Assembly (NCBI GenBank): GCA_950295325.1 | Contig: OX485808.1 | Location: forward strand, 9,054,501 to 9,118,500 | Origin: Polytrichum commune | Lineage: Eukaryota > Streptophyta > Polytrichopsida > Polytrichales > Polytrichaceae | Length of the DNA: 64,000 bases | Reading direction: 5' to 3' | Shown here: piece after piece, positions 1 through 64,000 of the stretch | Layout: each line of letters begins with the position of its first letter | Position numbering within the stretch: the first letter of the stretch is position 1 | Translations under genes and position numbers: made by a program | The notes under the pieces: generated by a model | Database searches by the model: none | Seen by the model: the letters and a program-made list of their open reading frames with translations, nothing else | What the model was told of the DNA's origin: nothing

Positions 1-1194
1 ACATGGTGAAAGCTCTCTTTGCTCAAAAGCGCTACCCCATCTTGGAGGGGGTTCTTCAAGGGCATCTTAATGAACCTAGCCCAATTCTTTGTGATAAGAT
101 TGGTCCCAATGTCTAGCGAATTGGAGTAGTCACTTCCTAGTTGAATGCCCATTTCCTTCAATCTTGACATGCGCTCATTTTTTGCTCGCACGCTCGTTGT
201 GGTGTGTTGTTTGTTGGGGACGTGTGTCTGAATGTGTGTCTGGGGGTTATTTGTGTAGTGTCGAAGCTCTCTCGCCATGTTGTATTGATGAGGTTGCTTG
301 TGTTGTTGCTATTCACATTGCTTCAATGTGTGCAGTGTGAGGTGCGGGAATGGAGCATCACTGAGACAAGCCATAGCCATCTATCTGATGTTGTGCCATA
401 AAGATAATAACAACACTTACTCAACATTAAATGTTGGCCACTTGCATTTTGAGACAACAATCACCTCTATTGAATCAATGACCATTAGTTTAAAGCTCTC
501 TCAAACTCAACTAGTTTCCAATGTGAATTCCAACAACTAGCCTCAAAATTAAACACAAAGAATTGCTCCTGACTCGCTTGACCTTCCAGTGAAATTGCAG
601 ATACATTGTGACCCTATATTCAGATGAAAATTCAAACAATCCATTACATTCCCCCTAGATGACACTTTGAATTATCTCACTCCACAAACAATTGACTAGC
701 AAATATGCATCAGAGAGAAGAGAAGAGAGAGAGAAGAAACGTTGACCTTATTGGGCAAATATGCATCACACACAATTGCTTCAAGTCACAAGTGATATTT
801 GACATTTAATTTCATTTGAAAAGTTACAAAATCCGGCAGAGTATCGGCATTCACCAAAAAATAAAGTTTGCTCCCTTCCTCTCTAATTTCCTTGCCTTTT
901 ATACCCTTTTAATGTCATGTATAGATATCAAGCATTACGTTCATTTCTATCAGGCTATGGTCCTACCTATCCCGACATTCTGATATCTCAAAACTATAGC
1001 CTTTTCATAAGGGCTTGGTTCCACTTTTCTAATTCATCTTAGGCCTTATTTAAAATGAATGTTAGATAGAGGTAGGAAAACAAAACAAAATTGTACCACA
1101 ACAATCCTTAGTGTGAGTTTGCTTATGTATATGAGCATTGAGCAACCACATATTCGATTAGGACAAAGAGTCATGAGCATCAACAATATTGATT
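1..1194. other. No gene recognised; AT-rich intergenic DNA
   Basis: Only short frames without any recognisable motif occur on either strand. A purine-rich GA/AGAG run lies near 715-740. No tRNA, rRNA or transposon terminus was seen. Confidence 0.5.
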
Positions 1195-1990
1195 GTCTAC
1201 ATCAATTTGTCAAGATTCTCTGAGCAACTTTGAGTAAGAATGAATTGAGGAGTCTCTGTGATAGAGTATTGGTATGAGATTGGAATTGTGGATGAACATT
1301 GAAATGTCCAAAGGACAACCAAAAACTCAAGAGGAAGAGTATAATGAGCCCAAGAGCAGTTGAATGAAGCAAAGTGAAAGAAGGAAGCATGTAACAATTA
1401 TTAGATCTACAAGAAGTGAAAGAGTACCCATGCAAAACCATTGGCCAAGGAAGGTGTCATTGCAAAGAGTTGTTTTAAACCTTAGCTTGCCGACGCTCAA
1501 AGAAAGAAGGATTTGAGTGACTAAGACAAAATGAGTAGGGAGTTAATTGAATGAACGTAGAAAGCAAAGCCCATTGCTAATTGTGAGCAAAGGAGAAGTA
1601 AGACCTATGAAAGGCACATGTGGAATGTTTTGACTAACAGAAGGTCAAAGGTTAGTTTGTGACAGAGGCCACTTGACCATTGTTGAAACCTTGTGAGAGA
1701 GAAATGTAAGAGACATGATGAGACTTGTCATTGAGCAAAAGATTATAGTGAAAGAAAATACAATAGTCTTGTTGGTGTGTACTTGTTGATGAATGTTGAA
1801 GTTTAACAAACCCTTGTACCAGTTGAAGGTGATCAAAAAATTAAGATTAGTTGAGTAATTGTGGGGATGATGGATGTCCTAGGGTTAAGTAAGAATCTTA
1901 GATTGATACCGGGTCTAGGAACTTTGAATTATGAGAACGGAATGTAAGTTAAATAGATAAATTGTGGTTTTGTTTGTTACCTTGGTTGTT
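1195..1990 (+). repeat. Dispersed repeat R4, copy 1, 5' part
   Basis: This stretch aligns by eye, in the same orientation, with about 56330-57480. Shared landmarks include 'gatgaacattgaaatg' near 1290 against 'aatgaacattgaaatg' near 56455, 'agggttaag' followed by 'agattgatacc' near 1880-1910 and 57370-57400, and 'taccttggttgttgt' near 1980 and 57470. It is decayed, with many indels, and has no open frame of note. The element class is unknown; no terminal inverted repeat, primer-binding site or reverse transcriptase was seen. Confidence 0.55.
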
Positions 1991-1995
1991 GTGAT

Positions 1996-3890
1996 GTTTA
2001 TTTTTATTGTTTTTTTTATTAAGTAGGATTCCAATGTAAACATGCATGTATATGCCCTAGAAAATTCAAATGACTAAGTATGAACATGCTATAGATGTGA
2101 TACTAGGAAGTAAGAAGTGAAAGGACTATAACCTAATTGTAAGAGACACACAAATAAATTAAGATGGGCAAGTGCACCATTTTTTTTTCAAAAAAAAATG
2201 ATATATAGGAAGGGGCAAAGAGCAAAAGGGAGAGGAAGGAGATCAAAAAAGAAAAAGACTGTGGTTTGTGTGTAATTCTTGAGTATCAAAAGAGTAAGTC
2301 CTCTGTCAACAAACAATAGAATTGTAAAAGTTTACAAGATCAGTGATTGAATTTTTTTGCCATATATAAAGAAATATCATGTACCTTAGTGGGAGAACTA
2401 ATGGTGACAATCCCTCCTAAGAGATAATTACTAAGGTCATTGCCGTTGTATCGAATATGTGATTTAACCTGAAATTAATTGACAATGAACTAAAACAATT
2501 GTTCAACAATATTCAAGTTATAATTTGTATGTTAAACAATGTAAATCTATAAGTCAATGGTTTGCATCAAATTCACTGCTTACCAAATCAAATTGTAAAG
2601 AAGTGCAACGAGACTATTGGCTCACATGAAGTGAGTAAATTGCCAAACTGAGTGTGGAAAGTTGTTGTGAGCAATTCTATCAAAGCTTAAAGCTTGAGGG
2701 AGTACAAATCTTCTAATTAGTAAGAAGGGGCATTCTATAGCTTGTGTTAAAGTATCAATCCCCTAATGTGAATGCTCAATGGATTGGACTGCAATTGAGG
2801 GAAGATCTTAGTTAGGATACTTATTGATGTATGTGCGAGATCAATGATTCGAAGACAATTAATGATGGATTATTTTGACTCAAAATTGAATGATTGTGAT
2901 AAGAACAAGAAACTAATGATGAGCACAAAGATTGCCTTAAGTATTCAAGGGGAAATAATTTCATAATACCAATCAACATGAAAGCATAATTCCTCCTAAG
3001 TTTCAATGATAGAAGAAGGACGTAATAATCGAGGCAAATCTGGTCATCAAGAAGGTCATGATCTTGATGTTCTAATATATAAGGGAGTCTTGATTATTTT
3101 ATGTCATTATAGTATGTTGCAAGCTACCCATCATCTTTTGTAGATGGAGTTTCTTGAGGAAAGGAATTCCGAAGATCAATAGCCTTGGGGGAGTTAGAAA
3201 GATGCTTCATTTAGACCATGGTCTTCCAAGAGACACTTAAGGATGTGTTTAAAGGACAAAGAGGTCCATAACCAAGCAAGTTCTAAAAGTTACTAAGTAA
3301 CTGAAATTTGGAATTGAAGGTACCTTTAGTGAAACTACTCAACCATAATTTGAAAGACGAGAGTGAGTTAAAAGAATCCAAGTTGAGTAATAACTTTGGT
3401 CGACTCAAAACTGAGTAAAAGACAATTATCAAACAATATAATTAAAATCATATTCAATAAAGAAAGATTAAAATTCATGTAATGGTAACTGTTCTGCAAT
3501 TCTAATTTGTATTAATAGGATTTAATTAATCCTAGACTATTGCCAATACCAAAATGCCCTTGAATTTGGTAATAAGACTCAAATGGGATACTTATGCAAG
3601 ACTATTGCCTATGGTTGTGCCTATGGTTGTGCACCACACTTGGTCCAAAATAAAATAAATTCACTGCTAGACTATAGCCCAAGTAATTAGTGTTAGGATG
3701 AGTGACTGCCACAAAATGCATTTAATGTGATTGAGTGATTTTGAAATCATTATGTTAACTTGAATGAACGAGGCTTTAAAACCTGAAATAACACTTTAAT
3801 TGTCCTAACAATACTTATTTGTGACACCTAGATTTTATATTAATCACCTTTTAAGTCTTCCCTGAGTGTTTCCTTGGTTTTTGTTGTATC
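1996..3890. other. 1.9-kb sequence interrupting repeat R4, unassigned
   Basis: In the second R4 copy the two flanking parts are nearly adjacent (about 57480). Here they are separated by about 1.9 kb. It contains A/T homopolymers (about 2010-2020, 2180-2200) but no recognisable gene or clear termini. Either copy 1 gained an insertion or copy 2 lost sequence. Confidence 0.4.
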
Positions 3891-4430
3891 CAAAATCTTA
3901 ACTACAGTGGTTGTTGTTGATGATGATGGTTGTGCATGGCAACCAAGACTACAACTTTACCTTCGGTTTTGGGTAAATTTTAAGTGATAATTAAATTTTG
4001 AAAGTAATGCATAAACAATTTGTCTTGCATTGAAATTAACTTTTAGCAAATCATAAATGAATTTGTTGTGAATTGAAGATGCATTGGCCAATAGTTACAA
4101 AGATGATTGTTGCATTCAAAATATCATTGTCACCAAAGACTATGGTTTAGACTTTAGACTCGAGAAATGAAAACTTACACACCATAGCCAAAAGATAAGA
4201 CTCAATGAGATATTGAAAAGGAGGACATGAGAGGAACCCTTGAGAGAAGGAGGAGTGAAAGAGATGTTAGTTGTGTTTTTGGAGTGAACTAGCAACCCTT
4301 TTGTCTAATTAACTATCTTTATTATGACAAATGCATGTAAGAGACGTCAATTAAGCTTTCCTTGAGAGTATGTATTCTAGGTTTTGGTTGTTTCAAGTCA
4401 TAGCAAAAACCTAATTACAATATTGATAGT
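3890..4430 (+). repeat. Dispersed repeat R4, copy 1, 3' part
   Basis: This aligns with about 57475-57995. Shared landmarks are the 'ggttgttgttga' start, 'atttgtcttg' with 'attgaaattaac', 'gaagatgcattgg', and an 'ctaggttttggttg' / 'aaaacctaattaca' end that matches 'aaaaccctaactaca' near 57975. A degenerate second copy of that end motif also occurs just upstream (about 3840-3905), so the unit may carry an internal duplication. Confidence 0.5.
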
Positions 4431-5390
4431 AAGCAAGTTGGTCATTAGTGTAGCAAGTCAAGACATGGCATCATAACATTACACAACTCCTTGGTTGCAA
4501 TTTGTGGGACCAAGTATCACATGAGCATAAATTCCCTTTTATTACAGGGTTCTCCCTTTATGGGAAGCACTCAAGTTGTGAACCGTAAATTATCTGACAA
4601 ACAACTTAAAATAATTATATTCTTTTAATCACAACCTCTTTTTTTTTTGGAGAGGGACTATTATGTAGTTGCTTAGTAGCATTGTGACTTTGGCATTAAT
4701 ATGCACAATAATATATTATTTTTGGAAACTAAAATGTAAAATTGTCATCTCATAAGCTCCACTTCATTATAATTCATACCATAAAAAGTTGTCCACTTTA
4801 AAAAATTACTTGTATGTGAAAAAACAATCAACGGACTTAACATTTCTAGGCCTCTAGACAATCTAGGGTAGTGTAACCCATCGCAAAGAGAGTAGGCCAC
4901 ACTAAATACTAGGATACAACGTACATTGACTATAATACATATTAACGGTTACTATATGGATTACACAACAAAGTTTTTTGTAAAGTAAAGCGTACAAAAC
5001 CGTGGGTTTAGTCCCAAACCATGTGTTTACGAGAATAGAATTGTGTGACACAGAGTTACCCAAAATCCCTTCATATTTAAATCGCCATACACAAAGAGTG
5101 GTGACGGGCTATTAAAACCAGCTTTGTACCTTATCCTACCAAGATGGGCGAGTCAAGTTGGCCTTGTGCATGTTGATTCAAGATTTAAGACAGCGGGTCC
5201 CCTACAAATATCGTAGTTTAGATCTCTTTTTTTTTCCCAAAGTTTGAAAAGTGAAGAAAACATGTTTCAAAAGTTTCACCCAACCTTCAAAAAAAGGTTC
5301 CAATGCATGATGAGCTAACGAACCTTATATAAAAAGTTTTCTCATCAAGGGATCAATCCGTAGTTTCATCCCTCTTTTGAGGAACTCTAC
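4431..5390. other. No gene recognised
   Basis: Unique-looking AT-rich DNA with T-tracts near 4630-4650 and 5225-5240. No coding motif, RNA gene or transposon end was seen on either strand. Confidence 0.45.
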
Positions 5391-5394
5391 GTAT

Positions 5395-7010
5395 AACTCT
5401 AATGCTATAGAGTTTTACCCAAGGGTATCAATTTTCAAAAACAAAACACAAACAATAAAGAACAAACGAGAAGTTGATTACTTGGTAAGAAAGACAATTC
5501 TCTAAGTTAGAATAAGAGAAGGTTACAACAACCCGTAACTCCAAACAATATTCCACACTATTTACCCTAAATACTCGGGACGCCAATGATAGGGTCACAA
5601 TGGTTGAGGCGTGGCCAAGCCGCTTGTTTCATGTACCCTTGAGATTCGGGTGCCCTTGACTATCATAGATAGTATAGAGTCACTCAAGTGCTATAAAGTT
5701 TTTACCGACTTAGGGTATCATTTTCACTAACACAACACATGCATCGAAAAACATCATAAAACTTACAACTACACGGTAAGCATAAATGTTCTAACTTTTT
5801 TAAAGTTATAACACCTCGTAACCCTAAACAGTATTCCACACTATTTACCCTAAAGACTCGGGACACCCATGATAGGGTAACAAACATTGAGGCATGGCCG
5901 AGTCACTTGTTTTTACGGACCCTTGAGTTTGGGGTGCCCTTTACTTTATGTAGTTACACAAGTGCTATAACATGTGTTATATAGGATACCATTTTTCACT
6001 GATATAATACATACATGAGAGAGCATTATTAAAAAAAATCAAAAATCAAAGATTGAAACTAACTAGTAAAAGAATGCTCTAAGTATTCTAAAGTTACAAC
6101 ATCCATGCACGGTTTGGGGAGCACTTATTATGTCACTTAACAATGCCAAAAACATTCTCCACACTATTTACCCCAAATTCTCCACACTAACCCCACAATA
6201 GGGTAACAAAAGGTTGGGGCATCGCCGAGCCGCTCATTTTATGAGCCTTGAAATTCGAGTGCCCTTCACTATGATACATGGTATGGAGTTACACAAGTGT
6301 TGTAAATTTTTTTTTTTGACTAAGGATACCTTTTTTATAACCCAAATAACACATGAGAAAACAACATAAGAAAACTTACTACTTGGTTTTCAAAAAACCG
6401 TACATGTATCTCCAAACAATATTACACACTATTTACCCCAAATAGTTGGGAAGCCCATGACAGGGTAACAAAAGGTTGGGGCATGGCCGAGCCGCTCATT
6501 TTACAAGCCTTGGGATTTGAGTGCCCTTCACTATGATACATGGTATGGAGTTACACAAGTGTTGTAAAAGTTTTTTTTTGACCAAGGTAATCTTTTTTAT
6601 AACCCACATAACACATGAGAAAACAACATAGGAAAACTTACTACTTGGTTTTCAAAAAACCGTTCATGTATCTCCCAACACAATATTCCACACTATTTAC
6701 TCTAAATAGTCAGGGCATGGCCGAGCCACCCATTTTATGGGCCCTTGAGATTCGATTGCCCTTCACTGTGATACATGGTGTGGAGTTACACAAGTGTTGT
6801 GAAAGTTTTTTTTTTTGGTTTTTTTTTTACTAAAAATACCTTTTCTTCACCAACATAACACATGAGAACACAACATAAGAAAAAATATTACTACTTGGTT
6901 TTCAAAAAACCGTTCATGTATGTCCCAACACAATAGTCCACACTATTTACCCTAAATAGTTGGGGCATGGCCGGGCCGCTCTTTTTAGGGCCCTTGAGGT
7001 TTGTGGGTGC
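5395..7010 (+). repeat. Irregular tandem array, about 250-320-bp units
   Basis: The anchor 'acactattta' recurs at 5555, 5838, 6161, 6426, 6690 and 6940, giving periods of 283, 323, 265, 264 and 250 bases. Each unit carries in order 'ttaccctaaat', 'catgatagggtaac', 'ggggcatggccgagccgctc', 'cccttgagattcg', 'gagttacacaagtgttgt', a T-tract, and 'acacatgagaaaacaacat'. The 6155-6940 units are most alike and the first ones are more diverged. GC-rich and T-rich segments alternate within the unit. No open frame crosses the units, so this is a satellite-like or intergenic array rather than a repeat protein. Confidence 0.8.
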
Positions 7011-8140
7011 CTTCCCACCCACCACTTGGACGGCCGAGAGGCTTCGTACGAGCTTCAACACATAAGTTAGAAAACTACTCGAGGGCCAAGAGTCATGGTG
7101 ACTTGGACATGCACTAGGAGGAAGTAGCTTCAAATAGTAGGGCCAAGTGGAGGCAACTCCCTTTATAACGTCTTAGTGGCCGCACATTCATAAAGATGCC
7201 CCGGTGAGGGCCCACCCGAGCATGGGAATGTCGGACCTTACTTACTCCTACTTGTGCTTTAGAACCAAATGCGAATCACACCATGGAATGTGGCATAAAT
7301 TGAATAATAGTATTAATATTTTTATTAATCTTAGTATTAGTATTGTAAAAATAATATTAATTTATCATTTAAGAGGATCAACCGTGAAGGTCACTCGGCT
7401 AGGAAATTTTTTGAAGCCACTTGCAAATTTTTGCACAAAAGGGAAAGTGAGAAACCGAAAATAAAATATTCTCAAAAAATAACACCTTGGGAGGAACACA
7501 AAATGTTTGGTTTGTGGTACTATATAGCACCGGAAGTATCTTGTCCATGGTGCACTTTTGAATTGTTCATTCGGTACCACATGGAGTAGCGTTTACTTTC
7601 ATATTGTACCCCCCGAAGAAGGAAAAACGGTGCCCTTGAACCACTAATTTCTACTCCGGTTATGCATCGGTGATTTGCTATTCTACAAAATTGGATCGTT
7701 TGTGATTATTATGAGTTTTGTGAACGATGTTGCTAGAATTATCCCTTAAAATCATTAAAATTGAATGAAGTCGCCAACTTTTGGATGGATGTGTATGAAT
7801 TTTGATGAAATTTTGTATACTCATCCATGTATTGTGTGTGATGTCTGACCTTATTAGAAAATGAAGCCATCAAGTTTCTTGCCACAAAGAGGGGTCCATG
7901 TGATCACTCAAAGAGAGAAAGAACAATTTCACTTCAACCTCCTACAACTCTTTGTCTCAACTATGTTCTCAACTCCGTTTTAAAGCTCATAATAACAAAT
8001 GGCATAGCCCGCAATTTCTACATAACATTACACAACTCAATGACCCCGTTCCATTCTACATAATGAAATGCCTTCATCATTGTCAAAGTTTCTCAGGCTG
8101 AACATGTTGGGTGAGGCATGTGGGAGGTACATCTCAAACT
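7011..8140. other. Left flank of the Plavaka element, no gene recognised
   Basis: No coding motif was seen. A segment around 7500-7640 ('gtaccacatgga', then 'cgtttactttcatat' and 'tgtacccc') resembles 13985-14120 on the other side of the Plavaka element, in the same orientation. It may be a repeat that the element landed beside or between. Confidence 0.4.
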
Positions 8141-8160
8141 CTCACATGCTAAAATTCAAT

Positions 8161-8197
8161 GCCATGTCAATCACCAATTGAATTGGCATTGAGTTGA
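8161..8197 (+). repeat. Left terminal/subterminal inverted repeat of the Plavaka element
   Basis: It starts GCCATGTCAATC and ends GCATTGAGTTGA. It pairs imperfectly (about 25 of 37) with the reverse complement of 13684-13720. A related motif, 'caatgccaactcaatcgaca', recurs at about 8247-8266. Confidence 0.55.
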
Positions 8198-8280
8198 GGT
8201 TTGGAAGGTACAATAAATTCCATTGCATTAACACATCTATACTCAATGCCAACTCAATCGACAACAAAATTAGCATTGAA

Positions 8281-8315
8281 TTATTCATCCATTGATTCGA
8301 TACTATAAACACACT
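8281..8315 (+). repeat. Left subterminal inverted block
   Basis: It matches the reverse complement of 13642-13676 at about 28 of 35 positions, including the shared 'gtaaacacact'/'ataaacacact' end. Such inner repeats are common transposase-binding sites in CACTA-type elements; that role is inferred. Confidence 0.6.
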
Positions 8316-8535
8316 ATAAAAATTGGAATTTGAAATAATAGATGATTGAGTCAATATTAAACTTTCCAGCCATTGATTTGGTGTTGTGAACATATTGGAT
8401 TTTTTTGAAATATTATGAAACAATACTAAGTTGACACAAAATATACTAAGAAATATTCAATGCAAACTTAGCATCTACTCAACAACAGTAAGAGTGCAGA
8501 CTAGGCTATGCATCTTCCTCAAAACTTAAAGGAGT

Positions 8536-9342
8536 TTATAAAAAAGAGCCTTCCTTGCTAAAATTCGGAAGCACATGAATGGCTCTAAGAATATTTTGAA
8601 CATCAAGAATCATGTAAGATTCACACTTTCCTACGTTACTCTTGTTCCTTGCTTTACTAATTTGAGACTTAGTTTTAGGCCAGATGAGTTGGGAACATTC
8701 AACTAGCCTACTAAGTTGAGTGGTAGGAACTTCTTCATACATTCTAAGAAATGCTAAATCTTTAACAACTCGATTTTGGACTTCATCTTCAAAAGACACT
8801 TTGAAAATCAATCGAAGTTGACCATAATAGGTCAATTCAGCCTCACCAGGTGCCTCCATCTGAATGGCAACACTGCTGAACCATGGTGAACCAAAAAATT
8901 TGCTTGTTGCTCGTACATATTGTGGCATGCTACCAAAGCGGTCACCAGGATCGGCAGGGATGGCGATAGAAGTGAAAACATGAAGCACCTGTTCATGTCA
9001 AGAAATTAATCATCACCCAAACATGGATCATCCTAATAAAAGAAAATTTTAATTAGCAAAAATTGCAAACTAAATACTTCAATTATAGCAAAGCTACATA
9101 TAATAACATTGAACCAGTGTAAAGCATACCTCTCCACCTGTGAAATTGTTTTCAACTTTGAAGGTATTAAAAGTTTCATAGAAATTGGTTTGTAGCTCTG
9201 GTTGCCCATGAATGAGATTCTGAGCACTGCTGGATACAAAAAGTTGCGTGGACTCAAATGAAAATCCAAAAGCTGGATCCAACCATGAACTCTGCAAGTT
9301 GACTTTTGCTCCCCATAAAACATTCAAACCTGATTCCACAGC
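8536..9342 (-). other. Exons 12-13: C-terminal domain
   Basis: Exon 12 (9342-9130, 71 codons) precedes exon 13 (8988-8536, 150 codons and TAA). Exon 13 contains RFGSMPQYVRATSKF, then VAIQMEAPGEAELTYYGQLR, then LIFKVSF. Plavaka proteins end in a beta-rich domain with a 'VRAxP' then 'VRVxF' pattern (I recall this as DUF6830), which this resembles. Its function is not known to me. No lesion was found in these exons. Confidence 0.75.
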
Positions 9343-9498
9343 CTTCAAACCCACAATATATTAAATAAATACTAGTCAAATTTGGAAACCACTCTAGCTT
9401 TTATAATAACAAATGCCACACTTTAGCCAACTTCAGAAACAAGACCAATAATGACTTTATGAACAATGATAGAATAAACCATATGATTGAAAACTTAC

Positions 9499-10300
9499 TT
9501 GGTCTAGTGAAGTATATTTCTCTTTCTCTCTAGAGTTATCAAGCCCCTCCATAGTGTCTTGCATCTTCCGTAAGGCAACAAGTCTTTGATTATGTCGGGC
9601 AATTTGAGGAGTAGCTTGCCTCTTATTGCTACTTCTGTATCCAGCCTTCATCAAAGTTGTATGCATTTGTTCATACATATTGGTACTATACTCCCATGGA
9701 AGTCCAGATCGGCGGATACAATCATTAAAATGTGACATGGCATGAATTTTCACTGTGTTAAATCCTGATTTTTGCCATTTCAACATGGCTCTCTTCATAG
9801 CTTGTACAGACCTGATTAGCCAAAGACATTTGAAGATTATCAATTTGTTACTAAAAAATTAAAACACCTAGAACTTAATTCCATTAAACCTCAATTCCGT
9901 AAAAATGGCCTTCCATGTGCCATTTGGAAGAGCATATGTGCAATTTTGGCATCCGTTGAGAAACATTGTACCTTGAAAAACCTCCCAAAACCTTATAATT
10001 TTATTGACTTTTCGTACCCCAAAACGCGCCATTTTGGCATTATAAAGCCGTTTCAACGGAATTGAGTATATTTCTTACAATCAAATTGTTTCATTTCTAA
10101 AAAGAACTAAATTGCTAACAATATGACATGACCATAGCAAAAAAAACCAAAACATACCTTATCATAAGCTCATCCATTTTGGCCAATGAATCTTGTGTGT
10201 GTTTTGGACTACGAGTAGCAACCTTGTACCATTGTAGAAACAATACAAAGGCTCTAATGACATCATCTTTGTAGATCCCGACAAGGCACAAAACAATCAC
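9499..10300 (-). other. Exons 10-11: helical domain and YRSSNKR motif
   Basis: Exon 10 (10300-10158) starts VIVLCLVGIYKDDVIRA and ends MIR across a split codon. Exon 11 (9811-9499) contains KIHAMSHFNDCIRRSG, YSTNMYEQMHTTLMKAGY and RSSNKR. The family block 'H...IR..G...YST...E..H...(A/K)xYRxSNKR' is one of its most diagnostic parts and is intact here. The intron between these exons is the longest in the gene because of an insertion (9890-10066). Confidence 0.8.
9890..10066. mobile_element. 177-bp MITE-like insertion in transposase intron 10
   Basis: It is bounded by perfect 11-bp inverted repeats: CTCAATTCCGT at 9890-9900 and its complement at 10056-10066. It contains a second inverted pair ('aaaatggcc'/'cgccatttt'). 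It lies wholly inside the 346-base intron, and removing it leaves about 169 bases, in line with the other introns. It is less AT-rich than the surrounding intron. No clear target-site duplication was found. Confidence 0.55.
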
Positions 10301-10411
10301 CTGAAAATGATACAACAATAACAAAAACTTCAATACCAAAATGATATTCACTAACAAAACTTTTAGAAAGATGTTCGAAGTCCATGAAGGTAGTAAAAAA
10401 CAAAAGCAAAC

Positions 10412-11667
10412 CTGCATAATTGCTCGATGCTCAAACCCTGCAAAGTTTGCATTTGATCCAAAGTATCCCCCCTTATCAGTTCCTGGAATCCTGGAAAAAT
10501 AATAAATAAAAGTATCAATTAACAAACAACCAAACAATTATCATGTTTTTTAATTGAAAACAATTTATTCAAAATCACACATTTTCTACAAAAAAAACAT
10601 GCAAATATGTCAGATTAATAAATTCAAGATAAAACAAACTTTAAATTAGGAAAATTCTAAGTAAATTAATGATATTTCACCCAAATAATTCTAGGGATAT
10701 GAAATAAACACCTAAAATGAGCATAACGGGCCTCCTTTTTTATGACAAGTAGGCGTTGATCAAGCTCTTTGATTGCCTTTGAGTGCATAATATCACCATC
10801 ACTTGCCATAGATCTCAAAATTCCTATAAGCATCTTGAATATACCAACATCTGTTTGATGGAGAACATCAACTTGAATGGCCAAGTAAGGATTGCCAAAC
10901 TCAGTGTTTCCACCATTGAATCCCCAAAGAGCACACTACAATAAAACAAAGGAACTTATTTAGACCAAAATAGTCAAAGTACCATATTGGAAGTACCAAA
11001 TCCATTGGAGAAAACATTGAATTATTTGAACACTTACAGGGATTGGATGCAATGACCATTGTTTGGAGAGGGCAGCCACATCTTTCTTATCTGTTGTTTC
11101 CATCATGGCTTCGTACACCTCTTGCATATTTTTCTCTGTGCGTACTGAATTTTTTTGATGAACATCTCGTAAAGAATCCTTTCCACACAAGCAGATGCTA
11201 CAAGAAAATTGACATTTGTTTGTATCAAATGTGCAACTTACCTGCAAAGATTCTCAATTATTATCAACTTTATATAAAAAATAATAATATCATACAAATA
11301 ATTTAGAGTTACAATCTGAAATTTCAAACTATCAACATAATTAAACAATGAGAATAAACTTACTTTACAACCTTCGGGATGGTCACAAATGTACGAGTAG
11401 AGGAGTGGATAAACCCATTGTGCTACACCATGTGGGTCCACAAGTCGAAGTCCACTAATTATTCAGACAACAAAGAAAACTTATAAATTATCATTTCATA
11501 GGACAAAGAAAAGAAAAGAAAATAATTATACTGAAATTATACTGAAAATAAAAAAAATAGTCAATACCTAAAGCTTGCTTGTTTTAAAGGCTCCATAATG
11601 CAAGCAAGACATTCTTGTAAGACTTCTAACTTGCGTGCAGAAAAATCCACCTCTGATATTGAAGCAC
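10412..11667 (-). other. Exons 5-9: central catalytic core
   Basis: Exon 5 (11667-11568) has ECLACIMEPLKQASF. Exon 6 (11454-11364) has DPHGVAQWVYPLL and YICDHPEGCK. Exon 7 (11241-11038) has CSICLC, a Cys cluster. Exon 8 (10935-10712) has CALWGFNGG and VDVLHQTDVGIFK. Exon 9 (10490-10412) has FEHRAIMQ. These correspond in order to the family's conserved blocks: 'EPL', 'DYPEQC' with CxxC, 'DxLHQxxxGxFK' and 'G(A/R)EHxxMQ'. The Asp and Glu residues in them are candidate metal ligands. All four internal splice junctions restore the frame. Confidence 0.8.
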
Positions 11668-11792
11668 CTGTATTATTTTTCAATCATGAATTCAAACTTT
11701 GGTTATGGAATTTAGAACTTCCTCTAGCTTTATCAACTACAATAGTAATATTCATACCAAGTAAACAAATTTTGGTGCAAATAAGAACTTAC

Positions 11793-12282
11793 TTGAAGTT
11801 AAGATCGGCAATATTGCAAGGAGAGTATGGCCTTGCGGAAGGGTCGGTTTTCACAAGCAACATTTCCTAAAGACATCATCAAAGGATACCCATGGACTCT
11901 TCTATCATTGGATAATGTGGTTTGGTCACTAAAGAAAATTAGAGGTGCAATAACAGCTCCATCGCAGTTCACATGTTCCTGCTAACACAAAAGTTTCAAA
12001 TTCGTGACAAGATTTAGATTCACTTGCATAAAAATCCAACTTAGAGTTTGAGACAAAAAAAAAAATTAAACAATCAAATTGGTCACATACCTCCATGGAA
12101 TTCCACCACAAGCCAGTGTCAGGAGTTGATATTGCTTCTGACAAGCAAGAATGCAACTTGAAATTGTCAGCATTTGCTGGGTTAGAAAAAATCTCTGTGA
12201 GAGCCTCCACTGGGTCCTTGTAATACATCACTACTTCATGGAGGTCGTATGGAGCACAAAGTACTTGATGCTTCAGCCAACC
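11793..12282 (-). other. Exons 3-4: start of the catalytic core, with frameshift
   Basis: Exon 3 (12282-12091, 64 codons) contains YYKDPVEALTEIFSNP and NADNF. Exon 4 (11978-11793) contains DGAVIAPLIFFSDQTTLS and GYPLMMSLGNVACENRPFRK. The S-D-x-T-x-L motif followed by a 'LxxxLGN' stretch is the usual start of the Plavaka nuclease core, and its Asp is a candidate catalytic acid. After GCCATA, the run CTCTC holds two extra bases. Read on, the frame hits TAA; two bases fewer gives LAILPILTS, which joins exon 5 in phase. Confidence 0.75.
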
Positions 12283-12468
12283 CTGAAACCATACAAGACT
12301 AGTGTACTTAAGAAATCAAGTATCACACACATAAAAAGCTCACACGAGAAAGGTACCATACTAACAATTCTACCTACACTATACATATTAATTACTCACG
12401 CTTCAATGCATGTGATAAAGACATTGCTTTGAAATAAAACAATTTGAAAATTAGTTAAATAAACTTAC

Positions 12469-12915
12469 TTGCTCGCCTTTGTATAGATCATCTTCAAAGT
12501 GCTCAACATCACGCACATTCCTCAAGGAGATTGAATTCAAGTCAAAGGAAGGATGAAATAGCATCTTCAACAGGGAATCAATATGTTGTTGAGATAAACC
12601 TAAATTGTTTCGACAAGTTCTAATAAAATGAATTAGATGTGTCGTTGAGTCATATGCTTTCTTCGGGTGGTCCTGAAGCCTTTCAAATCCTGATAATTCT
12701 AGGCCAAGCTCTAGCATTAAACTTGTATTTGATGGTTGCATTCCAATGGTCCCAGTGACATGGGGAGTTGAACAAGGTTGGGCACCGGGGCAAAGGACTG
12801 TAGGGCAAGATTGGGCATCAAAACTATCAGCTGAAGGTAGATGAATAGATGCAACCTGCCTTGAAGAAGAGACACGAGTGGATTGATCAACACCATCTGG
12901 AATCACATGCAAATA
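12469..12915 (-). other. Exon 2: polar linker region of the transposase
   Basis: One hundred and forty-nine codons, phase 0 on both sides, starting YLHVIPDGVDQ. The first 60 or so residues are Ser/Pro/Cys-rich and look disordered. The second half (IHFIRTCRNNLGLSQQHIDSLLKMLFHP) reads as helical. This part of the family is poorly conserved, so no function is assigned beyond linking the finger to the core. Confidence 0.65.
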
Positions 12916-13030
12916 CTGAAAAAATATTTGGTTAGATTGAATGTATTATTGAATAATATTGTTGCATAACCGGTATTCTCTGTATTATTGACTAATAAAC
13001 TAATACACAAATGAGAATGTCTTAACTTAC

Positions 13031-13168
13031 TTGCAAAGGTCGACTTTTGGCTGACAAAGCTGCAATGCCACATTTTGTTGAGGCTTGATGTATTCGAAGA
13101 GCCCTTTCACTTCAAAACTTGGACGCACCACATGTCAGGCAAGTTAAATCTAGCTTTGGCTTTGACAT
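13031..13168 (-). other. Exon 1: N-terminal zinc finger of the transposase
   Basis: Forty-six codons in phase 0. Cys10, Cys13, His27 and Cys33 form C-x2-C-x13-H-x5-C, with the CLTCGASKF / RALRIHQASTKCG pattern. Plavaka and related fungal transposases start with a similar C2H2/C2HC finger, thought to bind the element ends. Codon 19 is TGA (13112-13114 on the plus strand), between the two halves of the finger. A single C-to-T change from CGA (Arg) would explain it; that ancestry is inferred. Confidence 0.75.
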
Positions 13169-13171
13169 CTC

Positions 13172-13641
13172 CTGCATTATAAAAATAAATTCAAACAAAT
13201 TAGCAAATTGAAGAACGAACCACAATATAAAAGATATTTAAAGACATTATAGGTTTTTGGAGCCTTTTGTAACATTTATGATTTGACTCATTTATTCAAT
13301 TTTTACCAAATTTATGGTTGATGCAAGATTCTCAAAATAATTTAATTAATTGAAAATTCAATCATATATTTCAATGTTGAGATTATATATTTGGATTGTA
13401 ATTGTATTGGTACTTATATAATATTTGTTGGCTGTGATTGAAATAATATCGAATTTGAACTTTAATAAAAATGTCAAAGTTGATACTATGTTAATATTTG
13501 GTATTTATTTTAATTTCTAATTATTAGTTGTAATAATAAGAAATAAATGGATGAAGAGTTTAGTATTATTTTAATTATCTTTTGTTTCAAATTTGATTTT
13601 TAAATTGTATTTATAGTATTAACTCAATAGTCAAATGTTTC
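13172..13641 (-). other. Leader or promoter region of the transposase, nothing definite
   Basis: Very AT-rich DNA between the first recognised exon and the right inverted repeat. It should hold the promoter and perhaps a 5'-UTR exon, but no TATA box or splice pair can be singled out with confidence. Confidence 0.4.
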
Positions 13642-13720
13642 AGTGTGTTTACAGTGTTAAATCAATTGTTGAATACCTCAGTACTAACTCAGTCGACAAT
13701 CAAGTTGATATTGAGTTGGC
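13642..13720 (-). repeat. Right terminal and subterminal inverted repeats of the Plavaka element
   Basis: 13684-13720 (outer) and 13642-13676 (inner) are the reverse-complement partners of 8161-8197 and 8281-8315. They sit about 470-550 bases upstream of the first recognised exon, as expected for the 5' end of the element. Confidence 0.6.
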
Positions 13721-13740
13721 GCTAAAAAAGCACACCCCAA

Positions 13741-15089
13741 TAATCCAAATGAAATAGTACTCAAAAATTACCATTTTAGTGTTGATTTTGACACTTTGGA
13801 AGTTTGTGATGTACATAACTTCATGGACCTCATCTAACACGTTCTCGGCCCTGCCCCACCTCCCTCTTCAGCTGTGTAACATTACGTGGATGAAATACGA
13901 AACAATTCCTAGGGCGCGATTCCAACAGTGGAAAGTATATGTGGAGTCAAAAGTGCACACAAAGGAGGGCCACATACATGTTACAATACCTCACCTGGAG
14001 AAGTAGGTACGACTTGGAAATATCATGTGACCATACCGCATCGTTGCGGAATCTTTTTGGTTCGTAGTACCACATGGACACTCGCGACGTTTACTTTCAT
14101 ATCATAGTGTACCCTAAACCTTGGGTCTTATAAAAACTTAATGGTCCATATCACTCCCCCTTTTTAGACAAGCGGTGTGGTTGTGTACGTAGTAGTATGA
14201 TTGACTCTTATTTACCGGAAAGTATGTTTTTGTCTCATTGGTGTGCTCAAGGCTTTGAACGACCACTTCAATCAAGTTCCATTTCATCGCACATGAAGTG
14301 AGCAAGCGAGCACGGGTGGATGTCAAGTGTGTGTTAGTTATATATACATAATTTTAATGAATTGTATTGTTGTTTTTCAATGAGGGTGGATTTTCACTTC
14401 ACTTTGGGGGAATGTGGAACCCATGATTCGGGAGGCCGGAGCGAGGGCGCATGGAGATGGAGATATTATTGTTAAATGACGCAAGCACTATTCTACTAGC
14501 GGTAGTACTAGCTACTATCTCCCCCTTTTATCGCTCCTTGTTGTAAGGCACCAACGGGAGAAGGAAATGGGGTACTTGAATCCGAGAACGAAATGGCACT
14601 CTCCTATTCGCCGTCGGTTCATGTCATAACCAAGCGGTGACAAAGGGGGAGTCATTGCTTGCCGATAGTTTTATGTTTGAACCGACATGTGGAAATTTTT
14701 ATTTTTATTATCTTTTATTATTATTATTTTCATGTAGAAAGTAGGACCTTGATCGGCACCATTTAGGGTGTGTTCCACTACATTAAATAGGATGATTATA
14801 TTTAGTGTTGTTACCACCCTATCTTGCTCAACACTCGTTTTCAATTCTTTGACAATTAGTGCTAGACATAAATGTGCTGCTACTTTCCCTATTGCCACCT
14901 CAGTATTTTTTATTTCTTCATATCTTTATTAATACTAAATTCAAACATGGAACTTCCACATATTACCATAGTTGATATTTAGTGTTTGAGTTTACGTTAA
15001 TGTTACTTACTTTCATAGGGTTATTGACATTTGGTGTATGCGTTTGTATTTCGCGTATCAAACACTAAATATTAGATTTAGCGTAGTGG
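13741..15089. other. Right flank of the Plavaka element, no gene recognised
   Basis: Contains the 13985-14120 segment resembling 7500-7640. An A/T-rich stretch near 14690-14740 and degenerate 'ACACTAAAT...ATTTAGTGT' motifs (14795-14810, 15060-15085) resemble the ends of the element at 16553. No coding motif was seen. Confidence 0.4.
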
Positions 15090-15345
15090 TCAGTGACCTT
15101 GACCGATGCTTTCTAAAATCTCTCATTCATTGAGAAGTGAGTGGTGGTCTCACTTCGTTTTACGTGAGGTCACCAAAAATAGAAGTGAGGATGGGTGAGA
15201 ATGTCAGAAATTGGATGAGAAAATGACATCGAAGTGACATGGAGTGCTACATATTTAGGGGAACTAGATGATGTTTGGTGGTCACCCGGATTTTGCGGTG
15301 AGAGAACTCAAATAAGTTGTCTCAACGGAAAATAAGTTGCCCGTG
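15090..15345 (-). repeat. Dispersed repeat R7, copy 1 (inverted)
   Basis: Its reverse complement aligns with 18240-18480 and 17530-17755. Landmarks are 'gttgag(a/t)caac' at the start, 'ttctctca(c/t)c(g/a)caaaat', 'cactt(c/t)tatttttggtgacctca(c/t)gta' and 'ctcaa(t/c)(g/c)aatga'. Three copies lie within 3.4 kb, one of them inverted. Confidence 0.55.
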
Positions 15346-16024
15346 TCAGAAGGAAAAAATGTACTTTTGATTACGTAAAATTTTAGATGATTAATTTTGG
15401 TAATTGTGATTTAGCATACATATATCAATTAGTTTCATTTTCATTTTCATCCTATAAACACTACATCCCAATTTACATCTAATTTTCACTATGACATGTG
15501 ATCAAGGCTCGTGAATAGTTACGTGGGTAGCCCTTCGTCATGGTATTTGGATCGCCTATCATGACCACAAGAAATCCTATGTCATTTATTTTCTACAGCC
15601 CTTGGTCACACGTGTAATACAACCCTCATATGTCTAAAAAATGGAGAGCAGTTTTGTGCACACATATATTAGTGCAACCTTCTTGTGAGTACTCAATCTT
15701 TGCATTGCATCATTTATGGTATTCAGTGTCACGTACATTGTTGGCAAACGGTCTAAACTAAGCAATGCCTGGAATTTTAGTGGGGTCACGTCACCAAGGG
15801 ACATGGGGCTTGTGAAGTAATGCTCATATTCATGGGATGTTTTGTATATTGGTGAAGATTATTAAAATGTATACTTGATCCATTCTCAAAACAATTTTCT
15901 AGTACCCTATCTTTACATTGATTGTTCCTCTTTTTTTAAATACTCCTTTGGATTATATTCCACCCTAAAACAATATGCACATGGTTCTTATCATCTTATA
16001 GAGAGTAACCTCCTCAGGTGTCAA

Positions 16025-16400
16025 CATATGCTAATCATCTAACATGATGTTATTTGCCAACATAAGAAACTATTTGAAGCGTGCATAACTATTTGTAATT
16101 TAGGGTTAGCTTAACATATTGGAGTGCTTGAGATGATAGGTTTACGTTCCAATATGCAAGAGGAAGGTACTATCGAGCATAGTAATGCCAAGTGTCATGT
16201 GCTTACACTTATGGTCAACTTGTTGACCATTGTGTACCTAAGGTATAGACGTCATACTTGTATTGAGCATACCAATGCCAAGACATCAAAAAGCACACTA
16301 TCGCCAAGTGTCATGAGGTTATGCTAATGATGAAAGTTGTTGGCCATTAATGTAACTTGGCATAGGTGAGGTCATAACAATGTTGGTGACACTTTTACAC
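16025..16400 (+). repeat. Dispersed repeat R8, copy 1
   Basis: Aligns in the same orientation with about 54290-54735. Shared pieces include 'cttgaggt/atgata', 'atatgcaagagg', 'cgagcata(g/c)taatg', 'ccaagtgtcat', 'gtcaacttg' and 'aaagttgttg(g/a)(c/t)cattaatg'. Related scraps of the upstream part occur at 15720-15790 and 17765-17950 ('ttggcaaa(c/t)ggtctaaac'). Confidence 0.55.
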
Positions 16401-16552
16401 ATGTGACAGTAAATACCTCAAATGGTTAGTAAAATCACAAGTTTGCACTTGAGCCATGTGACCATGAAATACTTTAATGTCACAATGTAGATCCTTTGGC
16501 ATGTGCATTTTCTCCCCCTTTGGCTAAATCCTCTTGGCATGGAAGAAGGGTA

Positions 16553-16949
16553 CTACACTAAATATTGTATTTAGTGTCACCAATTCTATTTGTCTTGCTC
16601 AAAACAACATGTGTAGTGTCACCAACACTAAATGTAAACCTAACATTATTTGTCATTCCTCGAAGAAGAAGAAAATTGGGCATTATAGATTTACAATGTT
16701 GCGAATGTTGTCACTTACTAAGTTTTTTCTCATCCAAATTTCAATCATTCATGACAACATTTCATTACAGAAGAAAAAAAATGTTAGGATGCATAACATA
16801 CCAAACTTTGTTTCAATAATTGGCATTTAAATGAACTAAAAGTAAATTGAGATGACAATATTTGTATACTTGTTCATGGGAATTGTCAAAAGAAGAGTTA
16901 CCACATTGACATACTACCATGATGACACTAAAGACAATGTTTAGTGTAG
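16553..16949. mobile_element. Short non-autonomous element with CACTA...TAGTG ends
   Basis: A 27-bp terminal inverted repeat (25 of 27 matching) spans 16553-16579 and 16923-16949. The termini read CTACACTAAATATTG and the complement of CTACACTAAACATTG. If the element is taken to start at CACTA and end at TAGTG, a TA dinucleotide flanks both ends. Each end is itself nearly palindromic (CACTAAAT/ATTTAGTG). There is no coding capacity. It could be a CACTA-derived or a TA-inserting (mariner-like) MITE; the duplication length does not settle it. Confidence 0.6.
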
Positions 16950-17290
16950 AGCTATCAAATGAAGGCTCGACATGAAACCCAACAAACAATGGTAACAATT
17001 ACCTAGTATGTGTTGATATACACCAACACCATGATGAAGGACCACTCAATACCAATGGTTAAATATGGATTACACAATTGAATGCATAGAGTACATCTAT
17101 AGTATTGAAGATTTAAGATGTCATGGTCTTCCAAAGCTTTGTTAGGTACCTCAAAGAGAGGTAATCAAGAATATTCCTTGAAATTGCAAACACATTTATC
17201 TACGTTCACCGTGTAGTGTGGATTGACATCCCCATAGAATGACATGGGGCCTTAGGCGTAAATACGAACTCAACTTGGACCACAATGTAA

Positions 17291-17438
17291 GGTTGTTTTA
17301 CACACCTAACCAAGGGTTGAGAGAAAATATGAGTTGAAATTTCATGTGGTCATGATTAGTGGCCCAAAGCCATGATCACAAGAAATTTTAAATTGGTTTT
17401 GATAAGCCTTGCTCCCAATACATAGTGTCATGTGGACT
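17291..17438. mobile_element. 148-bp Tourist-like element, family E, copy 1
   Basis: Starts GGTTGTTTTACACACC and ends GTGTCATGTGGAC, with TAA on both sides (17288-17290, 17439-17441, overlapping by one base). Length and internal 'catgat(t/c)a...tggtccaaag' match copy 2 at 17953. The inverted ends are weak, so the assignment rests on the paired copies. Confidence 0.45.
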
Positions 17439-17529
17439 TAAATTGGGACATGATGCTTGAAATGAAAATAATAAGTAAAAAATAACTACAATTGGGTGAT
17501 GCTAATTATTTTAATTCATGCAATGGCTA

Positions 17530-17755
17530 CCTTTGTCTTCTACTGAGACAACCTATTTGTATTCTCTCGCTACAAAATGTGGAGTCCACTAAACAATATC
17601 CGTTTGTGGGCATGTAGGATTCCATGGCACCTCCTTGTAACTTTCTCATCAATTTTCTGACATGGCCACTCTATTTTTAGGCGACATTGTGTAAAAACAA
17701 AGTGGGATTGCCACTTCATAACCAGTGAGAATTAGACAATAATGGCTATGGTTCG
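17530..17755 (+). repeat. Dispersed repeat R7, copy 2
   Basis: Aligns with 18240-18480: 'gagacaacctatttgtattctctcgctacaaaat' (in part), 'catgtaggattcca', 'ctttctcatca', 'ggccact' and 'ttaggcgac'. No coding content. Confidence 0.5.
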
Positions 17756-17952
17756 TGGTCATCGTTTAGTGTCACATACAGTATTGGCAAATGGTCTAAA
17801 CTAGATGCCTAGAGGCCTAGTAGTGTCACGTTCTCTAATTGTCAACATGACACTATTTGTTAAAAACATGTAAATTTTGTAGTGCGTAACTATATACACT
17901 ATGATATTTAGCGTAGCATATCAGAGTTCTTGAGGTCACAATGTTATGTTTA

Positions 17953-18100
17953 AGAGCCATTTTACACACCTAGCTAACAACCACGGGAAGATTGATTTAT
18001 AATTTGTTATGATCATGGTTAGTGGTCCAAAGACCATGATCATGAGAAACCTATGTCACATTTGAAAACCCTTGGTCACAAATCATAGTGTAAAGCGGGC
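17953..18100. mobile_element. 148-bp Tourist-like element, family E, copy 2
   Basis: Starts AGAGCCATTTTACACACC and ends GTGTAAAGCGGGC, flanked by TTA (17950-17952 and 18101-18103). It has the same length as copy 1 and a similar interior ('catgatcatg', 'cccttggtcac'). No coding content. Confidence 0.5.
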
Positions 18101-18239
18101 TTAGACCACAATGTAATGTTTTTCATGAAAAAAAAAAATGAAAACAAACACAAATTAGAATATGAAAATGACACAAAATCAAATCTATTGTAATTAATTA
18201 ACATTGACATAAATTTGGATAAATATGGATTTTCTCTAA

Positions 18240-18480
18240 CATGGTCACCCTTAGTTTTTGTTGAGTCAACCAATTTGGGTTCTCTCATCACAAAATCCAA
18301 GTGACCATCAAACATTATTCATTTCTAGACATGTAGGATTCCAGGCATGTCACTTTCTCATTTGTTTATTAACATGCTCACCCGTGGTCACTTCTAATTT
18401 AGGTGACCTCATGTAAAGCAAAGTGGATCCACCATTGGTTTCTCAACCAATGAAATAATTTAGAATTATGGTCATGGTCA
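18240..18480 (+). repeat. Dispersed repeat R7, copy 3
   Basis: The best preserved of three copies. It runs from 'ggtcacccttagtttttgtt' to the 'tctcaaccaatgaaat' region and aligns with the reverse complement of 15090-15345. Confidence 0.5.
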
Positions 18481-19001
18481 TCAGTCACCAGTATGAACCA
18501 ACCGTCAGTATTCAAGACAAAGATATTATTAAGGATACTTATGCCAAGTGCCATGTGTTTACACTTATGAACAACAAATCTATGTTTTAAATGAACATAA
18601 TGTCACATTATGAAATTGGGAAGCAAACCTCTATCTAATGTGGTTGTAAAGGTAAAATTCAAACATACAATAAGCTCCATTTTCAACTAGATGTTGTACT
18701 TGAGTTAGAGTGACACAATGTGTTATCTCTTAAGATTGGGATAGGCACTAGCCCCAAAGTATGATTCGGTGTGATAAGTTGCCATGTTTCTACATTGAGA
18801 TGATGACAAAAAAGATATTAAATAATAATTTAAAAAAAATTGCTTCAACTATACTCCCCAATCGTATTTCACAAACTTCTTTATACTAAAGACGCATAAG
18901 TTCTTTCCTTTGAGATGGAAGGAGTCACATTCTTAAATTTTGAAGGCTTGCTTGAGAACATCAAATGTATTTTCTTCATTCTAGAGCTAGGAAGTCGTTA
19001 A

Positions 19002-19500
19002 AGGCCACTTCACACATGAGCCAAGAGCCATGACCACGAAATTGTGAGAGCCTAAAAGAAAGTGTCCAGAGGCCGTCCCAAGACACCTCCAAAATCATGT
19101 AGTGTGGTCACGGATCTTCAAGTGTCGTGTGAAGTCATATGTAACCGGTCCCTCAACCAAATGCTATTTCAATGAATTTCTATTCATGTGGGTCCTCACA
19201 CATGATAAAATAGAATAAATCAACGGTTGTGAGCATTCAAAGTGGCATGATCTCCCGGTTTTGTGTTAGACCTAACTCCAAAAGTTGGTTTTTAACAATA
19301 GTCCAAGTAACCATGAAACATGATCCATTCGATGCCATGTAGAAATCCATGTAGATTTCACATCCATCTTGCATTCACATACTCCGTTGATCTCTCAAGC
19401 GTAGTGTGAAGCGAACTTGGACCGGGTCCGCCTTTTCCACCCATGAGAGTGCTTGAAGTGTAATGGTCACGGGCTCTCAGTCTCATCTGTGAAGTGGCCC
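19002..19500 (+). mobile_element. Tourist-like MITE family A, copy 1
   Basis: 499 bp bounded by AGGCCACTTCACAC and its inverted partner GTGAAGTGGCCC, with TAA duplications at 18999-19001 and 19501-19503. TTA/TAA target duplications with G/C-rich ends are the signature of PIF/Harbinger (Tourist-like) elements. Outer inverted similarity extends about 36 bases, to 'gtgaccat'. It has no coding capacity and would depend on a transposase elsewhere. Confidence 0.85.
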
Positions 19501-22311
19501 TAAGGTTACCCCATATGGAAATAGGCTTGGTGATTTATGGGTTAATCAAAACACCTCGGTCCATCGGGACGATGTTCCAAGTCCCACACTATGTTCGGGG
19601 AAAACCGACGGCTAGTTCATTATCAGTTGATGGATTTCCCCTCATGGCCGGTCCAAATTTCCAACCATCGGATGGCAATCCGATTGTAATTTCAATCCTC
19701 CGGCAATTAGCCGATGGACCAGAAAATGTCCCGAAAATGTAGCCGATTCTTCTTGTGAGTTACTGGATTTCAGCCGGAAGCATCCAGAGCGCTATTTGTC
19801 TGGGGCATCTGATGATGCACTTGAGGAAGTACCCTAAACCTTAAACTTTTTGAATTATGCAACCTTTCCATGACCAAATCCAATTGCTTCTATGAAGAAT
19901 TGGGGGACCCTTGGCCTTCAAGCGGTGAAGGCATTGCTAGGTCAATTCCTGCCAAGGATATTAACTCTTCAAATTTGAAGTTTTGAACATGCCTTTCTTT
20001 TCACTTATTCAAGATTTTGTACTAAGAAATGATTTCTAATAACTTTTCATACATTTTTTAAAACAATTAGTGCTGATATGAATTCCATTTAATCGGATAT
20101 TGGCCAATGAAAATATGAAAATATAGGCAATTGGCCGATTGATTTTACAAAAGACCGGCTCTTGCCGATGTAAATTGGAAAAAATCCGACCCTTCGTAGC
20201 AACTACCGGCAATTAGCCACTAAGGCTTCAAAAACTTCCCGAACTCTTGGATACGTATCAATGTAGAATCCACCTACAATCATGGTGCCATGAGTCAAGT
20301 AGTCCAACAACTTGTATAGTTACGTATATTCTAGAGCGTAACTAATAAACTTCATATTTTTATGCTACCCATTTTATTACAAATAATGAAGAGAAGGGGT
20401 TACCTCTAGTTGCACATGACCCTACCCACATGGGTGGGTTGGAAGCATTCCCATACACAATACGGAGACCATACCGAATATTGGATGGGTGGGTGGATTG
20501 GCAAATTTGTCTTACATTCATGCTCCTACAAGAGCATGAAGGCTAGCTCACCTTGTTTTAATGGAACATTCTTTGCTAAGTGGCAGATTCTTAATACAAG
20601 GCATCACACATAAAAGATAATGCTTATATTTTCTAATCACTACATTGTTTATGGTGAGTATTGTTGGCCACGCTGTAAACAAGGAAATCGACACTAAAAA
20701 CATTGAGGATGTTATTGTGGATGCACATTATATTCCAATCCTCAATATGTAATATTAGAGGCCCACGTTATAGGTTATAGTATTTATATTGGATGGAAAA
20801 TAATGTGCATTTGAGAGACTTTGAGATCCAATTCATACCCAAACAAACAAACAAACAAACAAACAAACAAAACGCACTAGAAAAAACTTAAAAAAACTTT
20901 AGCAAGATTGAACATTGCCATTTTCCATAGAAAAAAAATCCTTGCTAGACATTATTTTATCTAAAAGTAGGGGTGCTTTATAAAATAATACAGTATCCAT
21001 CAGAGTTGCATGGGCTGGACATATATGTGGAGAAATTGATGAAAACAAATGGTTCCCTGCAATGTAATGTTTCACACTAATTTTAAAGCGTGATGATGTA
21101 TACCTATTGTTGACCACACTATAGTGCAGTGAGAAGTAAATCACAATGTAATGCAACGAATGGTAAATTGCACCATTAAGTATGCGCACAATTTTTACTA
21201 TAAACAATGTACTTTATTGGCGCGCGGTCCCTCATGGCCTTTCTTATTAATCTAAGAATATAGCATTACCATAAAATTCAATATTTGTAAGAGGTGTCAT
21301 AAGATCGACTTATTTAAGGGTGCATGTACATTAAAGGTATGGGTCCAATAAACTCAAGGTTGGACACCCATCTTGTAGATCAGTTACCCTAACCAACTTA
21401 GGAGGAGTATTTTTTGAAAAGGAATTGATGAGAATTCTCAATTAGTTTGAGAATTTTTTAATGATGCCACATCCCTCAAGGGAAAGCGATGCCACATTAG
21501 AATCAACCATAAAATATGGGGAGGAAGAGGGGATCAATCCTACCCAAAACCGGCTCTTTGAGCATGATCATAAAGTCCTTCTCAGTTTCATCAGTCCCTC
21601 CCTTTTTGTAATTAATAAACGTATCTAAGTAGGTTTAAGAGCATACAACTAAGGCCTTGACAATCTTAGTATCCTGCAACAAGAGATAGGATGCCATACT
21701 TAGAATTAAGCAAAACATGTTTTTGCCATACATAGAAGAAAGACAAAGAGAGTCATTCATCATCAAATCTTAATATTAGCACCAAGGTGGGGAGGGAAGT
21801 TCTTCTTTACTAGGAATGGCATATAACAACTCAAGTACCATGTTTGTTGTTAATGCGTGTCGAATTCTACAATCAACCTCACTAGCAGCTCAAATTGGGG
21901 TTGGGACACCATGTTCCTCCTAGTCTGAGAGTTTACAGTAGACTCTATCAACACCACTTGATTAATTTCATACCGTAGACTCAAATGCCAATGTCAACTC
22001 CTTAGTTCTTTAAATAACAATAATAAATAAAATAATAAAACCTCTTTACAAATTGGATCACTTGGTATTGGAGTTTTAGGTCTTGGACCTTGATGTAAAC
22101 ACACCCTCATGCATCCTTTTGGATTCTAAATTTGCACTCAAAGAAGTAAATATCCTATTTAGCTACTACAAGTCCATGCAAGCTTGGAATGGGGTTGACA
22201 TGAGTTAGTTACCTTAGCCCCATACAAGTTACAACCCTAAGTTATAGATTTTATGCTCCTACCAGTGTTATGCATATTTTTTATTTTGTTTCAAATACGA
22301 CTAGGAACTTA
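19501..22311. other. No gene recognised; one CAAA microsatellite
   Basis: Short frames only. (CAAA)n lies at 20840-20872. The segment 19494-19740 is relatively GC-rich and open for 82 codons, but has no recognisable domain and starts inside the preceding MITE end. No RNA gene was seen. Confidence 0.45.
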
Positions 22312-22808
22312 GGGCCACTTTAAACACTGACTAAAAGCCATGATCATGATAATGTAAGGGCCCTTGAAAATCATCCAAAGATGGTACCATGGGAAATAAA
22401 AATTCAAATTTTGCAATTGATGGGCCTTCAAGCTGAGTGTAAAGTTAAAGTGCACTATGCAAAGGGACTGCCACATATTTCTATGAAAATAAGAAATAAT
22501 AGGTAGTTCAGGACCCCACCAAGGCAATAAAATAACTCTAGAAGCCAATAAGAATTTCATTGCTTGCCACGGTGTTAAATTTCGAGGTAGTCCCACATTT
22601 TTTTGATGGGGCCTAATGCAATACCTAGAGGACCACTTGGTTTTATGTAGGACGCCTTTTACATTTTTCATTCATACAAAATTATTTCATCAATCGGGCC
22701 CTCAAGGGTTGTTGTAAAGTGAACTCGGAGCATCTCCAACTTCTTGACCAATCACACAACTTGTATATCACATGTCAAAGGACTTCAAGCTCTAGTGTAA
22801 AGTGGCCC
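22312..22808. mobile_element. Tourist-like MITE family B
   Basis: 497 bp with ends GGGCCACTTTAAAC and GTGTAAAGTGGCCC, flanked by perfect TTA (22309-22311, 22809-22811). The first nine bases are shared with family A but the interior differs, so it is a related family. Internal 'gtaaagt' motifs repeat near 22440 and 22715. No coding content. Confidence 0.75.
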
Positions 22809-22869
22809 TTAGGGTATTGAGAAAAACAAACCTTGAATTCTCGATACTCAATAGAGTCATGTGTAAAAA

Positions 22870-23095
22870 GATCCTCAGAACTGTGGGTCTAATCCATCTC
22901 TAAGATATTCCTCTTTGAAGAGCTTGTTAGCTCATTGTGTGTGGGAGCATAATTTTGAAAGTTGGGTGAATCACTTCGGACCTCCTTTTGTCATCCCAAA
23001 GTTTTCAACAAACCTTTAAGATCGAAGATAGGGGTCTACCCATGAAACCCACCATCATAAATCATGGATCAACCTATGCAAGGCAAGCTTGGCCC
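22870..23095 (+). repeat. Dispersed repeat R5, copy 1
   Basis: Shares an ordered set of motifs with 26085-26325 and 31188-31392: 'gagct(t/c)...agctca', 'tttgaaagttg', 'ggacctcctttt', 'ggatcaacctatgcaag(g/a)c' and 'agcttggccc'. All are in the same orientation. Class unknown. Confidence 0.55.
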
Positions 23096-23437
23096 ACCAT
23101 CCCTTCTAGTATGACAAACTAGAAAGTAATTTCTTCAGTAACCTAACACTGCTCTTTAAACATATTAATTTAAGCCTTAAAACAATGGATAACTTTATAG
23201 ATAAGCACTCAATATTTTAGCCAACCTAACAAGAATTTAATCCCAAGACTTTATGCATAACTCTAATGAGTCATGGTATCGAAACCATTCATAAATGTTG
23301 AAACGTTAATAGGTGATATTACTATAGCGCCATGTAAGTTTGCATTGATATATACATGTAAACATCAAGAGGGTATCAATATTGGTAGCAAGGGATGTGA
23401 TGATGTGACACCACATAGGTAAAATATTTTAAATTTA

Positions 23438-23935
23438 GGGCCACTTCACACAGAAGCCAAGAGTTGTGACCATGAAATTGTGAGACCCCCCAAAAAAGTG
23501 TTCAAAGGCCGTCCCAATACACCTCCAAAATCATGTAGTGTGGTCATGGACCCTCAAGTGTAGTGTGAAGTCATATGCGACCGGGCCCTCAACCAAATGC
23601 TATTTCAATGAGTTTCTATTCATGCGGGTCCTCATGCATAATAAAATAGATTAAATCAATGGTTGTGAGCGTTAGAGTGTCTTGGTCTCCCAGTTTTGTG
23701 TTAAGCCTACCTCCAAAAGGTGGTTTTTGAAAATAATCCAAGTGACCATGAAACATGATCCATTCAATGTCATGTAGGAATCCATGTAGACTTTGCATCC
23801 ATCTCACATTCACATACTCCGTTGGTCCCTCAAGCGTGGTGTGAAGCGAACTTGAACCGGCTCCGCCTTTTCCACCAATGAGAGTGCTTGAAGTGTAATG
23901 GTCACGGGCTCTCAGTCTCGTGTGTGAAGTGGCCC
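23438..23935 (+). mobile_element. Tourist-like MITE family A, copy 2
   Basis: 498 bp with GGGCCACTTCACAC at the left and GTGTGAAGTGGCCC at the right, in the same orientation as copy 1. Flanks are TTA on the left and TCA on the right, so the duplication has decayed by one base. No coding content despite an open stretch at 23616-23939. Confidence 0.85.
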
Positions 23936-24373
23936 TCACACAAGTAGCCTTATTATGGTTACCCCGATTGAAGAAAATAAGTGCATGACATTAGTCACCA
24001 CCATAGAGCGGTGTCTAGTTTAGTACTTATTAAATTGATGATGGGTACTTTGTGCACGGGTTTCGACAAGACCTTGACCGATGTGAAGACAACATGTGTC
24101 AAAAATCTTTTAAAAAGTATTTACTTATAATATGTCGAACTAGAGTACACCAAGTACTAATACTGAATTGTACCCGTTCATAATCCACATAAGCGGTACT
24201 TTATATCTACGGAAAGTTTTTCTAAGCATTTGCTTGGGCCAAGGATTTGTGTCACTAAAGCAAGTTGAAGGTGAAAACGTTCGGAACGCTTTATAACTCA
24301 AAGATATATTTTCTTATCATATCTAACCCCTGTTCTCAATATCAAAGATCCCAAGTTAGTATGGTGAGATTAA

Positions 24374-24891
24374 GGGCGGGTTTAGACTTGGAGTCAAGGC
24401 TCAAAAATGGGTTGGGGTGCAAGAAATCCACTCCTCTCATTGGTAGAGAGGTTGGGACTCGCCTTTTCAAGTTTACACCATGAGTTGGGGCCAATTAACA
24501 CATAAATTCTTTTATTCATCATGACAATGGCCTCAAGCCTTGGAAAAGAGAGCTCCCAACCTTGTGGACTCTTTCCCTCTAGTTGAGGCCATTGTCAAAG
24601 CTTTTATTTGCTTGTAGTAGTTTATTCTTTGAGCATTGAATAGGAGGGGAGAAATTCTAAATTTGAGGTGGATAACACTCACTCAACATGGCTCCTGTAT
24701 TGAGGTGGATAACCCTCTCATAATTGCAGCCTCCAAATGGCCCCAACCCCACCTAAATAGGTTTACACATGAAAGCAATGAATGGAGTTAGGTTATTTCT
24801 TATTAATGGCCTTGGGGGCCCATTTGCATGCCACATGGGACATATTGGCCTTCGTTCACCAATGGCCCTGGCCCCAAGTCTAAACAGGCCC
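24374..24891. mobile_element. Tourist-like MITE family D
   Basis: 518 bp flanked by perfect TAA (24371-24373, 24892-24894). The left end is GGGCGGGTTTAGACTTGG and the complement of the right end is GGGCCTGTTTAGACTTGG, giving 16 of 18 identical and similarity to about 28 bases. The GGGCCTGTTT type of terminus is classic for plant PIF/Harbinger MITEs. The interior is unlike families A-C and non-coding. Confidence 0.8.
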
Positions 24892-26084
24892 TAAGTTGGG
24901 ATGAATTCACGTGGAATCCATCCATAAACCTATATGGAGTACGTTTTTAAAGAACACCCTTACATGAGTGGCATATATCTTGAGCCATTTTATTGTCAAA
25001 CCTAAACATGTTGTGGTCCAAACACACCGCAGAACAACTGCACACGGGGAAATCTCCATTTATACCTGCGAGACAGGTCAACATCCCAAAACCAAGAACA
25101 TCCAAGGAGCGGAAAGCGGTTACAATGATCTGAATTATAATCAAGTAGTGGAGTAGTGCGGGGTTAGCTTGGTGAACATAAAGGTTGTCGCTCATGTGAA
25201 CATTGATGGGGGAAGCATATATTTACATTTGAATAAGGTCTTATCTAGGGTATTTGACAAGGGACCATTTTTTCTTGAAGGGCACATGCCTGGTGACTTA
25301 GGTGATGATGGTCACCACCAAAACCAGTTTCGAGATATACCTCCAATTGCTTCAAATGATGATATATCTTGTAGATCTTGCTCATAGAATATCATTTCCA
25401 CTTTGTAGAGCTTTTCAATATCTCTCTACTCACACAATGAGTGTCCCTTAGCCATGTGGGCATGGCCATTCAAACATCGATTCCTAGTCATGTTGATTTT
25501 TGATATATTTTGTCGCCCCTCCAATCTTTGTACTTGGGAAGTAAGATTGAGCTCTTTGGATTGCATCCTCAATATCTCACATTTTGCCATCGTACCCATA
25601 ACTAGAAGTGAAAGTACGAGAATATAGTGGGTGTTTGAATCTTCAAGAGTTGTTGTGTTGTTGAGGCAAATGCCACCACAACTGCCCCATCACTTTATGA
25701 AAGTGCTCTAAATTTGGGGCTTGGAGGGTGTATGTGGTCATGGAAAGAAGAGGAGAACCTTAACTTTGACCTCCTATGACTACTGCATCTCAACTTCAGT
25801 TATAAAACTTGAAATGACAATCTCCATGATTCAAGATTACTAACTAATTGAGACAATCTCCAATTTTACACAATGAATCAGAATTGTTTGTGACGTTGGA
25901 AGGGCCCATCTACAAAAGGTAAATCGATAAAATTCAATTGTTGATCTTATTTGGACACATGTATTTAAGTGGTGGGTGGTTAGGCCATATTTAACAACGG
26001 ACATAAAAAAACCATGCGTTGAAAAGAGTTTGGTCTAGTGCTTCAAGTTTGTTAAACATCCTAAGCTTAATAGAGTTATTTGTA
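24892..26084. other. No gene recognised
   Basis: Several open stretches of 60-80 codons occur on both strands (24947-25195 minus, 24968-25387 plus). None has a recognisable domain or supporting splice sites. No transposon ends were seen. Confidence 0.4.
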
Positions 26085-26325
26085 AAGTTTCTCAAAGAGG
26101 GACAAAACCATGGGATTGATCCTTCTTTTTTAGAAAGCTCATATCAAGAACTCGGTAGCTTGTTGTGTATTGGAGCCAATTTGAAAGTTGAGTGGGACTT
26201 TTGGGGCCTCCTCTTTCCACCTCTCAAACTTTGAGAGAATTTTAGGATCTAAAATAGGGTATATGTATGGGACCCAATGTCCTAAATCCGGGATCAACCT
26301 ATGCAAGACTAGCTTGGCCCAGTTA
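26085..26325 (+). repeat. Dispersed repeat R5, copy 2
   Basis: Aligns with 22870-23095 and 31188-31392. Key shared parts are 'cctctcaaactttgagaga' (also at 31310-31330), 'tttgaaagttg' and 'gggatcaacctatgcaag'. Confidence 0.55.
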
Positions 26326-29116
26326 GAACAAGCTAGGAAGTCGGTTTTTAATAGCATGCCACCACTCATTGTGTTTGATAAACTAACCATTAAGAAAACT
26401 TGGGTGACTTTGTGTTACACTCTAACCACCCTAATATCATGCATGTGGCAACCAAAGTGCACGTGATAGGAAGCATGTATGTAGTGTTAGTATGGGTGCT
26501 CGATAAAAGGGAATCAATGTAGCATGTGACATTATGGAATAACACAAAGTCCAACATCGCAATAATGACAATAATTGCAATGATGCCAACATGATGCGCG
26601 TGGTTTCAACTCTTTGGTGGATTACTTATTGTCAAAATTTGCTCTATATGGGAGGGGAATGGGCCAACAAGAAGGGAAATTCAAACAGAGAACATCCGTC
26701 CCCTATGATTTCGGGACATACGAGAAGGAGTAACATAAAAAAGGATATACTTAATTCTCATAAACTTAGGGTTTGGAACTGAACTCATGATTAATATGAT
26801 TTATTTTACATCTAATAATCAACATAATTTCCGGAGGGGAGGGGACCCTATTGTATATTGAACAACACATCAGGATAATTACCAATCATTCAAGAGAAAT
26901 CTATAGAATATACCTCAAATTATTAAAGAAAAACCGAAAAAATGTCCATAACATTATTCATATCCATAATAGTGTTCTTCGAGACTCACAATATTCTAAG
27001 AAATATTCCCTATATTTTGAATATTCTCTTGTCAGTCCCACAGAACATTGTTATGAATATGAATATTGTTATGTCAACATATAACCGGTTGGACTTGAAA
27101 AGTTTGCCGAATATACTTAAAAATCTCCCGGGACACCGGGTCCCAAATGTCGGTATTGGGTGTCCAAAATTTCGGCACTTCAATGGCGGCCGTTGGAATT
27201 GAAGTAGCCAACATGGCAAATGAAAATGCCCCCCCCCCCCCCCCCCCAACCAACCCCAAGGACCGGTGTGAAAATGGATGTACTTCATCCGACCACCGTC
27301 ACTATATTAGTTGGAGTTGCATGTACTTCTCCCAACCGAAAGGCTGACGACAAAAGTATGTAAGAAGGGGCTGTGTGGCAGGCAAGGCCAGCTTGAGTTA
27401 ATAGCAAAATAGTAATAAATGATAAACAAATACTAAGGCCTGCCGCTTAGTATGTAGCCGAAATGTGGATGGCAATATTCGCCCTTTTGACATTTATAAC
27501 GGAATCGAAGGTGTACCTACCAACCCCCTCTTTTTTCGTTTTTTCGAAGTTCTCAAGAAATGGCCAACGTGGCGACAATCATTGGGGCGAGTGAATGATA
27601 TTACACATTTTCATCCAAATAAGCTCACCTTCGTTCATTCGTGAATGAGCGGTTTCATCCAAGCTTTATAGTTTTTGGGGCTCGCATTTATGGAAAAAGG
27701 ACGTAATATTCAATTCTCATGTTAAGGATTTTCCATGTGACCTTTCTTCCCATTAAAAATGAGGGTTGGTATCCATCCATTTATTTGGTAAAAACATTCT
27801 CTCATTTTTGGCATAAATTGAAAATTCAATTGCAAAAGAACTCAAAATACAACAAACCCAGGCGAACCTGCTATAAGGTGAACTTTAATGACACCTATTG
27901 GGGGAAGGGTGAAAACGTAGAGAAACATTGTATGCCTATTGTTTTATTTATTTTAGGGTCTATTTGATCCCTAATAAAATTCAAACATCATCAAAAGTAA
28001 TCTTAAACCTCTTTGTGTGGCATCTAGGAGCCTGAGTTAAGCTTCTCAAACTTGTAAAGGCTCATATGAACCAAGAACTTACCACTGTATGGGAAGGAAG
28101 GTATTTGGCGAACCAATGAGAGGAGAGCAGGGGTGGTGAGTCATCCACCAACTCGAGATGATTATTAGTTATAGTTGACCAACTCAAGGATGAATCCCAT
28201 ATCTCCATGGATGAACATTCCAACATGTTCTTTATAACCTTTTTACTCTTGGATGAGCGATTGGTTATGATTTGAAGCCCTTTTAAGAAAGACCCCTTTG
28301 CATGTTTTTGTGTGGGATGTCAATGCATTTTCCACACAAAGCTTATTTATTTATTACAATGACATTCCATCTATGGAAATGAATATGAAATTGCCAACAT
28401 TGAAATGACCCGACTCGAATGTTATCACATTCACATTCACATTAACGCATCAATAAGTCTATTCACACTCTCACATTCTTGCGTCTTTTCGAAGAAATTG
28501 TACATCGATTCAATATGATGCACATCAATATGTACGTTCATGTACATATATGTGCATTTGATGTAAGTAGCACTTCCTTTGAGGCTTGGGGTCCGTGAGG
28601 AGAAGGAATTATTGCATACAAGCATACCTCTCATCCATCCATCATTAAAACAAACTTGACCCCCTATAGAGTTTGTTGCCAGTTCAACGCAAGTAACTCG
28701 AGTACACTAAATTGGGGTCTTTAAAGCTACATTTAGTGTCCAATCAACTTCAAAAAGTAACATGCAAGTTGCATACTATTTCAAGGTTTTACACTGGACG
28801 AACGAGGAATATGACATGAAGTTCACACGGACCACACTATATTTAATTCCTATAAAAATGCTCATAGTCACAAACCTCATTTGACCCTTTCTACTGAGAT
28901 ATACACCCCCCCCAGCCCCCCCACCCCACTTTCGAACAATGTTCGTCGTTGACACATTGTTTCTTTCCGCCATTAAGTAACATTTTAAATCCTTAAAAGT
29001 AGGAACGAAGACCTCAATTTGGATTCGCTAACCGGGTCGTTAATAATGGCATGTTTCATAACATAGTGGACGGAGGCTAATTGAGGAAAATAAACCATTT
29101 ACGACCCATCTACGTT
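26326..29116. other. No gene recognised; 19-base poly-C
   Basis: Short frames without motifs. A 19-base C run is at 27229-27247 and a broken C-rich run at about 28905-28927. No RNA gene or transposon end was identified. Confidence 0.45.
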
Positions 29117-29176
29117 AATATATCTATCTATCTCTCTCTCTCTCTATATATATATATATCTATATCTAGATATATG

Positions 29177-29212
<36 letters not shown>

Positions 29213-29266
29213 TATGTGTGTGTGTGTGTATGTGTATATGTATATGTATATATAGATCGATCGATA
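29117..29266. repeat. Compound microsatellite (TATC/TC/TA/ATGT/GT)
   Basis: About 150 bases of successive short-period repeats: TATC, TC, TA, ATGT, GT and again TATG/TA, ending in 'gatcgatcgat'. Long open frames across it are artefacts of the periodicity. Confidence 0.95.
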
Positions 29267-29701
29267 CAATTGGTCAACGTTGAAAGGAATCTCCTGTGTT
29301 TGTGTTCGTGTTCGCATGCAAATGTGGTAGTACACCATACCAAATGTAATAATAATAAGTACCATTAAGTCGCATACATTGTAGGAAGACGAATCGAGGA
29401 TTCGTGAAGGGGTAATGTCTCGCCATGCAAATGCATGGGAACGGCTTTACGGACCACTCGGAGCGCGCCACTTGTCGATCACACGTTGAGCCTGGGACAT
29501 GGAGAAAAGGCCAAGTCCGGGTGGGGGGGGGGTCGCCACGTCAGATGCCATGCAACAAAATCGCATTTCACGGCACCACAGAGGCCGTCGGAAGTAAAAG
29601 TACGTGGACCAGGCAACAGTTCCGAACATGGGCTCATTGTATGTTGTTGGGAATGAATTAAGTTAAGTTAAGTTAAGTGCATGGGGTTATGGAGCGGCCA
29701 A

Positions 29702-29828
29702 TCGTAAGCCTCGAATTTGGGAACGCGGTTCCCAAGCTCGTGCATGGTGGCGGCATCTTGGCGCTTTATAGACGAGCGGTGCATGCAAATTTGTTAACAA
29801 ACGTTTTAACATTGGGACAATAATCTTA
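29702..29828 (+). repeat. Left half of a repeat split by MITE A copy 3
   Basis: Aligns with 31497-31610: 'cctcgaatttggga', 'ttcccaag', 'ggatggtgg(c/cc)gcatc' and 'gggaca'. The continuation lies on the far side of the MITE at 30413-30445. Confidence 0.65.
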
Positions 29829-30409
29829 GGGCCACTTCACACACAAGGCTGAAGGCCCTTGACCATGGCAATGTAAGAGCTCTCATTGGTCGAAAAGGCG
29901 GAGACCGTCCAAGTTCACTTCACACTAGGAGGTGAAGGTCTAAAGGCTCAAAGAAAAGTCCGTGGATGAAAAGTCTACATGGAGTCTTACATGGCTGGTT
30001 GTGGATAAGGGTGCATGGTCTACCGGAATTTGCGTCAGACCCGCCTCCAAGAGGTGGGCTTGACGCAAATTCCGGGAGACCATGACTTTTTTAATAGTTT
30101 TTTTTCCAGCAGGACAGATTTCAAGACAGATTGCATGGCATATTCCAGAACAGACAAACACCACCAAGTAATTATCTTAAATTGATAAACTTGAAGACAT
30201 ATTATATTAAACCAAATCCTCCCCTCTTTTTTCCGCCAACAAAATATGCAATGGTCCCCCAACATGATTCATTCTCACTTCACACTATGTTTGAGGGCCC
30301 AAGACTACAAAAATGGCTTTCCCAACACCCATGGTACAGCCTTTGGATGAGAGTCAAGGGTCCTCACCATTACAAGGTCACGGCTCTTGGCTCATGTGTG
30401 AAGTGGCCC
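29829..30409 (-). mobile_element. Tourist-like MITE family A, copy 3 (581 bp)
   Basis: Ends GGGCCACTTCACAC and GTGTGAAGTGGCCC with perfect TTA duplications (29826-29828, 30410-30412). It is about 80 bases longer than the other copies and is the most diverged internally, including an extended hairpin at 30014-30084. Orientation is opposite to copies 1, 2 and 7. Confidence 0.85.
30014..30084. other. Long hairpin inside MITE A copy 3
   Basis: Two arms of about 33 bases, starting CATGGTCTACCGGAATTTGC and ending with its near-complement GGGAGACCATG, enclose a very short loop around 'tccaaga'. Other family A copies share only the small central palindrome 'acctccaagaggt', so the long stem is special to this copy. 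Such a stem could feed small-RNA processing; that is inference. Confidence 0.7.
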
Positions 30410-30445
30410 TTAGACTTCTCGTGTCATTTGGAACACACCAATTAA

Positions 30446-30950
30446 GGTCCACGTCACACATGAGACCGAGAGCCCGTGACCATTCTGCTTCAAGCACTCT
30501 CATTGGTGGAAAATGCGGAGCCGGTCCAAGTTCGCTACTTCACACTACACTTGAGGGACCGACGGAGTATGTGAATGCGAGATGGATGTAAGGTCTACAT
30601 GGGTTCCTACGTGGCATCGAATGGATCATGTTTCATGGTCACTTGGAGTGTTTCCAAAATCTGTTGGAGGTAGGCCTGACACAAAACCGTCGGGAGACCA
30701 TGGCACTCCGAACACTCGCCATTGTTGGTTTCTTGTGTGTTTTTATCATGTGTGAGGACACGCGTGAATAGATGTTCATTGAAATAGCATTTGGTTGAGG
30801 GCCCTGGTCACATATGACTTCACGCTACACTTGAGAGTCCGTGACCATGCTACATGACTTTGGAGGTGTCTTGAGACGGCCTTTGGACACTTTCTCTTGG
30901 GCTCTCACAATTTCGTGGTCACGGCGCTTGGCTCGTGTGTGAAGTGGCCC
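30446..30950 (-). mobile_element. Tourist-like MITE family A, copy 4
   Basis: 505 bp with ends GGTCCACGTCACAC (two changes from consensus) and GTGTGAAGTGGCCC, flanked by TAA (30443-30445, 30951-30953). It lies 36 bases from copy 3, in the same orientation, within the same host repeat. Confidence 0.85.
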
Positions 30951-31187
30951 TAACCATGTAATTGGCATGCTTGTATTATAATAGAAATATCTACAAACCT
31001 CATAACAGTATCCAACCACAAAATGTAGGTGGGGTGGGGTGGGGCCGGAAATAAGTTAGATATGCTTCAAAACTAACCCCATGCTTATTCTCTCTTACTA
31101 TCAGATTCAGCATGATAAACTTGAGTGAAGCAGTTACATTGAGTATTGTTAGAATGGAACATTTAATAACAACTGAATAATGTGGCA

Positions 31188-31392
31188 AGTCCCTCAACTG
31201 TGGGTTTGATCCTTTTGTGAGGGGACTTTTATTAAGAGCTCACCAACTCATCGTCACATTGCATAGCCTTGTTTGAAAGTTGGTGCAAGTTTTGGGACCT
31301 CCTCTTCCCATCTCTCAAACTTTGAGAGAACTTTAAGATGTGCATGCGACCCGTTGTTTTAAATCTCGGATCTGCCTATGCAAAGCTAGCAT
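31188..31392 (+). repeat. Dispersed repeat R5, copy 3
   Basis: Shares 'gagctcaccaactcat', 'tttgaaagttggtgcaagtt', 'gggacctcctcttccca', 'ctctcaaactttgagagaac' and 'cctatgcaaagctagc' with the other two R5 copies. Confidence 0.55.
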
Positions 31393-31476
31393 CCATCATC
31401 CATGATAATATTTGTTCACTTATTCATAAGAAGTGACATCCAAAAAGTTACCATAGTAACATAAAATACCATATGA

Positions 31477-31497
31477 CACTAAATATCATATTTAGTG
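31477..31497. repeat. 21-bp palindrome CACTAAAT/ATTTAGTG
   Basis: A near-perfect palindrome with the same CACTA...TAGTG ends as the element at 16553, but with no interior. It abuts the empty-site repeat at 31498 and may be an extreme deletion derivative or a solo end. Confidence 0.55.
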
Positions 31498-31655
31498 TAA
31501 TACCCTCGAATTTGGGATCCGGATTCCCAAGTGTGGATGGTGGCCGCATCTAATTGGCAAGGTGAGTGGTGCATATGCACTTTTTTCAAGCTTAAACAGG
31601 GACACTTGTAGACTTCTCACATCATTTAAAACACACAATCGAACCCTTTTATATG
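31498..31655 (+). repeat. Unoccupied paralogue of the MITE A3/A4 target
   Basis: Continuous sequence 'gggacacttgta' followed by 'gacttctcacatcattt' and 'aacacacaat'. It corresponds to 29702-29828 joined to 30413-30445, with copy 3 absent. It therefore shows the pre-insertion state of a related site. Confidence 0.65.
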
Positions 31656-32224
31656 CGAGACGGTGCATTCCAATGAATTTGGAACTTTCACATAATCACC
31701 CTTGATGTTCAAGGGCAACAAATAAATCCACTATCACCAACATGTTTTATGATCCACCACTGTTATTTGAAAAAAAAAAATCTTATTATGACGATATGCA
31801 AAGAGAAAACCTCTTTCCTTCACCAAAATTTGAGAAGATCCAACAATCACAAAGTTGAATTTTGCTTATTGGGGCAGTTAGTGATTTCTTTCTAAATTTC
31901 GATGATGTGATGGATGAGGGAGTTCACTTGAAATAGAAACCATAATATCTACATATTTCTAGAGTACACAAATGTAGGAATTTCAAATTTGGAGTTCATA
32001 TGCCTATTTATAGAAGTGGTTAAAGTTTGTTGACCATATGATGGGTGTCCCTCACAATGAGCTTGAATGCTCCATGTTGAGTAGGCTCCCTAGGATGAAG
32101 ACATGAAGTGCCTCCACAATTGCTTCTCTTTTTGAGAGAAGCCATGTAGGGCTCCCTTTGAAACGAAAGGTTTCAAGGAGATGGGTCTTACATGGTCTTT
32201 TTGTTTTGCTTTTTCTTCCGACTA
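31656..32224. other. No gene recognised
   Basis: AT-rich DNA with an A-run near 31770. No coding motif or transposon end was seen. Confidence 0.4.
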
Positions 32225-32555
32225 GCCCACTTCTTCAAGAATATGGAACATGCAATGACCATTGAGTACAATATGGTTAGCAAATCCTAATTGAGGCCAT
32301 AGCCACTTTCCTCATAATTTTTGGAGCTCATAGGAACATCTTATTCCATTATCTAAGTGAAGATTCTAGTGCTCATTAGATGGTCACGTAGCAAAAAAAA
32401 AGGAAAAAAAAAGGAAAAAAACTTCATGTTGAGAGTTGAACCTAGAGTGGTTCTTAAGTTGTGAGCTTTTAGTTCAATCTCTTCTAAACACATGTCTTGT
32501 TGGTGCCCATTCTTGGAGTGACACCAAACCACATACCACTTAAATGTAGGTGTAT
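32225..32555 (+). repeat. Dispersed repeat R3, copy 1
   Basis: The family template reads: 'atagccactttcctcat', 'ggagctcataggaa(t/c)atc', 'tcaaagtgaagatt', 'gtgctcatta(a/g)(a/g)tggtca', a homopolymer tract, 'ttgagcctaga', 'ttttgaacacat', 'ggtgtccattcttggat', 'accacataccactcaaa', 'taggtgtcc'. In this copy the homopolymer is an A-rich run (32394-32420). All copies found are in plus orientation. Class unknown. Confidence 0.6.
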
Positions 32556-32624
32556 GACTAAGAGAAGGAAGCGGATTAGGCACATCTATTTTAGTGCAAG
32601 ATGATAAGGAAATCAATATTGTGC

Positions 32625-32860
32625 ATGCAACCATTTTTCTCATAAATTTTGGAGTTGGTATAAATATCTTATAAATTTCCTCAAAGTGAACTATTCTCAT
32701 TCTTATTAAACAGTCATTTAGGGTCCCCCCCCCCCAACCTACCAATTTTATTGATGTTTGAGCCTAGACACAAGACTTTTGGTGTCCTTTCTTACATCCA
32801 CACCTAACTACACATCACTATGCTATAGGTGTCCAATTAAGATAAGTAGTTGAATTAACC
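32625..32860 (+). repeat. Dispersed repeat R3, copy 2
   Basis: Same order of motifs with an 11-base C run at 32725-32735, 'ttgagcctagac', 'ggtgtcctttcttacatcc' and 'taggtgtccaattaag'. Confidence 0.6.
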
Positions 32861-33689
32861 TAGTACTTACCTTAGCAGAAAACATGGTTGCAATGAACAA
32901 GGTTTTCCAAAAACATGCTTGTGAAATTGACACAACCAACATATGAGGGGTCCAAACTGGACAAGTGGATTTTACAATGCAATCGTTTGGAATCATGTTG
33001 TTTGGGGTCCACATAGTTGGAACCTTAAGGTCAACTCTCTTGTTTCTCATTTGGATTTCCTCACCCAACATATCTTAACATTGTCAACAACCTCGGCGGT
33101 GGAAGTAAGCGAACCATGAACATTGTCAAGTCAAGTCCAAGGTAGACATGTCATATTCAAGCACCTACTTTTGGGTGGAAATTTTTGATAGTGCTCTCCT
33201 AAACCAAATAGTAAAATTAATATTCTAAAGACCATTTTACAACTAATTGGTTGGGATGATAATAGTCCAAGTTTTTATCACCCGCTCAACACTAGCCACT
33301 TCATTCCCACCTATATTATCACTTAAGAAGATAATGTAATTACTTTTTAGAATTGATTACATTTTGACATTTTGACACCTTGATACAATTCCTATGGCAT
33401 TTGAACAAGATTTGTTGATCATTTAAAAAAAAAAATGTATTGCACATCAATTGGGTTCAAATGTCCAAATTGCAAACCTCTTGAAAGCAAGGTATATGGC
33501 CCTATTGACAATTTTATAGATTAATATGGCATTATATAGGATCACGAATTGTCTCGTCCAATTTGCAATTGCAAATAACAAAGATTATCATAAGCTTCAA
33601 GTTTCATAACTAGAGTGGGGATGCAAAAACTATAAGAGTCCAAAGTGAAGAGATCATAGAGTTGCTCCCCGTTTAGACAGTCACTTCAT

Positions 33690-33850
33690 GATTATCATCA
33701 ACTTCTCATAAGTTGCAGAACCCACCTTTAATGTGAGTTGACTGCCAATTGCCTCATATTTCTCAAAGCTCATAGGAATATCATATTCTATTGTCCAAGT
33801 GGAGACTCTCGGAGTAATCAAATGGTCATACCCCCCCCCCCTAAAAATAA
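33690..33850 (+). repeat. Dispersed repeat R3, copy 3 (left half)
   Basis: Contains 'caaagctcataggaatatca', 'gtccaagtggagactc', 'aatggtcata' and an 11-base C run at 33831-33841. The right half is not evident. Confidence 0.5.
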
Positions 33851-34069
33851 AAGAAAACAAGCAGCTAGTTGCAAGAGTGCTCTGCCATGTTATCATCCTA
33901 CGCACGTGTAACCATGAGTTCCCATTTACCTAGTATCTATAACATTCAAGATTAAAAAATAACTTTTACTTCAACTTAGAGTAAGAGCATGACTTCTACC
34001 TTAATGAAATTTATAAAACTTCTTAAAGATAGAGGCCAAATATGACTCATTTCATATACCATCACTAGG

Positions 34070-34250
34070 TCTCTTTCCCACAGGGTGATGCCAATAACAA
34101 TATGTTGTCTACTAAACCTTGAATTGGTATCATGTTTTGAACACATTGTCCCACGTGTTTTTTAAAACACGCCTTTTTGAGGTGCATTTTTCTACATCCA
34201 CACCTACTAACCACTTGACATTCAAACATAGGTGTCCAAAAAGGAAAGGC
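34070..34250 (+). repeat. Dispersed repeat R3, copy 4 (right half)
   Basis: Contains 'aaaccttgaattggtatcat', 'ttttgaacacat', 'catccacacc', 'cttgacattcaaacatagg' and 'tgtccaaaaag', matching the part of the family after the homopolymer. Confidence 0.45.
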
Positions 34251-35399
34251 CCGCTTACCCTTAGTTACACATCCATCTACCCCTCCTACCACTACCCACC
34301 CCAACCTTCTCCATACACCGGTTCTATTGCGCACACCATGTAAGCTCTTTGGGTCGAGGAGGTGAGACTTTGAGCCTTGGATTTGGGACGATGGGCCAAC
34401 GCATATGAACACTTGAGCATTTCATGGTTGGTGAGCAAATCGTTGTTGGAAAGAACTAAAAGGTTTGAATTGTGCACATTAATTGGTGCGTTGAAATTGT
34501 TTTCGGGTGGTAAAGGTGTGACCTACCTTTCGGTACACACTACTTTTTATATATTTTGGATGACATTGACTTCCTCTCACTTTGTCCTTGCACTATCATG
34601 GATTTTGTGAACTGCAATGGATAGCATTTTTCGTTTCCATTTCTTGCATGAGCACATTCACATCCATCCACGTAATAGGTAGTGCATGAGGTGAAGTGCA
34701 TTACAAGGTACAAGGACACTATGTGAGGCGGTAACTGAGCATAGGTGTTTGTGTTCATTATAATGCAATCCCCTGAATGCATTACGAGATGTAAAGGTCC
34801 CAGGGCAAAGATAATGCCCTTTCCAGAAGCTTAATGCACTCCGTAATATGTGGGATGCATTACTCAAAGTAAAGGTACCTCAAACTAAAAGGGAAATTTG
34901 GCTTGGGTCTTCACAATATTCTTAAAGGCCCTTTCCATTTTAGTCTATATGGATTCCCAATCACAACCTTTCTCAAAACAAACACCTTCAAATGGAAAGA
35001 TAATAAACTCTATGATCTTAGTAATGTTATGAATCAAGGACGTTCGATTTTGGGTTTCTTTATTAGCTTACGAAGGGTGGGGAATGGATCTATGCGAATG
35101 TAATTTCATGTTTGCACTCACAAAAGCTCTTGCTCATTTTCCATACTTCATTGTGACCTACCGGAAAAATGTTTATGGGGCATATGGCATGTGCCGGAGA
35201 AATTTATTGTTGACTTGACACACAATAAATTGTGAGTCCGTTTTGGGAAATTTGGAAGTCCTTTTTTATATGTTGGATGGGTGAGAGTTGTGCTCATATT
35301 CGCTACTTCCCCCTCTCTCCGGTCTACTTTAAGGTAAACATGCTTTAGATGGATACATTTCTCTTTGCACCCACTTTTCGTAGGATGAAAACACACAAC
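34251..35399. other. No gene recognised
   Basis: Contains repeated 'tgcattac' motifs (34695, 34778, 34855) around a possible small inverted structure at 34680-34870. Open stretches at 34377-34610 and 35148-35468 have no recognisable domains. Confidence 0.4.
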
Positions 35400-35695
35400 C
35401 AAGTTCAACATGATTAGAAAATCCAAATCGTGCCCATAGCCATTTGTCACACAATTTTTGGAAGTCATATGAATATCTCATACATTGTCAAAGCAAAGAT
35501 TCTCGTACTCATTAAGTGGTCATATAATCCCCCCCCTTAAAAAATAAAATTACGTTGATAGTTGATCCAAGACAGTTTGTATATTTGCGCACGTAGTCTA
35601 ATCTTTTTCAAACACATATATTTTGGGTGTCCATTTTTGGATCCACACCATATACCACATAACCACATACCACTCAAATTTAGGTGTCCATATTG
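35400..35695 (+). repeat. Dispersed repeat R3, copy 5
   Basis: Near-complete copy: 'catagccatttgtcac', 'atatgaatatctcata', 'tactcattaagtggtcat', an 8-base C run at 35529-35536, 'ggtgtccatttttggatcc', 'accacataccactcaaat' and 'taggtgtcc'. Confidence 0.6.
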
Positions 35696-36289
35696 TTGGT
35701 ATGTCTACCTTTACCTTGGATGCAATTTAGGTCTCATGGTTTTCCACACGAAAGAATGCCACCACAACAATGATGAAAAGCGTTACAAGCACGCAGCCAC
35801 CCTTGGTGAGTCATATGAACCAACACTTACAACTTTGTGTACCCTCGGTTCATGCACCAAAAGCGGATTTTGCCTTTGATTCACCACTACACGGTTTTCA
35901 TAAGGTATGTGGGTGTTATTTGGCAACTAGTAGTTTTCCTTGTTCTCCATCTTCTATTCAAAAAGTAAAAAAGAAAAGAAAAGAAAAGTGTTTATTGGAG
36001 GTATTTATGTTGTACGGACAAATCTATGATGAATCGTCAACAAAAATTAGATGGAAAATTGGACCTCCCCATGTTTAGTTATGGTTATCGTAATTGCATG
36101 AGTGAGGTTGAATTCTTTGAACAAGTACATCGGTATCCCAAACGTGTTGATTGTTGAGCATACATCAGTTGAACTCTGGAAATTGGAGCAGACTTTTTGT
36201 CTAAGTGGTCACTTATGCCCGATCGTACCATCGTACACGTGTACATTCAAAATCTTCTCATTTTAGACACGTGATTGGGTGAAGAATTG
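35696..36289. other. No gene recognised
   Basis: Short frames only. An AAAAG-rich run lies at 35965-35990. 35930-36070 and 41545-41710 share several scattered words ('gtttattggag', 'gtattcc', 'agatggaaaat'/'agattgaaaat') and may be another weak repeat pair. Confidence 0.35.
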
Positions 36290-36440
36290 TGTGAAGAATC
36301 CTATCTTTACAAAGATGTCATCCATCTCTACACAATCCCAAAGGCAAAGTCCGGTCTTTTTAAAATGTCTTCTATATGGTGTGTGTGTTCTTAGATCCAC
36401 ACCTCAGTCCATAACATTCAAATATAGGTGTCCAATCAAG
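36290..36440 (+). repeat. Dispersed repeat R3, copy 6 (right half)
   Basis: Contains 'gtgtgtgttcttagatccac', 'cataacattcaaatatagg' and 'tgtccaatcaagaaaagtag'. It ends like copy 2 ('tgtccaattaagataagtag'). Confidence 0.5.
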
Positions 36441-36524
36441 AAAAGTAGCCAAACAACACCCTCACACCTTAAAGGTAGATGGGATGTTCAATTTGTCTAA
36501 ATAATCCAATTTTGCTAGGATATG

Positions 36525-36815
36525 AAACACGCAAGTAGTCCAAATTGAGGTTGTCACCACTTTCGCCATACTGATCAAAACTCGCATGCATGTCTTATTC
36601 ATTATCAAAGTGAAGATTTGGGTGCTCGTTAAATAGTCACGTAGTCCCCCCCTCCCCACCCTAATTATGTTGACTATGAAACCTAGAATGATTATCATAT
36701 TTCGAACATGCAACCATATCTCTTTTAAACACACACACATATATATGTTTGGTGTCCGTTCTTGGATCCATTCCCAAACCACATACCACTCAAATATAGG
36801 TGTCCAAATAAGGGT
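36525..36815 (+). repeat. Dispersed repeat R3, copy 7
   Basis: Near-complete copy: 'aattgaggttgtcacc', 'catgtcttattcattatc', 'gaagatttgggtgctcgtt', 'aaatagtcacgtag', a 7-base C run at 36646-36652, 'ggtgtccgttcttggatcc', 'accacataccactcaaat' and 'aggtgtcc'. The minus strand is open for 157 codons across it, but no domain is recognisable. Confidence 0.6.
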
Positions 36816-37719
36816 TGTCTTACTTACTTTAGTACCATGCAGCTTTGACGATGATTCATTCACTGAAAAGTGGGAACGCCATATGTCGGAAAATGATCGA
36901 TTGGAACATTTGAATAAGTTGACATGGCACAACAAAAAGGTGACAAATCAAGGCCTCAACGTTCAATGTATCGTTGTTGAATGTGAGGCCATGGTACAAA
37001 TGATAACATTCAATGTTTCCGAGTTGTTGATCGAAGTGGAGCACTTGATGATCGATTTTGTTCATGTCCAATAATGGTGTGAGAAACATTGGGTTGGTAT
37101 CATGTCTAGGATGTACCTCGTGTGCTATTTTGACCATTGATAACCTAGGCAACCCTTATTTCGTTACTTTTCTTATTCGAACATCCATGTTCCGAGAGTG
37201 GATTGTGGATGGTGTAGTTCCCCAAAAAAAACATGTTCTAAAAGAGATTATATGTCCAATTGAAATCGGACAATGCTCGACTATCCCTATCTCCAGAGGT
37301 AGTAGATTATGCTAATTCTGCTCTTATGATGCTGTTGAAAATGAGGCACACTTTGTGTTAGAGTGTCCCCAGAGTGTCCTCTATATAACCCCATCAAAAG
37401 TAGGCTTCCATCACTATTTTGGAATGTACTATTAGAACACCTCAAATTTCCTTTCAATCGTATCATCGAATTAACATGAGTCTCTATCTCATGGACGCTA
37501 TCGCACATGAGAAAAGTGACTACGGCCTTGATGTTGGATATGCTAACTATCTTGTACAAATCGCATGCATCATATCCTAAGAAAATCGGGTTAGTCGAAA
37601 TAAGGTGCCATTTAAGGACCCCCCCCCCAACCCAAATACTTCACTGACTTGTACACTGCCTAAACCTCAATAAATGCATATGTGGGTTCAAATAATTGTG
37701 AGTGATTGAGCATCACTAA
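36816..37719. other. No gene recognised; 10-base poly-C
   Basis: Open stretches of 80-130 codons overlap on both strands without any recognisable motif. A C run lies at 37619-37628. Confidence 0.4.
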
Positions 37720-38218
37720 GGGCCACTTCACACATGAGACTGAGGGCCCGTGACCATTACACTCCAAGCACCCTCATTGGTGGAAAGGACGGAGCCGGTC
37801 CAAGTTCGCTTCACACTACGCTTGAGGGACCAACGGAGTACGTGAATGCAAGATGGATGTAAAGTCCACATGGGCTCCTACATGGCATCGAATGGATCAT
37901 GTTTCATGGTCACTTGGACTATTTTCAAAAACCACCTCTTGGAGGTAGGCCTAACACAAAACCGGGAGACCATGGCACTCCAAACGCTCACAACCGTTGA
38001 TTTAATCTAGTTTATCATGTGTGAGGACCCGCATGAAGAGAAATTCATTGAAATAGCATTTGGTTGAGGGCCCAATCACATATGGCTTCACACTACACTT
38101 GAGGGTCCGTGACCACACTTCATGATTTTGGAGGTGTGTTGGGACGGCCTTTGGACACTTTCTTTTGGGCTCTCACAATTTCATGGTCACGGCTCTTGGC
38201 TTGTGGGTGAAGTGGCCC
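37720..38218 (-). mobile_element. Tourist-like MITE family A, copy 5
   Basis: 499 bp, flanked by perfect TAA (37717-37719, 38219-38221). Ends are GGGCCACTTCACAC and GGTGAAGTGGCCC. It is close to the family consensus and useful as a reference copy. No coding content. Confidence 0.9.
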
Positions 38219-41200
38219 TAAGACTGAGGTTGGGTATATGTGTACAAAGCGGACCTTGATCTACATATGCATCATAAGTCCCCTAAGTGGATTATTGCAT
38301 ACAAGCGTGCCTCTAATTCACTCATTAGAAGTGCTTTGACATAGTATGTAGGTTAAATGTTACTTTTTCTTTTCTTTTTTTCTTTCAAGAAAATGTGATC
38401 TCCAAGGGTGACAGGGGTTTAGTGCAATCGAATAAACTCTATGAAAGCAATGAAGGATGGAGTTACATAATTGGAGTGAGAAAACTAAAATAAATAAAAG
38501 TCACCTACATATTTAAACAACAAATTTCAAAGAAACCGCACATTAGATAAGCCGCACATTAGCGAGTCTTTATGGGAAAAGTAAACATATTATAAGAAGT
38601 AGATGAAGAGGAAGAGCCAGTGTTTGTTTTACCCTAACATGCGATGTATGTTCACCGCCTCTAGTCCATGTCTGTGTAGTCATGGGGGGCAGAGGTGGCT
38701 TAGTGCTTATTTTCACATATGAACTGCAAAGGTAGACGATCTATTATTTAGACCAATGTAGGTGGTCCTAGATGCAAAGATAATACAAAGCTCTTAGGAT
38801 CATCTCATAAACCAAAGCCGGGTATGTGTCGTAAGACGAGTATTCAAGGGTCTTGGTGATGCCTTTGAGAGTTTCGCAGGGTATGGGACATGTATGAAGC
38901 CATGGTTTAGGCTTCACATCATATTTTATTTTGTTGTAGTGCTCTTGTTGAGTTTTTCATAGCCTTTTTCTTTTTCTTTTAATTTTTTGTAATGGTTTCA
39001 ATGTTTATAAGTGCCTTCTAATACTTGGACTTTGGATGGTTGAAACGGTTGTTAGAACCACACTACGCATGCATGTATTGTTGTCTTCTTTAAGTTCTAG
39101 TAAAACTCAAACTTCAAAGTTGTATGAAATATAGAGTATGCATAAATTTTTTTTAAAAAAAAACCACTGTTGTTTACAATAACATCAATCCTCATGGAGA
39201 ACACTACAATTCAAAATTTAAGTAAAGGATCCGCCCCAAAAACGTTTTCTTCATACTAAACTTGGCTCCCTAATAGAAAAATCTTTGCTCACACATGGTG
39301 CTCTTATTCTACATTAAGTGTCCCCCCCCCCCCCCCCCAACATAGTGGGTGGCACCCAAGAATTTGATGCCATTGTTAGCTTCAAGACCCCAAATGAGTC
39401 TAATGGCATCTTTAAACCATATTAATTCATGAACTTATAGGGGGAGTGTCTTTAACAAGGATGGATGAGAGATTTTCTTACATATGACATGGGTAATAAT
39501 TATGGACAATAGTGTTGGATAGGAGAGCTTGAGCTTGAAAGGGAATGAACTTTCATTCAAGAAAAAAAGAAAAAGAAAAAAGAAGAAGATAGAAAGCTTG
39601 TTGTTGGTGTGGACTTGAGGTTTCAAATGGATATTACATGTTTTCATAGTGGCTACTCTTATTACTTAAACATTAAAAAGAAAATTGGAATCTCATGCAC
39701 AAAGTTCAATGTATCCACTCATGCAACAATCCAAATGGATAAAATGTAATGACAACCACATTCCAACTTGCATGTTTGACAACAAGACAAATATGCTCTC
39801 ATACAGTGCCCTCCTTTACTCATGAAAATGCTCAACCAACATGTCCAAAGCTTGGTAGACATTGGGCGAGGTCTAATTTCTTTTGCAAGAATGGCCGACT
39901 CATGGTGATGTATGCTCTCTATATACTAGCTTAGTATATATGGGGTTATATCTATGTATCTATATGTGGATATAGATATAGATATAGATATAGGTATGTG
40001 ATTTAATAGCTTAAAGTGCCCCCAACCCCATTTGGCCCCTTGTGGAAGTCACACCGCCATGATTTAGTTCGTAAGTACATAGAAACTACACTAAATATTT
40101 CATTCATTGTGGCATTGAGACTAGAGTGCCATGTTCATAGGAGTGGGCTTTGTGACTTGTCATGTAACCCTAAGTGTCATCATGTGACAATCTCTCTAGT
40201 TGCCATCAAGTGATTGCAAGACAAATAGTGTGGATTGGTGATGAATAGGTTGGATCACACAAGGTGACCTTACCTAGCACTTGATTTCCAGTGCACCCTA
40301 CCACCTATGGTCCACCCAATCCGTGACCCAATCCCAGTGGGGGTAAATGGGTGAACTGGATATTTTCAACAAACCATGTGGAATGCTAGAGACTTGCCCT
40401 TAGAGTATATAGGTGTTGGTAAACTTGTCTACACCTGTTCAAGGTGTTTACCTTCAAAAGGCTTCAAAAGGAGGCAATAATCGTCAAAGCCCCACTAAAT
40501 TTTGTAATGCCCATTTTACATATAAAGTTCAACCAAGTAAGAAAAATGAAGCAACACCAAGATCCATGCTTGTGGAAGCATTGGAGTCATGTTTCTTCCT
40601 TCTTTTCTTTTCTTTTCTTTCTCTTTCTTTCACGAACCACACTTGATGAGATGTGCAGTGCACTGTGGAAGCATGGTAAACCCTAAGCCTACCCAGTTTG
40701 TTGTTAGCTCATTCCAATTGGATCACTCAACTAATGCAAATCTCAATTCGGCAGAAAGATGAAAATCTCATGACTATACAATATTAATATGTGCTCTCAC
40801 CCTCTCATAACATCACCCAGCAAAGTAAGGGTCTTCCTACATCACCGGGCTGACACAATAGCATGGAGTGTACAAATCTACAAGTTGTTATGATTATACT
40901 CCTAGGATTCCGTGACCTACTCAACTGAATGTATATGCTGACTAATGTTGGTATACCTAAAGGTTGGTGTTGCAAAAGTTTTAACCCACGCCGTCACAAG
41001 ACGCCGGGCCCCAACGTATTTTGTTCGATAGCTCCCCACCCACACACCACAACCAAGAGCCATCATGTGCTCGTTCCTCTCCTACCAACAACTCATGGCC
41101 CAAACTTGAAAGTGATGGACTCGGGGAACAAACTAGTATAATAAAACAAAGAAATCGAAGAAGAGCTTTGAGCTTTGCTTGCCTCATTTTGGAAAAAACC

Positions 41201-42529
41201 AAGGCCGTCATCAATGGCAGGCTACTTGAATGTGCATGCGACAAAACGACATGGATGGTGTTGAAACATAGGGCAACCAAAAAGTGTGTACCAAAAGGGA
41301 CAACGTGAGTCATAGATTTGCTATTCGATTTTTTGCATCATTTATAGATCCATGGAATCAATCAAAATAACCCATTTCTCAATTTGTATGTGAATTGCAA
41401 TTGAAATGAAATGAAATCGATTTGAAGCACAAGAAGCCAAAAGGCTTATGGGACTCATAGTACGTCAAGGTGGTGTCCAAAAGGTTGATTCCCTAGAGTA
41501 ACGGTGTGCAGTAGCTTTGATACGATAGAGGCTATTATCAACTTGATGGTCCACATGGAAGAAAGAAGGTCAGGTGTGCATGTGTTGTTTGGTTTGTATT
41601 CCTTGTTTTTCTTATCTTTTATTGATCAGAGATACATCCAGTTTTTGTGTTGTGTTGGCAAATATGTGATGAAACATCAGTGGAAACTAGATTGAAAATT
41701 AGATGGTCCTTGAATTAGTCATGGTTGGCGGAAGTGCACGTTTGTTGATTCCTTCAACGAGTTCACATGTCCTCCCGATTGTGTTCCCCATTGAGAGTGG
41801 AGTACTCAATACAATTCATAGACGCAACCCAATCTCTTTTAGCATGTGTCTTTATGGTGTTTGTTCTTTACGCACACACAAATTAAATACATATGTATGA
41901 GAAAGAAAAGTAACCAAATAACACACACACACACACAAAAGTGTATGTATATTCATATTCCATAAATTAACAATGTTTGTGGGGTAGTGTGTGTGGTATT
42001 AAATCCCGAAACATGCACTATTTTGCCAAATCTTAAAATTAATGAGGGTTGAAACTTTTATTGACTAATACTGAGGTCATGAATACATGCTCATTTACCA
42101 TAGATTTCAAGAAAATTAGTGCATGCTCTGAGATGTTTGTAGAGTGCATAACTTGCTTGGATGAGCTTGAAGAGGCTTCTTCTTCTTCTTCTTCTTCTAC
42201 TCAGTAGGCGCCACTCAGTCCTTAGGTATCTCCTAACACTAAGAGATTGAAGAGAGCTTGCTTTGAGAGTTTCTGGGACTTTGACACTTTGGGCTTTCAA
42301 AACCCTAGAACTTTTGGTAGGACTAATTTCATAGCATAAAGAAATTTAATATTACCTTCATTAAATTCTTACACACACTATTAGCCCACCCTCACCAAAT
42401 GGGATAATCAATGTAGACAATGCAAAGTGACCTCTAGTTTCTCTCAAAGTGTTGGAAACATGTTACTTTGATTGATAAAATAAATAAAAATATAACTTCT
42501 ACTACAAGTGAAGTTTATTCGATGTCTTA
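38219..42529. other. No gene recognised; several simple repeats
   Basis: Contains poly-C at 39322-39338 (17 bases), an ATAGAT run at 39970-39995, (AC)8 at 41920-41936 and (TTC)n at 42176-42199. Part of 41800-41910 weakly resembles R3. No coding motif, RNA gene or transposon terminus was supported. Confidence 0.45.
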
Positions 42530-42890
42530 CTAATATATGATAGGTGATTGCACGGCATCAATATACAATATCAATAATGATATCAAAGAACCTAGTACCC
42601 GACTAGTACTAAAATTGTGGGCTCAATCAACTATTGATACTTGGTGGGTATCACAAGATGGGAGAATCTTTGCAAATATGAATAGTTATTTGTTTCACTA
42701 CCATCCAGTTTATACCATGTTGATACAAGAGTAACCTAATCTAGGTGTGAAGATTCTTGCTTGGTATATAGACGTGAATGGTATTGATAATAAAAATATA
42801 CTCATATACTCATATTGGCATACCGGTATCCCCAAAAATGTGAAATCCTCATTATGTATATCTAAGTGGTGTAAAAAAGGAAAGAAAGAA
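42530..42890 (+). repeat. Dispersed repeat R10, related to the 218-bp array
   Basis: Its first part ('ataggtgattgca(c/t)gg(c/t)atc', 'caatatcaataa', 'tcaaagaacc') matches the 218-bp unit at 48402-49220. Its second part ('gaaggttcttgc(a/t)tggtat', 'gaatggtattga', 'aaa(t/c)cctcattat') matches 49350-49490. This copy is single, so the tandem array probably grew from such a dispersed element. Confidence 0.55.
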
Positions 42891-45800
42891 AAATGATAGG
42901 CCCAACATCGGGTTACATATAATTGAGGTGTTGTATTCTATGCATGCCATTCCTCATACTTTGTAGATGAGTACATGGTCAAGGTAGACTAGATGTTTGT
43001 GGATTCTATGAAACATTTTTTTTATCCCCATGCCATTGAGGTAGGCTTATTGAAGTATGAGAGCCTTAAGTCTCACTACTATAGACTTGGTCTATTTAAC
43101 CCCGACATGACAAGAGGCTCCAACTCTAATCGAATGTATGTTAAATTTTTTTGATTTAGAGACTTTATTTGGAGTTGACATGTGACAATAGATAAGTTGT
43201 AAAGAGTAAATGACAAAAAAAACCATCCATCCATCCATTCATCCATTTATATGGAATAAAATATGATTCTCCTTAATCTTCACCAAATCATTTTAGAAGC
43301 ATTTTTTCTTGGTCAAAAGAGAATTAGAATTTTAAAATAAACGAAACCTACTTGATCATTGACACGATTGGCTAAAAGTTAAGATTTGTAACCTCGTGAG
43401 AAATGCCCAAAATATATATATGTCAATACCCCTTAATACTTTCCTCAAATAATAATTTTTTGGTACAAATACACTTGAATGAAGAGTTCCATATTATAGA
43501 GTTCTTCATAGATACTCTATGTTGGTTTCTTCAAGATGGTGTAAACTATAATGGACATTGAGAAAAAATATTTGAAAAACACTCACAACCACTTTTTGGC
43601 TTCTTATGCATTTAGGGTTTATTTTGTAATATGATCCACATTATAAGATCTAAATACATAATTTTCAACATCGTTCCAATCAACACATGTTTCTCGTAAG
43701 TCCATACAACCCTTCATTATGAATTAATCTTTTCTTTTCACATGGATGACCTTCTCACTCACCTTTTTTGTATGTTTGTTAGGTATATTCATGATTGTAT
43801 TGTGGGGACTTCCAAACTGGATGTCCAATGAAGAAGAGTGACCACATAAGAGCTTCTCCACCACTAGCATCTCCCTCCAACAAATGGTCAAAGGCAAGAT
43901 ACGCACAAGGATCACTGCCATGTCCCTTCGCACCTACCCAAAAGGATACTTCACATTAATTTGGAAGTTAACATTACTTAGTTGATGAGCTATGTTCAAC
44001 TGCCTTGACTTCATATTCAGTATGAGATAGTGGGGCTTTGGCAACCAAAGTTTTTATTCTCGAATCTACTACACATCTCATCAGCCGAGTAATTTTATGA
44101 AGGACCAAATATGAGAAGGCATTCTAATTTGATGCATGACAAGAGAGAGTCCTCTACCATCGTCAAATTTCATGTAAATGGTAGAAAGGCTCTTCCTCAT
44201 AACACTTTCTAGGTGCAACAACCTCTAGAAAACTTGATTTGGAAGGTCAAAGGGTCTCACAAACCTCCTATCCCAAAAACTTAAGGAATAGTAAGGATGT
44301 CACCTCTATTCTTGCAAAGCTATGACACTCGCACAAGATCTTCATGAAGCACTTTGTCTTGTGTATCATAAGTTGTTCCCGAGGTCATTGTATTTTAGCA
44401 GCTACACGGTAAAAAGCTATAGCAACACGTAACTCCGAATGGGAACCTAGGCTAACTAGACAAAACGGTGTAGCTAAGTCTAAATATGCATCATTAATTA
44501 GTAATTTCAAAGACTTTCTTCCGTAAGTAGAATAAAATTTTAGGTTATTCTATTTGGTATTCTTGAATAGTCAAGTTGCGGTGGTGGTGCCATTGTCATG
44601 CTCCCCTCTTGTCTCACAAAGGATCCCTCCACCTTGCCGTTTACATGTACAAATGGGCATTTTAGGGCAGAGGTGCTCCTGAGGTGCTTCAAAGATGACA
44701 TACATGACGTACTAGTGCTCTTATACCTTTCAATAGTAGCAAGATGTGCTCCTTGGGCAGGGTTGTATATCACGTGTGACAAAGGGTATTATTGTAGGGA
44801 GTATTTTGATGGTTCGGACTAATTAAACAAATTGTTCAATTATTTAATTATCCAATTCATGGTGTTTTAAGGGTCCATATAATTGTATGGGGGGGGCAAG
44901 TTATTTTCTCAAATCCTTCATTTATTATGATGCATTGAAGTAAATTAGGAAGAAATTTAAATTTAAATATCAAAGGCATGGATAATTTTAACAGTTTGAG
45001 TGCCAAAATCAAGATTGAATTATGAAGGAATGGCACTAAAAACATTGTGTTCCTAATAGCGACTGCTTTTGTATTGATGATTGTAAATTCTAAGCTTCAA
45101 TAACTTCGATTTTATCATTTTAGATATGTTGCCATTACACACTCAACTGCACAAACAACACACAAATGTTCCATTAACAACATGAAGACAATTTATCCAC
45201 ATGGTATATAATTTCTAAAAAAAATCATTTGGATATGTTATATATGGTCTATGTTCGTTATAATCTAACATGGCATATTTTATCCATCATATACTACCTC
45301 CAACAAAATTCAAAAAATTTAGATATAAATAATAAACTGCACCATATCTTTGGTCGCACCATTCCAATCAATTTTTTTTAAAAGCCACATCCCTTCCCTA
45401 CAAAGCAACTAGATGATGGTCAACTTCCAAAGAAAGAGGATGTGATTTTAAACACTTTGATTTCATGGCTGCACTGTGTGTCGAAAACTCCAAAGTACAT
45501 GGCATGTGCGCTCCCTGTAATGTGGAATGTGATAAATAAAGGACAATATTCTCGCTTGATACTTGGTCCCACGGAACGCAACAAAGGATATAGGTATTAG
45601 TTATGGCAAAGACACAACCCAATATTATTGTAGGATGCATTCGGTTTGACATAGTTTTATAAAACATTGGGGCACGGATGAAATAAAATCCATTGCATAG
45701 AGGAAAAAACGTGGTAACCATCCCATGCCCGGGAAGGCACACAATGCTAATAAAAACTACCCAAAATGGGCCCCATATTTTGACATATAAGTTGACACAT

Positions 45801-47634
45801 GCTATCAAACCCTACAACAAAATGCTGCGTGCAAATTACTTTTCAGCACTCAAAGTGATGCACCAAACATCACTCTAGAGTTCACTATATATACAATTCA
45901 AACCCTAACTTTCCAAGCCTATGAATGGTTGTTTTGAGTGCATTTCATGGAATGATAGTTGTGGAAACTTTCTAGACAAGTTTTGGGGTTAAAAGGGGGT
46001 TAATCCATAGGATCTTGAAAACATGAGAGATGAGCTATTTTGAGGGAAAAGATTGGGCTGGAATAACTCTTTGGATGTTCATATTATAATAATTGAAGGA
46101 AGGGATGCACGAGAAAATGTCATATTTTATCCCCAAGAAAACATCTTTGACCAATCAAAGTCAACTAGAAAATGAGCGGACTGATTGTGTGATCCACATG
46201 ATGGGAACAACTCAAATAGTTGAGCCACTACCACAAATTTTCATGCTAGAATGTGAAAACCACCTTGCATTTGGAGTATGTAAATCGTCCCGTATTTCTA
46301 ACCAAACATGTGAGAACAAGTTCCCAAAAATCAACAATTGTGCAAATGTTAGATTGAATGATCAATGTGAGCACAAAGGCTCTTTTAACATGAACGTCAG
46401 CAAATATATTAAAAACAAACATCATTGATGTTCATGCAAAGTTTGCATTGGAGTGGCAACCATTGGTCAAAGTCAACACCCTCAAATGAGCACCCAACAC
46501 CACCAAAACACGACCACTTCCCACTTTGACATAAAATTTCACATTCTAATCATCTACAAAGTGCCCAGCTCATGTGCCTATGGGTAGATATCCATGCTAG
46601 CTTGATGTTTATAGTTATTTAGATTGTGGATGAATGTGTTAGGTGGAGTTGATGTAGGGAGGAAATCATCCATCAACCAAAAATGGGTTGCTTGGGAAGT
46701 TCAGGGTTAATGTAGGCCACACTATTCATCAACGGCCCACAACAATGAACATTAATGTGAGCCACATGGTTTTATCTAGTAACACATTTTCTCACTGAAG
46801 TTTATTATCATGAACCACATGATTTATCACAAACGTATATCAATGGGGATCATTGCAAATAGAGCATTATTATTTTTATTTTTTTATTTTTTTTTCTGTG
46901 ACAAGAGTGCTCCAATGAGTTGTAAACATGAAAGCATGTCACTTTTCAAGAGTATGGAAATTAATGTGACCCATAATGGCACATTCATTCCAACGCCTTA
47001 TTAAGCTATATTTGTAGTATAGTCACTACACCAAATAAGGTTATTAGTGTGATCTTTTGAATAGAGCCACTTATTAACGTGTTGATTTGTGGTTCCAAAT
47101 TACTGGGATGAGATCAAATTCACTTTTTGACACGTGAAGATACATGGATTTGTGTGAGAGCGTGTCTTCTTACTTATTTGACGCTATGATGTATTCATTC
47201 CACTCATCAAGGTCCAATATTATAGTCAGTACCACAACAAGCCATCTAGTCACAGGAGTGCTTTGCCCTATTATTATCATGCACACGTGGCTAATTCCAG
47301 TCGGATGTCCAACCAAGGCCAAACTTTGGCTCATTGTTTGGACCACTTGGGATCAACACTCACTTTAACTTAAAATTGGACTCCACTAGAAGAGCGAGTT
47401 ACTAACACCATTGAATCACAACACATATGTGGCCGGATCTGGCTGGTTGCCAAACTTTGGGCCCATTCCGAAGACCACCCCTAGATTCCTTCCTTCATGC
47501 CAAAGTTAATAAAAATAAGTTATCATGAATAGTCGTAAAAATTTAGAGGAATTAACGTTCGTCACACTATGACCCAAAGCTCTATGAGTCGTCAGTGGCT
47601 CGTTTTCTTAATTGGGCCCCCCATATTTGACTGG
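42891..47634. other. No gene recognised
   Basis: Short frames on both strands without domains. T-runs lie near 46865-46895 and a G run at 44890-44896. Scattered 'atgtg(g/a)gccaca' words (46700-46770) also occur at about 58530-58580, hinting at one more diffuse repeat. Confidence 0.4.
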
Positions 47635-47910
47635 TATCTGGTTCGGTGAGGATCAAAGAACAAAGAACAAAAACACACATGCTTAAAAAACAAATTGAAC
47701 TACACCTTCAAACAATAATAACTACAATACTCTACACTCAATAAAGAACATAATTGGGAGGACCGTTGTATCCAGTTAAGAAATCAACAAACACCCACTT
47801 CCGATAACCACAACTAAACCAAAGAAGCTCCAATTCCCAATCCAATTTCTGCAGATGTTTCATCGTAGATTTGCTAATGCAACACAAGCTTTATTGTGTA
47901 AACACACCTT
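47635..47910 (+). repeat. Dispersed repeat R6, copy 1
   Basis: Aligns with 59975-60240: 'ggttc(g/a)(g/a)tgaggat', 'cttcaaa', 'ac(a/t)ctc(t/c)acact', 'caacaaac(a/c)', 'acttcc(g/a)ata(a/t)(c/t)ca(c/t)aactaaa', 'gatttg(c/t)(t/c)aa(t/c)gcaac', 'ttgtgtaaac'. Class unknown. Confidence 0.55.
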
Positions 47911-47940
47911 TAAATTCAGTGCGAAGGGCACGTGTGGGGT

Positions 47941-47954
47941 GGGGGGGGGGGGGG
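47941..47954. repeat. 14-base poly-G
   Basis: Uninterrupted G run after 'cgtgtggggt'. It is the plus-strand counterpart of the many C runs in the window. Confidence 0.95.
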
Positions 47955-48401
47955 CTCTACTAGTTCAGTTCATAAAAGCCAAAACCATGGCTAACCCACA
48001 TGCCTAGTCCACACTAGCTAGGAGTAGGAGTAGCTTAGGCCGCTAATTGGTGGGAACAAACAACAACACACAGTGCCTGGCATGGGGCTCCACTCCCGGA
48101 GCGAAGGAAGGGACAAATGGAGTGCCATATAAGCTAAAAGCCCATGCAACCCTACTCTTGTTAAGAAAATCGTTGACTCCTCGCGTTACTAGAGAAAAAA
48201 GATACTTATCGTGCGGCTCCCCTCTCCCGGCCCCTCTCCGCCTCTAATTTAAGTACTTATAAAAAACTTCGCATAGAGGGGAGGAAGGGGGCCCTTACAT
48301 ACATACATACATACTACTTCCGATGGCTCACAAATTTCCATGCATTTCCGAACCAATTTTGCGAGCCATGGACCGCCACTCGTAATTAAACCCACGCTCG
48401 T

Positions 48402-49220
48402 GAACTTACCATTAGGGACCACGAGGTCCACGAAACTTGGGGTCCAAAACATCTCTTATTAGTTCCAACTGAAACTGGGTCTCGTGTATAGGTGATTGCA
48501 TGGTATCGATAATCAACATCAATAACAGTGTCAAAGAACCGATCCCATGGATATCAAAACTGTCAATAATATTAGTCAGATTTTGATATTTGACTGGTAC
48601 CACTGGCACGTCCAACAATGAACTTGCCATTAGGGACCACGAGGTCCACGAAACTTGGGGTCCAAAACATCTCTTATTAGTTCCAACTGAAACTGGGTCT
48701 CGTGTATAGGTGATTGCATGGTATCAATAATCAACATCAATAACAATGTCAAAGAACCGATCCCATGGGTATCAAAATTGCCAGTTTTACGAGCTAGATT
48801 TTGATATTTGACTGGTACCACTCGCACGTCCAACAATGAACTTGCCATTAGGGACCACGAGGTCCACGAAACTTGGGGTCCAAAACATCTCTTATTAGTT
48901 GCAACTATAACTGGGTCTCGTGTACAGGTGATTGCATGGTATCGATAATCAACATCAATAACAATGTCAAAGAATTAATCCCATGGGTATCAAAATTGTC
49001 AATAATACTAGTCAGATTTTGATATTTGACTAGTACCACTGGCAAGTCCAACAATGAACTTGCCATTAGGGTGTCCACGAAACTTGGGGTGGAGAACATC
49101 TCTTATGAGCCCCAATGTGGCTATCGTATGTAGGTGATTGCATGGTATCAAATGATAATCAAAATCAATACCGGTGTTGAAGAACCGATCCGTGTGTATC
49201 AAAATTGTCAATAATACCAG
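48402..49220 (+). repeat. 218-bp tandem repeat, about 3.8 copies
   Basis: 'gaactt(a/g)ccattaggg' recurs at 48402, 48620, 48838 and 49056, exactly 218 bases apart each time. The first three units are nearly identical over the 'ccacgaggtccacgaaactt' region and the last unit is diverged. Minus-strand open stretches begin at the same place in each unit but are short and unsupported. Confidence 0.95.
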
Positions 49221-51662
49221 TCAAATACTAGTAGTTTGGTGTGGGGGGGGGAGGGGATGTTAGGTTGAGACAATAATTTTTATATCTAAGTTATTATTTG
49301 GGTCAGTAGCATTGTGAACCATATTGGTGTTGAGGCAATTTTGCCTTGCTTGTGAAGGTTCTTGCATGGTATGTTGATCTGAATGGTATTGAAAACCAAA
49401 ATATTGTCAAAATAAAGTTACTCTATTAGTCTCAGAATATGTAAAACCCTCATTGTAGATACCCAAATGGTATAAAGAAAAAGAAAAAAGAAAAAAGAAC
49501 CAACACTGTTTTCAATCCCTAAGTGTTCTTCTTCAAGTAATATATGAGCCTAAACCATTTTTTCTTTTCCCTCAAAAAGCAATGAATGGACAACACTCTT
49601 AGATTTACATTAAAAAATTCAAGACAATTGCTATATTTCAAAAGATTTTGACATGAATTACCAACGTGTGATGCTCCTAGATTTTCATAGTAAAGATGAA
49701 GAGACTCAAGGAAGGAATAAGAAATGCATGTGATTCGTAGCACTTGTATGAATCAAAACCCATTCGTCATCAAGAAATACTCGTGCATTACATGGACGGT
49801 TTTCTTGCTTTCGGCCTCTAGTTAGCCTCAATGAGTGTAAGACGCTCATGCATGGGCCTCAAGATGTCATGGACAAGGGTTTACGATTGCTTCTTGATAT
49901 TTTAAACCAACAATGTACAAATTGAACTCGTCTACAATTAACCTATATATCATATGCATATTTCAACCAAGGCATACATGTATTCAAAATGAGTCATAGG
50001 GAGATTCGAGTTTGTATAAACGACCCATGCTCTAACACTTACCACGTACATCTAATCACCGTTGCTATGTAGCTCTTTATTTCCACTTCCTCATATCACC
50101 ACGTTGTGCTAAGTATGGCCTCACCACCATAAACCAAATAGAATGCTATTTGAAAATTTTCCGGGGGTTCATACAAAACATCATGTATCCCTTATGAATG
50201 CATCCCGGTCCTTTAAATGTTAACTCGCATGGAGAGGGCCTTACTTGCGATGGCTCACAAACTTTGGAAGCCAACCGTAAAAAAATCCATGTTAGTAATT
50301 TGTCCACAAATGTTTTTTCTCAGGGTAGTGTTTGTGAGCCTAAAATGGATACTGGTTGTAAAGTGGTAATATTCTTCCAAATTGTTGCATTTCTCATCAA
50401 TTTATAATGCAAATCTAGGAATGTCTTACATTTCTAAGAAAAGGGTCCATCTTATTTTCACAAAGATTGTTGTGGGAAGGGATCATGGGTGAACTCTACA
50501 ATAGCTATGAAGTGGGGACCAAGGCTAGATGCCCGCCTCTTGCAGCTGGATCCCACCACTTTACAGAGGTAAAGAACTTGGGCTAGAAAACACATGCCCA
50601 TATAGCTTTGTGGTTAATTCATGTCTAGTGAGTCAACTCATATTTAAGTACAACTGGACCAAGTCCAAGTCCATAATTATAAGATGCTAAATTCTATCAT
50701 AGGATCCTCCCGTAGAGTTGTATGATAGGATCCAACGATAGAATGTGCAAATTTCATTATGATAATACTATATCACTTGTTCTTATTCTATATGCACTAC
50801 TTATCATTCAATTATATATACATAACATCATAATATAGATATTTCATCTTGTCATCATAGTTTATTACCATCAAAATTCAAGGTTTTAGTGAGGATTCCC
50901 ATACCTCCCATTAAATTTACATATATTGAAAGAGTGTCCACAAATCCGCCCATAGAATTGAGGCAACCCAAAAGTCTTGGATTTTACGAATATATATGGA
51001 TGTACCTTAAATATGAGTTTGGGCCACCCTAGGCTTTTGTAAAGTGGTTCGAATCATCTCAAGTGTAGCATGTCTCTTCATTTATAGAAAGGGGATCTAC
51101 AAGAGGTGGGGTGGGGGTTGGAGGAGAACATGAGCCTAAAGCGCCAAAAGCCAAGAGTCAAAATCTTCTCAAACACAACATGTCTCTTCATTCTAGATCG
51201 CAATTCTAAGGACATTGTACATGGGCAACCGTTTAAGAATAATGCATGTTTTTAACTCCCATGCTATCTTTATATATAGTTTTATGGGTAAAATTTGCCA
51301 AAGAATTACAATTGCAAAGAGAATGAGTGCCCTACGTTAACTTATGGTGGCAAGGGATGATTGAACAATGTGATTGTAGCTACATAAGTGTAGCACTTGG
51401 TACGTTGGCCCCTATGTTAAGTGCTTTATTGTTTGAGGTGTAGAAAGGCAATGTAACAAATGCTCATGTGCCCTTCGTTTGTACCTTTTCATTTTCCTCC
51501 TATAGTGAACTTCAATGACATAGGTAAGTTAGGCATATGGAGAATTTGTGGCTTGAGATACTTCAAAAGTTGTGTGTGTGTGTATATATATACATACACA
51601 CATACAAACATTATAAGGCCGACCCTCTACAAGTTCAAATGTAATAGCCCTTTTAACTAGGA
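49221..51662. other. R10 tail, then no gene recognised
   Basis: 49350-49490 aligns with 42745-42885 (R10). Beyond it, 51040-51080 and 51160-51200 share 'acatgtctcttcatt' in a local duplication. A TA/CA microsatellite lies at 51578-51605. No coding motif was seen. Confidence 0.45.
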
Positions 51663-52055
51663 AACTAAACATTGTATTTAGTGTCACCAATTCGATTTGT
51701 CTTGCTCAATACTAATTGTAAACCGCTTGTGTAGTGTTATCAACACTGTATTTAAACCTAACATTATTTGTTATTCCTTGTAAATTTTGTTTGGGTATTA
51801 TAGATTTTATCATGTTGCAAATGTTGTCACTTACTAAGAGATTTTTCATCCAAATTTCAATCATTCATGACAACTATTTATTACATAAAATGTTAGGATG
51901 TATAATATACCAAATTTTGTTTCAATAATTGGCATTTGGATGAATTAATTGCAATTTGGGACGACGATGTTTGTGAACTTATTCATAGGAAGTGTTATTA
52001 GATAAACTACCACATTGACATTAAATGCCGTAGGGGGGCATGAAATACAATATTA
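51663..52055. mobile_element. Second copy of the CACTA...TAGTG-ended element
   Basis: Aligns over its length with 16553-16949: 'ttagtgtcaccaattc', 'atttgtcttgctca', 'aaacctaacattattt', 'tttcaatcattcatgacaa', 'aatgttaggatg' and 'taccacattgacat'. Termini are more decayed (left AACTAAACATTG, right CAATATTAAGTG). No coding capacity. Confidence 0.6.
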
Positions 52056-52133
52056 AGTGTAGTTTGAAAGTTGGTTTCAAATATGGAAATGAGATACATA
52101 TATATAGCCAACTTTCTTGACAATCTTATGCGA

Positions 52134-52135
<2 letters not shown>

Positions 52136-52167
<32 letters not shown>
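52136..52167. repeat. (AT)n microsatellite
   Basis: About 32 bases of uninterrupted AT dinucleotide. Confidence 0.95.
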
Positions 52168-52169
<2 letters not shown>

Positions 52170-53760
52170 ACCCTAGCATCATGTCCGATGGGCACAACAC
52201 TCATAAGTAGAGAATCAAGCTCGAGCAATGATGTCAACGCCTTATAAGCATATGAGTCGTGTGCAATTGTCATGTGTCAGAATTTCTTTTGTCTTATGTC
52301 ACTAAAAATTTGTGAATTTATCATGGTGGTAGATTTGCACTGCTCTTTTGCCGACGTGAGATGATCACCCAAGACTCATATATAGGTAGTAACGAGATGT
52401 TGAAATCCTCTTAATTTTAAACATGAATATAGTAAGATTTGTACGACTTTGTTTGGAATGTCTCAATTGAGAAATCTCGGAATCATCCAACATTTGTATT
52501 TCAATAATAGGGACTTTGCATTCATTAAAAGATAGGCACAACTTGTGATTGTGTGATTGTAGAAAATAGAATGATGGCCAACACTATGTTGAATACTATT
52601 GGAATGCTAAGTTGGAGTGCATAACATTGCTAAGCTCCACCTGCCACTTACACAAGGGTTGATAATAATTTGGCCAAGGGTTGACAACGAACATGTTGTG
52701 ATTCTCAAAATAATGAAAGGCTTTATTGTAAGTGCTGATGCAAAGACCCCATCATCCATGAAACATGGTGTCTTGTTTAGACATGGAAGATGAGGTTGAG
52801 TAATATTATGAGATTCATTTGTAAAACGTCGAGGTGCTACATGTGAAAAAGGAATTCTATTTGCAAGATTTTGATCAAGAGTGAAGGAGCCAAGAAGGTA
52901 TCATGCACTAGGACTAATATGATGATTAAGGTAATCATGCCTGCCACATTAGAGTCATTATCTTAATTGGACACCTATATCTAAGTGGTACGTGGCAATG
53001 CATTGACTTTCACAAGCACTATGAACCATATTTGCCACATTTTGGAGTCATTTGAAAGCCCTTTCAAGTTAAAATTTCCTTTTGAACATTCTAGCATTGC
53101 AAGCTTCAAACTAACCAAACCGAACCAAAGTTTAGATCTTCCTCAATACGATTTCTATTGACCTCAAAACCTATTGAATCCTCTCAACAAAATCCCAAAG
53201 CATGAAAACATATCGTTTTGGAATCCCGTCCCTTGCACATTGGGGGCCCGAAACAATGTTGTGTGCTCACCCTATGTCGAGGTAATATTTGTGCAAGAGT
53301 TGAAGTGCAATAGGGATCGAGAGGAAGGATAATGAATCCCATCGAGGTTGAATGTATTCACACCATTCCAAGTGGTGATTCTACATTGATAGGTGGGTTT
53401 TGTTGAGAGAGGAAAATAAAGATCCTAAAGGGGTTGTAAGGGGGCAACAATGACTCGACATCAAACCCCGGCCACTTGCGTTTTGAACCTTTAAGATGGC
53501 CCCTTTATGCATCTATTGATTCATGAGTTTGGTTCTTGTACCACACTTTGCCAACCGCTTGAGCTCTCTCACATGGTGTACAAGGCATGGTCAAAAGGGG
53601 TCATGGTGTAAGCGTACAATATGAAGAAGGAGGGTGCTCACTTTAGTAAACCAAAAGGACCGCATGGGGGCCGATTTCACACCTATATGACATACTTTGT
53701 GACCCCCGTTATTCCAAATCTTCTTTCTTACAAATTTGACTCCACCGGTTATGGTGTTTA
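52168..53760. other. No gene recognised
   Basis: A short motif near 52965-52995 ('ggacacctatatctaagtggta') is the reverse complement of the R3 end. No coding motif was seen. Confidence 0.4.
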
Positions 53761-54259
53761 GGGCCACTTCACACACGAGACTGAGAGCCCGTGACCATTA
53801 CACTTCAAGCACTCTCATGGGTGGAAAAGGCGGAGCCGGTCCAAGTTCGCTTCACACTACGCTCGAGGGACCAACGAAGTATGTGAATGCAAGATGGATG
53901 TAAAGTCAACATGGATTCGTACATGGCATCTAATGAATCATGTTTCATGGTCACTTGGACTGTTTTCAAAAACCACCTCTTGGAGGTAGGTCCAACACAA
54001 AACCAGGAGACCATGGGACTCTGAACGTTCACAACTGTTGGTTTATTCTATTTTATCAAGCGTGAGGATCCGTATGGATAGAAATTCATTGAAATAGCAT
54101 TTGGTTGAGGGCCCAATCACATATGACTTCACACTACACTTGAGGGTCCGTGACCACGCTACATGACGTTGGAGGTGTCTTGGGACGGCCATTGGATACT
54201 TTCTTTTGGGCTCTCACAATTTCATGGTCACGGCTCTTGGCTTGTGTTTGAAGTGGCCC
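53761..54259 (-). mobile_element. Tourist-like MITE family A, copy 6
   Basis: 499 bp with ends GGGCCACTTCACAC and GTTTGAAGTGGCCC. Flanks are TTA (53758-53760) and TTC, a duplication decayed by one base. It lies directly next to repeat R8. Confidence 0.85.
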
Positions 54260-54274
54260 TTCGTATCCTATACA

Positions 54275-54735
54275 CTATTTGCAAAGGGCCTAAATTGGAT
54301 GCCTACATGTCTCAAAGTGTCGCGTCCACTAATTGTTAATTTAATTTATTTATTTGGTCAACATAACTGACTTCTTAAAGTGAAAATTTATTTACATCAT
54401 GACATGGAGCGTATGGCATTGGGATACTTGAGGTAATAGTTTTGCGTTTGAATATGCAAGGGGAAGTGAATAACGAGCATACTAATGGCAAGTGGCATAT
54501 TGTTTACAGTCTAGTACGCAAGAGGAAGATATTCTTGAACATACTGAATGCTCCAAGTGTCATTTGTGTACACTTTCTGTCAACTTGCAGACCATTTGTA
54601 TGACATAAGCATACACCTCATAACATTATTAAACATATTGGTGCCAAGATATTAGTAAGCACACTGGAATGCTAAGTGCCGTGAAGTCAAATGTATACTA
54701 AAGTTGTTGATCATTAATGCAACCTAACATACACC
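54275..54735 (+). repeat. Dispersed repeat R8, copy 2
   Basis: Aligns with 16025-16400. It carries a short internal duplication ('gtacgcaagaggaag' after 'atatgcaaggggaag') absent from copy 1. Confidence 0.55.
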
Positions 54736-55831
54736 TCCAAATGGGGTATGCGACTATTATGGGTTGGACATTAGATACCATGAACGGTTTATTATGTTTG
54801 TGCATGGTCAAATTACATGCTCACCTTGTAGAGATAACCGTTAATCTTGAGATTAAACAAAGTTTGCCGTCCTCATCATATCTTTCTTTGAAAGGGGTGT
54901 TCTATCACTAGTACAAATGTGGTATCTAAATGGCACAACCATTCCACAAGAGATGACCGAAATGACACAATAACTAGCCATTTTTGGTCATCTCAGATAG
55001 ATAGATAGAAACTCCGGTCCCTTTTAGGGGCCGGCGTGAATAGAATGTCCGTTTGTAATGCCAACAACCCGATGCCCACAGGACATGGGGAAGCTGGGAC
55101 AAAACTACTGGTCATCTCATATTAGATGGTGGTGTCATGTAGCTATGAATTATGTACCTGTGTAAACATAGGTGACATGCAAGTTTGTGTTCACAAATTA
55201 AGTCAAAAGTTGAGGAAAATGCCACGTGTCATTCTACTACTAGTTGGAATCGTAAGTATTTTTTATGGATCAATAGTTTCACTATAGGCATCCTAGTGAT
55301 ATTTTGATGAAATCGGTAGTTAGTTAGATGAAAATAGTGAACTATAGCCAACTTCTTGCGGTTGAAACTATGAGCATGGCTTAATGAGGCCCAGTTTTGT
55401 TAGAACTAGTTTTGTTAGTTCCTCAACCAAATTAAAGAGGCTCGGCGAGGTAGGGTGGGTATGTTTTTCTTAGATTGTTTGAGCGCAAAGTAAAAGCGAT
55501 AGACCTGCCTCCCTCGGCAAGTAGCTACTTGTGACATTTTCTTTTGATCTTTCAAAGATCATAATTCTTTTTAGAGAGTGTGAATCTTGTAGAACACATG
55601 TCGAAATGAGTCATTCCTAGGCTTAAACTATTGTCAAAATGTTGTGTGGAGCATGTACTATTGTGTAATATTGTATACTACCTTATGATAGAAATGAAAA
55701 CGTGTCCATAGTGAAATACGGAACAATGTACAACTAAAGGCATGAGGTCTTTGTGATGTATAATGTATATATGGGTTGATCACTATTGTCAGTTCATTTA
55801 TGGATATGAGTGTTGAGCAAACACAAACTAA
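54736..55831. other. No gene recognised; small hairpin
   Basis: A hairpin with arms 'agatgaccgaaa' (54951-54962) and 'tttttggtcatct' (54981-54993) is followed by three GATA/AGAT units. No gene or transposon end was seen. Confidence 0.4.
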
Positions 55832-56310
55832 GGGCCGCTTTACATCTAGAGGCCGGGCCAAATCCCCTTGAAGCCGATTGCATGAAATTTCAGCCTCTTT
55901 TGGGTTGGAGGTTGGCCTCAACTACACATTATAATAAGATTATAATCGGGCCCAATTTTTCCAAATGTAAAGGGCTTAGGGCCAAGAAGCTAGGCCGATT
56001 CAATGAAACTAGCATAATCTAGCATAGAGCCGTTCATATTTCCACATGGTTCGCTAAAAAATCATATTTTATTAAGAAAAAAATTAATTGAAGTATGACA
56101 TTGGCCTTCCATTTTGGGTGCACCCAATTCAATGAGCTCAGACCATGTCATACCATATATTTTTTTATTTAAAAAATCCATACCACCAAATCGTCCGGCC
56201 TCTAGGTGTAAAGGGGTTCGGGACAATTTCAGCCTTTTGGCCAATCACAAGTGAGGATTTCAAGCTTCTTACACAACAAATTGGCCCGGCCTCTAGGTGT
56301 AAAGCGGCTC
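55832..56310. mobile_element. Tourist-like MITE family C
   Basis: 479 bp flanked by perfect TAA (55829-55831, 56311-56313). The 30-bp terminal inverted repeat matches at 28 positions, starting GGGCCGCTTTACATCTAG and, at the other end, the complement of GAGCCGCTTTACACCTAG. A second copy of the 'cggcctctaggtgtaaag' end lies internally at about 56197-56214, suggesting a nested or rearranged element. Non-coding. Confidence 0.8.
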
Positions 56311-56329
56311 TAAGGTAAAAGTAGAAATG

Positions 56330-56606
56330 TCGTGAACATGGTACAATAACAAATTTTCTGCAACAATTTGTTAGGAACTCACGAGTATCTTCAATCGAGA
56401 GTGAATGGAGTAATTTATGTGATAGAGTTATGAGATGCAATTGAGATTTTGAAATGAACATTGAAATGCCAGAATGACAAGTAGGAATTTCATAATGGAA
56501 GTGGAACATTCAGCTAAAGAGCAACTGAATTTAACAATCCCCGATAAGGAAATGTATTTAACTATAATGTGTAACCACTCAGAGGGTAAGGTCTTTGAGG
56601 AGTTAA
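56330..56606 (+). repeat. Dispersed repeat R4, copy 2, left of the MITE
   Basis: Aligns with about 1210-1450 ('gtgatagagt', 'atgaacattgaaatg', 'agcaactgaat'). It is interrupted by family A copy 7. Confidence 0.5.
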
Positions 56607-57099
56607 GGGCCACACACGAGCCAAGAGCCGTGACCATGAAATTGAGAGAGCCCAAAAGAAAGTGTCCCAAGGCCGTCCCAAGACACCTCCAACATCATGT
56701 AGTGTGGTCACAGACCCTCAAGTGTAGTGTGAAATCATATGTGACAGGGCCCTCAACCAAATGCTATTTCAATGAATTTCTATTCATGCGGATCTTCACA
56801 CTTGATAAATAGAATAAATCAACAGTTGTGAACGTTCAAAGTCCCATGGTCTCCTAGTTTTGTGTTGGACCTACCTCCAAGAGGTGGTTTTTGAAAACAA
56901 TCTAAGTGACCATGAAACATGATTCATTAGATGCCATGTAGGAATCCATGTAGACTTTACATCCATCTTGCACTCACATATTCCGTTGGTCCCTCAAGCG
57001 TAGTGTGAAGCGAACTTGGACCGGCTGCGACTTTTCCACCAATGAGAGTGCTTGAAGTGTTCTGGTCACGGGCCCTCAGTCTCATGTGTGAAGTGGCCA
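56607..57099 (+). mobile_element. Tourist-like MITE family A, copy 7
   Basis: 493 bp flanked by TAA (56604-56606, 57100-57102). The left end, GGGCCACACACGAG, lacks about six bases of the terminal repeat, and the right end is GTGTGAAGTGGCCA. It is inserted in repeat R4. Confidence 0.85.
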
Positions 57100-57102
57100 T
57101 AA

Positions 57103-57995
57103 GGACAAAGTTGAGCCGAATTGAGTAAATAATGAAGGAAAATTCCAATGTTGACTAAGACAAGGAGTTGCCTTGTGAGAGGAAGAGGATGTCAACTTAA
57201 AAAATTGCCAAGGACCAAAATGAGAGAGAGAGAGAGTGAGACAATATGAGAGGGAGGTCACTTGATGATTGTTATGGCATGTCAAAGGTAAAACAAAGGA
57301 ATGAGATTGTCGTACTAAAAGAATGAAACTTTGGTTGTTCGAGAATATCTAGGCATGAGTAACCCTTAGGGTTAAGTCGGTGTCTAAGATTGATACCTAG
57401 TTTGTGAACTATGATATGTGAGAATGAAATGTGAGCTAATCAAGCTAATCATGGTATTGTTTGTGCTACCTTGGTTGTTGTTGAGGATGCATGTTGTTGC
57501 AGGGCAGTCGAGACTGTAGCTTGACCTAAGCACTAGATACCTATCACTTGGTTGTAAGACATGATTAAATCTTGAAATGAATGAATAAATGATTTGTCTT
57601 GTATTGGAATTAACATCAACCAATCAATGAAGGAATTTGATGTGATTTGAAGATGCATTGGTCAATGTTTACAAAAACGATTGTTGCACTCAAGATCATT
57701 GTTACCAAAGAGTTTGGTTCCAATTTGAAATTAAAAAAGGAAAACTTGCAGTTCACGACCAAAAGAGAAAACATAATGAGGTACTAAAATTAAGATCCTA
57801 AGAGGAGGACTTGAGAGAAAGCAAAGTGAATGACGTGTCAATTACGTTTCTACAGTGATTTACGTACCTATTTGTGTGATGCATGAATTATAATGTGATA
57901 AATGCAAATATGAGACATTGATTAAGCCTTCTTTGACAATTTGTGCCTTGGATTCTATTCCTTTTTGGGAGATTGCCAAAACCCTAACTACATGA
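57103..57995 (+). repeat. Dispersed repeat R4, copy 2, right of the MITE
   Basis: Aligns first with about 1520-1990 and then with 3890-4430, with no 1.9-kb spacer between. It includes a (GA)n run near 57220-57235. Confidence 0.55.
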
Positions 57996-59679
57996 ATCTC
58001 TACAAAATTTATGTGCCACCTAAAAAAATTAATATTTTGGTGCCAAAGTGCCGAACATGCTTGTCACTGCTAGTAGTACTTATTATTGAGGGCGCATTCA
58101 CACATAATCAATGGACAATCTAATGTTAACAACACACTTAAGCAAACATTAGGTAGTAGTAGATGGCTTGACTTGATTTTGCTCAAAATTAAATGTTGTC
58201 AATACTTTTGAGAATTTCTTAATTTCTTATTTCTAAGTCAAATTTCCACTTTTGGATTGGTACACTATATAGTCCTATTGTTGTGGGTGAAAAACTAGCA
58301 TGGAAAGAATTAGCGCGGGTCACTCTAATTCTCTAGTTGGGGTGGAATTAACGTGGGTCCAAAGCTCTGGGTCCTTCTCTCAATCCTCCTTGAAACTTTT
58401 GAGCAACACCTTACATAAAATATAATAGTCAGATTACATCAACATTAGCACAAAAGAAATAAAAAAAATCATCCACATTGATTTCTAGAAAAAACAATAA
58501 TGTGGCATGTACTAATCTTCTACTAGAAAATTAATGTGGCCCACATCTAATTCTCATTATAAGAATCAATGTGGGCTTTAGAAAGTGAATATAACCCACA
58601 ATCCTAGGGGTGGACTCCTCATTGGTTGTCTATAATACACAATGTTTAGGTTTTGGGATGCACTCAGTTTTAAAATAACAATAATAACATTGTCCATGGA
58701 CAAACATGTTACAATTTTATTTTATTTTTGAGTTTGGCACATATATTGTTACAAACCTCTATTTTATCAAAACAAGAAAGAACTACAAATATAAGCTTTC
58801 ACTATTTCATCTTTGTGACTTACTAAACCAACAACAAAACTTCAACAACCGAATCAACATTCGTTTATCAACGTAGCTCCTTGCAAAGAGTAAGCACATA
58901 ACCATAAGTGGTTGGTCAAAACCACATCTATACACGCTTTTGATGATATTGAAATATTGGTCCAAATATCAATGTTAGAATAATGATATAAATCTAGAAG
59001 TTTACATGTATATGATATTGCCATGTCATTTAATAAGGTTTCTTCATCAATCCTTCATAATTCTTCATAACAATATGACATTATCTCAATGAACTTCATC
59101 AGTAAGAAAATCCGCCAATGAAATCCACATCAATAAATAAATTGTTTCCAATGCCACACTAGCTTGTGGATGGCTTATGATCAAGTTTTTCTTGGAGAAA
59201 CCTCTCTTAGACATTGTTGTACTAGAACGATTTACTAGCACCCACTCCCAAAGGTTATGTGAGCTTGGCCAATTAGTGAAGCACTCACAAGCCGTGGTTG
59301 CAAAGTCTCATTTGCTTCATCAGTTGTCCCTTTGGTAACCACCTCACACCATGAATTTGAAGCACAACCAAAGGATCTTGTCAGAATTCTTCATTAAGTT
59401 GTTCATCTTTTGTCTACGATTTGATGACCAACCCACAGACATGTAGGTCTTGTGAGAAAAATTATATAACATCAATAGCTATGTTGTATTTCTAGCAGCA
59501 TCTCCAGTTGTCAAAGCCTCCTTGCCTATGAAGAGGGGAAGTGGACTAGGTGAGGACGGTTAACCGGGGCATGATTGGGGCTCTAGTGAAATTATTCTAA
59601 ATTCAACTAACGTAGGCATGTCTTAAACGGAATACTTTCTTTCTGCCCCCATTTGTTACAAGATATTAAACACGCATTC
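57996..59679. other. No gene recognised
   Basis: Short frames only. 58280-58380 has 'attaacg(t)...gggtccaaagctct', weakly similar to 47550-47585. No RNA gene or transposon terminus was seen. Confidence 0.4.
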
Positions 59680-59935
59680 TATCGTAGCCACATTCCTTAA
59701 ATAAATAAATAAATAAAATTGGAGTTTGCATGCATATCCTATTCATTGTCAAAGTGAAGATACTTTGAGTTACTAAACGACCATATAGGTTCCCCCCATT
59801 TACACTGACTATTGTGTCTAGAAAATTAAAAAAAATTAAGACATTGGTAATTTCTTTTGAACACGTGGATTTTTGGTGTCCATTCTTAGATTTACTAAAC
59901 CATACATAATTCAAATAAAGGAGAGGCATGTGTTA
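59680..59935 (+). repeat. Dispersed repeat R3, copy 8 (remote)
   Basis: Contains 'gcatgcatatcctattcattg', 'tcaaagtgaagata', a 6-base C run (59792-59797), 'attgtgtctaga', 'ttttgaacacgtgg' and 'ttggtgtccattcttaga'. It lies 23 kb from the main R3 cluster. An ATAA microsatellite is at 59696-59716. Confidence 0.55.
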
Positions 59936-59974
59936 TTCTTTTACTTTTCTTAAACACACACCTCTATTTCCATT

Positions 59975-60240
59975 GATGTGTGGTTCAATGAGGATGAACT
60001 AACAAATTACCAAAACACATATGTGTACAAGAAATTGGACAAACACTTCAAATTTAATTAACCACTCCACACTTAATAGTGATGAGAAGGATTTATGTAG
60101 CCACTTAAGGAGTCGACAAACATACTTCCAATAATCATAACTAAATAAGAAGAGTCATAAGTTTCAGTTTGATACTTGTTGATGCATGGTTGATTTGTCA
60201 ACGCAACAAAAAGCATGTTGTGTAAACTTATTCAACAGGA
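59975..60240 (+). repeat. Dispersed repeat R6, copy 2
   Basis: Aligns with 47635-47910 in the same orientation. Confidence 0.55.
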
Positions 60241-62638
60241 GTTGAAAAACATGAAAAATGAACCGTAGGACACCCACATACCTTAATTGCATGTTTTAGA
60301 TCAGATTCAAAATTAGGCACATTCATGTTAACATGATTAGGGTAAAATTTCATGTGCCTAAGTTAGTGTCATATACTTAAGTATAATGTTTAGTGTCAAT
60401 TGAACGTTTGCGATGTGGGATGCAAAAAAACTTTGTGTAAAATCAACCTAGCTTGCAAGTACATCATTAAGTACCTTGGAAGTATCGTGACGGTTCTTTG
60501 AAGTAGCCTATTAAGTTGTCACATGTTCTATTAGCTTGGAAATTGACTTGTAATCTCTCAAGTATTCTTGCTTACATCTTTAAGTAACTTGGAAACATTG
60601 TGTTCATTTTCAAGTAGCCTATTAAGTTGGTAAGTATTCTACTAGCTTGGGAGTTCATTTGCAAGTATTGTTGAGGTATTTGTAGTACTTTGTTCTATTT
60701 TGAAGATGTGATGTATGGATATAAGGTGGGAATAACATTTAAACGCGAACCCTTGTGCTTTTAATATCATGGATGTAGTTGGACTTTTACAATAGGTTTC
60801 AAATACAACACTCTGCGTTTAAGGGTACCAAAACTTCCTAAACTACTTCCAAGTAGAGAGAGAGAGCTTGTAATATGTTTGCAAACAAGAAAACCCAACA
60901 TTCACTTTCAAACTCATGAACTCCAACAACACAAGAACAAAACCTAACATTGAGCTCCACCACAACCCTAAAGACTTCATGTATTTGGTTCCTAACCTCA
61001 ATAAAATCATTAAACTAGAATCACAACTGGAATTCCCCCCAATACGGAACAAGATAGTAGAATCCACTCCGAAGTGGGAGTAGAGTCGTCTATGCATAAA
61101 TCAAGACTAACAAAATTTTGTGCTTCACACACTTTTCCCAAGAGTACACTAAGAGATGCTTCTACAAAATACTTGGAAAAACAAGAACCCGACATTTACT
61201 TTTAAACTTATGAACTTCAAGAACACATGAAGAAAGCCACCCTTGAATTCCGCTTCAAATTTTGGAGAATTGATGAATTTTGTGGACAAGATGTGCAACT
61301 TTGCTCTTAAGCCCCACAATATTGATCACATGAATGCAGTAAACCCTAAATCCTAGAGAACACAATACATATTGAAGTTATGTTTTCCAGCTTTATTGAG
61401 TTTTGACAAAGTCTATTCCACGGATGGTTTCTCTCCATGGTGGCCTCCTTTTGAAACAAGACTATCTTGAACTTACAAAAAAAGTTTGTTGGCCATCACA
61501 TGAGACATAAAAAGAAGACAAGCAACAACTTGAACCTTTGCAAAATAAAATAAAATGTGCATGCAATGGGTTTCCTCAAAGTAACACAACATCATTTTGT
61601 CAAGTATAGCCCAAGGCTTTATCGCAAAACATGTAAGTGAGCCACATGTCAACATCATGCTGCCATGGGGAGGAGGACAACTAAAAAAATGTTGCTTTTT
61701 GTTTTTTGTTGAGGGAAGCGGCATGGTGAGTGGACATTGGGAACATGGAGGTTGAAATCGTGCATTGGGGCGGGTGTAGGGAGCATGAGAGCAGGTTTAT
61801 GGACCATATGAGCGGCATGGGGAGTGTAGAAACGGGCTAGGGAGTGTGGGAGCACTTGGGAATGGTAACCATGCACAAGAGGCGTGTGAGCAATGGATGG
61901 AACGTGGGTGCTGGCAACATTGTAGGTGGCCAACTAAACTCAGCTGTTGGATTGTGTTGTTTTCCGATTTACATTACTTGCCTTTTATAATTCCCACTTC
62001 TTCAATGAAAGCAGACATTTGTTTTTTGATCCATTCCTTCATGCACATCTCCATATTGTATCGAAGATAACGGGAAAAATTAGTTTCTAAAGACTTCTTT
62101 GATGTTCTTTATGGATTTAAAAATTGGATTTACAATATTGATGTACGGTTTTTGTTTCATTTACATTTCACAATTAAAGTCAGATCTAAAACATTGAATG
62201 ATTAAATGAATATAGCATGAAAAAATGAAATAAACAAAAAGGCCAATCTTAGTAGCATACAAATTACAAGAATTAGCAATCTTCACTTGCAATTTGTGAT
62301 GTTCATATTATTACGCCACATGAAACTTTTGTGCACAAAAGTCTTTGGATTTAATTTGTTTGGATTGTTTTGGGTCTCGATTGTTTGGTTTATGTGAGTC
62401 CCTTGAGCTATGAAGTTCAATTACGAGGAATTTGCCTAGCCGGAGCTTGCATGCATAAGAACTCAATTCAATGTGTGTGTGTGTTAGTGTTATTGTAGAC
62501 ATCGGTGTACATGACACTACAAGACACATTTGTGGAACAAAAGTAGCTCGAAGGATTAAGCAACACAATAAAAGAATCTACAAGGTGGTGGCGATGATAA
62601 TAATGATGATGGTGATGGTGTTAATTATCCTCCTCTTC
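60241..62638. other. No gene recognised; local direct duplication
   Basis: 60880-60935 and 61170-61230 are diverged direct repeats ('acaagaaaacccaacattcac', 'aaactcatgaactccaac'/'aaacttatgaacttcaag'), about 290 bases apart. The minus strand is open at 60843-61195 in two frames but has no recognisable domain. Confidence 0.4.
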
Positions 62639-62668
62639 ATATGTATGTATGTATGTATGTATGTATGT
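62639..62668. repeat. (ATGT)n microsatellite
   Basis: About seven ATGT units. Confidence 0.9.
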
Positions 62669-64000
62669 TTTGTCTCCATCTTTGTGGCTTTGTTTTGATG
62701 ATCGAAATTGTTGCATTTCAAAGGAATTAGCAAAGGATTATGAATTTAAGGTGTGTGTCCCCCCCTCCCATTTTGTCCTCTAAGAGTCTAGGATTAAAAC
62801 TATTAGAAATCTATATGTGTAATTATACAAAACAAAAAGAGATAATGCTCACCCGACACGTGCTTTGTTTAGTTATTTATTTGACCTCCAAATTACTTGA
62901 AGTTTGATTGGGTTGTATTTCTCTTCTTATTGTTTGTGTGATAGTTTCGTAGTATCAATCGAAAAACGTTGAACTGGTTCGTAATTACATTCACAAAGGG
63001 CATGAACATGAGAGTTAAAGTTAAGGGGTTTCAACAAAACATATGAGAACATTTCATCTAAACATGTTGCAATAATATGCATCTTCTTGTAAACATTATT
63101 GGTATCATACAAGACAATTGTATAGTTGATACACCATGACTTACAATAAAACTACATAACTATTTACATACAAAGATTGTTTTCTTACAAGGATATTATG
63201 TTTCACGATGTGACCTTACGAGGATGTTCATTATAACTGTACATCTATTAAATGTTTTTACTTAAACTCAAAGATGTCAATAGTTATAAACATTGTTTCA
63301 TCCGAATCGATATTTGTTGAACACCTCTTGTGGACAAACACGTTCCATTTACTAACATAAATACAAGCAGTTGTTGACATTCTTTTGTGATTCATGCACC
63401 ATAACGATCCCCAATGCCTAACCCTAAGTCTCATTCTATATGGAAAAATCAAGTGTTGGTTCACAAATTGGCCTAAGAGCTCCTAGCCTTGAACCAACCC
63501 TCGGGCACGCCCTACCAATTATCGGTTGGTTTGCTTGCATGCGGTGTTGTGTGGTGTCATATTTTGTGTCTTAATGAATTATAAAAGAATCTCTCACTCT
63601 ACTTTGATGGGTTTTAAGACCAAAGTAAACTTGGGGGAAGTGCATGCCTAAGGAGATAGTCATGGGAGTCAATCCAACCGGGTCTAGTAAGCCCAACCAA
63701 CGTGGAAACAACACTAAGGAACGTTACGATCTTATTGAAGACATCAAATATAACACCAAACATGCCTTCAAAGTAAGGCTGATATGATCAAATATCACTC
63801 TTTGTGATTTTTGATTTTGAGTAAAAGTTAATCATTTCAAAACTATGATATAGGGAAAAGTACAATCAAGTATACAGAAAAATGCTTTGATATACTAAAA
63901 CCATAAATTTTTTATGGTCAAACGCTTAGAAATAATATTTTAATGTTGTTTAAATTGGATTTTATTTTGATGGCGCCCTTTATTGTTGTGTTAGGTACTC
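62669..64000. other. No gene recognised
   Basis: AT-rich DNA with a C-rich run at 62760-62766. No coding motif, RNA gene or transposon end was seen up to the window edge. Confidence 0.4.

Follow-up and report, generated by a model that had tools for sequence, protein, structure and literature searches.

A decayed Plavaka-type DNA transposon with an internal deletion in a moss-like plant genome, and the second gene of its relatives

The feature analyzed here, located in a 64,000-nucleotide stretch of DNA (the window), is very probably an immobile copy, shortened by an internal deletion, of a Plavaka-type DNA transposon with two genes, from a moss-like plant, with ends resembling those of PlavakaB. 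We assign the element to the CACTA/Mirage/Chapaev/Transib clade. The original prediction had placed a Plavaka-type transposon at 8140-13740; the element is indeed located there, while its true limits, 8130-13811, are slightly larger. Its features are the following:

8128..8129, no strand: left 2-bp target site duplication, TA
8130..13811, minus strand: family A copy of a Plavaka-type DNA transposon, 5,682 bp, with an internal deletion (ends are the alignment limits against three sister copies)
8130..8139, plus strand: left terminal inverted repeat, CATCTCAAAC
8241..8340, plus strand: imperfect subterminal inverted repeat, left arm, 70% over 100 nt
8536..13168, minus strand: 13-exon Plavaka transposase pseudogene, whole span (exon table and Pfam match)
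13031..13168, minus strand: exon 1, zinc-finger-like region (CxxC...HxxxxC), with a premature stop in the window copy
12469..12915, minus strand: exon 2
12091..12282, minus strand: exon 3
11793..11978, minus strand: exon 4, SDQTTL (first catalytic D, assigned by order), one-base frameshift in the window copy
11568..11667, minus strand: exon 5
11364..11454, minus strand: exon 6, CDHPEGC (proposed second catalytic D)
11038..11241, minus strand: exon 7, C(2)C motif
10712..10935, minus strand: exon 8, DVLHQTDVGIFK
10412..10490, minus strand: exon 9, EHRAIMQ; the intron before it, intron 8, is private to family A
10158..10300, minus strand: exon 10
9499..9811, minus strand: exon 11, H(3)H and proposed catalytic E, YRSSNKR
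9130..9342, minus strand: exon 12
8536..8988, minus strand: exon 13, conserved C-terminal domain
13225..13236, no strand: A/T-rich junction left by the internal deletion, which took out the second gene (against sister copies)
13617..13716, minus strand: imperfect subterminal inverted repeat, right arm
13802..13811, minus strand: right terminal inverted repeat, GTTTGTGATG
13812..13813, no strand: right 2-bp target site duplication, TA

All 13 predicted exons were found on the minus strand, from 13168 down to 8536, separated by 12 introns of 102-346 nt, all GT-AG. The splice sites agree with those that had been claimed, but the reading frame itself is interrupted by the exon 1 stop, the exon 4 frameshift and a change in exon 13. 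The claimed motif order also holds, with zinc-finger residues followed by SDQTTL, DHPEGC with CxxC, DVLHQTDVGIFK, EHRAIMQ and YRSSNKR. The zinc finger is recognized by its residues only, Pfam zinc-finger matches of the sister-copy exon 1 being weak and below cut-off (best 0.035). We compared the product with profiles, and PF18759 (Plavaka) matched both spliced halves (1.1e-11 and 3.4e-20, each passing the curated cut-off), which excludes chance and confirms a Plavaka-type transposase. No other Pfam family was listed at E<=1, PF02992 (Transposase_21) and PF03004 (Transposase_24) were not among the matches, and the transposase core had no relatives among solved structures in the PDB up to E=10. 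The spacing of 20 residues from H to E matches that of RAG1. The order D, D, C(2)C, H(3)H, E was read directly from the spliced translation, the catalytic residues being assigned from motif order and not from structure; for the clade the order is given as D, D, C(2)C, H(3-4)H, E (PMC12730594).

Family A occupies 4 genomic sites with common ends, on C1, C3 and C6, the three sister copies being ~96-99% identical to the window copy. The joined flanks of the window element aligned across the junction with 2 of 5 paralogous sites, which are empty-site paralogues. Together with the terminal inverted repeats and the 2-bp target duplication, these sites support a cut-and-paste element. Identical 2-bp flanks were found in 7 of the 8 elements with both ends read (family A 3/4, B 3/3, C 1/1), the duplication being absent from the family-A copy C1. 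As three sites were candidates for the right end of the family C element (L014), and the choice between them rested partly on the matching flank, a stricter count is 6/7. The ends of the window element, CATCTCAAAC...GTTTGTGATG, are near those published for fungal PlavakaB, 5'-CATCA..TGATG-3', for which the target duplication is reported as 2 or 3 bp (PMC12730594). In family A (CATCTC...GTGATG) the right end matches TGATG and the left departs from CATCA at base 5; families B and C both have CATCTC...GAGATG, so that CATC/GATG is kept and the fifth base mostly differs.

The copy in the window is a dead, shortened cut-and-paste transposon. An in-frame stop interrupts its exon 1, whose frame is open in a sister copy (stop absent from 2 of the 2 sister copies that hold this exon), and a one-base frameshift affects exon 4, again absent from both sister copies holding it. 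Near the end of exon 13, a one-base length difference that alters the C-terminus is absent from all three sister copies. All four family-A copies look broken. Taken alone, the window copy is ordinary transposon debris. It is extremely unlikely that the gene was instead domesticated by the host from a Plavaka transposase: its many introns do resemble those of an ordinary plant gene, but four near-identical copies lie at different sites with clean ends and target duplication, and the window copy carries a stop and a frameshift. The original prediction had overlooked this decay, as well as the internal deletion and the second, divergent gene of complete elements.

That gene was revealed by the sister copies, all three of which retain at least 2.9 kb of extra interior where the window copy has only its junction at ~13225-13236. 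The extra interior includes a second multi-exon gene oriented opposite to the transposase, and three other families also carry it, directed away from the transposase. Its relatives adjoin 12 of the 14 non-window Plavaka transposase loci in divergent orientation, across four families. Between families they share 36-47% amino-acid identity with saturated silent change, and for both genes amino-acid replacement is far below silent change.

The nature of the second protein was searched in several databases. No convincing match was obtained in Pfam, NCBIfam or PDB, and exon b gave only chance-level matches against PDB (best 0.52). A resemblance of the second gene to a fungal-type DUF6532 protein was considered and is not supported, PF20149 not being among the Pfam matches of its spliced exons up to E=10. 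A genome-wide search for PF20149 gave 0 matches at E<=0.1, a search that does not show absence. TET/JBP cargo in the extra interior was also rejected: at E<=0.1, a six-frame Pfam search of copy C3a yielded only a weak Arfaptin match below cut-off. Because the second protein has no recognized domain, a helper role rests on linkage and conservation. We also looked at CAATG, a motif selected after inspecting the element ends, which was strongly enriched subterminally in family C (0/2000 shuffles), weakly and only on the left side in family A (23/2000) and not in family B (424/2000); this shuffle test therefore found no subterminal motif common to families A, B and C as a binding site for the second protein.

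The second gene could be passenger cargo, a captured host gene outside the transposition machinery, which we consider rather unlikely. Its lack of a role-giving match in Pfam, NCBIfam or PDB would fit such an origin, as would the four matches with no listed transposase nearby (C7:35471162, C1:2598994, C3:15671447 and C1:63229458), and transposons are reported to capture genes such as TET/JBP (PMC12730594). However, every one of the four families contains its relatives, again arranged divergently, and 36-47% identity with saturated silent change is more readily explained by long joint inheritance than by a recent capture.

We also considered whether an ordinary CACTA/EnSpm element had been mistaken for Plavaka, considering that both belong to the same clade, that CATC ends resemble CA..TG ends and that CACTA elements of plants carry a further gene as well, TnpA (PMC8195511). 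This is very improbable, as the transposase matches PF18759 and not PF02992, which marks a different and far commoner group of this genome (643 candidates, of which 150 were scored). The identification of the second gene as TnpA was rejected, since it matches neither PF03004 nor PF02992, and the 8 places with PF03004 and the 15 with the second gene have none in common. Moreover, the ends are CATC..GATG with 2-bp duplications, against CAC..GTG and 3 bp for CACTA/EnSpm.

The intron content of the Plavaka transposase supports long residence, as had been proposed, within this genome. Four diverged families (A-D) share intron positions despite saturated silent sites: 10 of the 11 testable positions also occur in another family, and one, intron 8, is private to family A. 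Intron 4 of L016, missed by the automatic scan, is present by sequence reading and displaced in the alignment. These shared positions suggest that a many-intron transposase is old in this genome, with later losses and perhaps one gain. The claim that the intron number is unusual is fair against 64 CACTA transposases with one to six exons, up to eleven being cited for maize (PMC4158355), compared with 13 here. The intron-rich host invoked as its cause is not sufficient alone, because ordinary CACTA transposase domains of the same genome read in one open frame throughout.

The assembly contains LEAFY family genes, which identify a land plant, in agreement with the plant-like genome first proposed, and suggest a moss-like host. 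Plavaka is, as the original prediction stated, best known from fungi, being described almost only from them in the literature searched. Recent transfer of the element from a fungus, or fungal DNA contaminating the assembly, could be suspected on that ground, most of the listed papers that mention Plavaka being on fungi. We judge either highly unlikely, considering that the contig holding the window is 44.7 Mb long and its assembly contains LEAFY genes, that family-A copies are on C1, C3 and C6 with relatives on C1 to C6, and that the families share introns although their silent sites are saturated. An ancient transfer from a fungus is possible.

In a complete two-gene Plavaka element, an RNase H-like DDE transposase would cut at the CATC/GATG ends and insert the element into 2-bp targets, while the second protein would probably be a helper at these ends, acting through DNA binding or regulation, by analogy with TnpA for CACTA. 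The window copy kept both ends and lost both functions; therefore, it could have moved only with proteins from another copy.

Among known systems, fungal PlavakaB as presented in PMC12730594 shares the Plavaka transposase, CATC...GATG ends, 2-bp duplication and D/D/C(2)C/H(3-4)H/E order; the elements of the present genome differ by left ends CATCTC instead of CATCA, by a transposase with 13 exons and by a second gene in divergent orientation without recognized domain, where published PlavakaB elements may carry TET/JBP. EnSpm-Plavaka of the green alga Auxenochlorella (PMC12636532) is likewise a Plavaka-type cut-and-paste element of the green lineage. Plant CACTA (En/Spm), with TnpD and TnpA, belongs to the same broad clade, also pairs a transposase with a second protein and has introns lost and sometimes gained over time (PMC8195511, PMC4158355), much as suggested for Plavaka here. 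Its families PF02992 and PF03004 differ from PF18759, and maize CACTA transcripts are reported to overlap and to undergo alternative splicing (PMC8195511), whereas the Plavaka genes here are divergent.

We tentatively propose, as a reading somewhat short of even likelihood, that land-plant Plavaka is an ancient lineage of two-gene elements, pairing head-to-head a many-intron transposase and an undescribed accessory protein, a counterpart of TnpA outside its recognized family, both co-inherited since before the four families split. If true, Plavaka would be an established part of a land-plant genome, with four diverged families, PlavakaB-like ends, many introns and a conserved second gene, and would provide a second, apparently independent two-protein system in the CACTA/Transib clade. 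The four Plavaka families would then also be a natural set for following intron loss and gain inside a transposon.

We located all 13 exons and the 12 GT-AG introns of the transposase gene proposed in the original prediction (a Plavaka transposon at 8140-13740), and the proposed motif series was present, in the stated order, in the spliced translation. The spliced product, split for the Pfam search into the parts before and after a frameshift, matched PF18759 (Plavaka) at 1.1e-11 and 3.4e-20, so the Plavaka identification was correct; no other Pfam family was listed for it at E<=1. The gene is real, but its reading frame is interrupted: there is an in-frame stop in exon 1 and a one-base frameshift in exon 4, each absent from both sister copies (2 of 2) with that exon, and a one-base difference near the end of exon 13 is seen in none of the three sister copies (3 of 3) with that exon. 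The features of the window are as follows.

8020-8129 and 13814-13890: flanks, part of a diverged repeat family with other members about 75-83% alike; the element inserted into this repeat
8130 and 13811: limits of the alignment to sister copies, at CATCTCAAAC and GTTTGTGATG
8241-8340 and 13617-13716: imperfect inverted repeats inside the ends, about 100 nt, 70%
8536-13168, minus strand: transposase gene, 13 exons (total 2,783 nt) and 12 GT-AG introns (102-346 nt)
about 13225-13236: point where the window copy skips interior retained in all three sister copies
36462-36947, minus strand: only stop-to-stop frame of at least 150 aa outside the transposase, the window being otherwise sparse in long frames

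The same element, a member of what we call family A, was found at three more genomic sites (C1:24190470-24201864, C3:21582680-21589826 and C3:38644362-38668857; copies C1, C3a and C3b), about 96-99% identical to the window element by segment. TA flanks the window copy on both sides, and likewise C3b; C3a is flanked by A runs (AA or longer), and C1 has no target duplication. Flank-related sequence without the element is present elsewhere in the genome, and the joined flanks align through the junction at two of five such sites, L025 (186 columns, 4.3e-28 joined versus 3.8e-25 for the left flank alone) and L027 (144 columns, 2.1e-19 versus 2.3e-15); at L028, L029 and L030 the alignment stops short of crossing it. 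Copy C3b also has an inverted 363-bp sequence, 92% alike, on both sides (L004 92-453 and the end of L006, joined 25139-25501): on the left it lies just outside the element, on the right about 170 bp past the element's end.

None of the four family-A copies looks intact. In C1, exons 1 and 8 contain insertions; C3a is missing exons 1-6 together with part of exon 7, and its second gene carries a stop; C3b combines several insertions with one-base gaps in exons 3 and 8. The window copy by itself is debris. In one sister copy exon 1 is open and holds the residues C-x2-C...H-x4-C, with weak zinc-finger matches in Pfam, below cut-off (best 0.035).

The interior skipped by the window copy measures 4,047 bp in C1, or 2,908 bp once a nested 1,139-bp piece (also at C1:71455048, 99%) is subtracted, and about 0.8 kb of additional interior is common to C3a and C3b. 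This interior encodes a second, multi-exon gene on the plus strand, directed away from the transposase. Its exons share 46-47% amino-acid identity with those of family C (253-254 codons), 36-44% with family B (66-130 codons) and 39% with family D (71 codons). Searches of Pfam, NCBIfam and PDB gave no convincing match.

By conserved exon search the genome holds at least 15 transposase loci (A 4 including the window, B 6, C 4, D 1; all lower bounds), and a single second-gene exon used as probe was found at 15 places (3 beside A, 3 beside C, 5 beside B, 4 others), with weaker matches at the single D locus (2e-7 and 0.002). Outside the window, 12 of 14 transposase loci have the second gene, counting C2:36.76-36.78 Mb as a single locus spanning 18.8 kb, and the two genes are divergent in 12/12. 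Probed exons of the two genes are about 3 to 19 kb apart, several with nested insertions; at L016 (the C2 locus) the second gene is separated by about 2 kb from exons 3-6 of the transposase. The loci without it among the matches listed are C4:54505763 and C3:43434947. The four other places (C7:35471162, C1:2598994, C3:15671447 and C1:63229458) are family-B-type matches with no Plavaka transposase nearby among the matches listed, and are either deletion derivatives or free-standing genes. At L011 1696-2034 (C4, about 54503196-54503534) a family-C element is represented by its left 339 bp, which abut a family-B left end exactly and suggest that a family-B element inserted into a family-C element.

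Silent sites are saturated between families (proportions 0.77-0.85 for the transposase, 0.75-0.85 for the second gene) and replacement proportions are lower (0.26-0.34 and 0.36-0.45), which argues that both genes were constrained as the families diverged, an upper view given that BLAST-chosen alignments favour conserved stretches. By comparison, the family-A copies are young relative to family divergence.

Six family-B copies start exactly at CATCTCGATTT and four C-type left ends at CATCTCAAATTT. We identified the right end in four of the six right flanks examined; the flanks of L009 and L013 yielded none. The B elements finish in AAATCGAGATG, with duplications TG, TA and TG (3/3), and the C element L014 in TTTGAGATG, with duplication TC, its end being picked among three candidate sites, partly by match. 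Taking the families together, both ends were read in 8 elements, of which 7 have identical 2-bp flanks; excluding the C element, the count is 6 of 7. PlavakaB is described with ends CATCA..TGATG and duplications of 2 or 3 bp, and PlavakaA with ends TGT..ACA (PMC12730594); on this comparison of ends and duplications the elements of this genome are, as judged from sequence, PlavakaB-like, although the fifth base differs from PlavakaB at most ends here. From D in exon 4, through D in exon 6 and C(2)C in exon 7, to H(3)H and E in exon 11, the residues follow the order described for the clade in the same source.

The transposase would cleave at CA..TG ends and the element would go into short targets. 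DDE transposases of this clade cut at such ends and insert at short targets. The second protein would most simply be an accessory factor, the part that TnpA plays for CACTA (PMC8195511). Captured cargo is a serious alternative for the second gene. No subterminal motif common to the families was found for the second protein: for CAATG in the 250-bp ends, shuffles reached the observed enrichment in 0/2000 cases for family C, 23/2000 for family A (left side only) and 424/2000 for family B.

We also compared intron positions 2-12 by mapping exon matches across 11 loci from families B, C and D and by reading three places by eye. Family B has introns 3, 5, 6, 7, 9, 10, 11 and 12 and lacks 2, 4 and 8; family C, pooled since no single locus shows all, has 3, 4, 5, 6, 7, 9, 10, 11 and 12 and lacks 8 (position 2 outside the comparison); family D has 2, 4, 7 and 9 and lacks 3, 5, 6 and 8 (positions 10-12 outside it). 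In all, 10 of 11 positions are common to A and another family, intron 8 being private to A. Because positions are shared with the distant family D, these data imply that a many-intron transposase is ancestral in the families of this genome, and that introns were lost later and one may have been gained; in this comparison without an outgroup, introns 3, 5 and 6 may each reflect either a loss or a gain. Among 64 plant CACTA transposases one to six exons were reported, with intron loss predominant, and up to eleven are cited for maize (PMC4158355). CACTA transposase domains (PF02992) are far commoner in the genome that holds the window (150 scored matches among 643 candidates), and the best of the 150 hold nearly the whole domain within one open frame. 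The twelve introns had been read as a sign of long residence in an intron-rich host lineage, and a long-standing many-intron gene fits that view. Since CACTA domains here read in one frame, the possession of twelve introns belongs to the Plavaka lineage and not to the host alone. Many PF02992 domains are single long open frames, and TnpA-type PF03004 has 8 matches in the genome.

Regarding the host, 406.1 of 407.8 Mb lie in seven large contigs, which suggests a chromosome number of about seven. The LEAFY family (PF01698, SAM domain) has four matches, at C1:40569930, C7:8639033, C1:62297762 and C7:14030880. For one LEAFY gene, the solved structure that best matches the DNA-binding part is 4bhk (5.9e-90), from the moss Physcomitrium, ahead of 2vy1 (6e-81), from Arabidopsis, and of 9fwy, 9g19 and 8s8q. 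Taken together, these data point to a host that is probably a moss-like land plant, or else another bryophyte.

No report of Plavaka in moss, bryophyte, liverwort, streptophyte or CACTA literature was among the matches listed, and the green-lineage mention found comes from the alga Auxenochlorella (PMC12636532). Plavaka itself is known; judged against the papers searched, what would be new is a land-plant form of it that is PlavakaB-like, rich in introns and equipped with two genes.
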